Source: Dakarella massiliensis
GTDB lineage: Bacteria; Pseudomonadota; Gammaproteobacteria; Burkholderiales; Burkholderiaceae_F
NCBI RefSeq assembly: GCF_001182045.1
Contig: NZ_CVTY01000005.1
Span: forward strand, 124,001-188,000
Length of the DNA stretch: 64,000 bases
Reading direction: 5' to 3'
Shown: positions 1 to 64,000 of the stretch, in pieces
How positions within the stretch are numbered: position 1 is the stretch's first letter
Layout: every line of letters starts with the position of its first letter
The notes under the pieces: model-generated
Databases searched by the model: none
Told to the model about the DNA's origin: nothing
Seen by the model: the letters and a program-made list of their open reading frames with translations, nothing else
Made by a program: the position numbers and the translations under genes

Positions 1-492
1 GCCGACACCGTGCGCCTTGAAGCCGTAGTAAATCATCAGAACCAGAACGCCGACGGAGATGCCGAGCGTACCGTTCAGGTCCGCGGTAGCCAGCGGACGC
101 ATATGTTCAAAACCAAGCCAGCCAGCGATCATCGGAATCAGATCGACAGGGAGAAGGTCGATACAGTTCATCAGCGTGACCCAGATAAACACGGTCAGCG
201 CGAGAGGAGCGATATAAGAGCGATCACCATGAACCAGCGTCTTGGCCTGATCGTTCACAAATTCCACCAGCATTTCGATGGCACACTGGAACTTGCCGGG
301 AACGCCAGCAGTAGCCTTGTGAGCTGCTTTGTAGAGCAGCCACAGGGTTAGTCCCATGATTGCGATGGAGAAAAACAGAGTGTCGTAATTGATGACTGAA
401 AAATCAACAATCGAACTCTGGTGCGCCGACGCGAGGTTGGCAAGGTGATGCCGTATGTACCCGGTCGCATTGAGAGCGCCATCAGCTGACAT
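1..492 (-). CDS. atpB: F1F0 ATP synthase subunit a, 3' part cut by window edge
   Basis: Subunit a of the membrane F0 sector, which with the c-ring forms the proton path of ATP synthase. The visible 164 codons are the N-terminal part: an N-terminal leader, a first hydrophobic segment (NYDTLFFSIAIMGLTLWLL), then FVNDQAK, MNCIDLLPVDLIP and RPLATADLNGTLGIS, all typical of bacterial AtpB. The conserved arginine helix lies beyond the left edge. It follows atpI by 12 bp on the same strand, as at the head of a proteobacterial atp operon, so the rest of the operon probably continues leftward. It overlaps no other real gene. The assignment is firm; only the 3' end is missing. Confidence 0.95.
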   Translation of the reverse strand, partial: MSADGALNATGYIRHHLANLASAHQSSIVDFSVINYDTLFFSIAIMGLTLWLLYKAAHKATAGVPGKFQCAIEMLVEFVNDQAKTLVHGDRSYIAPLALTVFIWVTLMNCIDLLPVDLIPMIAGWLGFEHMRPLATADLNGTLGISVGVLVLMIYYGFKAHGVG

Positions 493-504
493 AGATGTCG
501 ATCC

Positions 505-885
505 TTATCTCTTTAGTAAAAGCTGACCTGCCATAGGAGCGCTAACCACTATAAACAGGGACAACAGAAAAGCCGGCCAGTTGAGTTCTTTGTAAACAAG
601 CGCCACAACGACCATCAGGATGGTAGTGAGGAACGTTCTTGCAAACAACCCAATCTGAAAAATTTGAGCTCCGACGATAGGACTGGTCCGCATTAGCCTT
701 TTGCTAATCAGTAATAAGGCTGAGGAAGGCAAAATATAAATTGCGGAAGCGATTAGAGACGACAAAAAAGCATTGAGTCCCCCGATTAACAGGCAGACAA
801 TGCTTGTTATTCCGCTAGACACCCCATATATCACCAGTTCCTGAACCAAAAAATCAGGGCGGAGCCCACGCCATAAGCTCTTCAT
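505..885 (-). CDS. atpI: ATP synthase subunit I-type protein
   Basis: A 126-residue protein with four hydrophobic segments (about residues 20-40, 42-62, 78-98 and 103-122), the usual size and topology of AtpI. That family is reported to help c-ring assembly and possibly Mg2+ supply; it is not part of the finished enzyme. Sequence conservation in this family is low, so the call rests mainly on topology and position immediately upstream of atpB and downstream of parB, a standard betaproteobacterial order. The 103-bp gap to parB is AT-rich and may carry the atp promoter, but no clear -35/-10 pair was found. Confidence 0.8.
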   Translation of the reverse strand: MKSLWRGLRPDFLVQELVIYGVSSGITSIVCLLIGGLNAFLSSLIASAIYILPSSALLLISKRLMRTSPIVGAQIFQIGLFARTFLTTILMVVVALVYKELNWPAFLLSLFIVVSAPMAGQLLLKR

Positions 886-988
886 AAAACCAGCATATTG
901 TAAGTGTGCGCAATTGTTTCAACAACTAGCATTTTTAAGTATCTAAGAGCCTTTTGATATAGATACAATTGGTGACTTTTTATACCAA

Positions 989-1891
989 TTATGAGGTATA
1001 ACCCAGTTTTTCGAGCAGACCATCCAGCTGATCAAGACTGCTGTAGCGGATGACAATTCTTCCCTTCTCACGGGTCTCAGACGCGAGCTTCACTTCTGCT
1101 CCCAGCGTATCCGAAAGTGATTCTTCAATTCGAATGACATCCCGCCCCTTCTTATGGACAGTCTTTGCGGGCTTCTTTTTGTCATCTGAAAGCAGAGCCG
1201 CTACCTGACGCTCTGTTTCGCGGACAGACCAGCCCTTCGCGACCACTTCGTTTGCCAGAGCGATCTGATCCGCCTCTTTGAGCGGGAGAAGTGCGCGGGC
1301 ATGTCCCATATCAATCTTCTCAGACATGAGGAGATTCTGAACCTCGGGGGTGAGCTTCAGCAGACGAAGCGTATTCGCGACCGCCGGACGGCTCTTGCCG
1401 AGAACCTCGGCCACCTGATCCTGAGTCATGTCGAACTCACGCATCAGCCGACTCATACCATTGGCTTCTTCGATAGGATTAAGTCCTTCGCGCTGAATAT
1501 TCTCAATCAGGGAGAGCGAGAGAGCCTTCTTATCGGGAACCTCCCGGATGATCACAGGCACTTTGGTCAGACCGGCAAGCTTTGCTGCACGGAAACGGCG
1601 CTCACCGGCAATGATCTCCCACATACCTTCGCCAACGGAACGCACAATAAGCGGAGACATCAGACCCTGGGATTTTATCGAGGCCGACAGAGAGGCAATA
1701 GACTCAGGATCCATATGCGTTCTCGGCTGATACTTCCCGGGCCGGAGCTGATCAACACTCAGTTCCGTCAGACGGGCACCCGCCTCTTCGCCATGATCCT
1801 TCTGAGAGGACTGAGGCTCAAAAATTTCTTTCGGGCTCTCCAGTCCGAGAGCCCCCAGTCCGCGACCCAGTCCTTTTTTCTTTATCGCCAC
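989..1891 (-). CDS. parB: Chromosome-partitioning protein ParB
   Basis: A CTP-dependent DNA clamp that loads at parS and spreads to form the partition complex at the origin. The 300 residues contain the N-terminal ParA-interaction stretch (KKKGLGRGLGALG, residues 4-16), the CTP-binding GERRFRA motif near 97-102, ENIQRE near 130-135, a helix-turn-helix around 155-180 that reads parS, and a C-terminal dimerisation domain. It lies 23 bp after parA on the same strand, so the two are probably co-transcribed. Four matching parS sites lie 4-5 kb away, between mnmG and mnmE, which supports a working ParABS system. Confidence 0.97.
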   Translation of the reverse strand: MAIKKKGLGRGLGALGLESPKEIFEPQSSQKDHGEEAGARLTELSVDQLRPGKYQPRTHMDPESIASLSASIKSQGLMSPLIVRSVGEGMWEIIAGERRFRAAKLAGLTKVPVIIREVPDKKALSLSLIENIQREGLNPIEEANGMSRLMREFDMTQDQVAEVLGKSRPAVANTLRLLKLTPEVQNLLMSEKIDMGHARALLPLKEADQIALANEVVAKGWSVRETERQVAALLSDDKKKPAKTVHKKGRDVIRIEESLSDTLGAEVKLASETREKGRIVIRYSSLDQLDGLLEKLGYTS

Positions 1892-1914
1892 GATTCACTC
1901 TCCCTTTTCCAGGC

Positions 1915-2682
1915 TTACTTGAGTTTGGACAGAATTTCTGTAGCAAAAGCTTTGTATGCCTTAGCTCCCTTGGATGAGGGGGCATACAGCACACCAGGCT
2001 TTCCGTAACTCGGCGCTTCGGCCATCCGGACATTTCTCGGAATAATCGTATTGAACACCCGGTTGCCGAAATGCTCCTTCAGCTGCTCACTCACTTCCTG
2101 CTGAAGAGAGATCCGGGCGTCGAACATGACCCGCAGCAGACCGATCGCTGTGAGATCCGGATTCTTGCCCTGGTACACCATCTTCACGGTATCTACCAGA
2201 TCGGTCAGACCTTCCATCGCGTAGTACTCACACTGCATCGGAATGATCACGCCGTGAGCACAGCAAAGCGCATTGATGGTGAGAAGAGAAATGGAGGGGG
2301 AGCAGTCGATGAGGACAACATCGTAATTTTTCAGCTGAGGTTCCAGCGCATGGCGGAGACGATAGTCCCGCTCATCCATGTCAACCAGCTCAACCTCGGC
2401 TCCCGCCAGATCCCGGTTCGCGGGCAGCACATCGTAAAAACCTTTTCCCGTGGAGCGCACAACGACATCTTCGAAGGATGCCTCACCAAGAATGAGCTGA
2501 TAAACAGACTGCTCGAGGCTTCTCTTATCCACGCCGCTGCCCGTAGTCGCATTGCCCTGAGGATCAAGATCAATCAGAAGAACACGCTTACCTTTAAGCG
2601 ACAACGCTGCCGCCAGGTTTGTGCAGGTAGTTGTTTTGCCAACTCCGCCCTTCTGATTCACAACACAGAAAACCTTTGCCAT
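1915..2682 (-). CDS. parA: Chromosome-partitioning ATPase ParA (Soj type)
   Basis: A deviant Walker-type ATPase of 255 residues that binds nucleoid DNA in its ATP form and moves ParB-parS complexes. The N-terminus reads MAKVFCVVNQKGGVGKTTT, which gives the deviant Walker A box with its signature lysine (K11) at residues 11-18. LLIDLDPQGNATTG and VVLIDCSPS supply the A' and Walker B elements. It has no N-terminal DNA-binding domain, so it is the short chromosomal type rather than a plasmid ParA. It sits between a MarC gene (15 bp away) and parB, in the usual rsmG-parA-parB neighbourhood. Confidence 0.97.
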   Translation of the reverse strand: MAKVFCVVNQKGGVGKTTTCTNLAAALSLKGKRVLLIDLDPQGNATTGSGVDKRSLEQSVYQLILGEASFEDVVVRSTGKGFYDVLPANRDLAGAEVELVDMDERDYRLRHALEPQLKNYDVVLIDCSPSISLLTINALCCAHGVIIPMQCEYYAMEGLTDLVDTVKMVYQGKNPDLTAIGLLRVMFDARISLQQEVSEQLKEHFGNRVFNTIIPRNVRMAEAPSYGKPGVLYAPSSKGAKAYKAFATEILSKLK

Positions 2683-2697
2683 TCTTTCCTCTATTAA

Positions 2698-3345
2698 CTA
2701 TTTGGGCAAGGACATAATCAGCCCGGAAATTCCCTGCCAGAGAACTCCCACGCCGAGACACATCAAAATGAAGGCGAAGAGACGGGACAGCGCATCCGCG
2801 CCGGCAGCCCCAAGAGCCTTCGGTATTTTGTCACTGTAGCGGAAGCAGAACCATGTAAGCACTGTCATCGCTATGGAGGCGAGTACGCTTCCAACGATAC
2901 TGCCGATGCTTCCGGAAAGACTCGAACCAATCGCTGCCGCAGAAGCAATGGTTCCGGGTCCTGTCACTAGAGGCAGTGTGAGCGGGTAAAAAGCCATGGA
3001 AAGCAAAGCTTCATCGCTTTTTCTCACCTGACTCGCATTGCTTTTTGCTTCAGCCAGCGTCGGCGCATGCAGCGCCTCCCACCCTGAAGACAGCAGCACA
3101 AGACCACCGCCCACCTGCAGAACCGGAACAGAGATTCCAAAAAAAGACAGAATCACACGTCCGGCAAAAAGCGAAACCAACAGAACGATGAGACTGTAGA
3201 TTGCCATCCGTTCCGTAATCTTCGCCCGGATTTCATCGCTTGCGCCTGGCGTAAGCGACAGAAAAAACATGGCTCCCCCGAATGGATCAATGATCGGGAG
3301 AAAAGTCGCAAACACAAACAGAAAAGACTTTACGACGTCTTCCAT
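2698..3345 (-). CDS. MarC family inner-membrane protein
   Basis: A 215-residue integral membrane protein with about six hydrophobic segments, including the family-typical start (FATFLPIIDPFGGAMFFLSL) and the GPGTIASA stretch. MarC proteins are common but their transported substrate, if any, is unsettled, and the old link with multiple antibiotic resistance in E. coli was withdrawn, so no function is assigned. The gene is placed between rsmG and parA on the same strand with 15 bp to parA, so it is probably part of that transcript. It is an occasional addition to the otherwise standard rsmG-parA-parB order. Confidence 0.85.
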   Translation of the reverse strand: MEDVVKSFLFVFATFLPIIDPFGGAMFFLSLTPGASDEIRAKITERMAIYSLIVLLVSLFAGRVILSFFGISVPVLQVGGGLVLLSSGWEALHAPTLAEAKSNASQVRKSDEALLSMAFYPLTLPLVTGPGTIASAAAIGSSLSGSIGSIVGSVLASIAMTVLTWFCFRYSDKIPKALGAAGADALSRLFAFILMCLGVGVLWQGISGLIMSLPK

Positions 3346-3400
3346 TTTTCAGCCGCTCACATGAATCGGTTGACCGGTGAAGATCTCTGGTAACACTCTA

Positions 3401-4051
3401 TTAAATATGGCGCATCAGAACAACCGAACGCTCTTCACCAAGACCGGGAATATGAAGGTCAATCACTTCAGTGACCTCAGCGAAGGACGGCAGTTCCTGC
3501 AGTTCGGCTTCAGGTCTGTGCCCCTTCATGGCGAGCCACATTCCGGGTTCACCTATATTGGATTCTGTAAGGCTAACAAAATCCTTCAGGGATGAGAATG
3601 CCCGGCAGGTGACTACATCAAATTTTTCCTTGATGTTCTCAACCCGCGAGTGTTTTGCCCGCAGATTCTTCAATCCCAGTTCAAGGGCCGCCTGTGTAAT
3701 GAAGGTTGTCTTCTTGGCGACAGCATCGACAGAAAGCACCTTGAGTTCCGGGAAGCAGACAGCAATCACAACCGCTGGAAGTCCGCCTCCGGATCCCACA
3801 TCCATCAGAGACCGCATCGGCAGTCCCTGTCTCTGCATCTTCTCCAGCACAGGAATGATGCCCAGACAATCGAGAAGATGCTTTTTCACCCCTTCTTCAG
3901 GATCTCGGATGGAGGTTAAATTAAAAACCTTGTTCCATTTAAGCAAAAGCTCCAAGTAAGCATCAAGCTGATTAAATTGATGCTCGCTCAAGGACACTCC
4001 AAGCTCTTTCGCTCCCTGAATCAGACTGTTTTTTGCGCTCTCATTCAGCAT
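3401..4051 (-). CDS. rsmG: 16S rRNA (guanine527-N7)-methyltransferase RsmG
   Basis: Uses S-adenosylmethionine to methylate G527 of 16S rRNA, the site linked to streptomycin sensitivity. The protein has [13 protein letters not shown]-type SAM-binding motif I (here [17 protein letters not shown]) and CRAFSSL near the catalytic pocket. The start at 4051 (MLNESAKN) was chosen because a GGGAAGG ribosome-binding site precedes it; a GTG six codons further upstream (4069) is possible. Either way the start overlaps the mnmG 3' end, by 11 bp for the chosen start, which suggests translational coupling in the mnmG-rsmG operon. Confidence 0.95.
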
Positions 4052-5960
4052 TGGCACCTTCCCTTTCACGCTTGCTCTTTGAAAGAAAAATAATGAGCAG
4101 AGAAATGGCCGCAGGAGTAACTCCTGAAATTCGGCTTGCCTGACCGATGGTTTCCGGCCGGTATTCCTTCAGCTTCTCCCGCACCTCAAAAGAGAGGCCA
4201 TGTACCGAATCATAATCTAAGTCAGCCGGTATCTTGATCGTTTCATTGCGGAGATTCTTCTCAATTTCCCCCTGCTGCCGGGAAATATAGCCGGCATATT
4301 TCACACCAACCTCAATCTGCTCCGCTTCGTCCAACGTAATCTCAGGGGATGCGTCTCCCACATGAGTGCCATCGGCAAGCTCCAGTGTCCTGAGCTTCTG
4401 GTAACTGACGCTCGGGCGTGCCAGCAGATTCTTCAATGAGTACTCGTGCTCAATCGGCACCCCGAAAACGCGGATAGCTTCCCCCTCCTTCAGATCAGCC
4501 GGGTGAATCCAAGTCGACTTCAGACGCTCGCTTTCCTTCGCAATGTGTTCCTGTTTCTCGCAGAAGAACTTCCACTGCGCGTCAGAAATCAGTCCAAGAT
4601 CGTGAGCGGTCGGCGTGAGACGGACATCCGCATTATCTTCACGGAGGCTGAGACGATACTCAGCGCGGGACGTGAACATGCGGTAGGGCTCAGAAACGCC
4701 CTTGGTTGTCAGGTCATCCAGCATGACACCGATATAGGCTTCATCGCGTCTCGGCACCCAGCTTTCGAGTCCTTTGGCGCGAAGCCCCGCATTGATGCCG
4801 GCGTAAAGACCCTGAGCCGCAGCCTCTTCGTATCCGGTTGTTCCGTTGATCTGACCGGCAAAGAAAAGGTTATTGATCTTCTTCGTTTCAAAAGAACGCT
4901 TCAGATCGCGCGGATCGTAATAGTCATATTCAATCGCGTAACCCGGCCGCATCAGATAAGCATTTTCCAGTCCTTTCATAGCATGAACCATTTCGATCTG
5001 AACATCGAACGGAAGACTGGTTGAGACACCGTTGGGATAGTAAACGTTGGTATTCAGCCCTTCAGGCTCAAGGAATATCTGATGGCTGTCCTTTCCTTTA
5101 AATCGGACAATCTTCGTTTCAATGGATGGGCAGTAACGGGGACCGACGCCGACAATAGCGCCCGAATACATCGGAGAGCGGTCAAGATTCGCCAGAATAA
5201 TCTCGTGCACATGCGGATTGGTTCTGGTGATCCAGCAGGGAACCTGTTCCGGGTGAGGCACTGATTGATCCCAGGAGAAATAAGGAACTCTGTCCCCCAT
5301 TCCATCCTGACGTTCGCATTCAGCAAAATTGATCGTCTTTCCATCAATGCGGGGAGGCGTACCGGTTTTCAGACGCCCCATCGGCATTCCGATTTCAATC
5401 AGTTTCTCAGCGAGACTGATGGATGCGGGATCTCCCATGCGTCCTGCCTGGTAGTGCTGCAGACCGATATGGATAAGACCGTGGAGGAAGGTGCCTGCAG
5501 AGAGGACAACAGATGTGCTGAAGAATCTGACTCCCGTCTTAGTGACCACACCTTTGACGGTATCGCCTTCCAGAATCAGATCATCAGCAGCTTCCTGGAA
5601 AATATCCAGATTTTTCTGATTTTCCAACTTGCCACGCATCGCGATCTTATAAAGAGTGCGATCAATCTGAGCACGTGTTGATCGGACCGCGGGCCCTTTG
5701 GAGTCATTCAGCGTACGCATCTGAATGCCGCCCATATCTGCGGCACTTCCCATCGCGCCGCCCATGGCGTCGATTTCGCGGACCAGATGTCCCTTGCCAA
5801 TACCGCCGATAGAGGGATTACAGGACATCTCTCCGAGAGTTTCAATGTTGTGCGTAAGAAGGAGCGTCTGACATGCCATACGTGCCGCAGCAAGAGCGGT
5901 CTCTATGCCGGCATGCCCGCCGCCAACCACAATGACGTCGTAGACCTTTGGAAAATCCAT
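4041..5960 (-). CDS. mnmG: tRNA uridine-5-carboxymethylaminomethyl modification enzyme MnmG (GidA)
   Basis: FAD-dependent partner of MnmE; together they install the cmnm5 group on wobble U34 of several tRNAs. The 639 residues begin with the Rossmann motif [12 protein letters not shown] (residues 9-20), followed by the GidA signature [13 protein letters not shown] near residues 47-59, [11 protein letters not shown], and a late [12 protein letters not shown] stretch. The C-terminal helical domain that contacts MnmE and tRNA is complete. Its partner mnmE lies just upstream on the same strand, separated by about 200 bp that carry four parS sites; the first parS is only 24 bp before the start codon, so ParB could affect expression. 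Confidence 0.97.
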
Positions 5961-5983
5961 TTTCTCTGAGAAGACTGCGACAC

Positions 5984-5999
5984 TGTTTCACGTGAAACA
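5984..5999. promoter_or_regulatory. parS site 1 (perfect)
   Basis: Perfect match to the bacterial parS consensus TGTTTCACGTGAAACA; the palindrome extends one base further on each side (5983-6000). ParB, encoded at 989-1891, is the expected ligand. The site is 24 bp upstream of the mnmG start. Confidence 0.95.
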
Positions 6000-6038
6000 G
6001 GTCTAATCTTCCCTCCATCAAAAATTTAAAAACAGATA

Positions 6039-6054
6039 TGTTCCACGTGGAACA
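6039..6054. promoter_or_regulatory. parS site 2 (symmetric variant)
   Basis: Reads TGTTCCACGTGGAACA: both half-sites carry the same substitution (T to C, A to G), so symmetry is preserved. The perfect palindrome extends to 24 bp (6035-6058), the longest of the four sites. The matched change argues for selection for ParB binding rather than decay. Confidence 0.85.
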
Positions 6055-6086
6055 TATCGAATAAATAATTCAGTGAAAAATCGTTT

Positions 6087-6102
6087 TGTTTCACGTGAAA
6101 CG
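6087..6102. promoter_or_regulatory. parS site 3
   Basis: Reads TGTTTCACGTGAAACG, one mismatch at the outermost base; the 14-bp core GTTTCACGTGAAAC (6088-6101) is perfect. Confidence 0.92.
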
Positions 6103-6133
6103 TTTCTTAGATTCCAAACCGAGATCTGACTGT

Positions 6134-6149
6134 TGTTTCACGTGAAACA
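6134..6149. promoter_or_regulatory. parS site 4 (perfect)
   Basis: Second perfect TGTTTCACGTGAAACA, ending 19 bp before the mnmE stop codon. The centres of the four sites are 55, 48 and 47 bp apart, a compact ParB loading zone about 4-5 kb from dnaA. Confidence 0.95.
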
Positions 6150-6168
6150 CGTGCATCTGTACTGCTGA

Positions 6169-7536
6169 TTATTTCCCGATGCAGAAAGTGCTGAAAATCT
6201 TCCCAAGCAGCTGATCTGAGGTGAATTCACCGAGAATCTGCCCCATTGAAACTCCAGCAAGGCGCAGTTCCTCTGCAACCATGTCAAGGAAGAACTGATC
6301 CTGGGACAGGTACTCTCTGACTTTTTCCAGAGACTCTTTTGTTTTCTGAAGAGACTCAATGTGCCGCCGCCGGGCAATAAAAACACCCTGAACAGAATTC
6401 CTGAAACCCACTGCGTCAAAAATCATTGCCTTCAGTTTCTCGATGCCTTCTCCCGTTTTTGCAGAGATATAGACATGGGAATCTGTATTGCCGGGAACCT
6501 CACGGAGAAGATCTATTTTATTCGTCACCGTTATGACCTTGGTTCCCTGCCGGACATGGCCCTTGATTTTATCAAGCTCAGCCTGACTATCGAGCGTTTC
6601 CGGTGCCTCCAGATGAAGAATCAGATCAGCCCTTGAGAGCTCACCCATGGCTTTTCTGATACCGGCCTGCTCGATCACATCCGCGGTTTCGCGAAGTCCG
6701 GCGGTATCGACGAGATTTACTTGTAACCCATTGATTATTATTGTATTTTCAACAATATCACGGGTTGTTCCCGGAATATCTGTCACAATGGCAACTTCTC
6801 TCTCGGACAGACTGTTCAGAAGACTCGATTTTCCGACATTCGGGCTTCCAACCAGAGCGATAACCACGCCTTCACGCAGCATATTTCCCTGGCTCGCCTG
6901 CTCCAGAAGCGTGCCGACTTTCTGATTCAGTTCGTCGACCCTCTCCCTGATTCTGCCCTCTTTGATAAAGTCGATATCCTCTTCCGGAAAATCCAGAATC
7001 GCTTCGACATGCGTTCGGAGATCAATCAGCTTCCCTTCAATATCGCGGCACTTTTCCGAGAACTCTCCTACGAGCGATTTCTCTGCCGCCCTCACAGCGC
7101 TCTCGGAACTCGCGTTGATCAGATCCATCACGGATTCTGCCTGTGCGAGATCAATACGCCCATTTTCAAATGCCCGGCGGGTGAACTCCCCGGGCTCTGC
7201 CAGCCGGAGACCGGCTTCAGCTCTAATCGTCAGAGCGCTTCGGATCAGAAGATTCTGAATAACCGGATTCCCGTGCGTCTGAAATTCAACGACATCTTCC
7301 CCTGTGTAGGAGTGAGGAGCCTTGAACCAGATCACAACCCCGCGGTCAATGACCTCCCCTGCCTGATCACGGATGGCGGAGAAATGGGCATACCGCGGCG
7401 ATGGATTCCGGATATCCGTCATCCGTTCCAGCATGAAACGAGCCAGTTTCTCACTGCCGGAAAGCCTGACTATACCGATGCCGCTTCGGCCAATCGCTGT
7501 TGATACGGCAATGATTCCTTCTTCCTGAGAGCTCAT
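6169..7536 (-). CDS. mnmE: tRNA modification GTPase MnmE (TrmE)
   Basis: GTPase that works with MnmG to modify U34 of tRNAs, using a folate one-carbon unit. The 455 residues show the N-terminal folate-binding domain (TAIGRSGIGIVRLSG), the LAEPGEFTRRAFENGRIDLA motif, a G domain with P-loop GSPNVGKSSLL (near 228-238), DIPGTTRD, DTAG and NKID, and the C-terminal CIGK whose cysteine is characteristic of the family. It is a full-length copy. The yidC terminator upstream (7553-7591) suggests it has its own promoter there, although none is obvious. Confidence 0.97.
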   Translation of the reverse strand: MSSQEEGIIAVSTAIGRSGIGIVRLSGSEKLARFMLERMTDIRNPSPRYAHFSAIRDQAGEVIDRGVVIWFKAPHSYTGEDVVEFQTHGNPVIQNLLIRSALTIRAEAGLRLAEPGEFTRRAFENGRIDLAQAESVMDLINASSESAVRAAEKSLVGEFSEKCRDIEGKLIDLRTHVEAILDFPEEDIDFIKEGRIRERVDELNQKVGTLLEQASQGNMLREGVVIALVGSPNVGKSSLLNSLSEREVAIVTDIPGTTRDIVENTIIINGLQVNLVDTAGLRETADVIEQAGIRKAMGELSRADLILHLEAPETLDSQAELDKIKGHVRQGTKVITVTNKIDLLREVPGNTDSHVYISAKTGEGIEKLKAMIFDAVGFRNSVQGVFIARRRHIESLQKTKESLEKVREYLSQDQFFLDMVAEELRLAGVSMGQILGEFTSDQLLGKIFSTFCIGK

Positions 7537-7552
7537 AGTTCTGAGAGTCCGA

Positions 7553-7591
7553 TCCGAAAAAATAAAGGGGACATTAGATAATGCCCCCTTT
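7553..7591 (-). terminator. Rho-independent terminator after yidC
   Basis: On the minus strand a near-perfect 13-bp stem (AAAGGGGGCATTA pairing with TAATGTCCCCTTT, one mismatch) is followed by ATTTTTTC. It lies in the 86 bp between yidC and mnmE and so separates the rpmH-yidC group from mnmE. Confidence 0.75.
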
Positions 7592-7622
7592 TACCTGCTG
7601 CGAAACGCTTTTAATCAATCAT

Positions 7623-9356
7623 TTAAGAAGATTTCTTTTTGGCTTCTTTCGCAGCCTTGCGTTTCGCTCTTTCTTCATCAATCTGCTTGTTCACCCACCA
7701 CTGCTGGGCAATGGACAGAATGTTGTTCGTCAGCCAGTACAGCACCAGACCGGAGGCGAAGATGAAGAACATCACACTGAACACGAGCGGCATGATCAGC
7801 ATCATCTTGGCCTGAGTCGGATCAGCAGGCTTCGGATTGAGCTTCACCTGGATGAACATCGTCGCCATCATGATGAGCGGCAGAATGAACCAGGGATCCG
7901 GTGCAGCCAGATCCTTAATCCACAGAATCCAGCCGGAACCGCGAAGCTCCACAGAAGCGAGGAGCACCCAGTACAGAGCGAGGAACACCGGAATCTGAAG
8001 AACAATCGGCAGGCATCCGCCCATCGGGTTGATCTTCTCTTCACGGTACATCTTCATCATGGCCTGATTAAGGGCCTGCTTGTCGTTGCCGTACTGAGCC
8101 TGCATCTCCTTCATGCGCGGCCCAAGATCCTTCATGCGGGCCATCGACTTATAGCCTGCAGCCGACACCGGATAAAGAATCGCTTTGACGATCACCGTCA
8201 GAAGCACAATGGCCCAGCCCCAGTTTCCGGTCAGACCATGCAGCCAGGAAAGGAGCCAGTAGATCGGCTTGGCGAGGAACGTGAGCCAGCCATAGTCAAC
8301 GACCAGATCAAGTCCCGGAGCAATCTGAGCCAGACGCTTCTGAGCCTGCGGACCGACATACAGCGTGGACTGTTCGTTCTTGGAAGCTCCCGGAGCGATG
8401 TCTCCCATCGGAACGATGGAGCCGATGGCGTATTCATCGCTTGCAATCTGGCGGGTATAGAACTGACGCTCAAGACCTTCCTTCGGAACCCAGGCAGAAG
8501 CGAAGTGCTGCTGAATAATGGCAACCCAGCCGTTATTCGCCTTGGACGGATAATCCTTCTTGTTATCAGCGATGTTCGAGAACGTAATCTTCTGGAACTT
8601 ATCCTGAACCGTATAAAGAGCGGCCCCCAGATAGCTGCTGGAGAAAGAGTTGGCACCCGGGGCCGGCTTGCTGTCGCGCACCAGCTGATAGTAGATGGAC
8701 GGATTGATGGTCTTATCCGTGCCATTCACCACTTCCTGAGAGACCTGCATGCCATAGTGATCGGCCGTGAAGGTATAGGTCTTCAGAACCTTGACGCCGC
8801 CGCTTTCAGCCTCAAAACGAACGCTGAGCGTCTTGTCGCCCGGATTCATCACGAGCGGACCGTCTTGGAGCTTGAAAACCGTCTTGTGAGTGGGAGCGTC
8901 AGCAACGCCGATCACGCCGCTCTGAGCTTCATAGAGGCGGTCTTTGGTGTGATCAAACAGCACAACATTGTTGTGCTCGGCTTCCTTGTTGCCAAGAATG
9001 AGGCCGACGAGACCGACTTCATTCCACTTGGGAAGCTCCTTCATCTTCAGAAGCTCGGCACGGACAACGCTTGCGCCCTGTTCGTCGAATGTGAGCTTCA
9101 TCAGATCCGTCTGGACATTGACCGGCTTCACGCTCTCAGCGCTGTCAGCGGATGCATTGACGGCATTCGCGTTAGCCTGAGCCGAGGCGGGAACCGATCC
9201 GGCGGAAGCCGCTGCGGACGAAGCCGCGGCGCTCTGCTCCTGCGCGGGACCGAAGAAAGACGGACGGCCGTTGTAAACCTGCCAGCTATCCCACAGCATG
9301 AATAGGGATGACAGAAAGACAACCCAAAGTAAAGTTCTTTTGAAATCACTTCCCAT
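7623..9356 (-). CDS. yidC: Membrane protein insertase YidC
   Basis: Inner-membrane insertase that works alone or with SecYEG, inserting proteins such as ATP synthase subunit c. The 577 residues have the Gram-negative form: an N-terminal anchor (LLWVVFLSSLFMLWDSW), an alanine/serine-rich linker (about 35-65), a large periplasmic beta domain (to about 340), then the conserved core from NWGWAIVLLTVIVKAILYP, with KEMQAQYGNDKQALNQAMM, PMGGCLPIVLQIPVFLALYWVL and three more membrane segments. The tail is lysine-rich (KRKAAKEAKKKSS), as expected for ribosome contact. It lies downstream of yidD by 45 bp, in the conserved rpmH-rnpA-yidD-yidC order. Confidence 0.97.
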   Translation of the reverse strand: MGSDFKRTLLWVVFLSSLFMLWDSWQVYNGRPSFFGPAQEQSAAASSAAASAGSVPASAQANANAVNASADSAESVKPVNVQTDLMKLTFDEQGASVVRAELLKMKELPKWNEVGLVGLILGNKEAEHNNVVLFDHTKDRLYEAQSGVIGVADAPTHKTVFKLQDGPLVMNPGDKTLSVRFEAESGGVKVLKTYTFTADHYGMQVSQEVVNGTDKTINPSIYYQLVRDSKPAPGANSFSSSYLGAALYTVQDKFQKITFSNIADNKKDYPSKANNGWVAIIQQHFASAWVPKEGLERQFYTRQIASDEYAIGSIVPMGDIAPGASKNEQSTLYVGPQAQKRLAQIAPGLDLVVDYGWLTFLAKPIYWLLSWLHGLTGNWGWAIVLLTVIVKAILYPVSAAGYKSMARMKDLGPRMKEMQAQYGNDKQALNQAMMKMYREEKINPMGGCLPIVLQIPVFLALYWVLLASVELRGSGWILWIKDLAAPDPWFILPLIMMATMFIQVKLNPKPADPTQAKMMLIMPLVFSVMFFIFASGLVLYWLTNNILSIAQQWWVNKQIDEERAKRKAAKEAKKKSS

Positions 9357-9401
9357 AACAGGTCGCTCGCTAACAAAAAAATGTTGGTTGATAAAGGCCG
9401 T

Positions 9402-9644
9402 TTACCGTTTTTTCCAGAAATTCCAGTGGAATTCCTCGGGTACGGGGTCATATCCCCAGGGACCCAGGGGATTGCATTTGAAAATGCGGATAACCGTCAG
9501 ATAACTGCCACGGAGTGCGCCGAATCTCAGTATGGCCTGAATGCCGTAGTGAGAACATGACGGGGTGAACCGACACTGTCTGCCTAGCCAAGGAGAAAGG
9601 CACAACTGATAGAGGCGTATCAGTTTAATCAGCAGAAACTTCAT
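9402..9644 (-). CDS. yidD: Membrane protein insertion efficiency factor YidD
   Basis: An 80-residue protein that matches YidD along its length: [14 protein letters not shown], then [15 protein letters not shown] with the three family cysteines and ending in [13 protein letters not shown]. It is membrane-associated and reported to assist YidC-dependent insertion. Its start codon shares one base with the rnpA stop (TAATG on the minus strand), so the two are translationally coupled. Confidence 0.95.
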
Positions 9645-10090
9645 TAGGCGTCCTGAACGGCTTTTTTTACGATCCCGCCAAATCTGAGCAGAAGCTCATC
9701 GCAGTCCCTGCGCAGTTCCTGCTTGAAACTTCCAAGGACGACATCTTCTCCCAGCTTGGGCAGACGGCACTTCAGGCGAAGCACAACATCCGCACAGACA
9801 TTCGATTGCGCCAATGCAGGCTTGGAGAGTCTTGCCGATTCCCGAAGGATTCTTTTGACAAGCACCCGATCCACGCCTCTGTGAGCATTGGCTTTGCCGA
9901 CCGTGAAACCGAATCTCAGCCTTTCATCCGTTTCGGATTCAGGTTTGAGCAATGCGGTCAGAGTCAGCCAGCGCGACGACAAACGTACCGTTTTGGGTCC
10001 GCGAGAAGACAAAACAACCCCATAAGAGGCAGACTTTATCAATCTGCCTCTACGGGGTAGTGAACTTCTTATTGGCAACGATTCTTCCAC
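9644..10090 (-). CDS. rnpA: Ribonuclease P protein component
   Basis: Protein subunit of RNase P, which trims the 5' leader of tRNA precursors with the catalytic RNA (not in this window). The central stretch [27 protein letters not shown] contains the conserved F-x-V-x-K and the basic [12 protein letters not shown] helix corresponding to the RNR motif. It has 148 residues versus about 120 usually, the excess being at the GTG-initiated N-terminus and C-terminus; a shorter start cannot be excluded. It begins 26 bp after rpmH and couples to yidD. Confidence 0.93.
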
Positions 10091-10116
10091 GGCTTAGCCC
10101 TGCCGTGATGCCACGA

Positions 10117-10257
10117 TTAAAGTGCGAGGGTATGACGGCCCTTAGCACGGCGGGCAGCCAACACCTTGCGACCGCCTCTCGTGCGGCTGCGCACCAGGAA
10201 CCCGTGAGTGCGGGCACGCTTGATCTTGGAGGGCTGATAAGTACGCTTGGTAGCCAT
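10117..10257 (-). CDS. rpmH: 50S ribosomal protein L34
   Basis: A 46-codon gene that reads [20 protein letters not shown] onward, through a basic core ([18 protein letters not shown]) to HTLAL, which matches L34 over its whole length. Two residues precede the usual MKRT start. An AAGGAT ribosome-binding site sits just before the ATG. It is the first gene of the minus-strand rpmH-rnpA-yidD-yidC group and faces dnaA across a 484-bp intergenic region. Confidence 0.97.
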
Positions 10258-10741
10258 GATGAATCCTTAAAATTTCTAAGCTGAAACGAATAGTGCCCTT
10301 GAGGCAGTATTCTTCAATTCAAAAATATAAAACTGCCCGATAACTGGGGGCAGGATGAACGGAATGAAGGTCTCCCGGCATTTTTTCAGGGAGACAATCG
10401 TGAAATCCTGATATTACACATCAAATTAGCGCTGACTGTCAAGCTGAAAAAACAAGAGTTTATCCGTAGAAAATCCGTTTTTGGGATCACATTCACGCAA
10501 CCCACAAGCTCTAGTGGTCTTGTTGATTTCTTGTACTGAACTTATTGTGCCGGAATAAAAAAGAACTGATTTTTCTGAATTTCTTAAGCTTCTGACGGAC
10601 ACATTACCTGTGGATAACTGGTAGAATAACTTTCCCGTACTTTCGTTTTTTCCCAAAAATTACCCACGGGAATATAAGCGAAAGAAAAAGTTTTCACTCC
10701 AGCAGTACCCAATATACGGGGTACACGCTAACTTACCGTAA
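10258..10741. other. rpmH-dnaA intergenic region, secondary oriC candidate
   Basis: A non-coding region of 484 bp between divergent rpmH and dnaA, the most common oriC position in bacteria. It contains one perfect DnaA box (10609-10617) and weaker partial matches near 10458 (TTATCCGTA) and 10660. Two hairpins are visible toward rpmH: TGCCC/GGGCA at about 10333-10351 and GTCTCCC/GGGAGAC at 10370-10395. The single strong box suggests DnaA autoregulation or an auxiliary origin part; the region at 17 kb has a denser box cluster. Confidence 0.5.
10609..10617 (-). promoter_or_regulatory. DnaA box (perfect)
   Basis: TGTGGATAA on the plus strand, that is TTATCCACA on the minus strand, the strict DnaA consensus, 125 bp upstream of dnaA. 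Likely used for dnaA autoregulation or initiation. Confidence 0.75.
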
Positions 10742-12088
10742 ATGAAAGATTTTTGGCAAAACTGCTGCGATCTGCTCCGACTGGATGCACGAATCAGCAG
10801 CGACAAGTTCGATACCTGGATTGCCCCGCTGCAGATGGAGTCCTGGGACCCCAAGTCCGGGGAACTGGTTCTCTCAGCAGCGAGCGCCCAGAAGCGGGAC
10901 GTGACGAGGTCAACCTACTCCGACATCATCACCTTCCACGCTACCCGGGCCAATAACGACAGTCCGATCACAGTCAAATGGATTGTGAGGGAGCCGAAAG
11001 TCGAAGCCCCTGCTCCCAGCAGCAGCGTCGTACAGCAGGATTCAACCTCCTTCAATCAGCTGGCGGAATCCTGCGGTCTTCTCAGCTCGCTCTCATTTGA
11101 GAATTTCGTTCAGGGTATGAGCAACAAGGTGGCGCTTGGCGCGGCTACCTATGTCGCGAATAACCCCGGTACCAAAGCCTTCAACCCGCTTTATATTTAC
11201 GGCGGCGTCGGCCTCGGCAAAACGCATCTGATGCATGCCATCGGTCTCGCCGTTCTGAAGCGCAATCCCAAGGCGAAAATCCTCTGCCTCAGCGCCACAA
11301 CCTATATTGCTGAATTCCTTAAGGGAATCGCGCGAAAGGACCAGAGCTTCTATCAGCGATTCAAGTCTCTGGACCTGCTCCTGCTCGATGACGTGCAGAT
11401 GCTCGGGTCGAAGGAAGGCACACAGTCGGCCTTCTTCTCCACCTTCGAAGCACTGGTGCCGCACGGCAAACAAATCGTGCTCACAAGCGATACCTACGCG
11501 AAGCAGCTGAAGGATGTGGATGAACGGCTGAAGAGCCGTTTCGCAGGCGGCATGTCAGTGCCGATCGATCCTCCTGAGCTCGAAACCCGAGAAGCCATTC
11601 TGATGAAGAAGGCAGAGCAGAGCGGTACCAATCTGCCTGAAGATGTCGCTTTCTTCATTGCGAATCACCTGAAGAGCAACGTGCGTGAGCTGGAAGGCGC
11701 GCTGCAGCAGGTGATCGCTCATGCCCGCTTCAACGGCATCGATATCTCGATTGATCAGGCCCGGACCGCGCTTCACGATCTGATTCACAGCCAGAACGAA
11801 ATCACGGTTCAGGATATCCAGAAGAAGGTCGCGGACTATTACAAGATCCGCGTCGCGGACATGCACTCAAAGCGCCGTCCGAGAGTGATTGCCTACCCCC
11901 GCCAGATCGCCATGTACCTGTCGAAGAAGCTCACACAGAAGAGCTATCCGGAAATCGGCGAACTGTTCGGCGGCAAAGATCACACGACAGTGCTCCATGC
12001 CTGCAAGAAGATAGAAAGCGACCGCAGAATCAATGAAGAGCTGAATCACGAGCTGCATGTGCTCGAGCAGAATCTTCAGAATTTCTGA
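10742..12088 (+). CDS. dnaA: Chromosomal replication initiator DnaA
   Basis: Binds DnaA boxes and opens oriC in its ATP form. The 448 residues include domain I (FWQNCCDLLRLDARISSDKFDTWIAPLQ), a short variable linker, an AAA+ domain with Walker A GGVGLGKTH (about 154-162) and Walker B LLLLDDVQML, and C-terminal domain IV with the DnaA signature GGKDHTTVLHACKKIE that reads the box. The ATG at 10742 has no recognisable Shine-Dalgarno sequence, but the N-terminus aligns with other DnaA proteins, so the start is kept. dnaN follows after 42 bp. Confidence 0.98.
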   Translation: MKDFWQNCCDLLRLDARISSDKFDTWIAPLQMESWDPKSGELVLSAASAQKRDVTRSTYSDIITFHATRANNDSPITVKWIVREPKVEAPAPSSSVVQQDSTSFNQLAESCGLLSSLSFENFVQGMSNKVALGAATYVANNPGTKAFNPLYIYGGVGLGKTHLMHAIGLAVLKRNPKAKILCLSATTYIAEFLKGIARKDQSFYQRFKSLDLLLLDDVQMLGSKEGTQSAFFSTFEALVPHGKQIVLTSDTYAKQLKDVDERLKSRFAGGMSVPIDPPELETREAILMKKAEQSGTNLPEDVAFFIANHLKSNVRELEGALQQVIAHARFNGIDISIDQARTALHDLIHSQNEITVQDIQKKVADYYKIRVADMHSKRRPRVIAYPRQIAMYLSKKLTQKSYPEIGELFGGKDHTTVLHACKKIESDRRINEELNHELHVLEQNLQNF

Positions 12089-12130
12089 TTATAAAAATCA
12101 CACAACACACTCAGAATTGGGAAATCAAGA

Positions 12131-13294
12131 ATGCAAGTACTGAAAGGATCTAGAGAATCTCTGCTGACGCCTCTTACGACAGTGAGCGGCATTATTGAAA
12201 CTCATCAGACCGTTCCGATTCTCAGCAACGTTCTGATCCAGTCTGACGGCAGCAAGGTCAGCTTCACTGGCAGCAATCTTGAGATTCAGATCAAGACCCA
12301 TGCGGAGCTTGAACAGGAAGGAGATCCGGTCGCATTCACCGTTTCTTCCCGGAAGATTCAGGATCTGATCAAGAGCCTTCCGCCCACGGAAGTGACCATT
12401 TCGCTTGGCGCGGCCCGCAAGGCGATCAGTGCCGAAGGCGGCAATCAGATCTCTCAGAAGATGGAGGTGAGCACTGAGAACAGCCGCTTCTCGCTTCAGA
12501 CCATTCCTGCGGATAAGTATCCGAGCTTCCCGGAAGCTGACTTCACCAGCAGCGCCACGATTCCCGCGAAGCAGCTGAAGTACATCCTCTCCATGGTTCA
12601 CTACGCCATGGCGAACCAGGATATCCGCTTCTACCTGAACGCTGTCCGTCTCGTTATCAAGGATGGAAAGGTGCGCGTAGTGGCAACCGACGGCCGCCGT
12701 CTCGCCTTCTGCGAGATCACTCCGGACAAGAACAGCATTGTGTCGGAAGACGTGAGCGTCACTATTCCCCGCAAGGCCGTTCTCGAACTGAAGCGTCTTC
12801 TCCCTGAAGAGGATGACGACAAGGAAATTCCGGTCAAGATTGATTTCGCAGCCAATCAGGCCCGCTTCACCTTCAATGGTGTCGAAGTGACGACGAAGCT
12901 GCTCGAAGGCACGTATCCGGATTACGAGCGCGTTATTCCGACAAATAACGACAAGGTGTTCCTGATCAGCCGCGAGGCTCTGCTGCAGGCTCTGCAGCGT
13001 ACGGCTGTTCTCGCCTCCGACAAGTTCAAGGGCGTGCGCTGGCTGCTCAGCCCCGGCCTGCTTTCCATTCAGAGTTCCAACTCCGATCAGGAAGAAGGCA
13101 ACGACAATATTGCTGTTGATTATCAGGGAGATCCGATCGATATCGGCTTCAATATCGACTTCCTTTCCGACGTTCTCAGCAATCTGAAGAACGACAAGGT
13201 AAAGATCGCTCTGTCCGGTCCTCAGGGTTCCGCTCTGATCACGATGCCCGAGAGTGACGACTTCAAGTATGTCTTGATGCCGATGCGTCTCTGA
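12131..13294 (+). CDS. dnaN: DNA polymerase III sliding clamp (beta subunit)
   Basis: The ring-shaped processivity clamp for DNA polymerase III, with three repeated clamp folds in 387 residues. Visible landmarks are VSGIIETHQTVPILSNVLIQ near the N-terminus, VRVVATDGRRLAFCE in the middle and a C-terminus ending in YVLMPMRL, the universal hydrophobic/MPMR-like tail that forms the binding groove for clamp-binding motifs. It lies between dnaA and gyrB in the standard dnaA-dnaN-gyrB order; recF, often found between dnaN and gyrB, is absent here. Confidence 0.98.
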   Translation: MQVLKGSRESLLTPLTTVSGIIETHQTVPILSNVLIQSDGSKVSFTGSNLEIQIKTHAELEQEGDPVAFTVSSRKIQDLIKSLPPTEVTISLGAARKAISAEGGNQISQKMEVSTENSRFSLQTIPADKYPSFPEADFTSSATIPAKQLKYILSMVHYAMANQDIRFYLNAVRLVIKDGKVRVVATDGRRLAFCEITPDKNSIVSEDVSVTIPRKAVLELKRLLPEEDDDKEIPVKIDFAANQARFTFNGVEVTTKLLEGTYPDYERVIPTNNDKVFLISREALLQALQRTAVLASDKFKGVRWLLSPGLLSIQSSNSDQEEGNDNIAVDYQGDPIDIGFNIDFLSDVLSNLKNDKVKIALSGPQGSALITMPESDDFKYVLMPMRL

Positions 13295-13300
13295 TCGCAT

Positions 13301-15893
<2,593 letters not shown>

Positions 15894-15918
15894 TCGATAA
15901 GGAAACCAACATCTGACA

Positions 15919-15959
15919 AACGGGGAAGCAAACTTCAGTTTTTGCCTCCCCGTTTTTTT
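15919..15959 (+). terminator. Rho-independent terminator after gyrB
   Basis: AACGGGGAAGCAAAC and GTTTTTGCCTCCCCGTT form a GC-rich stem around a TTCA loop, followed by a run of seven Ts. It closes the dnaA-dnaN-gyrB group. Confidence 0.85.
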
Positions 15960-16016
15960 ACAGCAGCAGGAACCGTCCGGAGTGATCCGGACAGAAGACA
16001 GAACAAGGAAGATGCC

Positions 16017-16943
16017 ATGACCACATCTCTAAACGCTCAAAATGAAAAACTGGTGATTGCTGTTTCTTCCCGGGCGCTGTTCGATCTCGAAGAAGAACAT
16101 CGTCTGTTTGAAAGGGAAGGATTCGCGGCCTACCGGACCTACCAGGTGGAGCATCAGGATGTGCCTCTGAAGCCTGGTGTCGCCTTTCCATTCATCAGCC
16201 GCCTTCTCAAGCTGAATGAGATCTTTAAGGATCAGGCCCCGGTCCGTGTGGTGGTGCTGTCCCGGAACAGCCCGGAAACGGGGCAGCGGTTTTTCAATTC
16301 CTGCCGCCATTACAGCCTGCCGATTGAGGCCGGAGCCTTTACCTCAGGGCAGTCCACCTTTCCTTTCATGAAAGCCTTCAATGCCAGCCTGTTCCTGTCC
16401 GCCAATATCGACAGCGTGCGTCAGGCGACTTCTATCGGGCTTCCGGCTGGTCTGGTGCTTCCTACCTCGTTCCAGGACGAGGAAGGGGATACAGGGCTCC
16501 GTATCGCCTTTGACTTCGATGGCGTGGTTGCCGGTGATGAAGCGGAAAAGAAATTTCAGTCAGAAGGCATGAAAGCGTTTCAGCAGGAAGAAATTGATAA
16601 GAAGATGCAGCCTCTCCAGGCGGGACCTCTCCAGTCTCTTTTCTCCAAACTCTCACAGCTCCAGAAACTCGACGCGGAAAGAGGGAAAGATGATCCCTAC
16701 TATGAACCGGCAATCCGCATTGCTGTCGTGACGTCTCGCGGAGCTCCAAGCGAGCAGCGCCTGATCACGACGCTGAAAAGTTTTGGAATGTATGCGGCCG
16801 AGCTTTTTCTGCTCGATGGGATGCCGAAGAAACCTATTCTGAATGTTTTAAAACCGCACATCTTCTTCGATGATCAGCTGAAACACCTGCAGGAAAACAC
16901 GATTCCCAGCGTTCTTATTCCTTTTGGGATAAATTCAAAGTAA
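16017..16943 (+). CDS. Cytosolic 5'-nucleotidase (NT5C1-like, HAD fold)
   Basis: Resembles the bacterial relatives of animal cytosolic 5'-nucleotidase I, which dephosphorylate nucleoside monophosphates; the exact substrate cannot be read from sequence. Of the 308 residues, LVIAVSSRALFDLEEEH and VVVLSRNSPETGQRFFNS are typical of the family, and IAFDFDGVVAGDEAE carries the HAD nucleophile/acid pair DxD, with IFFDDQ near the C-terminus as the metal-binding acid motif. The ATG at 16017 has an AAGGAAG site; longer starts would run into the gyrB terminator. It stands alone between gyrB and the putative origin. Confidence 0.82.
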   Translation: MTTSLNAQNEKLVIAVSSRALFDLEEEHRLFEREGFAAYRTYQVEHQDVPLKPGVAFPFISRLLKLNEIFKDQAPVRVVVLSRNSPETGQRFFNSCRHYSLPIEAGAFTSGQSTFPFMKAFNASLFLSANIDSVRQATSIGLPAGLVLPTSFQDEEGDTGLRIAFDFDGVVAGDEAEKKFQSEGMKAFQQEEIDKKMQPLQAGPLQSLFSKLSQLQKLDAERGKDDPYYEPAIRIAVVTSRGAPSEQRLITTLKSFGMYAAELFLLDGMPKKPILNVLKPHIFFDDQLKHLQENTIPSVLIPFGINSK

Positions 16944-16957
16944 CCAGATAAAAATCC

Positions 16958-16993
16958 GAACGGCTATCGATTTCTGATAACCGTTCTTTTTTA
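16958..16993 (+). terminator. Rho-independent terminator after the 5'-nucleotidase gene
   Basis: GAACGG-C-TATC pairs with GATA-A-CCGTTC around a short loop, followed by TTTTTTATCTTTTT. It isolates the nucleotidase gene from the AT-rich region that follows. Confidence 0.75.
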
Positions 16994-17453
16994 TCTTTTT
17001 CAACAGAAAGAAAATTGTAGTTATATTGTTTATTATATTTTAAAAGAATAATAACAACAATAACAGTAGAAAAACTCGTTGGATATGCTTATTTTTTATT
17101 TTTATTCAAAGAGTTATGCTGTTAAAAACTTTGTGGATAGTTTTGATGGATGCCGGGGACATCCCTGTGGACAGAAAAGAATAAAACCGGCTCTTCCGAA
17201 AGATAACTGAAGTTTTCAACAGAAAAGCAGGATTTGTTCATTCAGAAACTGTGGATAACTTGATGAATTTCCGGCTTATTTTTCCACAGAGGGTGATAAG
17301 AACATAAAACACAGAAAAATCAGCTGATTGGACAATGTTTCCGTGTTGATAGTCTGTGGAAAAGCATGGAATATAATGGGTTGCTAATATTATCAGACCT
17401 TCTCTCTGATTCAAAATAAAATATTTTTCATATCAGCTTAGGACTCTGCGAAC
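16994..17453. other. Probable replication origin (oriC) region
   Basis: No credible gene in 460 bp. About 17000-17120 is extremely AT-rich (runs such as TTTATTATATTTTAAAAGAA), suited to a DNA-unwinding element. It is followed by a DnaA-box cluster: TGTGGATAG at 17132-17140, TGTGGACAG at 17166-17174, a perfect TGTGGATAA at 17250-17258, TTTTCCACA at 17280-17288 and TGTGGAAAA at 17355-17363. TTTTCAACAGAAA also occurs twice (near 16996 and 17212). This is denser than in the rpmH-dnaA gap, so it is the better oriC candidate by sequence alone. It also contains the promoter of the downstream regulator. Confidence 0.65.
17250..17258 (-). promoter_or_regulatory. DnaA box (perfect) in putative oriC
   Basis: TGTGGATAA on the plus strand equals TTATCCACA on the minus strand. 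It is the central and strongest box of the 17.1-17.4 kb cluster. Confidence 0.75.
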
Positions 17454-18173
17454 ATGGATAGTAAGCCGGTTCCTTGGTTTGCCCCCAAAGTCTCCCCTGC
17501 TCTGAATACGATCGTCCGCAATCTTGGACACCGTGTTAATAAGAGCAAGGGTGACGTGCTGTATGAAACCGGCTCCATGTTTGAAAGGCTGATGTATGTT
17601 CAGTCCGGAACTGCCGCAAGGGCAGTTCTTATGCCGGGGTTTGAAGACACCCCGTTTTTCGTTCTGCTTGCCCTTCAGGGCAGTCTGATCGGCTGCGTTG
17701 AGACGCTGTACTCCAAAGATTCCGTGATGAGGCACCAGTGGGCGGTCAATAACTGTGAAGTGCTGACGATTCCGAAGGAAATTCTCCTGAAACTCGCGGA
17801 TCATGAGCCCTCCTGGCATAAAGAGCTCGCGGGATACAACGCGGCCACGACACTCGCTGACCGAATTGGTCTCATGGTGACCCGTGAGGGAGATCCGCAC
17901 CAGAGACTGGGTTCCTTTATTTATGCCTACTGCTCGAGAAGCAGCCTGCCGATCGATGAAGAACTCAGGGATGAGAAGAAAGACTGGCTGGCGCTCCCTT
18001 CATTTCCTCCGCGTAAACTGATCGGACAGGTGATCGGCTGCGAAACCTCTCTGATTGATAAAGTAATAGAAGACTGGCAGAACGAAGGAAGCCTGAAGAA
18101 GATTCACAGAAACGCTCTGATGCGAAGAACCAAGCTGTGCGAGTACTTTTACTGGCTGCAGCGCTTCATCTGA
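17454..18173 (+). CDS. Crp/Fnr-family transcriptional regulator
   Basis: A 239-residue protein with an N-terminal cyclic-nucleotide-binding-like beta domain (roughly 25-125, including KGDVLYETGSMFERLMYVQSG) and a C-terminal winged helix-turn-helix (about 190-225, SFPPRKLIGQVIGCETSLIDKVIEDWQNEGSLKK). The N-terminal domain lacks an evident cAMP phosphate-binding RxS motif and the cysteine set of Fnr, so the effector is unknown. It is likely monocistronic, starting right at the edge of the putative oriC. Confidence 0.8.
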   Translation: MDSKPVPWFAPKVSPALNTIVRNLGHRVNKSKGDVLYETGSMFERLMYVQSGTAARAVLMPGFEDTPFFVLLALQGSLIGCVETLYSKDSVMRHQWAVNNCEVLTIPKEILLKLADHEPSWHKELAGYNAATTLADRIGLMVTREGDPHQRLGSFIYAYCSRSSLPIDEELRDEKKDWLALPSFPPRKLIGQVIGCETSLIDKVIEDWQNEGSLKKIHRNALMRRTKLCEYFYWLQRFI

Positions 18174-18224
18174 ACCGGGAATGGTCTTCAGAGGGCAGTT
18201 TCTAACACTGAAACGGAGACTCAC

Positions 18225-18875
18225 ATGAAAATTGCTAAGTTCACTATTCCGCTGCTGGGCTGCGTTGCGGTTCTTGCCTCTAGCGGCTGCGCGCCGATTC
18301 TGGCGGGCGGTGCTATGGCGGGAGGTGTATCCGTGGCGGTTGACCGCCGCTCTACCGGAGCCCAGGTCAATGACGGCGTGATTGAGAACCGCGTTTCCTG
18401 GGAAATCTCTCAGAAGATCGTCCCGGAGGATCAGCATATTACGGTGACGAGCTACAACGGCAAGGTGCTGCTCACCGGCGAGGTGAAAACCGAACTGGAA
18501 AAGAAGACCGCTGGTGAAGTCGCGAGCAAGAGCCTGGATGTCAGCAGTGTTGTGAACCAGCTGGCGGTTCAGGAACCGGTATCTGTTGGACGCCGGATGA
18601 AGGATTCCGGCATCGCGACAAGTGTCAGAAGCCGTCTGCTCACGGCCCAGGGCGCACCCTACAGCCAGATGAAGATCATCTGCGACCGCGGCATTATCTA
18701 CCTGATGGGTCTTGTCACTCCGACCGAGGGTCAGATTGCCGGTGAAATCGCGGCGAAAACCGATGGCGTGAAGGAAGTCGTGAAGGTGTTTGAGTACCAG
18801 TCGGCCGCTGAGATCAAAGCCCGTATGGATTCCTTCCAGAAGGCTCCGAATACCGATTCAACGAGCACCAATTAA
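18225..18875 (+). CDS. BON-domain outer-membrane lipoprotein (DolP/YraP-like)
   Basis: A 216-residue lipoprotein: signal peptide MKIAKFTIPLLGCVAVLASSGC with lipobox LASSGC (lipidated C22), then two BON domains of about 60 residues each (about 50-115 and 120-190), each with the V-x-L-x-G-x-V pattern (GKVLLTGEV; GIIYLMGLV). The organisation is that of DolP (YraP), which is reported to maintain outer-membrane integrity. The residue after C22 is Ala, so Lol sorting to the outer membrane is expected. It ends only 6 bp from the convergent lipA stop. Confidence 0.88.
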   Translation: MKIAKFTIPLLGCVAVLASSGCAPILAGGAMAGGVSVAVDRRSTGAQVNDGVIENRVSWEISQKIVPEDQHITVTSYNGKVLLTGEVKTELEKKTAGEVASKSLDVSSVVNQLAVQEPVSVGRRMKDSGIATSVRSRLLTAQGAPYSQMKIICDRGIIYLMGLVTPTEGQIAGEIAAKTDGVKEVVKVFEYQSAAEIKARMDSFQKAPNTDSTSTN

Positions 18876-18881
18876 TCCGAA

Positions 18882-19775
18882 TCAGAGTCCGCCGGCCAGT
18901 TTTCTCAGTTCTGACGCTCGGTAGCTTGAGCGCACGAAGGGGCCGGCGGCGCACCCGATAAAGCCCATATTCAACGCTTCCCTGCGGTACCGTTCAAACT
19001 CTTCCGGTGTCACGAAACGGCGTACCGGAGCGTGTTCCGGACCGGGGGACAGGTACTGTCCCACAGAGAGAAGCGTGACCCCGGAGTTTCTCAGATCCTG
19101 GAAGGTCTGAAAAAGCTCATCCTCGGTTTCTCCCAGCCCCACCATAATGCCGCTCTTCAGCGGAATCCCAGGCATCGCTTCGTGATAGCGCTTCAGCAGT
19201 TCGAGTGATCCCTCGTAGCGTCCGCCTGGACGCACCGTTCTGAAGAGACCGGGAACGGTCTCAATATTGTGGTTGAAGACATCCGGTGCGGTCTCGGACA
19301 GCACCGTTACCGCATCCTCCATATTTTTCTTGAAATCCGGAACCAGAATTTCCACCCGGCAGTGAGGATTGACTTCCCGGATGCTGCGGATGCATGCGGC
19401 AAAATGCCTTGCTCCGCCATCCGGAACATCGTCCCGCGTCACGCTGGTCAGCACCGCGTAGCTGAGTCCCAGCTTCCGGATGGTATCGGCGAGGAGCGCG
19501 GGCTCAGCGGGATTCAGGGGCAGAGGCCGCCCGTGGCCGATATTGCAGTAGGTGCAGTTCCGCGTACAGACACTGCCCATCAGAAGAAAAGTGGCGGTTC
19601 CGGACGCGAAGCACTCGCTGATATTCGGGCATCGGGCTTCTTCACAGACCGTGGGAAGCGGAAGCCGTTCTTTCATTTTCCGGTAGTCGCTGGATCCTGA
19701 TTTCACCCGGATCCGGAGCCACGAAGGAAGATGCCGGTGCCCGGACTCTTCCGCTTTGCTTCCGTTCTTCTCCAT
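18882..19775 (-). CDS. lipA: Lipoyl synthase
   Basis: Radical-SAM enzyme that inserts two sulfurs into octanoyl groups on lipoyl-dependent proteins. It has both iron-sulfur cysteine sets: CEEARCPNISEC (auxiliary cluster) and CTRNCTYC (radical SAM), plus GGARHFA, HNIETVP and a C-terminal RSSYRA with the serine that ligates the auxiliary cluster. The ATG at 19775 was chosen over a TTG six bases upstream because of a GAGGA site at good spacing. It is last in the run YbeD-lipB-menA-lipA, the menA gene being the unusual member. Confidence 0.96.
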   Translation of the reverse strand: MEKNGSKAEESGHRHLPSWLRIRVKSGSSDYRKMKERLPLPTVCEEARCPNISECFASGTATFLLMGSVCTRNCTYCNIGHGRPLPLNPAEPALLADTIRKLGLSYAVLTSVTRDDVPDGGARHFAACIRSIREVNPHCRVEILVPDFKKNMEDAVTVLSETAPDVFNHNIETVPGLFRTVRPGGRYEGSLELLKRYHEAMPGIPLKSGIMVGLGETEDELFQTFQDLRNSGVTLLSVGQYLSPGPEHAPVRRFVTPEEFERYRREALNMGFIGCAAGPFVRSSYRASELRKLAGGL

Positions 19776-19806
19776 GATCAATCCTCGTAAAGCCGGTCTT
19801 CTGCCG

Positions 19807-20730
19807 CTACAGAACCCAGTGCCAGAGCGCGTCGAGCAGCGCGCCGATGGTTAGCAGAATCGCGAACTGCATTTCAAGTTTCACCGTGTTGAAAAGCGTC
19901 TGGTTGAGTTCCAGTCCCTTCAGCGTCCGGAAGTCCTCATACAGGCCTTTCACTTTGCGGATGGCGAAGAGGCTGATGAGGTAAAGGAAGTGCTCAGGGT
20001 ACACCGTCACGATGAGAAGCACGATGATAAAGGGAAGCAGCAGCAGATCGAGGTAAAGCCGGGGGAACCGCTGCTGTCCAAGGACGACCGCGAGAGTCCG
20101 TCTGCCGACAGATTCATCATGCACCGCGTCACGCCAGTTATTGACAACCAGAACGCTCGACGCAATGGAGCCGCAGGCACAGCTCGCTGCCACTGAAATA
20201 AAGGAAATCGTGCCGGTTTGCAGATAGTAAGTGCCGTTCACGGCAATCAGTCCGAAAAAGATGAAGACCGTCAGTTCACCCCAGGGGGTATACGCAATCG
20301 GTTTCGGACCGCCCATGTAAAGGTAAGCCGCAGCTACAGACAGCGCTCCCAGCACGAAGATCACCCAGCCGCCGATGACTACTAGCGCGAGGCTGATCGC
20401 TACCACCACGATAGCGGTGAGGAGAATGGCCCGGTCGACCTGCTGGATGGTGAGCCATCCTTCGCTTGTCGCCCGGGGAAGTCCCTTCCGGTTACCTTTC
20501 TCAGCCTTTCGCTTCGTGTAGCCGACATCATTCTCCATATTGGTCAGTGCCTGAATGGCGACTGCGACCGCAATGGTCAGAAGTCCGAGCAGCAGCCGGC
20601 CGTGGCCGGTTTCCGAGAGCGCCATTGAGATACCGATGAAAATCGGCGCCAGCGCGACTCCCCATGTCTTCGGGCGGATGGCCGCGAACCAGGCCTGAAT
20701 GGAACCGGAACGAATGGTCTTTTCAGTCAT
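19807..20730 (-). CDS. menA: 1,4-dihydroxy-2-naphthoate prenyltransferase (UbiA superfamily)
   Basis: Membrane prenyltransferase that attaches the isoprenoid tail in menaquinone synthesis. It has 307 residues with about eight hydrophobic segments, the Asp-rich motif region TNMENDVGYTKRKAEKGNRKG, MGGPKPIAYTPWGELTVFIFFG, and the second motif NNWRDAVHDESVGRRTLAVVLGQ, a pattern characteristic of MenA rather than UbiA. It overlaps the lipB 3' end by 8 bp and lies 31 bp before lipA, so it is inside the lipoate operon. It suggests that the organism uses menaquinone and can respire anaerobically. Confidence 0.88.
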   Translation of the reverse strand: MTEKTIRSGSIQAWFAAIRPKTWGVALAPIFIGISMALSETGHGRLLLGLLTIAVAVAIQALTNMENDVGYTKRKAEKGNRKGLPRATSEGWLTIQQVDRAILLTAIVVVAISLALVVIGGWVIFVLGALSVAAAYLYMGGPKPIAYTPWGELTVFIFFGLIAVNGTYYLQTGTISFISVAASCACGSIASSVLVVNNWRDAVHDESVGRRTLAVVLGQQRFPRLYLDLLLLPFIIVLLIVTVYPEHFLYLISLFAIRKVKGLYEDFRTLKGLELNQTLFNTVKLEMQFAILLTIGALLDALWHWVL

Positions 20731-21364
20731 TTTCTATATTTTTTATCAGATGTTGAATGAGACTTTCCTCGGCCTCCGCGTAGCTGCCTCGGAAGCCGGC
20801 ATGGGCTATGTCGGTGGTTCTGAGGCCGGGGTAGCCGCAGGGGTTGATCCGGGAAAAGGGGCTGAGATCCATGGAAACATTAAGCGAACAGCCGTGGTAC
20901 GAGCAGCCGCGGCTCACTTTGAGTCCCAGAGCGCCGATTTTGGCGATGCCCTGGAATTCACCGGCACCGCCTTCGCTTGGAACATAGACGCCAGGCGCAT
21001 TGTCATGCAGCTGCGCCGGAATCCCGAAACCGCTGAGCGTATCGAGCATCGCCTGCTCAATCCGGCGCACCAGAGGCCGGATCAGGAGATGGCGTCTTCT
21101 CAGATCGAGGAGCGGATAGGCGACTATCTGCCCGGGGGCATGGTACGTCACCTCTCCACCCCGGTCTGACTGTACGACGGGAAGCGTATTTCCGGGGAAG
21201 ATGTTCGACGCGTCAGCCTGTGTGCCAAGCGTCAGAACGGGTTCATGCTGCAGAATCCAGATTTCATCCGCGGTCTGGCTGCCGCGCTCTTTCGTAAAAC
21301 AGCGCATGGCATTCCAAACGGTTTCGTACGGCTGGATGCCGAGACGGCGGACGGTGATGGTCAT
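20723..21364 (-). CDS. lipB: Octanoyl-ACP:protein N-octanoyltransferase
   Basis: Transfers the octanoyl group from acyl carrier protein to lipoyl domains, the substrate for LipA. Over 213 residues it shows QHEPVLTLGTQ, the VQSDRGGEVTYHAPGQ motif, AKIGALGLKVSRGCSYHG with the catalytic lysine near 142, and RINPCGYPG with the acyl-accepting cysteine at about 176. Full length. The gap to the YbeD gene upstream is 13 bp. Confidence 0.96.
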   Translation of the reverse strand: MTITVRRLGIQPYETVWNAMRCFTKERGSQTADEIWILQHEPVLTLGTQADASNIFPGNTLPVVQSDRGGEVTYHAPGQIVAYPLLDLRRRHLLIRPLVRRIEQAMLDTLSGFGIPAQLHDNAPGVYVPSEGGAGEFQGIAKIGALGLKVSRGCSYHGCSLNVSMDLSPFSRINPCGYPGLRTTDIAHAGFRGSYAEAEESLIQHLIKNIEND

Positions 21365-21377
21365 GGGATTGCGGCGG

Positions 21378-21650
21378 TCAGAGGATGAATTTCACGCCGT
21401 CGATCTTGTTCAGCGCGAGGTAAATCTGGTCAAGGTGCTCCTGGGACTGCGCAATGACTCTGACAGTGACGGACTGATAGTTGCCTTTGGAGGAAAGACG
21501 ATTCTCGAGTGATTCGGGATCAAAGTCCGGAACCAGATCGAGAACGCAGGCGTGGATTTCGCTTGTAAAGCCTTCCCGCGCCACACCGACCACCTTGATC
21601 GGAAAGAGGCTGGGGAACTTCAGCAGTTTTTCACTGTCACTGGATGCCAT
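21378..21650 (-). CDS. DUF493/YbeD family protein
   Basis: A 90-residue protein with the ACT-like YbeD pattern (LKFPSLFPIKVVGVA, then VTVRVIAQSQEHLDQIYLALNKIDGVKFIL). In many proteobacteria the homologue stands immediately upstream of lipB, as here, and a regulatory role in lipoate metabolism has been proposed but is not established. Its start faces birA (biotin ligase) across 47 bp, so the two protein-cofactor pathways are divergently transcribed. Confidence 0.88.
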   Translation of the reverse strand: MASSDSEKLLKFPSLFPIKVVGVAREGFTSEIHACVLDLVPDFDPESLENRLSSKGNYQSVTVRVIAQSQEHLDQIYLALNKIDGVKFIL

Positions 21651-21697
21651 AGGGCTTGCTCTCTGTATTAAGCTGAAAACTTAAGAAATTGTTGTCA

Positions 21698-22564
21698 ATG
21701 GGGGTCATTGTAGTGGTCCAAGAAAAAAAGGCGAGTTTCACGCCGAGTGAAGCCCCTTTCTTTATTGATCCGGTGAGGGTTTGCTCATCCCTGCGTGATG
21801 CGGGGCATGACGTTTTTCTTACGTACCCGGAGGAAACAGGATCCACGAATACGGATCTTCTCGAACGGGCGAGGCGAGGTGAGGCTTCGGATAAGACTGA
21901 GATCCGGGTCGCACATCATCAGATCAGCGGCCGCGGCACGCATGGGAGAAGCTGGGAAAACGCTCAGGAGAGCCTTCTTTTTTCTATTGGGCTTCCGCTT
22001 CCTGCCGTTACGCCGGCGCCGATACCGCTTCTGGTGGGATTTTCTTCCGCCGAGGCGCTGAGGCGCGAAGGTGTTCCGGTCTTTATCAAGTGGCCGAATG
22101 ACATCTGGAAGCAGTCAGGGAAGCTCGGCGGCGTGCTCTGCGAACTCGCGAAGACCCCTTCAGGTGATAATTACCTCGTGATCGGCATCGGGCTGAATCT
22201 CCGGGGCGGAGAGGATGTGGCATCCGGCCGGTACGCGGCGGATTCAGTCAGCACAGATACGGCAGATGAGTTCTGCCGGGAACTGCGAACCCGGCTTCTT
22301 TCCGGAATGTGCGGCGCTATTCTCTCGAGTCTTCAGGAGTACTTCCGGACGGGCAGAATGCCAGACTGGCAGCAGTGGGCAGAATTCGATTACCTGATGG
22401 ATCGGGAGATTATTCTCGATAACAATGCCGGGGAGCTTCAGGCGGGTATTTACCGCGGCATCTCGGAGTCTGGAGCGCTGATGCTTCAGGTGGGGGATGT
22501 CATCCGGTGCTATGCGGCCGGAACGGTTCGCTTCCCTCAGGACAAGGCTAAGAGGACGATATGA
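21698..22564 (+). CDS. birA: Biotin--[acetyl-CoA-carboxylase] ligase
   Basis: Attaches biotin to the carboxyl carrier protein. Family motifs are EETGSTNTDLLERA, GRGTHGRSW (the glycine-rich biotinyl-AMP loop, normally GRGRRGRxW), FIKWPNDIW and GKLGGVLCEL, with a C-terminal beta domain. There is no N-terminal helix-turn-helix, so it is a group I enzyme without repressor function. The ATG at 21698 was preferred over a TTG three codons upstream. The stop overlaps the start of the next small gene (ATGA). Confidence 0.93.
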   Translation: MGVIVVVQEKKASFTPSEAPFFIDPVRVCSSLRDAGHDVFLTYPEETGSTNTDLLERARRGEASDKTEIRVAHHQISGRGTHGRSWENAQESLLFSIGLPLPAVTPAPIPLLVGFSSAEALRREGVPVFIKWPNDIWKQSGKLGGVLCELAKTPSGDNYLVIGIGLNLRGGEDVASGRYAADSVSTDTADEFCRELRTRLLSGMCGAILSSLQEYFRTGRMPDWQQWAEFDYLMDREIILDNNAGELQAGIYRGISESGALMLQVGDVIRCYAAGTVRFPQDKAKRTI

Positions 22565-22755
22565 AGGTTTTGTTTTTTATTCTGGTGGCGGTAAGCGTCA
22601 TTCTTGGCGTGTATCAGGTGCATGTGATCAGCTCGATTCCAGGGGATCTCGGCACCGAGGTGAAGGAAGTGGTTCCGGAAAGAATGAGTGATGTTCATCC
22701 GTCCGGAAATATTCCGGCGGCGCCTCAGCAGCAGAACACGGATCCGGGACTCTGA
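22561..22755 (+). CDS. Small single-pass membrane protein, unknown
   Basis: A 64-residue protein with one N-terminal hydrophobic segment (VLFFILVAVSVILGVYQVHVI, about residues 3-23) followed by a proline/glutamine-rich polar tail (SGNIPAAPQQQNTDPGL). It overlaps birA by 4 bp, so it is translationally coupled. No family was recognised. In other Burkholderiales birA is often followed by a pantothenate kinase and SPOR proteins; the tail could be a relic or a truncated version of a membrane anchor, but this cannot be shown. Confidence 0.6.
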   Translation: MKVLFFILVAVSVILGVYQVHVISSIPGDLGTEVKEVVPERMSDVHPSGNIPAAPQQQNTDPGL

Positions 22756-22788
22756 CAGGGTTTCTCTTCAGAGCGGATCATCAGAAAA

Positions 22789-22823
22789 AAATCGGCAGCT
22801 TCGGATAACGAAGCTGCCGATTT
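22789..22823. terminator. Bidirectional terminator between birA group and oxidase gene
   Basis: A perfect 15-bp stem (AAATCGGCAGCTTCG with its complement) around a GATAA loop. T-rich sequence follows on the plus strand (TTTCCTTTTC) and AAAAAA precedes it, giving a T-run for the minus strand, so it can serve both convergent genes. Confidence 0.9.
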
Positions 22824-22845
22824 CCTTTTCAGACCGTAAGAAGCT

Positions 22846-25800
22846 TTAGAGCAGCACGCGGTCAATACCGCCTGCCTGGACAGCGCTCAGGAACTTCTGA
22901 GACCAGTCGTCGCCGTAAGCCTGCCGGGCCAGCTCAACCGCGAGGAACTCGGTCTGGGTTTTCGCCTGGGTTTCGTAGCGGGAGAGACCCTGGAAGCAGC
23001 CCGGGCAGGTCGTAAGCACTTTGACGTCTCCCTGGAAGTTTCCGCCCTTCTCACCGCAGACCTGATCGCGGGCGTCGCGGATACTCTTCTCTTTTCCGAA
23101 CCGGACCTGGTTCGCGATATCCGGGCGTCCGACAGCAAACGTGCCGGATTCACCGCAGCAGCGGTCCGTGAGCAGGATCGAGCTGTCATCCTCAGGCTTC
23201 AGCAGGTTGGAGATGATACCCATGGAGTTCACGGGCATCGGGTTGTGACACGGCGCGTGGTACAGGTACCGGGTTCCGTGGGCGCCCCCGACATGGAAGC
23301 CCTTCTCCGCGAGGTACTCGTGAATATCGACGAGACGGCTTCCCGGGAAGATCTCCTCCAGGTGATAGTCCTTCAGCTGCTTCATGCAGGTGCCGCAGGA
23401 AATCAGAATGGTCTTCACATCGAGATAGTTCAGGGTGTTCGCCATACGGTGGAAGATCACCTTGTTATCGGTCACGATGCGGCTGTTTTCAATCGGCATG
23501 CCGTTTCCGCGCATCGGATAGCCGCAGCACATGAACTGCGGCGGAAGCACGGTCTGGACTCCCGCGTTCCAGAGCAGGCTGAGGCAGGCAAGGCCGATTT
23601 CCGGGAACAGGCGGTCATTGCCGCAGCCCGGGAAGTAGAAGACCGCTTCTGCGTCCTCACTCGTTGTCTTCGGATTGCGGATCACCGGAACCGTGGTGGA
23701 GTCGGTGATGTCCAGCATGTGGCGAAGCGTGTTATGGGCACGGGGCTTCGGCAGTTTCCGGTTGACGAGCATGAAGAGCTCGCGCTTCTTGGTCGGGAAG
23801 CCGGTGGTCGGCGTCGGATTCTTCATGGAGTGCGACGTCGCGGCGAGTGCCGCGTCAGAGGCGAGACGTTCCGCCACAAAGCCGAGATCCACGAGCACGG
23901 TGCGGGCGAGCTTGATGGAGGTCGGGTTTTGCAGCTTGAGGAACTCCATGCCAGCCTTCTTCGCAAAGTTGCCGCGATGGTAGCCCTGAGCCGAGAGGAA
24001 GTTCCGGATCTTGATTGTCACGTCACCGAAATTGATCTTCACCGGGCAGGGCGGCAGGCAGCGCATGCAGACTGTGCAGTGATCGCCGAGGTCCGCGAGC
24101 TCATCCATATGACGCTTTGAGAGGCCGCGGCGGGTCTGCTCTTCATAGAGGTATGCCTCGATCAGAAGCGAGGTGGCAATAATCTTGTTTCTCGGAGAAT
24201 AGAGCAGGTTGGCGTTTGGCTGGTGCGTCGTACAGGCGTGCTTGCACTTGCCGCAGCGCAGGCAGTTCTTGATGGAGTCCGCGATATCCTGCAGATCATT
24301 CTTCTGCATGAGAAGCGACTCGGCGCGCAGCAGATGGAAGCTCGGCGTGAAGGCGATATCGAGACCGGCGCTGTGGCGCAGCTTGCCGCGGTTGAAGAGG
24401 CCGTGCGGGTCCACCTTGTCGAGGTACTCGTGGAAGGGCTTCAGCTCCTCATCCGACAGGAAGGCAATCTTGGTCATGCCGATGCCGTGTTCGCCCGAAA
24501 TCGAGCCGCCGAGGCTCTTCGCGACGCGCATCACCATGTCGACGCCCTTATAGGCTTCGGCCATCATGTCGGGGTCATCGGAATGCACCGGAATATTGGT
24601 GTGCACGTTGCCGTCGCCTGCATGCATATGAAGCGCGATGAAGAGGCGCTTTCTCAGGATCCGGTTATGGATATCATCGACCGCCTTGCGGATGTCGGAG
24701 AAGTCTTCGCGGATCAGGAGTTTCTGCAGGGCATCCTTCACCTCGCGGCTCCAGGACACAACGAGTGAGTGATCCAGAAGGAAGTCACGGATCTGCTCGT
24801 GACCGGTCTCCGATTCAGGCAGATTGATGCCGATCGAGGCCGCTTCCTCGCGCACGGTGTCAGCCGTGGCTTCGAAGTTATCGAGCAGCCAGGACCAGCC
24901 GGTCTTCGCGTGATCGAGAATCTTATTGATGTTGCCGAGGTAGTCCGAGCGGACCTCCTCAAGCGGCATTTCCATGCGTTCAGCCGCTTCGCGGAACGTG
25001 TTCGGCGCGTTGAGGTACTTCTGAACCTCAGTCACCATGTCGAGCTTATTGCGGATCGAGTGCTGGATATTGAAGAATTCGCACGCGTTCGTGTATTCGC
25101 CGAGCCGCTTCATCGGGATCACGACGTCTTCATTCAGCTTGAAGGCGTTGGTGTGGCGGCTGATGGCCGCGGTTCTCGCGCGTTCGTTCCAGAACTGCTT
25201 TCTCTTTTCCGGTGTCTTGGCGATAAAGGCTTCGCCTTCGCGGCTGCAGCAGATATCGGCAACCTGCTGGGTCAGACGGTCGAGCGCCTCTTCGTTATCC
25301 GACACGATGTCGCCCACGATCACCATCTTCGGGTTGCGCCCTGTGAGGCTCTTCACCGGGTACTCAACCGCCTTCAGATAGCGTTCGTCGAGATGCTCGA
25401 GGCCCGCCAGCATCACGCCTTCCGGATGGGGATCCAGAAGAGTGGTGATCGCGAGAATGGCTTCACCCGCGACACTCGCAGAGCCATAGAACTCGAGACA
25501 CACCGTGCGGCCGAATTTCGGCAGGCGGTGCAGAATCCAGCGGGCGGACGTGATAATGCCGTCGCAGCCTTCCTTCTGTACGCCGGGGAGTCCCTGCAGA
25601 TACTTATTCGAAACGTCCTTGCCGAGGCCTGGCTTGCGGAACAGGGGACCCGAGAGATTCAGCGTTTCACGGCTCAGCACCTTTGCCTTGTCGGGAGCCT
25701 CGCGGCCGTCCTTCACGACGACCTCAAACACCACATGCTCCTGGCGATGAATCTTGCCGAGATTGTGATTCACGCGGGTGACTTCAAGCCAGTTGCCATC

Positions 25801-26748
25801 CGCGTTCACCATGCGCCACCAGGCGAGGTTATCGATTGCCGTGCCCCAGAGCACAGCCTTCTTGCCGCCGGAGTTTTCAGCGATGTTGCCGCCCACGCAG
25901 GAGCTGTGAGCGGAGGCGGGGTCAACCGCGAAGACCCAGTGATTTTCGTCGGCGCGCTCAGCAATCCGCTTCGTGACAACGCCGGCTCCCGTGAAGATCG
26001 TCGGCACCGGTTCAGCAACGCCCGGCAGCGTCTTCATTTCGACCTGGGACATCGTCGTGAACTTTTCCATGTTCATGACGGCGGTCATTTCCGAGAGCGG
26101 TACGGCGCCGCCCGTGTAGCCGGTGCCGCCGCCGCGTCCGATAAGCGTGAGACCCAGGCTGTCACAGGCGCGGACGAGCCCCGGAATCTCTTCTTCAGCA
26201 TCCGGATAAAGCACCACGATCGGGTAGGCAACACGCCAGTCCGTCGCGTCTGTCACATGAGCCGCGCGGGCATACGCGTCAAAACAGATATTGCGGCGGC
26301 GGGTGTATTTGGATAGCGTCTTTGCGATCTGCTCACGCTTGATCTTGAGGTCAACGAAATGCTTTTCAAACCGGGCCACAGCGGCTGACGCGAGTTCGAT
26401 CAGTTCTCCCACAGATTCGTTGAGAGCGGTATCGGTGAGATCGCGGCGCTTGTTCACTTCGGAAAGCCGGTGACGCATGGCTTCAATCAGGAGCTGGCGG
26501 CGATGCGGATCCTGCAGCAGATCTTCCTCGAGATACGGGTTTCGGATCACCACCCAGATATCACCGAGCACCTCGTAGAGCATCCGGGAACTTCTTCCTG
26601 TTCGGATCTGGGGTCTCAGTTCGCAGAGCTTTTTCCAGGCATCGGAACCCAGAAGCTTTCCCACAACCTCTTTATCAGAGAAGGACGTGTAGTTATAAGG
26701 AATTTCTCTTTGACGCTGTAGCTGAATGCTCGAATTTTCTGCTGGCAT
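22846..26748 (-). CDS. Large FAD-linked oxidase / Fe-S protein (DUF3683 family, GlcD-GlcF-like fusion)
   Basis: A single polypeptide of 1300 residues that joins, in order: a DUF3683-like N-terminal region (about 1-160), a PCMH/FAD_binding_4 domain ([23 protein letters not shown]), an FAD-oxidase C-terminal domain (with [19 protein letters not shown] and [10 protein letters not shown]), two 4Fe-4S sets ([11 protein letters not shown] and [13 protein letters not shown]), and two CCG domains (FYFPGCGND...CCGYP and YHAPCHNP...CCGESG) that bind heterodisulfide-reductase-type clusters. The family oxidises 2-hydroxy acids such as D-lactate or glycolate and passes electrons to quinones; the substrate here is not known. 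It is monocistronic by spacing. Confidence 0.88.
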
Positions 26749-27030
26749 TATTAGGGTCTCGCGAGATAAATAGTCCCGGACCGCCGGTATCGGGAACCGT
26801 CGGAAGATGTGCCCGGGAGCTGCAGTTGTTTTTCTCTGGCAGGAAGGTCAGTTCCTGTCTACGTGTGCTGTTTTTGAACGCTTTTTATCGCACTGCAACT
26901 TAAACATAGCAGTTTTTGCAACACGGGTGGGTTATCCGGAAGTCGTAAAACGTATAAAAGTATATACATTCCAACTTTGATTAAATTTGCGGTACACTTT
27001 CCCTCACGTCTCCGCAAACTGGAAAAATTT

Positions 27031-28563
27031 ATGCTTGCTCAAGAATATCTTCGTCGAATCCTGAAAGCCCGCGTCTACGACGTCGCGCAGGAAACGCCTC
27101 TCGACTACGCCGTGCACCTGTCTGAAAAGCTCGATAACAAGGTGCTTCTGAAGCGCGAGGATCTGCAGCCGGTTTTTTCTTTCAAGCTGCGGGGTGCCTA
27201 TAACCGCATGGTGCATCTGACGGCGGAGGAAAAAGCCCGCGGCGTGATCACGGCGTCAGCCGGCAATCACGCTCAGGGTGTGGCGCTTGCGGCGAGCCGC
27301 CTGAAGTGCCGCGCCGTGATCTGCATGCCGATCACGGCTCCATCGGTCAAAGTGGAAGCCGTAAAGCGTTTCGGCGGCAAGTATGTGGAGGTCGTGCAGG
27401 AAGGACGCTCATTCACAGAGTCAGCGAACTGCGCGGCGCGTCTGCAGCGCGAACGGAACCTCGTTTTTGTTCACCCCTTCAATGATCCTGATGTGATCGC
27501 GGGGCAGGGTACCATCGCGATGGAAATCCTCCATCAGTACCAGCCTTCTGATGGTGACCAGATCGACGCGGTCTTCTGCGCGATCGGCGGCGGCGGACTG
27601 ATTTCCGGCATCGCGACCTATATCAAGTCGCTTTACCCCGGAATCCAGGTGATCGGTGTGCAGACGAAGGACTCCTGCGCGATGAAGAAGTCGCTTGACG
27701 CGGGGCACCCGGTGGATCTGTCGCAGGTCGGCCTCTTCTCGGACGGCACCGCGGTGAAGGCGGTGGGCGATGAAACCTTCCGCGTCTGCAGCGAGTATGT
27801 GGATGACATCGTGCTTGTCGACTCGGACGAAGTGTGCGCGGCCATCAAGGATATTTTTGATGACACCCGCTCGATCGTTGAACCCGCGGGTGCGCTCGGC
27901 GTCGCAGGCGCCAAGGCCTGGGCCCGCCATAACAACATCACCGGAAAGACGCTTGTCGCGATCAACAGCGGCGCGAATATGAATTTCGAGCGTCTGCGCT
28001 TTGTGACGGAACGCGCCGCCATGGGGGAAGAGAAAGAGGCTATGTACGCGGTGACGATTCCGGAGGAGCGGGGCTCGTACCGCAAGTTCTGCCACCTGAT
28101 CGGCGACCGTGCGGTGACGGAGTTCAATTACCGCATTTCCGATAAGCATGTGGCGCAGATCTTCGTCGGCATTCAGACGAAGAGCCCGGGTGACGCGGAT
28201 AACCTGCTCTCCCTTTTCACGAAGGCCGGGCTTAAGAGCCTGAACCTCACGCATGATGAGCTGACGAAACTGCATATCCGCCACATGGTGGGCGGCAAGA
28301 GCCCGCTTGCAGTGAATGAGCGGCTCTTCCGGTTTGAGTTCCCGGAGTACCCGGGAGCCCTGCTGCGGTTCCTCACAACGATGAACCCCGACTGGAACAT
28401 CTCACTCTTCCACTACCGCAATAACGGTTCCGACTACGGCCGCGTTCTGGTCGGCATTCAGGTGCCGCCGGAGGATGATGAACGCTTCAATAAGTTCCTT
28501 GAGAAGCTCGGGTACCCGTATGTCGATGAGTCTCAGAACCCGGTCTACAAGCTGTTCCTCTGA
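27031..28563 (+). CDS. ilvA: Threonine ammonia-lyase (threonine deaminase), biosynthetic
   Basis: PLP enzyme that makes 2-oxobutanoate from threonine, the first step of isoleucine synthesis. ATG at 27031 (MLAQEYL); earlier starts are TTG and unlikely. The catalytic domain has the PLP lysine in FSFKLRGAYNRM (K52), ASAGNHAQGVA and the glycine-rich AIGGGGLISG. From about residue 330 it has two ACT-like regulatory domains (YAVTIPEERGSYRKFCHLIG and RLFRFEFPEYPGALLRFL), the mark of the isoleucine-inhibited biosynthetic form rather than the catabolic TdcB. It is monocistronic and ends in a strong terminator. Confidence 0.95.
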   Translation: MLAQEYLRRILKARVYDVAQETPLDYAVHLSEKLDNKVLLKREDLQPVFSFKLRGAYNRMVHLTAEEKARGVITASAGNHAQGVALAASRLKCRAVICMPITAPSVKVEAVKRFGGKYVEVVQEGRSFTESANCAARLQRERNLVFVHPFNDPDVIAGQGTIAMEILHQYQPSDGDQIDAVFCAIGGGGLISGIATYIKSLYPGIQVIGVQTKDSCAMKKSLDAGHPVDLSQVGLFSDGTAVKAVGDETFRVCSEYVDDIVLVDSDEVCAAIKDIFDDTRSIVEPAGALGVAGAKAWARHNNITGKTLVAINSGANMNFERLRFVTERAAMGEEKEAMYAVTIPEERGSYRKFCHLIGDRAVTEFNYRISDKHVAQIFVGIQTKSPGDADNLLSLFTKAGLKSLNLTHDELTKLHIRHMVGGKSPLAVNERLFRFEFPEYPGALLRFLTTMNPDWNISLFHYRNNGSDYGRVLVGIQVPPEDDERFNKFLEKLGYPYVDESQNPVYKLFL

Positions 28564-28583
28564 GTTCCGGATTCACTGAAAAG

Positions 28584-28618
28584 AAAAAGAGCAGTTCATG
28601 ACTGAACTGCTCTTTTTT
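28584..28618. terminator. Bidirectional terminator between ilvA and the following minus-strand genes
   Basis: A perfect 15-bp stem, AAAAAGAGCAGTTCA with its complement, around a TGAC loop, with flanking A and T runs on both sides. It serves ilvA (plus) and the 28643-30300 gene pair (minus). Confidence 0.9.
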
Positions 28619-28642
28619 CAGGCATTTCTTCCGGCTGGGCGC

Positions 28643-28858
28643 TTAATCATCCACGAGCACGATGTTTCCGGAATCATCCTCAAAGACTTTGTAGTCCCAC
28701 TTCTTATGCCCGCTCATGTCTTCAAGCCAGGCCGCGCGGGGCAGACCGTACTCGTCCTCATAGGCTGTAATGAACTGCTGAGCCTCGTAGGGAGTGGCGA
28801 AATTTTCCTCAAAGTCGCCGTAGTCCACGATGACCTGCGTTACCGTATCGCGTCTCAT
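28643..28858 (-). CDS. Small acidic protein, unknown
   Basis: A 71-residue, strongly acidic protein (many Asp/Glu, for example DYGDFEENFATPYEA and EDEYGLPRAAW) with no membrane segment or signal peptide. No family recognised. Its start overlaps the stop of the preceding M20 peptidase gene by 4 bp (ATGA), so it is translated with it, which supports a real gene. The YxW-like aromatic pattern WDYKVFEDDSGNIVLVDD might be a small beta domain. Function unassigned. Confidence 0.65.
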   Translation of the reverse strand: MRRDTVTQVIVDYGDFEENFATPYEAQQFITAYEDEYGLPRAAWLEDMSGHKKWDYKVFEDDSGNIVLVDD

Positions 28859-30300
28859 GCTTCCTCCGGAATGGATGCGGCGAGGTACCCGACCGCGGTA
28901 ATGAATTTCTCGGTGTAGGCGATATCGAGGCTTTCGTCCGCGTTATGGGCGTTGGAGCCCGGTCCGAGCACACCGGTCACGGCGAACTGAGCTCTCGGGA
29001 ACTGCGCCTCAAAGAGATTCAGAATCGGAATGGAGCCGCCTTCTCCGATCCGCATGGCGGGCTTCCCCCAGAGCGCCTTTGAGCTCTCGTCGCAGGCGCT
29101 GCGGAACCAGTCGGCCTCGGCCGGAGCGTTCCAGCCCGGAAGCGCGTCACCGCCCGCGATGGAGACCACCGCGTTGAACGGAGGATCCGTGAGCAGCTTC
29201 TTCTGAAGCGCGGGGAGGATGTTTTCAGTCTTCGCGGTCGGCGGTAGGCGGAAGGAGAGTCTGAGCGTCGTCTCCGAGCGAAGCGAGTTTCCGGCCATAC
29301 TGAGCGGCGGAAGGCCGGCCGCGCCGGTGATGGAAAGCGTGGGTTTCCAGCAGCGGGCGATCAGGGCTTCCACCGTGCCGCGGCACCGGGACTGCACGGC
29401 TCCGTTCGGGCCTTCAGCCCACGGGAATTCGCTGATGAAGCCGTCACCAAGCACTTCCGCGGTCTTCTTCAGATCGTCCATCCGGTTCGCGGGGATTTCG
29501 ACATTGAAGGCCGGATCCAGAATGGCTCCCGTACGGGGATCCTGAATGCGGTCAAGGAGAATCCTCAGAACATCGAACGAACTCGGCACCACACCGCTCG
29601 CGGTGCCGGAATGCATCCCCTGACGGAGCACCCGGACGTTGAGATCAATCGCGCAGGCACCGCGGAGCGAGGACGTGAGCCAGAGCTGCTCATAGTTCCC
29701 GGCTCCGGAGTCGAGCACGCAGACGAGGCGGGGGCTGCCGAAACGCTCCGCGTTCTTCTTCAGATAGTGCTCAAGATCGTTCGATCCGGATTCCTCACGC
29801 GTCTCAATCAGGCCAACCGCTCTGGGGTGCGGAATGCCGGCATCCTCCAGGGCGCGGATCGCGGTGAGCGCTGCGTAAACCGAATAGCCGTCATCCGAGC
29901 AGCCGCGGCCGTAAAGCTTCCCGTCGCGTACGACAGGCGTAAAGGGGCCGAGCCCTTCGCTCCAACCGGTCGCGGGAGGCTGCTTATCCAGGTGACCGTA
30001 GAAGAAAACGGTGTCCTCTTCGCGCCCGGCGTAGAGTCCGGTGCCGGGAACCGAGAAGATCAGGGCCGGTGTGCGGCCGGGTTCCTGCTGTACGTCGTAT
30101 GTGCCGCCCGGAAGCATCCGGGCGCCCCAGGCCGCCGCCTCGCGGCAGACTTCTGTGAGGATGCCGTGCTTCTCCCACTCCGGATCAAAATCTGTGGAGA
30201 GGGATTCACGGGAAACAAAGGTTTTGAGCGCAGGCAGTGTTTCTGCGTTCCAGAGCCGGGAGGCTGCCTCCCGGAGTTTATTCATATCCATAGTTGCCAT
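28855..30300 (-). CDS. M20-family metallopeptidase (dipeptidase-like)
   Basis: A zinc-dependent peptidase of the M20 family, 481 residues, closest in wording to the Cys-Gly/carnosinase-type dipeptidases. Metal-ligand and catalytic motifs: VFFYGHLDKQP (first His-x-Asp), YGRGCSDDG (bridging Asp), ETREESGS (catalytic Glu pair), VLDSGAG, and a C-terminal GPGSNAHNADE that brings the last His. The dimerisation domain is in the middle. AAGGAG precedes the ATG. It is last-but-one in the block with the small acidic gene, and 20 bp from rlpA. The actual substrate is not known. Confidence 0.88.
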   Translation of the reverse strand: MATMDMNKLREAASRLWNAETLPALKTFVSRESLSTDFDPEWEKHGILTEVCREAAAWGARMLPGGTYDVQQEPGRTPALIFSVPGTGLYAGREEDTVFFYGHLDKQPPATGWSEGLGPFTPVVRDGKLYGRGCSDDGYSVYAALTAIRALEDAGIPHPRAVGLIETREESGSNDLEHYLKKNAERFGSPRLVCVLDSGAGNYEQLWLTSSLRGACAIDLNVRVLRQGMHSGTASGVVPSSFDVLRILLDRIQDPRTGAILDPAFNVEIPANRMDDLKKTAEVLGDGFISEFPWAEGPNGAVQSRCRGTVEALIARCWKPTLSITGAAGLPPLSMAGNSLRSETTLRLSFRLPPTAKTENILPALQKKLLTDPPFNAVVSIAGGDALPGWNAPAEADWFRSACDESSKALWGKPAMRIGEGGSIPILNLFEAQFPRAQFAVTGVLGPGSNAHNADESLDIAYTEKFITAVGYLAASIPEEA

Positions 30301-30320
30301 CAGCTCCTTGAATGACAGGA

Positions 30321-31235
30321 TTAGCGCTGGGTCGCGAAGGCCGGACCGCCGATGATGCCGGCGATACGGTGAGCCTCAGCCGTGGCGCGCTCGTGCGTCA
30401 GGTTGGCGCCGACGAGAACCCGGTAGAGCGAATCAGAAGACTGAACGATGCGGGTAGTGGCAGTCCGGCCGCCGCTTGCGGCGGACAGTATCGCTTCAGT
30501 ATGGGCGGACCAGGCGCGGGCATTGTCAGGACTCGAGAAGGCTCCGACCTGCACAGACCAGAGCATGCTCGGGCGGTCCCGGGTGATCCTCTGATCGCGT
30601 TCGGTTCCGGCGGTTTCCTGCGTCACCGGGACCGTGCTTGACGCGATATTCGAGCGGTTCCAGGTGCCGGCCGCGATTTCAGCCATTGTGATCCGTTCCA
30701 CTTCGACCCGGGCCGTGCCTTTCACAGCATACCCCAGGCGCTTCGCCGCCTCGTAGGAGAGGTCGATGATGCGGTCCCCGTAGAACGGGCCCCGGTCATT
30801 GATGCGGATGATCATCGAGCGGCCGTTTTCCAGATTGGTGACGCGGGCGTAGCTCGGAAGCTCCATGGTCTTATGGGCCGCGGAGACGGAGTACATATCG
30901 AAGACTTCGCCGTTTGACGTTTTCTTGCCGTGGAACTGCTTGCCGTACCAGGAGGCGATGCCGCGTTCACGCATCGGTTTGTCACCGGTGATCGGGACAT
31001 AGTGACGGCCGAGCACGGTGTAAGGACGGTTGGCGCCGCGGGCCGGTTTTTCGACCCGGGGGACAGAACCCTGCTCGGTAATGGCCGGGGCTGTGCCGGG
31101 AGCGGACGGAGGAAGAATCTCAGGTCCGCGGGACGTCTGGCTGCTTCCGGAAGAAGACTGCGGGGCGTGGGTGGTAGAGCAGGCTGCAAGCAAAGCCACA
31201 AGCGCGGTCGCAATAAAAATTCTTCCGAAAGACAT
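30321..31235 (-). CDS. rlpA: RlpA-like septal lipoprotein with DPBB and SPOR domains
   Basis: Cell-wall lytic transglycosylase/septal lipoprotein. The 304 residues begin with a lipoprotein signal (ATALVALLAAC, lipobox LAAC), a proline/serine-rich linker, then the DPBB fold with GIASWYGKQFHGKKTSNGE, NDRGPFYGDRIIDLS and the conserved Asp, and a C-terminal SPOR domain (WSVQVGAFSSPDNARAW) that binds denuded peptidoglycan strands. It follows rodA by 2 bp in the mreBCD-mrdA-rodA-rlpA cluster. Confidence 0.93.
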   Translation of the reverse strand: MSFGRIFIATALVALLAACSTTHAPQSSSGSSQTSRGPEILPPSAPGTAPAITEQGSVPRVEKPARGANRPYTVLGRHYVPITGDKPMRERGIASWYGKQFHGKKTSNGEVFDMYSVSAAHKTMELPSYARVTNLENGRSMIIRINDRGPFYGDRIIDLSYEAAKRLGYAVKGTARVEVERITMAEIAAGTWNRSNIASSTVPVTQETAGTERDQRITRDRPSMLWSVQVGAFSSPDNARAWSAHTEAILSAASGGRTATTRIVQSSDSLYRVLVGANLTHERATAEAHRIAGIIGGPAFATQR

Positions 31236-31237
31236 GA

Positions 31238-32362
31238 CTAGTCGTCCTTATATTTTTTGTTCGCCGATATGGCCATCAGCATGCCGGTGCAGGTGGCGAG
31301 AGTGATAAGCGCCGTGCCGCCGTAGCTCATGAAGGGCAGCGGCACACCGACCACCGGCAGAATGCCGCTCACCATGCCCATGTTCACAAAAGTGTACGTG
31401 AAGAAGATGACGGTGATGGCGCCGGCGAGAAGCTTCGAGAAAGTATTCGACGCGTTGATGGCGATCTTCATCGAGAGCACGATGAGGGTGAAATACATCA
31501 CGAGAAGGAAGAGATTGCCGACGAGGCCGAACTCTTCCGAGAAAACGGCGAAGAGGAAGTCACTCGTACGCTCAGGAATAAAGTCGAGGTGAGCCTGAGT
31601 GCCTTCCATCCAGCCCTTGCCGAAAACTCCGCCTGAACCGATGGCGATCAGCGCCTGGAGGGTATGGAACCCCTTGCCGAGCGGGTCGGAGGTCGGATCA
31701 ATCAGTGTCAGCACGCGCTGCCGCTGATAGTCATGGAGGAGGAAGTTCCAGATGAGAGGCAGCGATGCGAGTCCGGACCCGACCATGATGAGAATCCACT
31801 TCCAGGGGAGCCCCGCGAAGAAGACCACCGAGAGTCCGGCCGCGGCGACCAGAATGGCGGTGCCGAGGTCAGGCTGCTTCATAATCAGCGCCACCGGGAT
31901 TCCGATGATCACGAAAGCGATCGCGAAGTCCTTGGGAGAGGTCTGGTCCTGGCGGCTGTGGAAGTACCAGGCGAGCATCATCGGAAGCGCGACCTTCATC
32001 AGTTCCGAAGGCTGAATCTGCGTGATGCCGATATTCAGCCAGCGGGTAGCACCTTTGATCGTGGTGCCGATCACGAGGGTCGCGAGTAGCAGGAACACGC
32101 CGAATGTGTACAGCGGCACCGCGAGCTTCATCAGGTACCGCGGGTGAACGTTCGCGAAAAGAATCAGCACGAAGAACGCGATCAGGATGTTACGGGCCTG
32201 GTCCGCGACTCGCCACGGGTAGCTGTAGCCCGCGGAGAAAAGCGTCATGAAGCCCGTGAGCGTCAGAATGGCGACGACGATCGCGAGTCCGAAATTCATC
32301 CTTGAAAGCCGCTCAAGGAAAGATATCCACAGTCTGCGGACGGTCTGGAAATCTCCGGTCAT
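31238..32362 (-). CDS. rodA: Peptidoglycan glycosyltransferase RodA
   Basis: SEDS-family polymerase that makes glycan strands with PBP2 in the elongasome (also called MrdB). The 374 residues have about ten membrane segments and the SEDS motifs GATRWLNIGITQIQPSELMKVA, QPDLGTAI, QHRPERTSDF-like FIPERTSDFLFAVFSEE and VVGVPLPFMSYGGTAL. The start overlaps the mrdA stop by 4 bp (ATGA), so the two are coupled. It stands downstream of mreBCD and PBP2, as in other rod-shaped proteobacteria. Confidence 0.96.
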   Translation of the reverse strand: MTGDFQTVRRLWISFLERLSRMNFGLAIVVAILTLTGFMTLFSAGYSYPWRVADQARNILIAFFVLILFANVHPRYLMKLAVPLYTFGVFLLLATLVIGTTIKGATRWLNIGITQIQPSELMKVALPMMLAWYFHSRQDQTSPKDFAIAFVIIGIPVALIMKQPDLGTAILVAAAGLSVVFFAGLPWKWILIMVGSGLASLPLIWNFLLHDYQRQRVLTLIDPTSDPLGKGFHTLQALIAIGSGGVFGKGWMEGTQAHLDFIPERTSDFLFAVFSEEFGLVGNLFLLVMYFTLIVLSMKIAINASNTFSKLLAGAITVIFFTYTFVNMGMVSGILPVVGVPLPFMSYGGTALITLATCTGMLMAISANKKYKDD

Positions 32363-34302
32363 GGTTTTGCCTCCGCGGCGGTTTTCGGTGTCTGATCGCG
32401 CAGGTACTGGGGCGGGGGAAGACCAAGGCTGTTCTTGCCGAGGAGCCAGTAGTCGAGCGCGGCGCGCGCGATAGGCGCGGCCGCTGTGGCACCGAAGCCG
32501 CCGTTCTCCACCAGAATGGCAAGCGCGATGCGAGGCTTGGCGGCCGGCGCAAAGGAAATGAAGAGGCCATGGTCGCGGTGAGCCTTGGCGAGGGCGGCGG
32601 CGTTATAGCGGGCGCCCTGCGCGATACCCACTACCTGCGCGGTGCCGGTTTTGCCCGCCGCGATGTAGGGGGCGCCGCGGAAGGCGCCGGCAGCGGTGCC
32701 AACCTGGGTCACGGTCGTCATGGCGTCGATGATGAATTCAATGTTCTTCTTCGACACCGGCATTTCTTTCCGATAGGTCGACTCCATTTCCGTCGACTTA
32801 TGGGTCTTCGGGGCATAGATCGATCTCACGAGGTGTGGCTGTAGAGCGACGCCGCGATCCGCGAGTGTCGCCACAGCGTGCGCGAGCTGCAGGAGCGTGA
32901 AGGCGTTGTAGCCCTGGCCGATGCCGAGCGAAATGGTGTCGCCGACAAGCCATGGCTTCTTGAACTGCTTCTCCTTCCAGGCGGCGTTCGGCAGGATACC
33001 CTGCTGCTCGCCAAGCAGATCGATGCCGGTGAGCTGCCCGAAGCCCCACGGCTCCATAAAGTCATGGATTCGTTCGGCTCCGAGGTCATGTGCGAGCTTG
33101 TAGTAATAGATGTCGCTTGACACAGTAATGGAGCGCTTCAGATCGAGAATGCCCTTATGAACCCGGGCAGCATCGCGGAACTTGTGCCCGCCGAGCTCAT
33201 ACACGCCCTGGTCATTGATTGTCGTGGAGGGCGTGATGACACCGTACTGGAGACCGGCAAGCGCCATGAAGGGCTTGTAGGTCGAGCCGATCGGGTAGAT
33301 GCCGCGCATCGCGCGGTTGAGGAGAGGCTTCCGGGGCGAGGTGTTCAGCTGATTCCAGGTGTCGTAGTCAATGCCGTTCAGGAAGAGATTCGGGTCGTAG
33401 GTCGGCTTGCTCACGAAGGCGAGAATTTCGCCGGTCGAGGGATCGATCGCGATCATGGCGCCGGCTTCAGCGCCGAACGCCTTTTCCACCACCCTCTGCA
33501 GATTGAGGTCGATCGACAGCGTGAGGTTCTTGCCCGGCACCGACGGGGTCGATTCCAGATAGCGGACCGGACGGCCGCCGGCCGTCACTTCGAGCACGGA
33601 GAAGCCGGGCTGACCGCGGAGCGCGTCCTCATAGGTTCGCTCGATACCGACCTTGCCGATGTTATAGGCGCCGCGGTACAGATCCTCCTGGCCGTCCTTC
33701 TCGATCCGCTTCGCGTCACTCTCCGAAATACGGCCCATATAGCCGAGGAGATGGGCTCCGACCTGACCGAACGGGTACTGACGGAACTCACGGGATGCGA
33801 GCTCAACGCCCGGGAAGCGCCACTTCTGCACGAGGAACCGCGCCATCTCGTCCTCGGTGAGGTCAAGACGGATCGGCACCGGATCGAAACGCTTCGACTC
33901 GGAAAGCAGCCGCTTGAAGCGCCGGATATCGGTCTGAGAAATCGGAATCACCTTGGAGAGGCGCTCGATCAGCGTATTCAGTTTCTCTTCGGTTTCAGTC
34001 GGTGTGATTTCAAGTGAGTACGACCAGTAATTCCGGGCCAGAATGATGCCGTTCCGGTCTATGATGAGGCCGCGGGAAGCCTGCACCGGGATGCTCACGG
34101 TGCGGTTGCTTTCCGCCTGTGTGGTGTACTGATCGTGGCAGATCACCTGCAGCCAGATGAAGCGTCCGACGAGTATCAGGAAGCAGAGACCGAAAAAGAA
34201 GACGGCAAAGATCCCCCGCCGTCTGAATTCAGCCATGCCGAATTCAGACGTGCCGGAAGAGCGGCGATGCCTCCGTTCCCTGAAAAGCTTCTTCATTCTC
34301 AT
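32359..34302 (-). CDS. mrdA: Penicillin-binding protein 2 (elongation transpeptidase)
   Basis: Class B PBP that cross-links peptidoglycan during rod elongation. The 647 residues have one N-terminal membrane anchor (GIFAVFFFGLCFLILVGRFIWL), a PBP dimer domain (to about 230) and the transpeptidase domain with the SxxK active site in YPIGSTYKP, the SxN-like motif VSSDIYYY and KTGTAQ. It is coupled to rodA and 18 bp from mreD. The third residue of the second motif is Asp rather than Asn, as is usual in PBP2. Confidence 0.96.
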   Translation of the reverse strand: MRMKKLFRERRHRRSSGTSEFGMAEFRRRGIFAVFFFGLCFLILVGRFIWLQVICHDQYTTQAESNRTVSIPVQASRGLIIDRNGIILARNYWSYSLEITPTETEEKLNTLIERLSKVIPISQTDIRRFKRLLSESKRFDPVPIRLDLTEDEMARFLVQKWRFPGVELASREFRQYPFGQVGAHLLGYMGRISESDAKRIEKDGQEDLYRGAYNIGKVGIERTYEDALRGQPGFSVLEVTAGGRPVRYLESTPSVPGKNLTLSIDLNLQRVVEKAFGAEAGAMIAIDPSTGEILAFVSKPTYDPNLFLNGIDYDTWNQLNTSPRKPLLNRAMRGIYPIGSTYKPFMALAGLQYGVITPSTTINDQGVYELGGHKFRDAARVHKGILDLKRSITVSSDIYYYKLAHDLGAERIHDFMEPWGFGQLTGIDLLGEQQGILPNAAWKEKQFKKPWLVGDTISLGIGQGYNAFTLLQLAHAVATLADRGVALQPHLVRSIYAPKTHKSTEMESTYRKEMPVSKKNIEFIIDAMTTVTQVGTAAGAFRGAPYIAAGKTGTAQVVGIAQGARYNAAALAKAHRDHGLFISFAPAAKPRIALAILVENGGFGATAAAPIARAALDYWLLGKNSLGLPPPQYLRDQTPKTAAEAKP

Positions 34303-34320
34303 AGTGTGCCGCCGCGCCGC

Positions 34321-34878
34321 TTAGAGCGGACTCGTATCGTCATTCTTCGATTTCCGCTGGGGAATCAGAAGAATCCAGGTCCATAGCGGCCAGAGGAGCG
34401 CCGCGAGTAGGCTCCCGAGGAACCAGCTCCAGCCCGGCCAGGCTCTTACAGCCATGCTTCGGATGAGGAAGACGATCGCCTGCGTGGCGAGGAAGAGCGG
34501 CAGAATGTGGACCGCCTGCGCGAGCGGGCTGAACCAGGACAGACGCTTGCGCGACCGGACTGCCATATAGGAAAGAATCACATAGGCGAGCGCGTGCTGC
34601 CCGAGCAGCGATCCCTGCTGGACGTCGATCAGGATGCCGCAGAGGAACGCGATCAGCATGCCCACCCAGTTTGGCTGGCGCAGAGTCCAGAAGAAAAGCG
34701 TAACCGCCACAAAGTCAGGCACCCAGGCCGCGCGGTGCAGCACGAAGTCGAGCAGGATGCTCACCAGAATGGTGGCACCGACCCAGAGCGGATTCGCGGG
34801 CTGCAGGATGTATTCCCGGGGCTGCGTGGCAATGGTGGACGGAGAGGGGGACGGGAAGAGCGTATTCCAAAGACTCAC
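34321..34878 (-). CDS. mreD: Rod shape-determining protein MreD
   Basis: A small, hydrophobic elongasome protein: 185 residues with about five membrane segments, among them the conserved stretch NPLWVGATILVSILLDF and FLCGILIDVQQGSLLGQHALAY. Primary sequence is weakly conserved in this family; position between mreC (4-bp ATGA overlap) and mrdA settles it. It is thought to help the elongasome with MreC. Confidence 0.93.
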   Translation of the reverse strand: MSLWNTLFPSPSPSTIATQPREYILQPANPLWVGATILVSILLDFVLHRAAWVPDFVAVTLFFWTLRQPNWVGMLIAFLCGILIDVQQGSLLGQHALAYVILSYMAVRSRKRLSWFSPLAQAVHILPLFLATQAIVFLIRSMAVRAWPGWSWFLGSLLAALLWPLWTWILLIPQRKSKNDDTSPL

Positions 34879-35777
34879 GGTTCGTCCTCCTTCGGCGCGC
34901 TGCTTTGCGGAGCGTCGGGTTTCGGCGTGTCACCCGCGTAGGGATCCTTCACGAGACCGACCATCACGTAGCGTCCGACTGACGGCACAGCGCTCAGCCT
35001 GACCGTGACATGCGCGAACGCGTCGCCCGGCACCTTTTCGACACTGACCACAGTGCCGACCGGCATATGCGGCGGGAAGACCCGGTCGAGACCGGAGGTC
35101 TGCACGGCGTCGCCCTTCTCAATATCAGCCGCGGCCGGCACATACTGCAGCTCAACGATATGGTCGTTGCCTGTGGCGGTCGTCGCGCAGCGGATGCCGG
35201 AGCGGGGCAGCAGCACCGGGAACTGAAGCGCAGGGTCAGAGAGGAGGGTGATTTCGGACTGGTCGGCTCTGACGCGGGAGATCTGTCCGAGAACACCGTT
35301 TTCATCAAACACCGGCATGCCGGGCTCGAGCTTATCCTTGCTTCCCAGATTGATATCCAGGTGATGCGTGAAGGCGTCAGCGGTTTCCCCCTGGATCACG
35401 CCGACAAGCGAACTGATGTGAACCGAGCTGCGGACACCGGCCATTGACTGAAGCTGAGCGTTTTCGGCCTTCAGGCGATTGAATTCGAGAAGGTCAAAAC
35501 TGAGCTGGGCGTTCTTTTTCTTCAGCTGCTCGTTCTCCTCCGTGAGGGAACTGACCGTCGTGAAGAATTTACCGCCGGACGCGATGGCGTCAACAGTCCC
35601 TTCCGTCACCGCTTCCGCGGGACGGATCACATAGGATGCGATGCTCTCTCTGAATGCTTCCAGGGTCTGCATCTTTCCGTCGACCAGCATGAGAACGACG
35701 GAAAGGCTGGCAAAGATGGCCAGCCGCATTCCCGCGGGAAGGCCCTGTCTGAAGAGGGCCGGCGTGCCGTTATCCAT
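34875..35777 (-). CDS. mreC: Rod shape-determining protein MreC
   Basis: Elongasome scaffold of 300 residues that links MreB in the cytoplasm to PBP2. One N-terminal anchor (LAIFASLSVVLMLVDG), a coiled coil (about 55-105; TEENEQLKKKNAQLSFDLLEFNRLKAENAQLQSM), then a beta-rich periplasmic domain with GVIQGETADAFTHHLDINLGSKD and NGVLGQISRV. It ends in a proline-rich tail (KPDAPQSSAPKEDEP). A strong hairpin lies between it and mreB upstream (35816-35842). Confidence 0.95.
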   Translation of the reverse strand: MDNGTPALFRQGLPAGMRLAIFASLSVVLMLVDGKMQTLEAFRESIASYVIRPAEAVTEGTVDAIASGGKFFTTVSSLTEENEQLKKKNAQLSFDLLEFNRLKAENAQLQSMAGVRSSVHISSLVGVIQGETADAFTHHLDINLGSKDKLEPGMPVFDENGVLGQISRVRADQSEITLLSDPALQFPVLLPRSGIRCATTATGNDHIVELQYVPAAADIEKGDAVQTSGLDRVFPPHMPVGTVVSVEKVPGDAFAHVTVRLSAVPSVGRYVMVGLVKDPYAGDTPKPDAPQSSAPKEDEP

Positions 35778-35815
35778 GGGAAATGTAACTGATAAGGGGA
35801 ATGGATCCCCAGATG

Positions 35816-35842
35816 TGTGAAGCCGGAGATTCCGGCTTCACA
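35816..35842 (-). other. Strong intercistronic hairpin between mreB and mreC
   Basis: A perfect 12-bp inverted repeat (TGTGAAGCCGGA and its complement) with a 3-nt GAT loop. A second, smaller one (GGGGA/TCCCC, 35796-35810) lies beside it toward mreC. There is no T-run after it, so it looks more like an RNA processing/stability element or a partial attenuator than a full terminator. It could set a higher level of MreB than MreC. Confidence 0.6.
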
Positions 35843-35852
35843 GGGATGACTA

Positions 35853-36938
<1,086 letters not shown>

Positions 36939-37154
36939 CTATTGTATCCGCTGCACTGTTTGATCAGTGACGGGATTTGAGAGGGATTCTATTTAGCGGA
37001 TGAAGGGGACTACCGTCAACTAATCAATGATAGACTAAGCAATGGCCTGGTGCCCGTTCGCGACACATTTTTTTCCTAAAAATTGTTCATTTCAGTAACC
37101 GTCCCCCGGTTACAGCGGGCCGAGTGTTTCTGTATAAAACGAGAATATTTCATC

Positions 37155-37445
37155 ATGTCCCTTTCGAAGGATGATGTCCTGCATGTGGCCAATCTGGCGC
37201 ATATCGATCTGTCTGAATCCCAGATACTGCAGATGCAGGGCGAACTCAATGACATTTTCAAAATGATTGAGGAAATCCGCGCCGTGAACACGGATGGCGT
37301 TGAGCCCATGCTGCATCCCCATGACGGCGCTGAGCGGCTCCGCGAAGATGTGGTCACGGAAACGGATATTCGTGAAAAAGCGTTTGTGAATGCCCCCGAA
37401 ACATGCGACAGCATGTTCCTTGTTCCTCAGTACGTGGAGTCGTGA
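37155..37445 (+). CDS. gatC: Asp-tRNA(Asn)/Glu-tRNA(Gln) amidotransferase subunit C
   Basis: Small stabilising subunit of GatCAB, 96 residues. The ATG at 37155 ([21 protein letters not shown]) gives the canonical N-terminus; earlier in-frame starts are not conserved. Typical GatC pattern: [25 protein letters not shown], then [17 protein letters not shown] and the C-terminal F-V-P-Q-Y-V (FLVPQYVES). It is followed after 7 bp by gatA. Confidence 0.96.
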
Positions 37446-37452
37446 GATCAAG

Positions 37453-38910
37453 ATGATGGATGTTACGCACTGCTCTGTCGCCGAGCTGGCGGCAAAGCTT
37501 CAGAATAAAGAGATTTCTGCCGTTGAAGTTGCGCAGCAGTATCTTGACCGCATTGAAGCCCATAAGGATCTGAACGCCTTCCTCGACGTCCGTCCTGAGG
37601 AGACGCTCCGTCAGGCGGAGGCCGCCGACGCCCGCATTGCGAAGGGTGAAGCGGGTCCGCTGACCGGTGTCCCGATCGCTCATAAAGATATTTTTGTGAC
37701 CCAGGAATGGAATTCCACCGCGGCCAGCCGCATGCTCGAAGGCTATCGCAGCCCGTTCGACGCCACCGTGGTTTCCAAGCTGAAGTCTGAAGGCATGGTG
37801 TGCCTCGGCAAGCTGAACTGCGACGAGTTCGCGATGGGTTCGGCGAACGAGAACTCCGCCTACGGCAAGTGCTTCAACCCCTGGGATCCTCAGGCGGTGC
37901 CGGGCGGCTCGTCCGGCGGTTCCGCGAGCGCTGTGGCGGCCCGTCTCGCCCCGATCGCGACGGCTACCGATACCGGCGGTTCAATCCGCGAACCGGCGGC
38001 CTTCACGGGCGTCACGGGTCTGAAGCCGACTTACGGCCGTCCCTCGCGTCTCGGCATGATCGCTTTCGCGTCGAGCCTGGATACCGCGGGTCTCATGGCC
38101 CCGGCTGCCTCTGATATCGCTTCTGTCCTCTCCAAGATGGTGGGTTACGACCCGAAGGATTCGACGAGTGTCGACCTTCCGGCGGAAGACTTCACCCGCG
38201 GTCTCGGCAAGGATCTCGCCGGTCTCCGCATCGGTGTGCCGCGCTCCTGGTTCTCCGACCGTCTGAATGAGGAAGTCCGCGTGAGCATCGACAAGGTGAT
38301 CGCGTTCTACCGCGACCACGGCGCCGTGATTGTGGATATGGATCTTCCGACCGCGCGTCTCGGCGTGCCGGTTTACTACGTGGTGGCCTGCGCTGAAGCG
38401 AGCTCCAACCTCTCGCGCTACGACGGCATCCGCTACGGCTACCGCGCGAAGGACTGCAAGACGATGGATGAGCTCATCCGCCGCAGCCGCAATGAAGGTC
38501 TCGGCGCTGAGCCGAAGCGCCGCATCATGATCGGCACCTATGTGCTGTCGCATGGCTACTACGACGCCTATTACCTGAAGGCTCAGAAGGTCCGCCGCCT
38601 GATCGCTGACGAATTCCGCTCGGCTTTCGCTTCTGTTGACGCGATCATCTCCCCGGTGGCCCCGGGCGTCGCCTATAACTTCGGTGAGAAGAGCGATCCG
38701 GTGTCCGCCTACCTCGGCGACCTTTACACGGTTCCGGCTTCTCTCGCGGGTCTCCCCTGCATGAGCGTTCCCTGCGGCTTCGCATCGAACGGCCGTCCGA
38801 TCGGTGTGCAGCTCACCGCGGCTCCCTTCCAGGAAGCCCGCCTGCTGCAGCTCGCGGACGCCTGGCAGCGCGAAACCGACTGGCACCTCCGGGTTCCGGC
38901 GGGTTACTAA
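37453..38910 (+). CDS. gatA: Asp-tRNA(Asn)/Glu-tRNA(Gln) amidotransferase subunit A
   Basis: Amidase subunit that frees ammonia from glutamine (or asparagine) and delivers it to GatB. It has the Ser-cisSer-Lys triad: GVPIAHKD (Lys), PGGSSGGSA (Ser), [12 protein letters not shown] (second Ser), with the family GLKPTYGR motif and [19 protein letters not shown] later. The start has two adjacent ATGs (37453 and 37456); either is possible. It implies that the organism uses the transamidation route for Gln-tRNA(Gln) or Asn-tRNA(Asn) or both. Confidence 0.97.
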
Positions 38911-38933
38911 CAGTGGATGGAGAGTAAGCAAAC

Positions 38934-40382
38934 ATGCAATGGGAAGTGGTCATTGGTCTTGAGACTCACGTTCAGCTCTCGACCCATACGAAGATTTTCT
39001 CCGCGGCTGACAATGGCTTCGGCGGTGAACCGAACTCGCACGCCTGCGCGATCGACATGGCGCTGCCTGGCGCCCTTCCGGTTCTGAACCGCGAGGCGGT
39101 GATCCGCGCGGCTCAGTTCGGTCTCGCGATCGGCGCGAAGGTGGCTGAGCGCTCGGTTTTCGACCGCAAGAATTATTTCTACCCGGATCTGCCGAAGGGC
39201 TATCAGATCAGCCAGTTCGAACTGCCGATCGTGCTCGGCGGCAAGATCTCGTGTCTCGTCACGCCGAAGAAGAAGGATCCCTACGTGAAGGTGGTGGATC
39301 TGACGCGCGCTCATCTTGAAGAGGACGCCGGCAAGAGCAATCACGGCATCCGTCCGGGGCAGACCGGCGTTGATCTGAACCGCGCCGGTACGCCGCTGAT
39401 CGAAATCGTGACGGAACCGGTCATGCGGTCTTCTGATGAAGCAGTGGCATACGCCCGCGCGCTGCATGCGCTCGTCGTGTGGCTCGGCATCACGGAAGGC
39501 AACATGCAGAACGGTAACTTCCGCTGCGACGCGAACGTCTCCGTCCGTCCGAAGGGCGAGGAGAAGCTCGGCACCCGCTGCGAAATCAAGAATCTGAACA
39601 GCTTCCGGTTCCTGCAGGCGGCTATCGACTACGAAGTCGAGCGTCAGATTGAACTGATCGAAGACGGCGGCACCGTGGTTCAGCAGACCCGCCTCTACGA
39701 CCCGGATAAGAACGAAACCCGTCCGATGCGTTCGAAGGAAGACTCCATGGATTACCGGTACTTCCCGGATCCGGATCTTCTGCCGTGCGTGCTGTCAGCT
39801 GAGGAAATCGCCGGTCTCAAGGCGAATCTCCCCGAGCTGCCTCAGCAGATGTTCGAGCGTCTCCAGAAGGAAGACGGCCTTTCCGAATACGATGCCGGTA
39901 TTCTCACGTCGAGCCGCGGCGTCGCGCAGTACTACGACTCCCTCGCGCACCAGGTGAAGGATAAGAAGGCTGCCGCGAACTGGGTGATGGGTGAAGTGAG
40001 CGCCGCTCTCAATCAAACGGAAGGTCTTACGATCGAGAACGCTCCGGTGTCTCCCGACACGCTCGCCGCGATCATGGGCCGTGTCTCTGACGGCACGATC
40101 AATCTGAAGGGCGCGAAGAAAGTCTTTACCGCGATCTGGGAGGGCGAACAGCCGGATGTCGACGCTCTGATCAGTAAGCTCGGTCTCAAGCAGATTTCCG
40201 ATACGGGCGCGATTGAAGCGATGGTGGACGAAGTTCTCGCGAAGAATGCCGCCATGGTGGAGCAGTACCGCTCCGGCAAGGAAAAGGCGTTCAACGCTCT
40301 CGTGGGTCAGGTTATGAAGGCCGCCCGCGGCAAGGCTTCTCCGGCTCTTGTGAACGAGCTCCTGCATAAGAAGCTCGGCTGA
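38934..40382 (+). CDS. gatB: Asp-tRNA(Asn)/Glu-tRNA(Gln) amidotransferase subunit B
   Basis: Kinase/transamidase subunit that phosphorylates the mischarged aminoacyl group. The 482 residues start with [21 protein letters not shown], then [32 protein letters not shown] and [11 protein letters not shown], with the C-terminal YqeY-like helical domain that binds the tRNA elbow ([25 protein letters not shown]). GGAGAG precedes the ATG. The last gene of gatCAB, followed by a strong terminator. Confidence 0.97.
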
Positions 40383-40403
40383 GTGTCAGTTTTCTGAAGC
40401 CGA

Positions 40404-40433
40404 AAAAAAAACGGGGCATTGCCCCGTTTTTTT
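40404..40433 (+). terminator. Terminator after gatB
   Basis: AAAAACGGGGC/GCCCCGTTTTT hairpin with a 3-nt ATT loop and a run of seven Ts; A-rich 5' flank gives a T-run on the minus strand too, so it may also stop pyrE transcripts, whose gene ends at 40454. Confidence 0.9.
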
Positions 40434-40453
40434 ATGGCCTGATGAAAAGTGAA

Positions 40454-41131
40454 TCAGGCGCCGTAGCGGTTGCGGTACGCAGTGACCGCTTCCGTGTGGG
40501 AGGTGAATTCCTGTGCCGCGTCAGAACCGCTCTTCAGGAATTCAAGCAGGTTCGTGAGGTTCGCGATCGACACGACAGGAATCGAGAAAGTCTTTTCCAC
40601 ATCCTGAACAGCGGAGGTCTCAGTGACCTCCTCAGCGTTGCCGCCCTTCTCCATGCGGTCAAGCGCGATAGCGACACCGGCGGGGATCGCGCCGTTGTCG
40701 CGGATGATCGCGATCGACTCGCGGATAGATGTGCCGGCCGAGATGACGTCATCCACGATCAGCACGCGGCCTGTGAGCGGGGAACCAATAATGGTGCCGC
40801 CTTCGCCGTGATCTTTCTTCTCCTTGCGGTTGAAGGCCCAGGGCAGGTCGAGACCGAGGCGGGAAAGATTGATCGCGATAGAGGCAACAAGAGGAATGCC
40901 CTTGTAGGCCGGTCCGAAAAGCATATCGAACTGAAGCTCACCGGATTCACGCTTCTCCAGAATCTTTTTCGCGTAGAAGGCACCCAGGCGGTCGAGGAGG
41001 GAGCCGGTGTTGAAGAGTCCGGCGTTGAAGAAGTAGGGCGAAAGGCGGCCGGCCTTGGTCTTAAATTCGCCAAAGCGAAGCACGCGGGCCTTCAGTGCAA
41101 ATTCAATAAAGTCGTGTTCGAGAGTCGTCAT
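40454..41131 (-). CDS. pyrE: Orotate phosphoribosyltransferase
   Basis: Converts orotate and PRPP to OMP in pyrimidine synthesis. The ATG at 41131 (MTTLEHDFIEFALKARVLRFGEF) gives the usual length, 225 residues; longer in-frame starts lie in non-conserved sequence. Motifs: FKTKAGRLSPYFFNAG, FGPAYKGIPLVA, the catalytic-loop NRKEKKDHGEGG and the PRPP-binding VLIVDDVISAGTSIRES. Divergent from rsuA. No RNA attenuator was obvious upstream. Confidence 0.96.
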   Translation of the reverse strand: MTTLEHDFIEFALKARVLRFGEFKTKAGRLSPYFFNAGLFNTGSLLDRLGAFYAKKILEKRESGELQFDMLFGPAYKGIPLVASIAINLSRLGLDLPWAFNRKEKKDHGEGGTIIGSPLTGRVLIVDDVISAGTSIRESIAIIRDNGAIPAGVAIALDRMEKGGNAEEVTETSAVQDVEKTFSIPVVSIANLTNLLEFLKSGSDAAQEFTSHTEAVTAYRNRYGA

Positions 41132-41332
41132 CTTGGAGTTGCCGAGCGAATCGCGGAGGGTCTTCTCCGCGGATAGAAAAAATTTCCCGCCTATCTTAAC
41201 AAACCGCCGCACCGTCAAATTAAGTGCGCCGGGGCCGGGCCTTTCGGGGAGATTCAGGGGGAACCGGGCCTGAAAAGCTTTACGATATAACCAACAGTTT
41301 TTTCAACCGCTCGAGCGTACGGACACATATCC

Positions 41333-42037
41333 ATGAATTTTGAACAGATGCTTTTTTCCCAGGGTTTCGGCACACGGCGCGACTGCCGCGATCTGATTCT
41401 TTCAGGCGACGTTTCCTGGAACGGCGCCGTGGTTGAGGATCCGTATGAGGAGGTGGAGCCCGAGGGGAAGAGCTTCGTTGTGAAGGGCGAGACCTGGCCC
41501 TTCTTTGAAAAGGCGATCATCGCGATGAATAAGCCGGAAGGCTACGAATGCTCGATGAAGCCGTCCTTCCATCCGAGCGTTCTCACGCTGCTCCCCGCGC
41601 CGCTCCGCAACCGGAATATTCAGCCGGTCGGAAGACTGGATGAAGACACCACCGGACTCCTCATTCTGACAGACGACGGCGCTTTCCAGCATTACCTTAT
41701 CCATCCGAAGCATCATGTGGCGAAGATCTACCGCGCGGTGCTGAAGCACCCGGCGGAAGAGTCACTTGTGAAGCAGCTGCTCGGCGGCGTGCTTCTGAAG
41801 GATGAGCGGACGCCGGTCGCCGCTTCTGACTGCCGGATTACGGGTGAGCGAGAGATTGAGCTCACGCTGGAGCAGGGCAAGTATCACCAGGTGAAGCGGA
41901 TGGTGGCCGCAGCCGGGAACCGCGTTGAGACACTCACCCGTATCCAGTTTGGGGCGCTCACGCTTCCCGAGGATCTGAAGCCGGGCGAGTGGAAATGGAT
42001 CAGCAGCCGCGCTGAAATCACGGGGAAGAAGGCATGA
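41333..42037 (+). CDS. rsuA: 16S rRNA pseudouridine(516) synthase RsuA-like
   Basis: RsuA-family pseudouridine synthase of 234 residues: short N-terminal S4-like domain (FEQMLFSQGFGTRRDCRDLILSGDVSWNG), then the catalytic stretch GRLDEDTTGLLILTDDG with the nucleophilic aspartate in RLDxDTTG, KPEGYECSMKP, and KYHQVKRMVAAAGNRVETLTR. The overall order and KPxGYxCS wording are closer to RsuA (position 516 of 16S rRNA) than to RluB/E/F. The stop overlaps the start of the permease gene (ATGA). Confidence 0.87.
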   Translation: MNFEQMLFSQGFGTRRDCRDLILSGDVSWNGAVVEDPYEEVEPEGKSFVVKGETWPFFEKAIIAMNKPEGYECSMKPSFHPSVLTLLPAPLRNRNIQPVGRLDEDTTGLLILTDDGAFQHYLIHPKHHVAKIYRAVLKHPAEESLVKQLLGGVLLKDERTPVAASDCRITGEREIELTLEQGKYHQVKRMVAAAGNRVETLTRIQFGALTLPEDLKPGEWKWISSRAEITGKKA

Positions 42038-43395
42038 CGGGCGGGCGTTTCGCGAAGCTCGCGGAAGATCTGCGGGTCTATCTGACGGGTCCCAGCATCC
42101 GGATGTTTTTTCTCGGATTCAGTTCGGGGCTGCCGCTGCTTCTCGTGCTCGGAACGCTCTCCTTCAGACTGCGTGAGGCGGGAGTCGGACTCGCCACCAT
42201 CGGCTTCATGTCCTGGATCGGTCTCGTCTACGCGATGAAGTGGGCCTGGGCGCCGTTTGTCGACCGCTGTCCCATTCCGTTCCTCACGAAGCACCTCGGG
42301 CGGCGCCGGGCGTGGCTCATCGTCGCGCAGAGCTGCCTCCTTGTCGGCCTCTGCCTGATGGCGGTGATTGACCCGGCGAAGAATCTCACGGGGATCATCG
42401 CCGGTGCGCTCTTCACGGCCTTTGCTTCCGCCACGCAGGATATCGCGCTCGATGCCTATCGAATTGAAAGCGCTGACGCGAGAAGCCAGGGTGTGCTCGC
42501 GGCGTCCTATCAGTTCGGCTACCGAATCGCCATGATCTGGGCGGGAGCGGGAGCGCTAGGAGTGGCCGCGGCGGTGGCTGGGGTCGATGCCGTGGGCTAC
42601 AGCGCGAGAGCCTGGGAGATGGCGTATTTCGCGATGGCGGCCTCTGTCCTTGTCGGCATGGTGACAGTGCTTCTGTCACCGGAAAGCCCTGCGCAGACCC
42701 CGAAAGAAATCCCGGCCGCGAAGGGCCGGAGGCGGACTCCGGCTGAACTCCTGAAGGAACTTTTCCTCGCGCCGCTTTTTGATTTCTACCGCCGTTTCGG
42801 TGTCTGGACTTTTGTGCTGCTCGCGCTTGTCGCGACCTACCGGGTGTCAGACGTCGTGATGGGAATCATGGCGAACCCGTTCTACGCGGATATGGGGTTC
42901 ACGAAGGCTGAGGTCGCGGTGGTGATCAAAGTGTTCGGCATCATCATGACGCTGGCAGGCACCTTTATCGGCGGTATTGTCGTCCTGCGGATGGGGGTGA
43001 TGACCGCGCTCTTCCTTGGCGTGGTGCTGTCTGCCGCGACGAATCTCCTCTTCTCAGCGCTCGCGCTGATCGGTCACAGTGTCGCCTTCCTGACCGTGAC
43101 CGTGAGTGCTGACAATCTGGCGGGAGGGCTTGCGAGCGCCGCGTTCGTGGCGTTCCTTTCCGGTCTCACCAGCAAGGAATTCTCCGCCACGCAGTACGCG
43201 CTTCTCTCCTCCATCATGCTGCTGCTTCCGAAGGCGATCGCTGGGTTCTCCGGTCTGATGGTGGAGGGGATGGGCTACAACCGGTTCTTCATGTTCACAG
43301 CGGCGCTCAGCATCCCGGTCGCGATCCTCGTGGTGCTCGCGAAGCGCTGCGGCATGCTCTCCGCGGAGGAGAGCGCGAAACCGCCTACTCCTTGA
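42034..43395 (+). CDS. AmpG-like MFS permease (muropeptide transporter family)
   Basis: A 453-residue major facilitator protein with about 12 membrane segments. The N-terminal half (FLGFSSGLPLLLVLGTLSFRLREAGVGLATIGFMSW) and KWAWAPFVDRCPIP match AmpG, which imports anhydromuropeptides from wall recycling. DAYRIE and the DRCxxP pattern are family-like. It overlaps rsuA by 4 bp. The 3' end overlaps the convergent UPF0149 gene by 11 bp. Substrate is inferred from the family only. Confidence 0.82.
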   Translation: MTGGRFAKLAEDLRVYLTGPSIRMFFLGFSSGLPLLLVLGTLSFRLREAGVGLATIGFMSWIGLVYAMKWAWAPFVDRCPIPFLTKHLGRRRAWLIVAQSCLLVGLCLMAVIDPAKNLTGIIAGALFTAFASATQDIALDAYRIESADARSQGVLAASYQFGYRIAMIWAGAGALGVAAAVAGVDAVGYSARAWEMAYFAMAASVLVGMVTVLLSPESPAQTPKEIPAAKGRRRTPAELLKELFLAPLFDFYRRFGVWTFVLLALVATYRVSDVVMGIMANPFYADMGFTKAEVAVVIKVFGIIMTLAGTFIGGIVVLRMGVMTALFLGVVLSAATNLLFSALALIGHSVAFLTVTVSADNLAGGLASAAFVAFLSGLTSKEFSATQYALLSSIMLLLPKAIAGFSGLMVEGMGYNRFFMFTAALSIPVAILVVLAKRCGMLSAEESAKPPTP

Positions 43396-43990
43396 TCGTG
43401 AAGCCGCGGGTGACTTCCGCGATTTCCGCGACGCACGCCACGAGATCGTCGAGAGACTCTTCCGGTGTGCTTAGCGGGGAGTCGCTGTCGAGCCCCTGAA
43501 TGGTTTCCGCGAGATCGCCCTGAAGCTCAGGGGGGAGGTGACGCAGAATGCCGAGCACCGCGCCGCCGACCGCCTTGTTCTGGACGGCGCCGAGCGCCGG
43601 GAAGAGTTCCATCGAGCGAAGGAACCCGACCGCGAAAGGCGCGAGGCTGTCGCCCGCGTCCGGTTCCTCATCGTCGATCAGGATGATCGGATCGATCGGA
43701 GTCCGGGTGGAGAGACGATGGTCAATCTCTTTGTAGCGGTTGAAGAGCAGTGATTCGAGCCGGTAAAGAGAGTCCTCGTCGGCATTCTGAGGCTCCTTTC
43801 CTTCCGCGCTGACAATCCAGGGCATCCAGCGCTCGGGTAAGATCTCTTCCGGGCTCAGAAGCAGTCCTGTGAGGTAGCCGTCCGCTTCATCGGATGACAT
43901 GGCCCCGCAGTCCTCAGGCAGGCCTGCGAGCAGGTCCTCCAGCTCGACGAACTCATCATCGCTCAGGGCAGGTACGGTATTTTTTTTCAT
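43385..43990 (-). CDS. UPF0149 (YgfB/YecA) family protein
   Basis: A 201-residue acidic, all-helical-looking protein of the UPF0149 family: LEDLLAGLPEDCGAMSSDEADGYLTGLLLSPEEI (the family's DGYLTA-like motif) and PFAVGFLRSMELF. There is no C-terminal SEC-C zinc motif, so it is the YgfB type rather than YecA type. Function of the family is poorly known (YgfB in Pseudomonas is linked to AmpG/AmpC-related control). It lies convergent to and overlapping an AmpG-like gene, a possibly meaningful pairing. Confidence 0.82.
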   Translation of the reverse strand: MKKNTVPALSDDEFVELEDLLAGLPEDCGAMSSDEADGYLTGLLLSPEEILPERWMPWIVSAEGKEPQNADEDSLYRLESLLFNRYKEIDHRLSTRTPIDPIILIDDEEPDAGDSLAPFAVGFLRSMELFPALGAVQNKAVGGAVLGILRHLPPELQGDLAETIQGLDSDSPLSTPEESLDDLVACVAEIAEVTRGFTIKE

Positions 43991-44048
43991 AAGATCGATG
44001 CGCTCCGGCAGTTTTGGATGTCTTGTATTTTGAATTAGAGGTTAGTGT

Positions 44049-44456
44049 ATGGCATTAGTTCGGTTTCATTCCAAGGCGGGTGGAGATTTCTTTTTCATGC
44101 CGGACACCCAGAAGCAGGTTTTCAAGGTGCTGGGGCGCCCCTGTACGGCAAGCGGTGCCATTTCTCCTGAAGAAGCGAAGGAGTGGATTGCCATTCTGGA
44201 GAATGCCATCAGCCGCGAAAAGGCTGACGATAAGAAGCGTGAGGAGGATCGGAAAGCCCGCGCGAAGCGTGTGGCGGAATCTTTCCGCACGCAGGCAGTG
44301 CATCCGGCGTCGCTTTTTGATGAAGAGGAGAAACTTGAAGAGGAAGACCGCGTGCAGCGATCCCATATTCCTCTCGGGGCCCGCGCCTATCCTCTGCTTC
44401 AGCTCCTGAAAGCCGCGGTTGAGGAAAACGAAATGGTGATGTGGGGCGTGCCTTAG
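44049..44456 (+). CDS. DUF1840 family protein
   Basis: A 135-residue protein that matches the betaproteobacterial DUF1840 pattern: an N-terminal MALVRFHSKAGGDFFFMPDTQKQVFKVLG, a charged helical middle (EKADDKKREEDRKARAKRVAESFRTQ) and C-terminal GARAYPLLQLLKAAVEENEMVMWGV. Function unknown. Its stop codon (TAG) overlaps the stop of the convergent response-regulator gene (TAA), sharing two bases. Confidence 0.83.
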   Translation: MALVRFHSKAGGDFFFMPDTQKQVFKVLGRPCTASGAISPEEAKEWIAILENAISREKADDKKREEDRKARAKRVAESFRTQAVHPASLFDEEEKLEEEDRVQRSHIPLGARAYPLLQLLKAAVEENEMVMWGVP

Positions 44457-45109
44457 GCCGTCTTTTCCTTCGCGGGGAGAGCGATCTCCAGCTGCTTCAG
44501 CTTGCGGTAGAGATGAGTCCGTTCGAGCCCTGTCCGGGCGGCTACCTTCGACATGGAGTAACTCTCTTCCTCCAGTACGCTCTGCAGATAGAGCTTTTCG
44601 AATGAGTCACGGGCTTCCCGGAGTTCAAGCGTAAAGGGGATCGTGGCGAGCTCGTTTCCATTGTGGCCGTAAACCACGGCCTTCGCTTCCGATGACTCGG
44701 AGTGTTCCTCCGCGTTCTGCTGCTGGGACTCTGTGTCGGATGGAGGTTCCTGTGCGAGAGCATTCGCGACAGAAGTCAGCAGGCGCTGCATGGAGATCGG
44801 TTTCTCGAGGAAATCAAAGGCGCCGAACTTTGTTGCCTCCACGGCAGTATCAATGGTTGCGTGTCCGGACATCATGATGACCGGACAGTGGATCAGATGC
44901 TGGGAGGAAAGCTCGCGCAGCAGCGTGACGCCATCCGTATCCGGCATCCAGATGTCGAGCAGAATCAGGTCAAGCGGATTCTCTTCAATCAGCTTCCTCG
45001 CCTGCCCGGCATCCTCAGCGGTGAGCACATCGTGTCCCTCATCCTCCAGGATCTCCGAGAGCAGTTCCCGAATGCCGACCTCGTCGTCCACTACCAGAAG
45101 TTTTGCCAT
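44453..45109 (-). CDS. NtrX-like response regulator lacking the AAA+ domain
   Basis: A 218-residue response regulator: N-terminal receiver (residues 1-120) with the acidic pair near D8-D9, the phospho-acceptor D52 in LILLDIWMPD and the conserved K in FLEKPISM; then a charged linker and a Fis-type helix-turn-helix at the C-terminus (SMSKVAARTGLERTHLYRKLKQLEI, about 185-208). NtrX proper has a sigma-54 AAA+ ATPase between these; here that domain is absent, so it cannot act as an enhancer-binding activator in the usual way. It follows the sensor kinase by 23 bp. Confidence 0.88.
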   Translation of the reverse strand: MAKLLVVDDEVGIRELLSEILEDEGHDVLTAEDAGQARKLIEENPLDLILLDIWMPDTDGVTLLRELSSQHLIHCPVIMMSGHATIDTAVEATKFGAFDFLEKPISMQRLLTSVANALAQEPPSDTESQQQNAEEHSESSEAKAVVYGHNGNELATIPFTLELREARDSFEKLYLQSVLEEESYSMSKVAARTGLERTHLYRKLKQLEIALPAKEKTA

Positions 45110-45132
45110 CTGTTGCTCCTTAAAGCCGTGCG

Positions 45133-47424
45133 TCAGCTGTCCTGACTGACCCTGAATGCGATAGTGACCAGTGCACCGCAGACACGGCCTTCCTGATCGG
45201 TTCGATTGGCGATTTTGATATCCGCCTTGTGTTCATCCACGATCTTCTTCACCATCGGCAGGCCGAGACCCGTGCCGGTCGCCTTCGTCGTGATGTACGG
45301 TTCGAAGGACTTGTGAAGAATCGTGGGCGAGAACCCGGTCCCATTGTCGGCCACCCGCAGAAGAACTCCGGTCGTCCGGCCGCCGTCCTTCATTGCTTCA
45401 GTCGAGATCACCACTTTGCCGTCTGTCCGGCCGGACATCGCGTCGAGCGAATTGCTGACCAGATTGTGCAGCACCTGCCGCAGCTGAGCCTCATCCGCAT
45501 AGATCCGGGGAATCGACGGATCGACCTGGACGGTGACCGGTTTCCCTGCCTGCCGGTAGAGATCTCCGACATCATCCAGCAGCGCATTAAGGTCTGTCGG
45601 CAGCAGTACGGCGGGCGGCAGTTTCGCGTAGTTGCGGAAGTCATCCACCATCTGCTTCATAGCGGAAACCTGCGTCACGATTGTCGAAATGCTCTTCGAC
45701 AGCAGCTTGGAATCCGCCTCATTCAGTTTACCGGAGAGCTTCATTTCGAGCCGCTCGGCAGCCAGCTGAATCGGGGTGAGCGGGTTCTTGATTTCGTGCG
45801 CGAGGCGCCGCGCGACTTCGCCCCAGGCCATGGCGCGCTGCCCCGAGATCACCTGAGTCATATCGTCGATCACAAGCACCAGTCCGTCAAGCGGCACAGG
45901 CTGCGAGAGATGCAGGTGAGAGGCGCGGACAAAAAGCGTAATGGGAGTCTGGGAGCCGATCCGCGCGAGTTCAATCTCGCGGTGAAAGTCCTTGGTCTCT
46001 TCAGACGGATGCGAGGGTTCGGTGAGGAGGTTTGCGATCACCGAGCAGATCTGCGGCGCCACGGTTTTGAGCGACGCGTCTTTGGCCGCGATATCGGATC
46101 CCAGAATGCGGGCGGCGCCTTCATTCGCTGTGACGATAGTCATGTCACGGTCGATCACAACAACGCCTGATGAAAGGTTCGAAAGGACGCTTTCCAGATA
46201 CTGGCTTGTCTGCTCCAGCTGTTCGGTTCTCGTCCGGACTTTCTTCTGCGCTTCGGCGAGCTGCCCGATCATGTCATTAAAGGACTGCGTGAGCATGTTG
46301 ATCTCATCGCTGCCTGAGAATTCGTGAATCGGACTCAGATTGCCGCCGGCAACACGTCTCGTGCCGCGGGCGAGCTGCCGCAGCGGATCCACCATCATCT
46401 GGGCGTAGGCGATCGCGGCGATGAAAGCCCCGAGGACCGCCATCAGCATGCTGACCGTGAGTGACGCTTTGAAAAGCGAGCGGAGGCTGTCGCGGCTCAG
46501 CACAAGCTCCTGATAGTCACGGAAGCCATTTGTGACGGAGGAAATGTTTTTCTCCAGCTCCGCCGGGAGCGGTTCCTGCGCGATCAGATAGTAGGAGTTC
46601 GGCTTCAGCTGCGTGAGTCCCGGTTTCTGAACGCGTCGTTTCGGTGCGTCAGGATCCTCAGGCTCCCAGCTGAGACCGAGAGCCGAGTCCTGGATCGCGA
46701 TCGGCGCGATCGCGAGAATGTGGATTGTCGGGTCAGAAACGGAAGAGTCCTCGGACTGCTCCTCGAGCAGCGAAGAGTAGGAACCGCGGAGCCGGGCGAC
46801 CGACAGGTATTCGGCTGCAGGCATCTGGATTTTCAGTGTCGGACTGGTCAGTGCGGTCGTCAGAATTTCGCCCTTGCCGTTCGCGATCATGACGTTCGTG
46901 AGACCGTAGCGCTCGCGGAGGCGCGGGAGATCGATTTTCCACTCAAACTGAGGCTGATCGGCGAGTGCGTAGCCAAGAATCCGCACGCGTTCCGCGGTCT
47001 GTTTCCGGAGATTTGCGAGCGCGGTGCGTGACAGGTTGACGCCCGAGTCGAGCGCGTGTTCCACCCGGACATTGAACCAGGAGTCAATGGAGCGGCCGAT
47101 GAAACGCGAGGACACTGCGTAGAGCAGCAGGCAGGGGAGAACCGCGATCAGCGTGATCTGGATCGTCAGCCGGAGCGTCATCTGGGAGCCGAACTGATGG
47201 CGGCGCCATTGCAGGAAGAGCCGGATGCAGAGCCAGGCGGTCAGAATGACGAGCACGGAGGCCGCCACGAGGTTCAGCACCATGAGCACGAGGAAGTACC
47301 GGTCCAGCAGGCTCGAATTGGTACTCGCGATCACGAGCAGCGCTACCAGCGCGATGACAGTGAGCGGGACGGCGAAGAAGATCTGGCGGTAGGCCTTGGA
47401 AACTCTGGAAGTATCCGTCTTCAT
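45133..47424 (-). CDS. NtrY-like sensor histidine kinase
   Basis: A 763-residue membrane sensor kinase of the NtrY type: N-terminal membrane segments (VIALVALLVIASTN..., LVLMVLNLVAASVLVILTAWL, and IQITLIAVLPCLLLYAVSS), a periplasmic part, a further membrane segment, HAMP (MVDPLRQLARGTRRVAGG), PAS (LSSGVVVIDRDMTIVTANEGAARILG), the phospho-acceptor helix RRLAHEIKNPLTPIQLAAERLE with the catalytic histidine, and a GHKL domain (NLVSNSLDA, DNGTGFS, TGLGLPMVKKIVDEH). It is coupled to the DUF4390 gene upstream and followed by its regulator. In relatives the NtrYX pair senses nitrogen/redox state; the signal here is unknown. Confidence 0.9.
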   Translation of the reverse strand: MKTDTSRVSKAYRQIFFAVPLTVIALVALLVIASTNSSLLDRYFLVLMVLNLVAASVLVILTAWLCIRLFLQWRRHQFGSQMTLRLTIQITLIAVLPCLLLYAVSSRFIGRSIDSWFNVRVEHALDSGVNLSRTALANLRKQTAERVRILGYALADQPQFEWKIDLPRLRERYGLTNVMIANGKGEILTTALTSPTLKIQMPAAEYLSVARLRGSYSSLLEEQSEDSSVSDPTIHILAIAPIAIQDSALGLSWEPEDPDAPKRRVQKPGLTQLKPNSYYLIAQEPLPAELEKNISSVTNGFRDYQELVLSRDSLRSLFKASLTVSMLMAVLGAFIAAIAYAQMMVDPLRQLARGTRRVAGGNLSPIHEFSGSDEINMLTQSFNDMIGQLAEAQKKVRTRTEQLEQTSQYLESVLSNLSSGVVVIDRDMTIVTANEGAARILGSDIAAKDASLKTVAPQICSVIANLLTEPSHPSEETKDFHREIELARIGSQTPITLFVRASHLHLSQPVPLDGLVLVIDDMTQVISGQRAMAWGEVARRLAHEIKNPLTPIQLAAERLEMKLSGKLNEADSKLLSKSISTIVTQVSAMKQMVDDFRNYAKLPPAVLLPTDLNALLDDVGDLYRQAGKPVTVQVDPSIPRIYADEAQLRQVLHNLVSNSLDAMSGRTDGKVVISTEAMKDGGRTTGVLLRVADNGTGFSPTILHKSFEPYITTKATGTGLGLPMVKKIVDEHKADIKIANRTDQEGRVCGALVTIAFRVSQDS

Positions 47425-48020
47425 GGCGACACCACTGACGGCGAAATCGGAATGCTGACCCAGTCAGAGGTGAGATCCCAGTCGGCGGCACCGAGCTGGA
47501 GCGGACGCGGCAGCCGGCCCCGGTCAAGCCGGAACCTGAGACGGGCTGAGTAGTCCTGGAAGCTGCCGGAAATCGTTCTCGGACCCGCAACGTTCCAGTG
47601 CCGGATGGCGGCGAGCGTACTCAGCGCATCCTGAAGCGAGGAGAAGGAGAGCGAGAGGCCGTTTCCTCCCAGGTGATACTTGCGTGTGAGAAGGCTGTAG
47701 GTGAGCCTCTTCGTTGTAGAAGCGGAGGCCACTTCCTTATCGGTCCAGTACCAGCGCTTCTTCGTGAGCTCGAACTCGGTGACGAAGTAAAGCGCCACGC
47801 CGCGTTTCAGGGACTCCTCAGCCTGAGTCGGCAAATGCAGGGCAAAGTTGGCATTGAGGTAGAGCCCGGGAGTTTCTCCCGGGGCCTCCTTGGTGAGATT
47901 CCCCGAGGTGTAGAAAATGCCTGCCTCAACCGCGCCGGACGCAGTCGGCCACGCGGCTGCGGTAAGCGCGGCCGCGAGGATGAAAAGGAATCTCTGCAGA
48001 ACCGATGCGATGTTTGCCAT
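47421..48020 (-). CDS. DUF4390 domain exported protein
   Basis: A 199-residue protein with an N-terminal signal-like segment (FLFILAAALTAAAWPTASGAVEAG), beta-rich body (LYLNANFALHLPTQAEESLKRGVALYFVTEFELTKKRWYW, LTRKYHLGGNGLSLSF) typical of DUF4390. In betaproteobacteria this family stands between rsmB and the NtrY-like kinase, as here, and its start is 10 bp from rsmB while its stop overlaps the kinase start (ATGA). Function unknown; a periplasmic role linked with the sensor is an inference from position. Confidence 0.82.
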   Translation of the reverse strand: MANIASVLQRFLFILAAALTAAAWPTASGAVEAGIFYTSGNLTKEAPGETPGLYLNANFALHLPTQAEESLKRGVALYFVTEFELTKKRWYWTDKEVASASTTKRLTYSLLTRKYHLGGNGLSLSFSSLQDALSTLAAIRHWNVAGPRTISGSFQDYSARLRFRLDRGRLPRPLQLGAADWDLTSDWVSIPISPSVVSP

Positions 48021-48030
48021 TGTGGCCTGC

Positions 48031-49332
48031 TTAGTTGTTCCGGTACTTGATCAGCGCGATGAAGTAGCCGTCGTGTACCAGAGGTTCTTCGGTCCAGTCG
48101 CCCGACAGATCCTCATGCGGCATGAGGAGACGGGGCGGCACGGGGCAGTAAGCCTCGGGATGGCGGCGCAGGAAGCTTTCGATCTGCAGCTTGCCTTCTT
48201 CGGGGAAGACCGAGCAGACGCAGTAGAGCAGTCGTCCATCCTTCTTCACCAGAGGCCAGAGCGTTTCGAGCAGCTGCTTCTGCGTGCGCGACATCCGGGA
48301 GACATCGTGCTCGACATGCTGCCAGGGGATGTCGGGGTGACGGCGCGCGACGCCGCTCGCTGTGCAGGGCGCGTCAAGCAGAATTGCGTCAAATTTCCTG
48401 CGGTCCCACCAGGAGTGAATATCCGCAGCATCCGCGTTCCGGACCGTCGCTTCGAGTCCGAGGCGTTTCAGGTTCTCGTGAATCGCTTCAGTCCGGGACG
48501 GGCTGATTTCCACTGCCGTGAGTTCGATATCGGCGAGTTCCAGCATGTGGGTCGACTTGCCGCCAGGTGCCGCGCAGGCGTCGAGCACAATCTCTCCGTC
48601 CTTCGGGTCAAGCGTCTGTACTGCAAGCTGGCTGCCGGCATCCTGCACCGAGACCACGCCTTCGGCGAAACCCGGAATCTCGCGGACCGGGAGCGCTTCC
48701 TTCAGTGTGACGGCGTACATACCGGAGCGATAGGCTTCGATTCCGGCCTTCTTCAGTTCCGCGATATAGGCGTCCGCGTTCGTCTTCCGGGCGTTCACGT
48801 GGAGCGTCAGGGGAGCCTTCGACTGCTGAAGCTCAAGCACGTCCTTCGCGGCTTTCCCCATCGACTTCTTGTAGCGGCTGTACCACCAGTCCGGAATATT
48901 GAACCGGACAGACTCCTGCTCGCCGAGCCACTCCATCAGGGAGTCGCGTTCGCGGCCGAAGCGGCGGAGAATCGCGTTGATGAAGCCTGCGCTCGGGCGG
49001 GTCGAGGGATTCTCGCGGGCGGCTTTCACCGCCTGATCCACAGTGACGAAGTCCTTATCCGGATGCTCGATCATGCGGGCAATCGCGGTTTCGAGCAGCG
49101 CCGTGACGGGCTGCGCGGGAGGACGGTTCGCGAAGTGTTCGATCACCTTCCAGGAGGCCGCCAGATGACGGACCGTATCGTAGGAGACCGCCTGAATGGC
49201 AGCCCGCAGCACGGGATCTTCCACATTCTTCAGATCCCGCTCAAGCGCATGGTCGAGGCTGTGCCCCTCCATCATCGCCTGCTGGATGTCGAGCGAATGC
49301 AGAAAAACTGTTGCTAAGTTTGCAGAACTCAT
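48031..49332 (-). CDS. rsmB: 16S rRNA (cytosine967-C5)-methyltransferase RsmB
   Basis: Methylates C967 of 16S rRNA. The 433 residues have a NusB-like RNA-binding domain at the N-terminus (to about 140) and a SAM domain with ACAAPGGKSTHMLEL, DAPCTASGVARRHPDIPWQ (first cysteine) and CVCSVFPEEGK (catalytic cysteine). Its start overlaps the fmt stop by 4 bp (ATGA), so the fmt-rsmB pair is translationally coupled, as in E. coli. Confidence 0.95.
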   Translation of the reverse strand: MSSANLATVFLHSLDIQQAMMEGHSLDHALERDLKNVEDPVLRAAIQAVSYDTVRHLAASWKVIEHFANRPPAQPVTALLETAIARMIEHPDKDFVTVDQAVKAARENPSTRPSAGFINAILRRFGRERDSLMEWLGEQESVRFNIPDWWYSRYKKSMGKAAKDVLELQQSKAPLTLHVNARKTNADAYIAELKKAGIEAYRSGMYAVTLKEALPVREIPGFAEGVVSVQDAGSQLAVQTLDPKDGEIVLDACAAPGGKSTHMLELADIELTAVEISPSRTEAIHENLKRLGLEATVRNADAADIHSWWDRRKFDAILLDAPCTASGVARRHPDIPWQHVEHDVSRMSRTQKQLLETLWPLVKKDGRLLYCVCSVFPEEGKLQIESFLRRHPEAYCPVPPRLLMPHEDLSGDWTEEPLVHDGYFIALIKYRNN

Positions 49333-50294
49333 TTAAACGTCTCCCCCACTTTCAAAGGAAAACTCTGCAGGAACTGTCGCCAGTTCATGCGGCCCTTGCC
49401 CGGCTTCTGAAGCATTGTGGCGCGGATCGCCCCGATGCCGGCGGCAATGACGATGCCGTCGTCGATCGACACGATGGACCCCGGTGCGGCGTCATCCGTT
49501 TCAAGCTTCACGGATTCGGCCTCCCAGAATTTGATAGTCGTGTCATGAATGACCGAAGTGGATGTCGGGAAGGGATTGAACGCCCGGATGCGGCGGCAGA
49601 TGAGTCCCGAGCTCGATTCCCAGTCAATGTGGGCCTCGGACTTCATCACTTTTTCGGCGTAATTGGCGCCATCCTCCGGCTGAGGCGTGAAGGTGAGCGC
49701 GTCGGGCGTCTGCAGATCTTTCAGCAGCAGTTCGGTGCCGAGAGAGGCGAGACGCTCGGTGAGCGTTGTGGTGGTGTCAGTGTCCTCGATATCGGTGTAG
49801 ACCGTGTCGATCATCGGACCCGTATCGAGCCCGGCCTCCATCTTCATCAGCGTGACGCCGGTCTGGGGGTCACCTGCCTCAATAGCGCGGGTCACCGGAG
49901 CCGCGCCTCTCCAGCGGGGGAGAAGGCTCGCGTGCAGGTTGACCGCCTTGATGGCGTGATCCGGACCGATGCCTGCCGGCATATCGAGCACCGACTGCGG
50001 AAGGATGAGCCCATAGGCCGCGACAACCAGCAGATCAGCCTTCTGGGCAGCAATCAGATCCTGTGCCTTCTGGGCCTCTTCGCCGCCTTTTTTCAGGCTG
50101 AGCGTAACCGGGGTGGCAACAGGAATATCATGAGCTAAAGCAAGGGTTTTGACGGCGCTCGGCGTGAGTTTCATGCCGCGTCCCGATGCACGGTCCGGCT
50201 GTGTGAGAACCAGACAGACCTCGTGTTCAGATTCAATCAGTCCCTTAAGGGCTGTTGCGGCAAATTCAGGTGTTCCAGCAAAAATAATTTTCAT
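49329..50294 (-). CDS. fmt: Methionyl-tRNA formyltransferase
   Basis: Formylates initiator Met-tRNA. The 321 residues show KIIFAGTPEFAATALKGLI, the SLLPRWRGAAPVTRAI motif (with NLHASLLP preceding), GLDTGPMI and the C-terminal OB-like domain (FNPFPTSTSVIHD). It is first in the minus-strand run fmt-rsmB-DUF4390-ntrY-regulator. In related genomes def lies next to fmt; here a broken hydrolase gene on the opposite strand separates them. Confidence 0.96.
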   Translation of the reverse strand: MKIIFAGTPEFAATALKGLIESEHEVCLVLTQPDRASGRGMKLTPSAVKTLALAHDIPVATPVTLSLKKGGEEAQKAQDLIAAQKADLLVVAAYGLILPQSVLDMPAGIGPDHAIKAVNLHASLLPRWRGAAPVTRAIEAGDPQTGVTLMKMEAGLDTGPMIDTVYTDIEDTDTTTTLTERLASLGTELLLKDLQTPDALTFTPQPEDGANYAEKVMKSEAHIDWESSSGLICRRIRAFNPFPTSTSVIHDTTIKFWEAESVKLETDDAAPGSIVSIDDGIVIAAGIGAIRATMLQKPGKGRMNWRQFLQSFPLKVGETFK

Positions 50295-50352
50295 GTCAGA
50301 CCAGGATGCTTACCTGCTCATGGAATGGTTAACTTAGGTTCTATTGTAGAAA

Positions 50353-51256
50353 ATGCCGGCAATAACGACCAATGGCGTCACTCTCTACTATGAAGCGTAC
50401 GGGAAACTCTCGGACGGAGGGACGGTTTTTCTGATTCCCGGGCTCGGGATGCAGCACTGGATGTGGCCCGATACGCTGATTGAAACGCTGGTGAAAGGCG
50501 GCGCGGGAGTCGTGGTGATGGATAACCGCGACTGCGGGCGGTCTTCCCGCTGTTCGGGCCGTGTCTCCATGGGACGGGTGTTCGGTTCCATCGGCAGAAC
50601 GCTCACGCGTCAGCCGGTCTGTCTACGGGCTGGAAGAGATGGCTTCTGACGTGGTGGGACTTGCCTCAGGGCTTGGCATCCGAACCTTCCATGCGGCTGG
50701 TATATCCATGGGCGGCATGATTGCCCAGGTGCTTGCGGCCCGGTATCCGGAATCGGTGCTGAGTCTCACATCGATGTCTTCCGCGACTGGCAATCCCCGG
50801 ACAGGTCTCGGCAAGTTTTCCGCGATCTGGGCCACGATCAGGCCGCAGTCTCGGCTGACCAGTGAGTCGGAAGGCGTGAAACGGCTGGATCGCTTCATCC
50901 GGGCTATGGGATCCGTCAGTTACGAGAGAACCGATGCCGAGAAGCGGCGTCTTGTGCGGCTCATGGCCCGGAACCCCGGAGATCCGGATGGATTCAGGCG
51001 GCAGCTTCTTGCGCTGCTTCAGAGCGGTGACATACGCACTCAGGTCTCGGGAATCCGGGTGCCGACACTCGTCCTCCACGGTCTCTCCGATAAGCTCCTT
51101 CCGCCCCGCGCGGGCAAAGAAACGGCGGACCTCATTTCCGGGGCCCGCCTTGAGATGATTCCGCGGCTCGGGCATGATCTGCCCCCCGCGCTTGGCGCCA
51201 GGTACGGGCGCCTGATGCTCGAGAATTTTTCCCGGGCACCGTCCAGGGAATGCTGA
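50353..51256 (+). pseudogene. Alpha/beta hydrolase, broken by a frameshift
   Basis: Two reading frames together make one alpha/beta-hydrolase. The first (from ATG 50353) encodes VTLYYEAYGKLSDGGTVFLIPGLGMQHWMW through DNRDCGRSS, the oxyanion part. The second continues with YGLEEMASDVVGLASGLGI, then AGISMGGMIAQVLAARYPE, whose GISMGG is the nucleophile elbow (Ser), and VPTLVLHGLSDKLLP with the acid and GHDL with the His. The shift, from frame 1 to frame 2, lies near 50612-50630 (around CAGCCGGTCTGTCTACGG). The triad is present, so the break is recent, or a sequencing or assembly error. The stop abuts the convergent def stop (TGATCA). Confidence 0.8.
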
Positions 51257-51793
51257 TCAGGATCGCGCGGCGTCCTCTTCAGCCTTACGCTTCGCGGCGA
51301 GCTTCAGCTTATGCAGCTTCTTCTGGTCGCGCTCTTTCTTCAGACGGCTCAGATGATCAATAAAGACGATGCCGTCGAGATGATCGATTTCATGCTGAAC
51401 ACAGACCGCCAGAAGCCCTTCACAGTGACGCTCGAAGAAGTTGCCCTTCAGATCCTGGGCGCGCACGGTCACCTCTGACGGGCGGACCACTTTGTCCCAG
51501 ATGCCGGGCAGCGACAGGCACCCTTCCTCGTACTCAACTTCTTCTTCAGACTTTGACGTGATAACCGGATTGACAAGCGTCAGCAGCTGGTCTTTCTCTT
51601 CGGAAACGTCAATCGTGATCAGGCGGATGGGATGTCCCACCTGCGGTGCGGCAAGCCCAACCCCCGGGGCGGCGTACATCGTTTCCGCCATGTCGGCCGC
51701 AAGCTGTGCGAGCTTGTCGTCAAACACCGTGACGGGATCGCACTTCACGGCCAGAACAGGATTCGGATAAATAACAATGGGGAGTTTGGCCAA
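51257..51793 (-). CDS. def: Peptide deformylase
   Basis: Removes the formyl group from nascent proteins. The TTG start at 51793 was chosen because AGGAGG lies just before it and the protein then begins AKLPIVIYPNPVLAVKCDP, the family N-terminus, giving 178 residues; the upstream in-frame stretch has no family similarity. It contains all three metal/catalytic motifs: GVGLAAPQVG, EGCLSLPG (Cys ligand) and QHEIDHLDG (HExxH). C-terminus is lysine-rich, a little longer than in E. coli. It is transcribed away from the damaged dprA. Confidence 0.96.
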   Translation of the reverse strand: MAKLPIVIYPNPVLAVKCDPVTVFDDKLAQLAADMAETMYAAPGVGLAAPQVGHPIRLITIDVSEEKDQLLTLVNPVITSKSEEEVEYEEGCLSLPGIWDKVVRPSEVTVRAQDLKGNFFERHCEGLLAVCVQHEIDHLDGIVFIDHLSRLKKERDQKKLHKLKLAAKRKAEEDAARS

Positions 51794-52097
51794 GACAGGC
51801 CTCCTGATAAATAATGCTGGATGGTGTATGCCACATGGCATCGCACCTTTAAGATAAGTGGCAATTGTAACGTAACGGTATTTCATCATAAGCCGCCGCG
51901 CGGCTGAGAGAAATCCCGTGGGATACATTGCCTGGGAGCGTCATGACAGAGGAAGAGATTCACGCCTGGATCACCTTTTCCACGGTGCCCGAAATGGGGC
52001 TTGAGGATGCCGTTCGGCTGCTGGGGGACTTCGGGTCACCCGGGGCGGTTCTGGATTCCAGCCTGAGTGAGCTTCGGCATGCGGTGCCCGATGAGCT

Positions 52098-52219
52098 CGC
52101 CCGCCGTATCGCGTCGGGGCCGGAGGACGAACAGGCTGAGGTAATCGAGAAGACGGAGGGCTGGCTTCGCCGGGCATCCGGATCCTTCGTGACCTCCATC
52201 GCGGGTGAGGGTTTTCCCC
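52098..52219 (+). repeat. Direct repeat copy 1 inside dprA (122 bp)
   Basis: Matches 52315-52436 at an offset of 217 bp with three differences (52160, 52205, 52211), each a G here where copy 2 has A. In the dprA frame each changes Asp to Gly (EDW to EGW; ADED to AGEG). Copy 2 carries the residues normal for the family, so this copy looks derived. Confidence 0.9.
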
Positions 52220-52314
52220 CCGGACAACGCCGGTTTCGGTGCTCCCGTAGATTCCGGAAGCCGGAATTCCGACTATCTCTTTCACCCGGGCTCCGGTGTC
52301 CGCCCCCAGTTTTC
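52220..52314 (-). other. Inverted fragment of an adenylate-forming (ANL) enzyme gene, 95 bp
   Basis: On the minus strand this reads GKLGADTGARVKEIVGIPAS then GIYGSTETGVV, which fits the core of AMP-dependent acyl-CoA/aryl ligases around the YGSTETG adenylate motif. No ANL gene lies elsewhere in the window, so the source is another chromosomal site or another genome. Its ends coincide with the two repeat copies of dprA. Confidence 0.7.
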
Positions 52315-52436
52315 CGCCCGCCGTATCGCGTCGGGGCCGGAGGACGAACAGGCTGAGGTAATCGAGAAGACGGAGGACTGGCTTCGCCGGGCATCCGGAT
52401 CCTTCGTGACCTCCATCGCGGATGAGGATTTTCCCC
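52315..52436 (+). repeat. Direct repeat copy 2 inside dprA (122 bp)
   Basis: Second copy, 217 bp after copy 1. It reads on into the rest of dprA and has the family-type residues (IADEDFPRG), so it appears to be the ancestral version. A 217-bp offset is not a multiple of three, so the duplication breaks the frame. Confidence 0.9.
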
Positions 52437-53143
52437 GCGGGCTTTTTGAAACCGGATGCTCGCCTCTCGTGCTTTATGGACTCGGGGACCGGAAGCTGCT
52501 CAGAAGACGGCTGCTTGCCATTCTGGGGACGCGTCACCCGTCCGCCGAAGGTGAGAGGGACGCGTACGAGTTCGGAGCAGCGCTGGAGAAGGTGGGGCTC
52601 ACGCTTCTCTCCTCGATGATGGAGGGGGTTGAGGCGGCAAGTCTCCGGGGAGCGCTCTCGGATCCGGCAGGCGCCGCCGTGGTGCTCTGCGCCTCGCCTC
52701 TGAACCGGGTGTACCCGGCGTCCCTTAAGCCCATCATGATGAAGACGGCGAAGCAGGGACTCCTTCTCAGTGCGACACCGATCGGCGAATTCCTGACCCC
52801 GGAGCGGCTCGAACTCCGGTACCGGTATCTCGCCGGAATGGCGGACGCTGTGCTGCTGATGGAAGCCTCGGCTCACTCCAAGGCGATTCCGGTCGCGAAG
52901 ACCGCGGGATCCTACGGGAGGGACACTCTCGCGGTTCCCGGTAACATTCACCTGCCGCTTTCCAAGGGCCCCAACCGGCTGATCTGCAGCGGGGCGAGGC
53001 TTGTTGAAAGCGTACAGGACATCGCTGGCGAGATCCGTGGGCTGTCGGAGCGGATCCCGAGGCTCTCGGATGATCTCCGCTCCTAGCTGTGTCTGTAACT
53101 GTTATGCTGAAAAAAGCAAGGACCTTTTATTACTGAGCGCTTT

Positions 53144-55735
53144 ATGGGCAAAAAACTAATCATCGCTGAAAAACCCTCCGTCGCGACCGACCTGCAGAAA
53201 GTGATCGGCGGCATGGAGCGGATCAAGACCGAAGCTGGAGATTATTTCGAGGGTGATCAGTACGTTGTGGCGAGTGCCGTAGGACATCTGCTGGAGCTTG
53301 CTGTTCCTGAGAAATACGATGTGAAGCGCGGCAAGTGGACGTTTGTCCATCTGCCCCTCATTCCGCCGGAGTTCGAGCTGAAGCCGATCACGAAGACGGC
53401 TTCCCGCCTGAAGCTCCTCGCGAAGCTGATCAAGCGTAAGGACATAACGGGTCTTATCAATGCATGCGATGCGGGACGCGAGGGTGAGCTGATCTTCCGC
53501 TACATCGTGCAGGCAACTCACGCGAAGCAGCCGATCCAGAGACTGTGGCTTCAGTCGATGACTCCGGGTTCGATCCGGGAAGCGTTCGCGCATCTGAGAA
53601 GCGATGAGGAAATGCAGCCGCTCGCCCAGGCGGCCAAGAGCCGATCTGAGGCTGACTGGCTGGTCGGCATCAACGGAACCCGCGCGCTCACCGCGTTCAA
53701 TAATAAGAACGGCGGTTTCTTCCTTACGACGGTCGGCCGCGTGCAGACGCCGACGCTCGCCGTCGTGGTGAACCGCGAGGCTGAGATCCGGGCTTTCAAG
53801 CCGAAGAATTACTGGCAGGTTGAGGCGACATTCGGCTCCCGGTCCGGCAGCTACACCGGTGTCTGGTTTGATCCTCAGGCAAAGAAGGATGAGACCGGCG
53901 AGAAGAAGTCTGACCGCATCTGGGATAAGGCTGAGGCTGAGGCCGTCAAGGCCCGCTGCGAAGGAAAAGAGGGCACGGTGACCGAAGTGTCGAAGCGCGT
54001 GAAGCACGCCGCGCCGCCGCTTTTTGATCTCACCACGCTGCAGCGTGAAGCGAATAACCGCTTCGGTTTTACCGCGAAGACCACGCTTGCCATCGCGCAG
54101 TCCCTTTACGAAAAGCATAAGGTCCTCTCTTACCCGAGAACCGACGCGAAATGCCTTCCGACCGATTACGTCGATGACGCCAAAAAGACGCTTGACCTGC
54201 TCAGCCAGCTGCCGCAGTTCAGCGGCATCGCGCGTAAGCCGCTCGAGAACAGCTGGGTGAAGCCGAACCCCCGTATTTTCAATACCGAGAAGATCAGCGA
54301 CCACTTCGCGCTGGTGCCGCTGCCGGATCACCTTCCGAGCAAGCTTTCGGACGTCGAGGCGAAGGTCTATGACCTGATCGCGAAGCGCTTTATGGCGGTG
54401 TTCTATCCGTCCGCCGAAGTGGATGAAACGACCCGCGTGACGACGGTGGGTGAGGATCAGTTCCGGACCCGCGGCAAGGTGCTGGTGAAGGCCGGCTGGC
54501 GCGAGGTTTACGGCGGCCAGGGCGACACGGCCAACACGCTGCCGCCCGTCACTCCGAATGAAACGGTGAAGACCGGCGAAATCGATATCCTCGACAAGGT
54601 GACGCAGCCCCCTGCGCGTTACACGGAAGCCACGCTGCTCTCCGCCATGGAAGGCGCGGGCAAGATGGTTGAGGATGATGCGCTTCGCTCTGCCATGCAG
54701 GATAAAGGTATCGGCACGCCGGCTACCCGCGCGGCGATCATTGAAGGCCTGATTCTGCAGAAGTACCTGATCCGCGAAGGACGCGAACTGCGCCCGACCG
54801 CGAAGGGTATTGAGCTGCTCGCGCTTCTGAAGGGACTCAAGATTGAGGAACTGTCGGAACCGGAACTGACGGGTGAATGGGAAAGCCGTCTTGCTCAGAT
54901 CGAGAAGGGCTCGCTCTCCCGTGAGGAATTCATGGCCGGGATCCGCGACATGACGGAAAAGATCGTGGCTGCGGCGAAGCAGTACGAAGGCGAATCCGTG
55001 CCGCTCAGCAATCCGATTCATCTGAAGCACCGCTGCCCGAAGTGCGGCGGTGAGGTGGTGGAAAACTTCCGCCGCTATGCCTGCACGAATCCGTCCTGCG
55101 ACTTCAGTATCACCAAGCATCCGGGCGGCCGCACCTTTGAGCCCGAGGAGGTGGAGGAGCTGCTTGAGAAGAAGCAGATCGGCCCCCTGCAGGGTTTCGT
55201 GAGCAAAATGGGCCGGCCGTTCTCTGCCGTGCTGAAGCTCACGGCGGCCCCTGACTACAAGCTGGAATTCGTGTTTGACAATCCGACCCAGAGCGACGAA
55301 AACACCGCTCCGGTGGATTTCTCGTCGCTTACCCCGATCGGCAAGTGCCCGGTCTGCGGCGGTCGTGTGTTTGAGCTCCCGATGGCCTACGCCTGTGAGA
55401 ACACCCAGAATACGGAAAAGAAGTGCACGTTCCGTACCGGGAAGGTGATCCTTCAGCAGACGGTGGCGCCCGAGCAGATCAAGAAGCTGCTCGAGACCGG
55501 GAAGACGGATCTCCTGACGGGCTTTGTCTCGAATAAGACGCACCGGAAATTCTCTGCTTACCTCGCGCTGCAGAAGGGCGGCAAGGTCGGCTTTGAGTTC
55601 GAGGAGCGAGAGCCGAAGGCTGCCGGCGCGAAGAGCCGCATGCGGACCGTGAGAAAGACAGCTTCGGCAGCGGAAACAAAAGCCGCTCCCGTGAAGCGCC
55701 GTACCCGTACGGTAAAGAAAACCTCTGAATCCTGA
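53144..55735 (+). CDS. topB: DNA topoisomerase III
   Basis: Type IA topoisomerase that decatenates DNA and resolves recombination intermediates. The 863 residues include the TOPRIM start (KLIIAEKPSVATDLQ), CDAGREGELIFR, the active-site YPRTDAKCLP with catalytic tyrosine near Y330, and GTPATRA. The C-terminal third adds two zinc-finger-like Cys pairs (CPKCGG...CTNPSCDF; CPVCGG) and a basic Ala/Lys tail rich in TVRKT-like repeats, longer than in E. coli TopB. It lies 57 bp after dprA; the smg gene (DUF494) often found between them in betaproteobacteria is missing. Confidence 0.96.
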   Translation: MGKKLIIAEKPSVATDLQKVIGGMERIKTEAGDYFEGDQYVVASAVGHLLELAVPEKYDVKRGKWTFVHLPLIPPEFELKPITKTASRLKLLAKLIKRKDITGLINACDAGREGELIFRYIVQATHAKQPIQRLWLQSMTPGSIREAFAHLRSDEEMQPLAQAAKSRSEADWLVGINGTRALTAFNNKNGGFFLTTVGRVQTPTLAVVVNREAEIRAFKPKNYWQVEATFGSRSGSYTGVWFDPQAKKDETGEKKSDRIWDKAEAEAVKARCEGKEGTVTEVSKRVKHAAPPLFDLTTLQREANNRFGFTAKTTLAIAQSLYEKHKVLSYPRTDAKCLPTDYVDDAKKTLDLLSQLPQFSGIARKPLENSWVKPNPRIFNTEKISDHFALVPLPDHLPSKLSDVEAKVYDLIAKRFMAVFYPSAEVDETTRVTTVGEDQFRTRGKVLVKAGWREVYGGQGDTANTLPPVTPNETVKTGEIDILDKVTQPPARYTEATLLSAMEGAGKMVEDDALRSAMQDKGIGTPATRAAIIEGLILQKYLIREGRELRPTAKGIELLALLKGLKIEELSEPELTGEWESRLAQIEKGSLSREEFMAGIRDMTEKIVAAAKQYEGESVPLSNPIHLKHRCPKCGGEVVENFRRYACTNPSCDFSITKHPGGRTFEPEEVEELLEKKQIGPLQGFVSKMGRPFSAVLKLTAAPDYKLEFVFDNPTQSDENTAPVDFSSLTPIGKCPVCGGRVFELPMAYACENTQNTEKKCTFRTGKVILQQTVAPEQIKKLLETGKTDLLTGFVSNKTHRKFSAYLALQKGGKVGFEFEEREPKAAGAKSRMRTVRKTASAAETKAAPVKRRTRTVKKTSES

Positions 55736-55890
55736 GCGTTTTTTTGACCGGCGGCAGGGGACCTCAGCAGTTTTCCGTGCAATGCCACCTTTTTCTTCTG
55801 GTAGAGTTGTTCAAGGCTGTAATAAAAATGACCGGGTGGCTCCGGCTGCCCGTTTGACAGGCTTTAGCCAGAAAAGCAAAGGGGAGAAGC

Positions 55891-56919
55891 ATGAACAGGA
55901 AACAGAAGTTGATCGCCGCGGCGGCCCTCGCCGCGGTTGCAGCAACCTGGGCCATTCCCGCTCAGGCAGGCCGGACGCTGAACGCCGTGAAGAGCCGCGG
56001 CATGGTGGTCTGCGGCGTGAATACCGCCGCGCCAGGATTCTCGGGAGCTGACAGCCGAGGGCACTGGAAGGGGCTCGACGTTGATATCTGCCGGGCGGTC
56101 GCTGCGGCCGTTCTGAAGGACGCAAATAAGGTGAAATTCGTGCCGCTCTCCTCTGAGCAGCGCTTCACCGCCCTGCAGTCCGGGCAGATTGATATCCTCG
56201 CCCGCAATACAACCTGGTCAATGTCCCGCGATGCCTCACAGGGCTCTGTTTTCGTCGCGATGGACTATCTCGACGGCCAGGGCTTCATGGTGCCGAAGAG
56301 GTACAAGATCCATTCCGCGAAGCAGCTGAACGGTGCCACGATCTGCGTTCAGACTGGCACCTCAAGCGAGAAGAACCTCGCTGACTTTGCCCGCGCCAAT
56401 AACATCAAGTACAAGCCCGTTGTCTTCAGCACCACAGAGGCAACCCAGGGCGCGTTCATTTCCGGCCGCTGCCAGGCCTATACCACGGACCGCTCGGACC
56501 TCGCCGGCGCCAGACTGCGCGCGAAGAACCCGAACGACTATGTGATTCTCCCTGAAACTATCTCGAAGGAGCCTCTCGGCATGGCAATCCGCCGCGGTGA
56601 CGACGACTGGTTCCAGATCGTCCGCTGGTCCTTCTACACGATGGTGGAAGCCGAGGAGCTCGGTATCACGCAGAAGAACGCGGATTCCCTCCGCTCCAGC
56701 AAGAATCCGAATGTCCGCCGCCTTCTTGGGCTTGAAGAGGATCTCGGCCGCATGATCGGTCTGGATAAGCAGTGGTCTTATCGGATCATCAAGCAGGTCG
56801 GCAACTACGGCGAATCCTTTGAAGCGAATCTCGGGCCGAAGACTCCGCTCGGTCTCAGCCGCGGTCTCAACCGGCTCTGGACGAAGGGCGGCATCCTGAT
56901 CTCGCCTCCGATCCGCTGA
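55891..56919 (+). CDS. Polar amino-acid ABC transporter substrate-binding protein (AapJ/BztA family)
   Basis: A 342-residue periplasmic binding protein with a signal peptide (KLIAAAALAAVAATWAIPAQA, cleavage after AQA). The body fits the general L-amino-acid family: RTLNAVKSRGMVVCGVNTAAPGFS, WKGLDVDICRAVAAAV, FTALQSGQIDILARNTTW, and QTGTSSEKNL. A good ribosome-binding site precedes the ATG. It is followed by two permease genes of the same family, so it is their partner. Relatives bind a broad range of L-amino acids, often Glu/Gln/Asp; specificity here is not known. Confidence 0.93.
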   Translation: MNRKQKLIAAAALAAVAATWAIPAQAGRTLNAVKSRGMVVCGVNTAAPGFSGADSRGHWKGLDVDICRAVAAAVLKDANKVKFVPLSSEQRFTALQSGQIDILARNTTWSMSRDASQGSVFVAMDYLDGQGFMVPKRYKIHSAKQLNGATICVQTGTSSEKNLADFARANNIKYKPVVFSTTEATQGAFISGRCQAYTTDRSDLAGARLRAKNPNDYVILPETISKEPLGMAIRRGDDDWFQIVRWSFYTMVEAEELGITQKNADSLRSSKNPNVRRLLGLEEDLGRMIGLDKQWSYRIIKQVGNYGESFEANLGPKTPLGLSRGLNRLWTKGGILISPPIR

Positions 56920-57011
56920 TGCATCTTTTTTAAGCAAGGACTCCTGCCGACCGCCGCTCGGGGTAAGCCAGCGCCGCGGCCGGCTTCGCGTCTGAATTTT
57001 TTGGGGTGTCT

Positions 57012-58196
57012 ATGTTTTTCAGACCGAAACAGGCTCAGCCTCAGGGTGATGCCGCCTGGCTCGCGCGGGAGCGCAGCAGGCGATTCCGGGAGCTGATGAT
57101 TCAGCTGCTCGTTGCCGTGCTGTTCTTTGGATTTCTGTGGATTCTCTCCCGGAATGTCGCGGAGAATCTCGCGTCACGGAACATTCTGCATGGATTCGCC
57201 TTTCTGATGAATGCTGCCGGTTTTGAGATCGGCGAATCGATGATTCCTTTTCAGTCCTCGGACACGCTGCTGCGGGCATTTGGGATCGGCATTCTGAATA
57301 CGCTGAAGGTTTCGGTCCTCGCTATTTTTTCCTCGCTTCTGCTCGGGATTGTCATCGCGTTCATGAAGCTGTCGCGACAGCCCGTGCTGCACGCGCTTGG
57401 CTGGGCCCATATCGAGTTTTACCGGAATATTCCGCTCATCATCGGGCTCCTCGCGATCTATCTCACCATCACGGAAATGCTCCCGGATATGGAGACCGTG
57501 ATGAATTCGAGCGCGCTTGTCATGCTCGATAAGGCAGGGCTGCAGTTCCCGGTGCCGCTGCATAACGGAATGGCGCTTCTTGCCGCAGCTGCCGCGGGGC
57601 TGATTGCCGGAGAGGCTGCGCGCCGGGTGACGCTCCGGAAATCCACTTTCCTCGTCGCCTGGGGAATCGCGTTCGGCGTTTTCTGCGTGACAGCGATTGC
57701 GGTGTGGCTGCTCTCAGGCGCTGTTCTCGGCTGGTCCCGCCCGCATCTCGACGGCTTTGTGGTGGAAGGGGGCGGCGCTCTGTCGCCTGAATTCCTCGCG
57801 CTCTGGCTGGGACTCACGCTTTTCTCCTCGGCTCCGATCGCCGAGGTGATCCGGGCCGGCATCCTTTCGGTCGGTGAGGGGCAGTGGCTCGCGGGCGAGG
57901 CGCTCGGGCTCTCTCCCGTGCAGACCGCGAGCTACGTGGTCTTTCCTCAGGCGATGAAGCTCTCGGTTCCGCCGCTTGCGAGCCAGTTCATGAATCTCAC
58001 GAAGAATTCGTCTCTCGCCGTAGTGGTCGGCTACCCGGATGTTGTCTGCATCGGGAATACCTCGATCAACACGACAGGTCAGGCGCTTGAGATGATCTGC
58101 CTCATCATGCTCGTGTACCTCGTGCTGAATCTCGTCACGTCCGTGATCATGAATCTCATCAATGCCCGGTTCTCCCGGGGGGAGGAGGAGAAATGA
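57012..58196 (+). CDS. Amino-acid ABC transporter permease (AapQ-like)
   Basis: A 394-residue inner-membrane permease with about seven or eight hydrophobic segments. The HisM-type stretch GILNTLKVSVLAIFSSLLLGIVIAFMKLSRQP, YRNIPLIIGLLAIYL, and the EAA loop region EALGLSPVQTASYVVFPQAMKLSVPPLASQFMNLTKNSSLA are all present. The ATG at 57012 is used; a GTG two codons upstream is possible. Insertion of extra hydrophobic sequence in the middle is typical of AapQ. It overlaps the next permease by 4 bp (ATGA). Confidence 0.93.
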   Translation: MFFRPKQAQPQGDAAWLARERSRRFRELMIQLLVAVLFFGFLWILSRNVAENLASRNILHGFAFLMNAAGFEIGESMIPFQSSDTLLRAFGIGILNTLKVSVLAIFSSLLLGIVIAFMKLSRQPVLHALGWAHIEFYRNIPLIIGLLAIYLTITEMLPDMETVMNSSALVMLDKAGLQFPVPLHNGMALLAAAAAGLIAGEAARRVTLRKSTFLVAWGIAFGVFCVTAIAVWLLSGAVLGWSRPHLDGFVVEGGGALSPEFLALWLGLTLFSSAPIAEVIRAGILSVGEGQWLAGEALGLSPVQTASYVVFPQAMKLSVPPLASQFMNLTKNSSLAVVVGYPDVVCIGNTSINTTGQALEMICLIMLVYLVLNLVTSVIMNLINARFSRGEEEK

Positions 58197-59269
58197 AACG
58201 TTTTTCCCTGAACCCTGAAGCCCTCCGGACACCGGCAGGAGCTGCCTCGGCAGCGTTTACGCTTGCCGCTCTGATCGCGCTCCTCTGGGGCGTCTGGCGC
58301 TTTATCGACTGGGGTGTCATCAATGCGGTTTTTCAGCCTGATTATGAGGCGTGCCACGCGTCTGACGGTGCCTGCTGGGGATTTGTCGCTGAAAAGTGGC
58401 GGATGATTATTTTCGGCCGCTTCCCATACGAGGAGCAGTGGCGGCCCGCGGTCGGCACGGCGGTGATCGTGCTGATGCTGGTGCTTACGGCAGTGCCGAA
58501 ATTCTGGTCGAGGCGCGGAGTCCGTGTACTGGGCGCGGCCTGGGTAGCCGCCTTCGCCGTGTTCTTCTCGCTGATGTATGGCGGTGTGTTCGGGCTTTCT
58601 CCGGTTGATCCGGACTCCTGGGGCGGACTTCCTCTCACTGTGATCCTCACGCTGATCGGCATGACGCTCTCCAGCCCGCTTGGCATACTGCTCGCGATCG
58701 GACGCCGCTCAAAGCTGCCCCTGGTCAGAACGCTCTCCACCGCCTATATCGAACTCGTCCGCGGCGTGCCGCTGATCACGGTGCTCTTCGTGGCGGCCTT
58801 CATTTTCCCGATCCTTCTTCCGATGGGATTTGAGACTTCCACGTTCTGGCGCGTGGCGACCGCGATCGTGCTGTTCCAGGCGGCCTATATGGCAGAAACC
58901 GTCCGCGGAGGCCTGCAGGCGGTTCCGGCCGCGCAGATGTCGGCTGCCGAGTCTCTCGGCCTCAGCCGCTTCCAGTGCTACGTCCACGTGCTCCTGCCGC
59001 AGGCGCTTGTCGCGATCATTCCGGCTTTTGTGAACAGTCTTCTTTCCACCTTCATGGATACATCGCTTGTCACGGTTGTCTCCATGTACGATCTCCTCGG
59101 CAGTCTGAGGCTTGCGCTTGGGGATCCGGAGTGGAGGGAGTTCTTCGGTGTCGGCTATCTCTTTGTGGGCGCCATCTACTTTGCGTCTTCCCTTATGATG
59201 TCCGCGTACAGCCAGTGGCTGGAAAAACGCATGAAGACCGGACGGGAAAATTCCGGCGCCGGTCTCTGA
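58193..59269 (+). CDS. Amino-acid ABC transporter permease (AapM-like)
   Basis: The second permease of the pair, 358 residues. It has GLPLTVILTLIGMTLSSPLGILLAIGRRSKLP, YIELVRGVPLITVLFVAAF and the EAA motif AAESLGLSRFQCYVHVLLPQALVAIIPAFVNSLLSTFMDTSLVTVV. It is coupled to AapQ. No gene for the ABC ATPase (AapP) follows, unlike in the standard aapJQMP operon; the next gene is a DUF1857 protein 12 bp away. Confidence 0.93.
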   Translation: MKRFSLNPEALRTPAGAASAAFTLAALIALLWGVWRFIDWGVINAVFQPDYEACHASDGACWGFVAEKWRMIIFGRFPYEEQWRPAVGTAVIVLMLVLTAVPKFWSRRGVRVLGAAWVAAFAVFFSLMYGGVFGLSPVDPDSWGGLPLTVILTLIGMTLSSPLGILLAIGRRSKLPLVRTLSTAYIELVRGVPLITVLFVAAFIFPILLPMGFETSTFWRVATAIVLFQAAYMAETVRGGLQAVPAAQMSAAESLGLSRFQCYVHVLLPQALVAIIPAFVNSLLSTFMDTSLVTVVSMYDLLGSLRLALGDPEWREFFGVGYLFVGAIYFASSLMMSAYSQWLEKRMKTGRENSGAGL

Positions 59270-59281
59270 GAGAGAAAAGAA

Positions 59282-59725
59282 GTGATCATTTTTGAGCATG
59301 TGCTGCAGCTGGAAGGTTTGAATCGGGAAAGTGTCTGGAGGGAGCTCGAGTGGCTTCTCCGGAATCCGAAGCTTGTGCTCGCGGGCTGTGATGAGTCGAG
59401 TGTTCAGGACACCGAGACGAGTGACGGCGGACGGTGGCTGAAACGCACGAAGCGCTTTGGCGACCTGGTGATTGAGGATCAGGTTGCCCTGATTCCGGAC
59501 AGCCGGGCGGAAATTCATGTCGCCGCGGGTCCCACCTGGCCCCGCAGCTGGCAGATCATCCGGCTCGAGGAAGCGGAGGGGAAAGTGCTCCTCACCTTCA
59601 GCTACGAGCAGGAGAATCCCCAGCCTTCCGAAAATCCCGTATTCGATAAGCTCCGCAACGAAGCCTATCGGAACAAGGATCAGGCGCTCGTTGACCTGAT
59701 CCGCCAGCGGGCGGCTCAGCACTGA
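59282..59725 (+). CDS. DUF1857 (AtaL-like, SRPBCC fold) protein
   Basis: A 147-residue protein with a GTG start and AGAAAAGAAG before it. The wording (FEHVLQLEGLNRESVWRELEWLL, LKRTKRFGDLVIEDQV, RSWQIIRLEEAEGKVLLTFSYEQENP) fits the DUF1857/AtaL-like members of the START/SRPBCC fold, which bind hydrophobic ligands in a barrel; no function is known for the bacterial forms. It lies 12 bp behind the permease, in the position where the transporter's ATPase would be expected. It ends in a short GC-rich hairpin. Confidence 0.7.
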   Translation: MIIFEHVLQLEGLNRESVWRELEWLLRNPKLVLAGCDESSVQDTETSDGGRWLKRTKRFGDLVIEDQVALIPDSRAEIHVAAGPTWPRSWQIIRLEEAEGKVLLTFSYEQENPQPSENPVFDKLRNEAYRNKDQALVDLIRQRAAQH

Positions 59726-59730
59726 GGCAG

Positions 59731-59765
59731 CGCGCCGGCAGAGAAACCGGCGCGTTTCTTCTTCC
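59731..59765 (+). terminator. GC-rich terminator after the DUF1857 gene
   Basis: CGCGCCGG/CCGGCGCG hairpin with an 8-nt CAGAGAAA loop, then TTTCTTCTT. Moderate T-tract; separates the transporter group from tex. Confidence 0.6.
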
Positions 59766-59822
59766 ATCCCTATTGAATTCTTTTGGGGAGCGGCAGTTCC
59801 GGCTGCCGCTCCGGACACGGCT

Positions 59823-62126
59823 ATGAATCTTTTACTGGACAAAATTTCCCGGGCGATTGCCGCCGACATTCACTGCACTCCGGCCCAGGCGGCGGCAGCC
59901 GCGAATCTCCTTGAAGAAGGCGCCACGGTGCCCTTTATTGCCCGTTACCGGAAGGAAGTGACCGGAGGGCTCGATGACACGCAGCTGCGCGCGCTCGAGG
60001 AAAAGCTGATCTATCTGAAGGATCTTGAAGACCGTCGCGCCTCCATCCTGGAGTCCATTGAGAAACAGGGGAAACTGACTGACGCTCTCAGAGCCGAGAT
60101 TGAAGCGGCTGACAGCAAGCAGCGGCTCGAGGATCTTTACCTCCCCTATAAGCCGAAGCGCCGCACCCGGGCCGAAAAGGCCCGTGAGGCAGGGCTTGAG
60201 CCGCTTGCGGATCAGCTGCTCGGCAATCCGTCGCTGGATCCCGAGGAGACCGCCAAGGCGTTCCTTTCCGAAGCCTATCCGGATCCGGCCTCGGCGCTTG
60301 ACGGTGCCCGCGATATCGCGGCGGAGCGTTTCGCGACAGACGCTGAGCTGATCGGAAAACTCCGCGACTTCCTCTGGAAGACGGGCGTTCTGCAGTCTGA
60401 GGTGATTGAGGGACAGGAAGAAGCGGGGAGCAAGTATCAGGACTACTTCCACTTCAGCGAACCGCTGATCGGAATTCCGTCACACCGGGTGCTCGCCATT
60501 TTCCGGGCCCGCACGGACGAAGTGCTGTCAGTCAAAGTAGCGCTTCCTGAGGAACTCGAAACCCAGACGCCGCACCCCTGCATCGAAATGGTGGCGGAGC
60601 ATGAAGGTCTGCGGCTTTCCGGCGCTCCGGCGAGCAGCTGGTACGCCCGGGTCTGCCGCTGGACCTGGCGTGTCAAATGCCTGACGTCACTTGAAACCGA
60701 GATCTTCCAGAAGCTCCGTGAGGACGCCGAGCGGAGCGCCATCACGGTGTTTGGCTCCAATCTGAAGGACCTGCTGCTCGCAGCCCCCGCGGGCCACAAG
60801 GGCGTGATCGGCCTTGATCCGGGCATCCGTACGGGCGTCAAGGTTGCCGTGATTTCTGAAACCGGTTCTGTTCAAGCGACCGCGGTCATCTATCCGCACC
60901 CGCCGAGAAATGATTGGGATGGATCCATTGAATCGCTCGCGACGCTCGCCCGCCGGTTCCACCCGTCGCTGGTCAGTATCGGAAACGGAACAGCGTCCCG
61001 CGAAACGGTGAAACTCGTGGATGACCTGATTCACCGTCATCCGGAACTTGGGCTCACGAAGGCAGTGGTGAGTGAGGCAGGCGCGAGCGTCTACTCCGCG
61101 AGTGAACTCGCGGCGAAGGAATTCCCGGATATGGATGTGAGCTACCGCGGCGCGGTGTCGATCGCCCGGCGGCTGCAGGATCCGCTTGCGGAGCTCGTGA
61201 AGATCGACCCCAAGGCGATCGGTGTCGGTCAGTATCAGCATGACGTGGATCAGGGGGATCTCGCCCGGAAGCTGGACGCCGTGGTGGAGGACTGCGTGAA
61301 TTCAGTCGGCGTGAATCTGAACACCGCGAGCCCCATGCTGCTTCGCCGTGTGGCGGGACTGACGTCAAGCCTCGCGGAAGCCGTGGTCCGGTGGCGTGAG
61401 GCGCATGGGGCTTTTGCCTCCAGAGCCCAGCTTCTCAGTGTTCCGCGCCTCGGTCAGAAGACATTTGAGCAGGCGGCGGGTTTCCTCCGGATTCAGAATG
61501 GCGAGAACCCGCTGGATGCCTCCGCGGTTCATCCGGAGGCCTATTCGGTCGCCAACGCGATCGCGGAAAAAACCGGTCTTCCGATTGAAAAGCTGATCGG
61601 AAATGAGTCGGTGCTGAAACGTCTCCGCCCCGCGGACTTTGTCACGGACCAGTTCGGACTCCCGACCGTGAAGGACATCCTTTCGGAGCTTGAGAAACCG
61701 GGCCGCGACCCCCGTCCGGAATTCGTGATGGCGCACTTCCTCGAAGGGGTGACGGAGATTTCGGACCTGAAACCCGGCATGAAGCTCGAGGGCGTGGTGA
61801 GCAACGTCACGGCGTTTGGCGCCTTCGTGGATATCGGCGTGCATCAAGATGGTCTCGTCCATATTTCCGAGCTGGCAGACCACTATGTGAAGGATCCCTC
61901 CGCTGAAGTCCGGGTGGGGCAGATCGTGCAAGTCCGGGTGCTCGATGTGGATGAGAAGCGGAAGCGCATCGCGCTCTCCATGCGGCGTGAAGGGGCGCCG
62001 AGAAGCGAACCCCGCGCGGGCCGCCAGGGCGCGCCCCGGATGAAGTCGGAAAGAACGGGCGGCGGATTCTCGGGTGCCATGGCGGCAGCCTTCCAGAACG
62101 CCTCCGGAAGTCAGCGCCGGAAGTAA
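59823..62126 (+). CDS. tex: Tex family RNA-binding transcription accessory protein
   Basis: A 767-residue Tex protein: N-terminal helix-rich region (LLEEGATVPFIARYRKEVTGGLDDTQLRALEE), YqgF-like domain (GHKGVIGLDPGIRTGVKVAVI), helix-hairpin-helix repeats (SVGVNLNTASPMLLRRVAGL, LLSVPRLGQKTFEQAAGFL) and a C-terminal S1 domain (GMKLEGVVSNVTAFGAFVDIGVHQDGLVHISEL). The S1 domain binds RNA; the family is linked to transcription control and antitermination. It has a basic, glycine-rich tail. Monocistronic. Confidence 0.95.
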   Translation: MNLLLDKISRAIAADIHCTPAQAAAAANLLEEGATVPFIARYRKEVTGGLDDTQLRALEEKLIYLKDLEDRRASILESIEKQGKLTDALRAEIEAADSKQRLEDLYLPYKPKRRTRAEKAREAGLEPLADQLLGNPSLDPEETAKAFLSEAYPDPASALDGARDIAAERFATDAELIGKLRDFLWKTGVLQSEVIEGQEEAGSKYQDYFHFSEPLIGIPSHRVLAIFRARTDEVLSVKVALPEELETQTPHPCIEMVAEHEGLRLSGAPASSWYARVCRWTWRVKCLTSLETEIFQKLREDAERSAITVFGSNLKDLLLAAPAGHKGVIGLDPGIRTGVKVAVISETGSVQATAVIYPHPPRNDWDGSIESLATLARRFHPSLVSIGNGTASRETVKLVDDLIHRHPELGLTKAVVSEAGASVYSASELAAKEFPDMDVSYRGAVSIARRLQDPLAELVKIDPKAIGVGQYQHDVDQGDLARKLDAVVEDCVNSVGVNLNTASPMLLRRVAGLTSSLAEAVVRWREAHGAFASRAQLLSVPRLGQKTFEQAAGFLRIQNGENPLDASAVHPEAYSVANAIAEKTGLPIEKLIGNESVLKRLRPADFVTDQFGLPTVKDILSELEKPGRDPRPEFVMAHFLEGVTEISDLKPGMKLEGVVSNVTAFGAFVDIGVHQDGLVHISELADHYVKDPSAEVRVGQIVQVRVLDVDEKRKRIALSMRREGAPRSEPRAGRQGAPRMKSERTGGGFSGAMAAAFQNASGSQRRK

Positions 62127-62155
62127 TCCGGATCGGATTCAGCTCAAGAAAAAAA

Positions 62156-62189
62156 CAAGGCCGATGAAGATTTTTCTTCATCGGCCTTG
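62156..62189 (-). terminator. Terminator of the uracil permease gene, shared with tex
   Basis: A perfect 15-bp stem (CAAGGCCGATGAAGA and its complement) around TTTT. On the minus strand it is followed by a T run (the AAAAAAAC on the plus strand), so it best stops the minus-strand permease gene; tex has no T-run here but may share the hairpin. Confidence 0.8.
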
Positions 62190-62222
62190 CTGTATCAGGA
62201 ATGCCGGGCAGACTCTTTCAGA

Positions 62223-63521
62223 TTAAGAGTTCTTTTTCTGACCCATTCTTTCACCGGGGGTCATCAGAGCATTCAGTATGATGGCGCCGAAAGTCGCGGT
62301 GCCGATGCCGCCGATCGTGAAGCCGCCGATCGAGAGCGAGAAGTCGCCCGCGCCGAGAATCAGCGTCACAGCGGCGACAATCAGATTGCGGTTCTGGCTG
62401 AAGTCGACGTGGTTCTCAACCCAGATACGGGCGCCGGACACAGCGATGAGGCCGAACACGACGATCGACATACCGGCAAGAATCGGCTGCGGAATCGTCT
62501 GAATCAGGGCGCCGAACTTCGGCGAGAAGCCGAGCAGGATCGCGAGAGCGGCAGCCACCGGGAAGAGCAGCGTCGAGTAGACGCGGGTAGCGGCCATCAC
62601 GCCGATATTCTCACCGTACGTCGTGACGCCGGTGCCGCCCATGGAGGAGGAGACGATCGTCGCGAGACCGTCACCCATGAAGGCGCGGCCCATATAGGGG
62701 TCAAGGTTGCGGCCCGTCATGGCGGTCACAGCCTTCACGTGGCCAAGATTTTCCGCGATCAGAATGATCACGACCGGCACGATGAGCAGAATCGCGTCCG
62801 CGCGGAATTCCGGGTGATGGAAGTGCGGCAGACCGAACCAGGCGGCGTTGCTGATCAGCGAGAAGTCGATCGGCTGGCCGAGACCGAGGCCGTTCGTGAG
62901 GATCGCGTAGATCACGTAGGCAATGAGAAGGCCGACGAGAATCAGAAGCTTCTGGATGAAGCCGCGGGTGTAGACCGCGACACCGCCCACACAGAGCACG
63001 GAGAGAATCGTGATCCAGGCGTTGAAGGAAGAAGAGCCGACGCTCTTGCAGGCGGTCGGGGCGAGGCTAAGACCGATCACGGCGACCACCGCGCCTGTCA
63101 CAACCGGAGGCATCAGCTTTTCAATCCAGGCGACACCGGTCAGCGTGACGATGACACCGACAAGGAAGTACACGATGCCGCAGGCCATAATGCCGCCGAG
63201 CGCGACCTCAATATTGGGGTTGAGGCCGGAACCGGCCGCATAGCCCGTGGCCGCGATCACGACGCCGATGAAGGCGAAGGAGGAACCGAGGTAGCTCGGA
63301 ACGCGGCCGCCCACCATCAGGAAGAAGATGAGGGTGCCGATACCGCTCATCAGCACGGCAACGTTGGGGTCAAAGCCCATCAGAATCGGGGCCAGAATGG
63401 TGGAGCCGAACATGGCGACGACGTGCTGAATGCCGAGCGCAATCGTCTGGTTCGCCGGCAGGGTTTCATCAGGCGCGATGACGCCGGATGTTTTTACCTG
63501 CCATTTTGGAAAATAACTCAT
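62223..63521 (-). CDS. uraA: Uracil-type nucleobase:cation symporter (NCS2 family)
   Basis: A 432-residue transporter with 14 hydrophobic segments of the NCS2 family. IALGIQHVVAMFGSTILAP is the family start; the conserved AENLGHVKAVTAMTGRNLD and GGTGVTTYGENIGVMA motifs contain the substrate Glu and Asn. The wording is that of uracil permease UraA or RutG, as opposed to xanthine/urate members. Gene symbol by family only. It is divergent from prfC and lies alone; the 167 bp between them must hold both promoters. Confidence 0.88.
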   Translation of the reverse strand: MSYFPKWQVKTSGVIAPDETLPANQTIALGIQHVVAMFGSTILAPILMGFDPNVAVLMSGIGTLIFFLMVGGRVPSYLGSSFAFIGVVIAATGYAAGSGLNPNIEVALGGIMACGIVYFLVGVIVTLTGVAWIEKLMPPVVTGAVVAVIGLSLAPTACKSVGSSSFNAWITILSVLCVGGVAVYTRGFIQKLLILVGLLIAYVIYAILTNGLGLGQPIDFSLISNAAWFGLPHFHHPEFRADAILLIVPVVIILIAENLGHVKAVTAMTGRNLDPYMGRAFMGDGLATIVSSSMGGTGVTTYGENIGVMAATRVYSTLLFPVAAALAILLGFSPKFGALIQTIPQPILAGMSIVVFGLIAVSGARIWVENHVDFSQNRNLIVAAVTLILGAGDFSLSIGGFTIGGIGTATFGAIILNALMTPGERMGQKKNS

Positions 63522-63688
63522 GGAAGGGGGCCTTTATCAAGTGGCGAAAAAAGAGTCTGAGGCATTTTAATCATCTTGACGGGTGGTTCATATCAGCAAA
63601 TCACAGTAAGGCTTGATAAAATTACGCACTTCGAATCAATAGAACGTTCAACAGCTTCCTCTCAAGCGGAGGAAAGAATCCAAACAAA

Positions 63689-64000
63689 ATGACTTCTCCC
63701 AATCCCGCATTGGTGAACGACGTTGCACGCCGGCGCACCTTTGCAATCATTTCGCATCCGGACGCGGGCAAAACCACGTTGACGGAAAAACTGCTGCTTT
63801 TCGGCGGCGCAATCCAGCTCGCCGGAGCTGTTAAGGGCCGCAAGGCCGCCCGGCACGCGACTTCTGACTGGATGGAGGTGGAGAAGCAGCGCGGTATTTC
63901 GGTCACGAGCTCGGTGATGCAGTTCACCTATAAGGACCGCATCATCAACCTGCTTGATACCCCTGGCCATCAGGACTTCTCGGAAGATACCTATCGAGTG
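63689..64000 (+). CDS. prfC: Peptide chain release factor 3, 5' part
   Basis: The first 104 codons of a translational GTPase. GGAGGAAAG lies 13 bp before the [23 protein letters not shown] is followed by the P-loop [10 protein letters not shown] (about 22-31), [19 protein letters not shown] (switch I) and [16 protein letters not shown] (G3 box and the conserved D-F-S-E-D-T-Y-R of RF3). The SEDTYR wording distinguishes RF3 from EF-G and LepA. The rest of the gene is beyond the right edge. Confidence 0.96.

Follow-up and report, generated by a model that had tools for sequence, protein, structure and literature searches.

The dprA gene of a gut bacterium related to Mesosutterella multiformis (Sutterellaceae) carries a 126-nt direct duplication around a short filler that is identical to another locus of the same genome, and this arrangement probably arose when one faulty round of replication or fork repair switched template twice (MMBIR/FoSTeS-like). 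The gene lies in the window, a stretch of 64,000 nucleotides (G000:C5:124001-188000) from an assembly of 2.48 Mb in seven contigs that is 98.81% complete. The nearest relative compared was M. multiformis 4NBBH2 (G002), with which the window is collinear; 5.9% of 63,894 aligned bases differ. On either side of dprA are putative genes for peptide deformylase (51257-51928, minus strand) and topoisomerase I (53144-55735, plus strand).

A repeat search identified the two copies of the dprA segment (Table 1), which are spaced by 217 nt and are 97% identical, a match that is not due to chance; base-by-base comparison located four mismatches between them. The first-pass annotation, made from the sequence alone, described copies of 122 nt (52098-52219 and 52315-52436, offset 217, three mismatches), and that description is exact, the repeat extending 4 nt more with one further mismatch. 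The 95 bp between these shorter copies (52220-52314) had been reported not to be dprA sequence, and they are indeed without counterpart in the M. multiformis gene, but the filler is not foreign as had been claimed, since 52223-52321 recurs without a mismatch at another locus of the bacterium's own genome. The filler overlaps the second copy by 7 nt, which leaves 91 nt of unique filler. When aligned to M. multiformis, the window matches up to 52223 and resumes from 52315, and the two pieces overlap by 126 nt in the relative, i.e. no recipient base was lost and the net gain was 217 nt. Two or more separate events, a tandem duplication then an unrelated insertion or the reverse, could give a similar outcome, yet the edge of the duplication is precisely where the filler lies, with an overlap of 7 nt, and all other indels in the 64 kb are of 5 bp or less, so that such a history is very improbable.

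Table 1. Features of the split dprA gene, in window coordinates
Feature	Position	Strand	Remarks
dprA 5' fragment, 137 aa from ATG	51943..52356	+	out of frame through the filler, ends in copy 2
dprA segment copy 1, 126 nt	52098..52223	+	four derived substitutions, at 52160, 52205, 52211 and 52220
293-aa open frame, GTG start	52205..53086	+	N-terminus encoded by the filler, followed by copy 2 and the remainder of dprA to its normal end
Exit junction	52220..52223	+	1 nt (52223, G) common to dprA and donor; G-to-C change at 52220
Filler, 99 nt	52223..52321	+	exact match to G000:C7:176814-176912, within a 557-aa AMP-binding/ApeI-like gene, in antisense
Microhomology CGCCCGC, 7 nt	52315..52321	+	common to donor and dprA, re-entry junction
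dprA segment copy 2, 126 nt	52315..52440	+	in frame with the rest of dprA; all its M. multiformis differences common to copy 1

The offset of 217 nt is not a multiple of three and the 5' part of dprA is therefore out of frame. This 5' fragment has no match in Pfam or NCBIfam. The 293-aa frame, meanwhile, matches PF02481 at 2.4e-36 over profile positions 8-211 of 212 and aligns without gaps to M. multiformis DprA from ARRIASG on; its TIGR00732 score of 122.3 bits is below the cut-off of 191.15, and no ribosome-binding site is evident by eye before its GTG. The full-length gene is split and, as predicted from these matches, the core DprA domain is still encoded. The earlier statement that dprA is disrupted thus holds for the full-length frame but not for the 293-aa frame, which retains nearly the whole DprA Pfam profile.

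The first-pass annotation had pointed to relatives as the place to look for an intact gene, and in M. multiformis, the closest, dprA is an uninterrupted 308-aa frame. The best match in each of the four other genus genomes (G001-G004) is free of internal stops, and the open frames concerned are 324, 325, 381 and 324 aa long. A wider search covered 61 genomes including the bacterium's own, 49 of which matched and 12 of which did not; one best match (G025) has an internal stop. Between the two species, with copy 2 used for the duplicated part, the 306 dprA codons compared differ by 40 synonymous and 7 nonsynonymous changes (dN/dS 0.056, with 0.041 for the gene downstream), and the gene was therefore under purifying selection until recently. 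A ComEC domain was found in none of the five genus genomes, against control matches to the profile in 10 of 14. The dprA scar represents the recent loss of a full-length frame in a gene that had been under purifying selection, in a genus without a detectable ComEC domain. Purifying selection between the two species, together with the ComEC result, raises the question of whether DprA is kept for a role other than DNA uptake.

Some other features of DprA in the genus were recorded. In the five aligned members (window 52441-53086; L035, L037-L039) the protein departs from solved DprA at one motif, which is SGLAKGIDTAAH in 3uqz and SSMMEGVEAASL in M. multiformis, and genus DprA scores below the TIGR00732 cut-off in four of four tested. 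A second, weakly DprA-like protein of 420 aa is encoded at L058:322-1584 (G000:C7:145121-146383), with a PF02481 match of 1.6e-07 over profile positions 3-103 of 212, and weak matches of this kind are present in all five genus genomes.

It had been proposed that the source of the filler be sought within the genome, and the search, made with 52050-52500 as the query, returned a single other place on another contig, plus strand, with 100% identity over 99 nt (Table 1). This donor stretch is antisense inside the 557-aa gene, which has both AMP-binding and ApeI-like domains. Its counterpart in M. multiformis (C1:1595108-1595206, 99 nt) is only 89% identical to the filler as against 100% for the donor, which indicates that the template was the donor sequence as it stands in this lineage. 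Because about 11 differences would be expected at 11% divergence and none is seen between filler and donor, the event would date to roughly the last quarter of the separation from M. multiformis, or later. In M. multiformis the donor counterpart lies 874 kb from dprA, further along the same contig and in the same orientation. The window contains a dnaA domain at 11090-11560 and a change of sign in GC skew between about 12 and 20 kb, which would place dprA roughly 35-41 kb from the likely replication origin, and dprA and the donor probably lie on one replication arm. The region from 11090 to 20000, which holds both signals, is itself a likely origin region.

The identity of the donor also bears on two further readings, natural transformation in which the incoming DNA was integrated illegitimately, and insertion of a mobile element with target duplication. 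The gene struck is dprA, which in other bacteria is a transformation gene, and this would suit the former. However, DNA uptake is weakened by the failure to find a ComEC domain in the five genomes, the filler corresponds to part of a chromosomal gene and has one other occurrence, and a duplication of 126 nt exceeds by far the usual target duplications, which are far shorter; explanations of this kind are scarcely credible. Transposon insertion in particular was rejected, as the filler is part of the chromosomal AMP-binding/ApeI-like gene and the repeat is 126 nt long.

For the junctions, 400,000 random breakpoint pairs from the window and a donor region of 14 kb served as the comparison. The 7 nt shared at the re-entry junction are matched or exceeded at a frequency of 0.000595 in random pairs, and the 1 nt shared at the exit junction at a frequency of 0.446; there is clear microhomology at one junction and not at the other. 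To see whether the changes by the exit junction had come from a third template, the bacterium's own genome was searched with the pattern of 52200-52219, which, with up to three mismatches, matches at the two dprA copies only. Secondary structure and inverted repeats near the breakpoints, assessed in the M. multiformis allele, are not unusual (ranks 0.34-0.74 among centres).

The difference between the two junctions would also be accounted for by capture of a short single-stranded donor fragment at a replication gap, one end being primed by the 7-nt microhomology and the other ligated without homology. Such a process would resemble short-patch double illegitimate recombination (SPDIR), reportedly described by Harms et al. 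2016 with intragenomic sources, which the title names, and with short-patch substitution. The intragenomic sources of that title suit the donor found here, but fragment capture must invoke a 126-nt overlap of two nascent pieces for the duplication, and SPDIR reportedly substitutes short patches; we consider this route unlikely. SPDIR proper, with a short recipient segment replaced by a donor patch, was rejected, given that no recipient base was lost and 217 nt were gained. NHEJ capture was likewise rejected: Ku (PF02735) was found in neither of two genomes, with control matches in only 1 of 14 (B. subtilis), and end joining is weakened accordingly.

The two dprA copies share 12 differences from M. 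multiformis, and at each of the four sites where they disagree with one another the change is in copy 1, i.e. derived there. Three are A-to-G and one is G-to-C; the last 19 nt before the exit junction hold three of the four. The probability of all four falling in copy 1 is 0.018 and that of at least three of the four falling in its last 19 nt is 0.012, both tests having been chosen after the data were seen. Clustering by the exit junction may be a sign of low-fidelity replication but is suggestive only, and later drift in a broken segment is a fair alternative. The notion that these substitutions might complete the pairing of a small hairpin, judged by eye, was given no weight.

The copy-1 substitutions are also relevant to the reality of the structure. 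Microhomology also promotes amplification chimeras, and the arrangement is known from the assembly of a single genome, as would be the case if a chimeric molecule from the library or the assembly had been built into the contig. Such an artefact, however, requires two chimeric joins in one dominating molecule; assembly searches gave no second, continuous dprA copy; and copy 1 has four substitutions that are absent from copy 2. We therefore regard an artefact as quite improbable. Apart from the dprA event, there are 20 indels in the 63,894 aligned bases, none above 5 bp. Twelve are outside M. multiformis frames of at least 90 aa and eight within the bounds of such frames, three of these at most 20 nt from a frame end and five inside; the distribution weighs against an artefact only weakly, and as five lie inside frames the assembly is not proven to be error-free. 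A second broken gene, at 50353-51256 and 1.3 kb upstream of dprA, has been interrupted by the loss of 5 bp near 50620. It is presumably hydrolase-like, and its counterparts are a 302-aa frame in M. multiformis and 303-aa frames in two other species that look homologous by eye.

The double template switch is preferred because it explains the repeat, the filler, the 7-nt overlap and the absence of any lost base in one step. In a plus-strand version the nascent 3' end would leave dprA at about 52219-52223, copy 99 nt on a second template, the AMP-binding/ApeI-like gene, and re-anneal via CGCCCGC to dprA 126 nt behind the exit, where synthesis would go on. One step would then yield the 126-nt direct duplication together with the 91 unique filler nucleotides, and would leave the 5' part of the gene in a different reading frame from the rest. 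The minus-strand mirror, in which the end would leave through the 7-nt microhomology and return at the poor junction with errors just after, fits the structure equally well. The first-pass annotation envisaged a polymerase that left dprA, copied elsewhere and re-entered upstream, and this proposal is supported by the 99-nt donor, the return behind the exit and the 7-nt microhomology, with 1 nt at the other junction. Weighing against the double switch are the 1-nt exit junction, the unremarkable structure at the breakpoints and the origin of the evidence in one genome's assembled sequence.

A more specific scenario is offered tentatively. In this bacterium, where neither Ku nor ComEC is detectable, one error-prone fork-restart event carried out by a low-fidelity polymerase could possibly have made both switches and the substitution cluster at the exit, leaving a natural bacterial MMBIR scar on a small scale, with a mutation shower. 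Y-family polymerase matches number two in each of two genomes. The direct repeat would be expected to make the allele unstable by slippage or recombination; the repeat might then leave dprA metastable, and populations may be mixed for split and continuous dprA.

Contig C7 was surveyed for similar scars against M. multiformis over 180 kb (nine stretches of 20 kb; 171,860 aligned bases after matches below 200 nt were dropped, some secondary matches being counted twice). Two indels of 10-11 bp were found inside aligned blocks, and several larger gaps are also present between blocks. A duplication with spacer at L064:15593-15727 was rejected as a second scar, being growth of a coding repeat without a distant donor. 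The surrounding region (L064:15081-15749, on G000:C7) encodes two small proteins of short repeats such as YYDKNGFYQGK, the second of which exceeds its M. multiformis counterpart by 102 bp, or about two units. As far as sampled, the genome is not full of such scars, since the window has no other indel above 5 bp and the only similar case on C7, its larger gaps apart, is a coding tandem repeat. With a donor, both junctions and a pre-event relative in hand, the dprA scar makes a genome-scale search for such scars possible, including a test of one-sided error clustering.

The short intragenomic donor and illegitimate junctions of the dprA scar are reportedly shared with SPDIR, but here no recipient base was replaced, 126 nt were duplicated and the genus is without a detectable ComEC domain. 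The MMBIR/FoSTeS scheme of Hastings et al. 2009 (PMC2621351) has microhomology junctions then stretches from elsewhere, and whether a deletion or a duplication results depends on whether synthesis comes back ahead of the collapse or behind it. The dprA scar is similar: it has microhomology at one junction, with 1 nt at the other, a sequence at the junction that was templated from another locus, and a return to the original template behind the exit, giving a 126-nt duplication. That account concerns human copy number variation, whereas the dprA pieces are only 99 and 126 nt and their mechanism is putative. Template switching is described both in connection with genome disorders of humans (PMC2621351) and from selection experiments in E. 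coli (PMC3161906). The first-pass annotation called such events rarely seen in complete bacterial genes, a view that needs qualifying, as microhomology-associated template switching has been reported in E. coli before (PMC3161906). Short microhomology junctions and direct-orientation double switches are reported there for lac amplification in starving cells, a bacterial parallel to dprA; unlike the 217-bp change in one chromosomal gene without known selection, however, the assay selects for amplification and the changes are mostly kb-sized. Among the matches listed in a literature search, no title concerned direct repeats within a bacterial gene that enclose a filler templated at a distance; a study of blaKPC variants (PMC12593533) came nearest. 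Insertions above 10 bp are ascribed there to MMBIR, and they resemble the dprA scar as small in-gene bacterial insertions attributed to template switching; the differences are that the proposal, in the portion of the paper concerned, is made at the level of discussion for tandem repeats, and a distant donor is not described in that portion. The dprA scar appears to be a clear natural example of a type of error known from work on laboratory bacteria and on humans.
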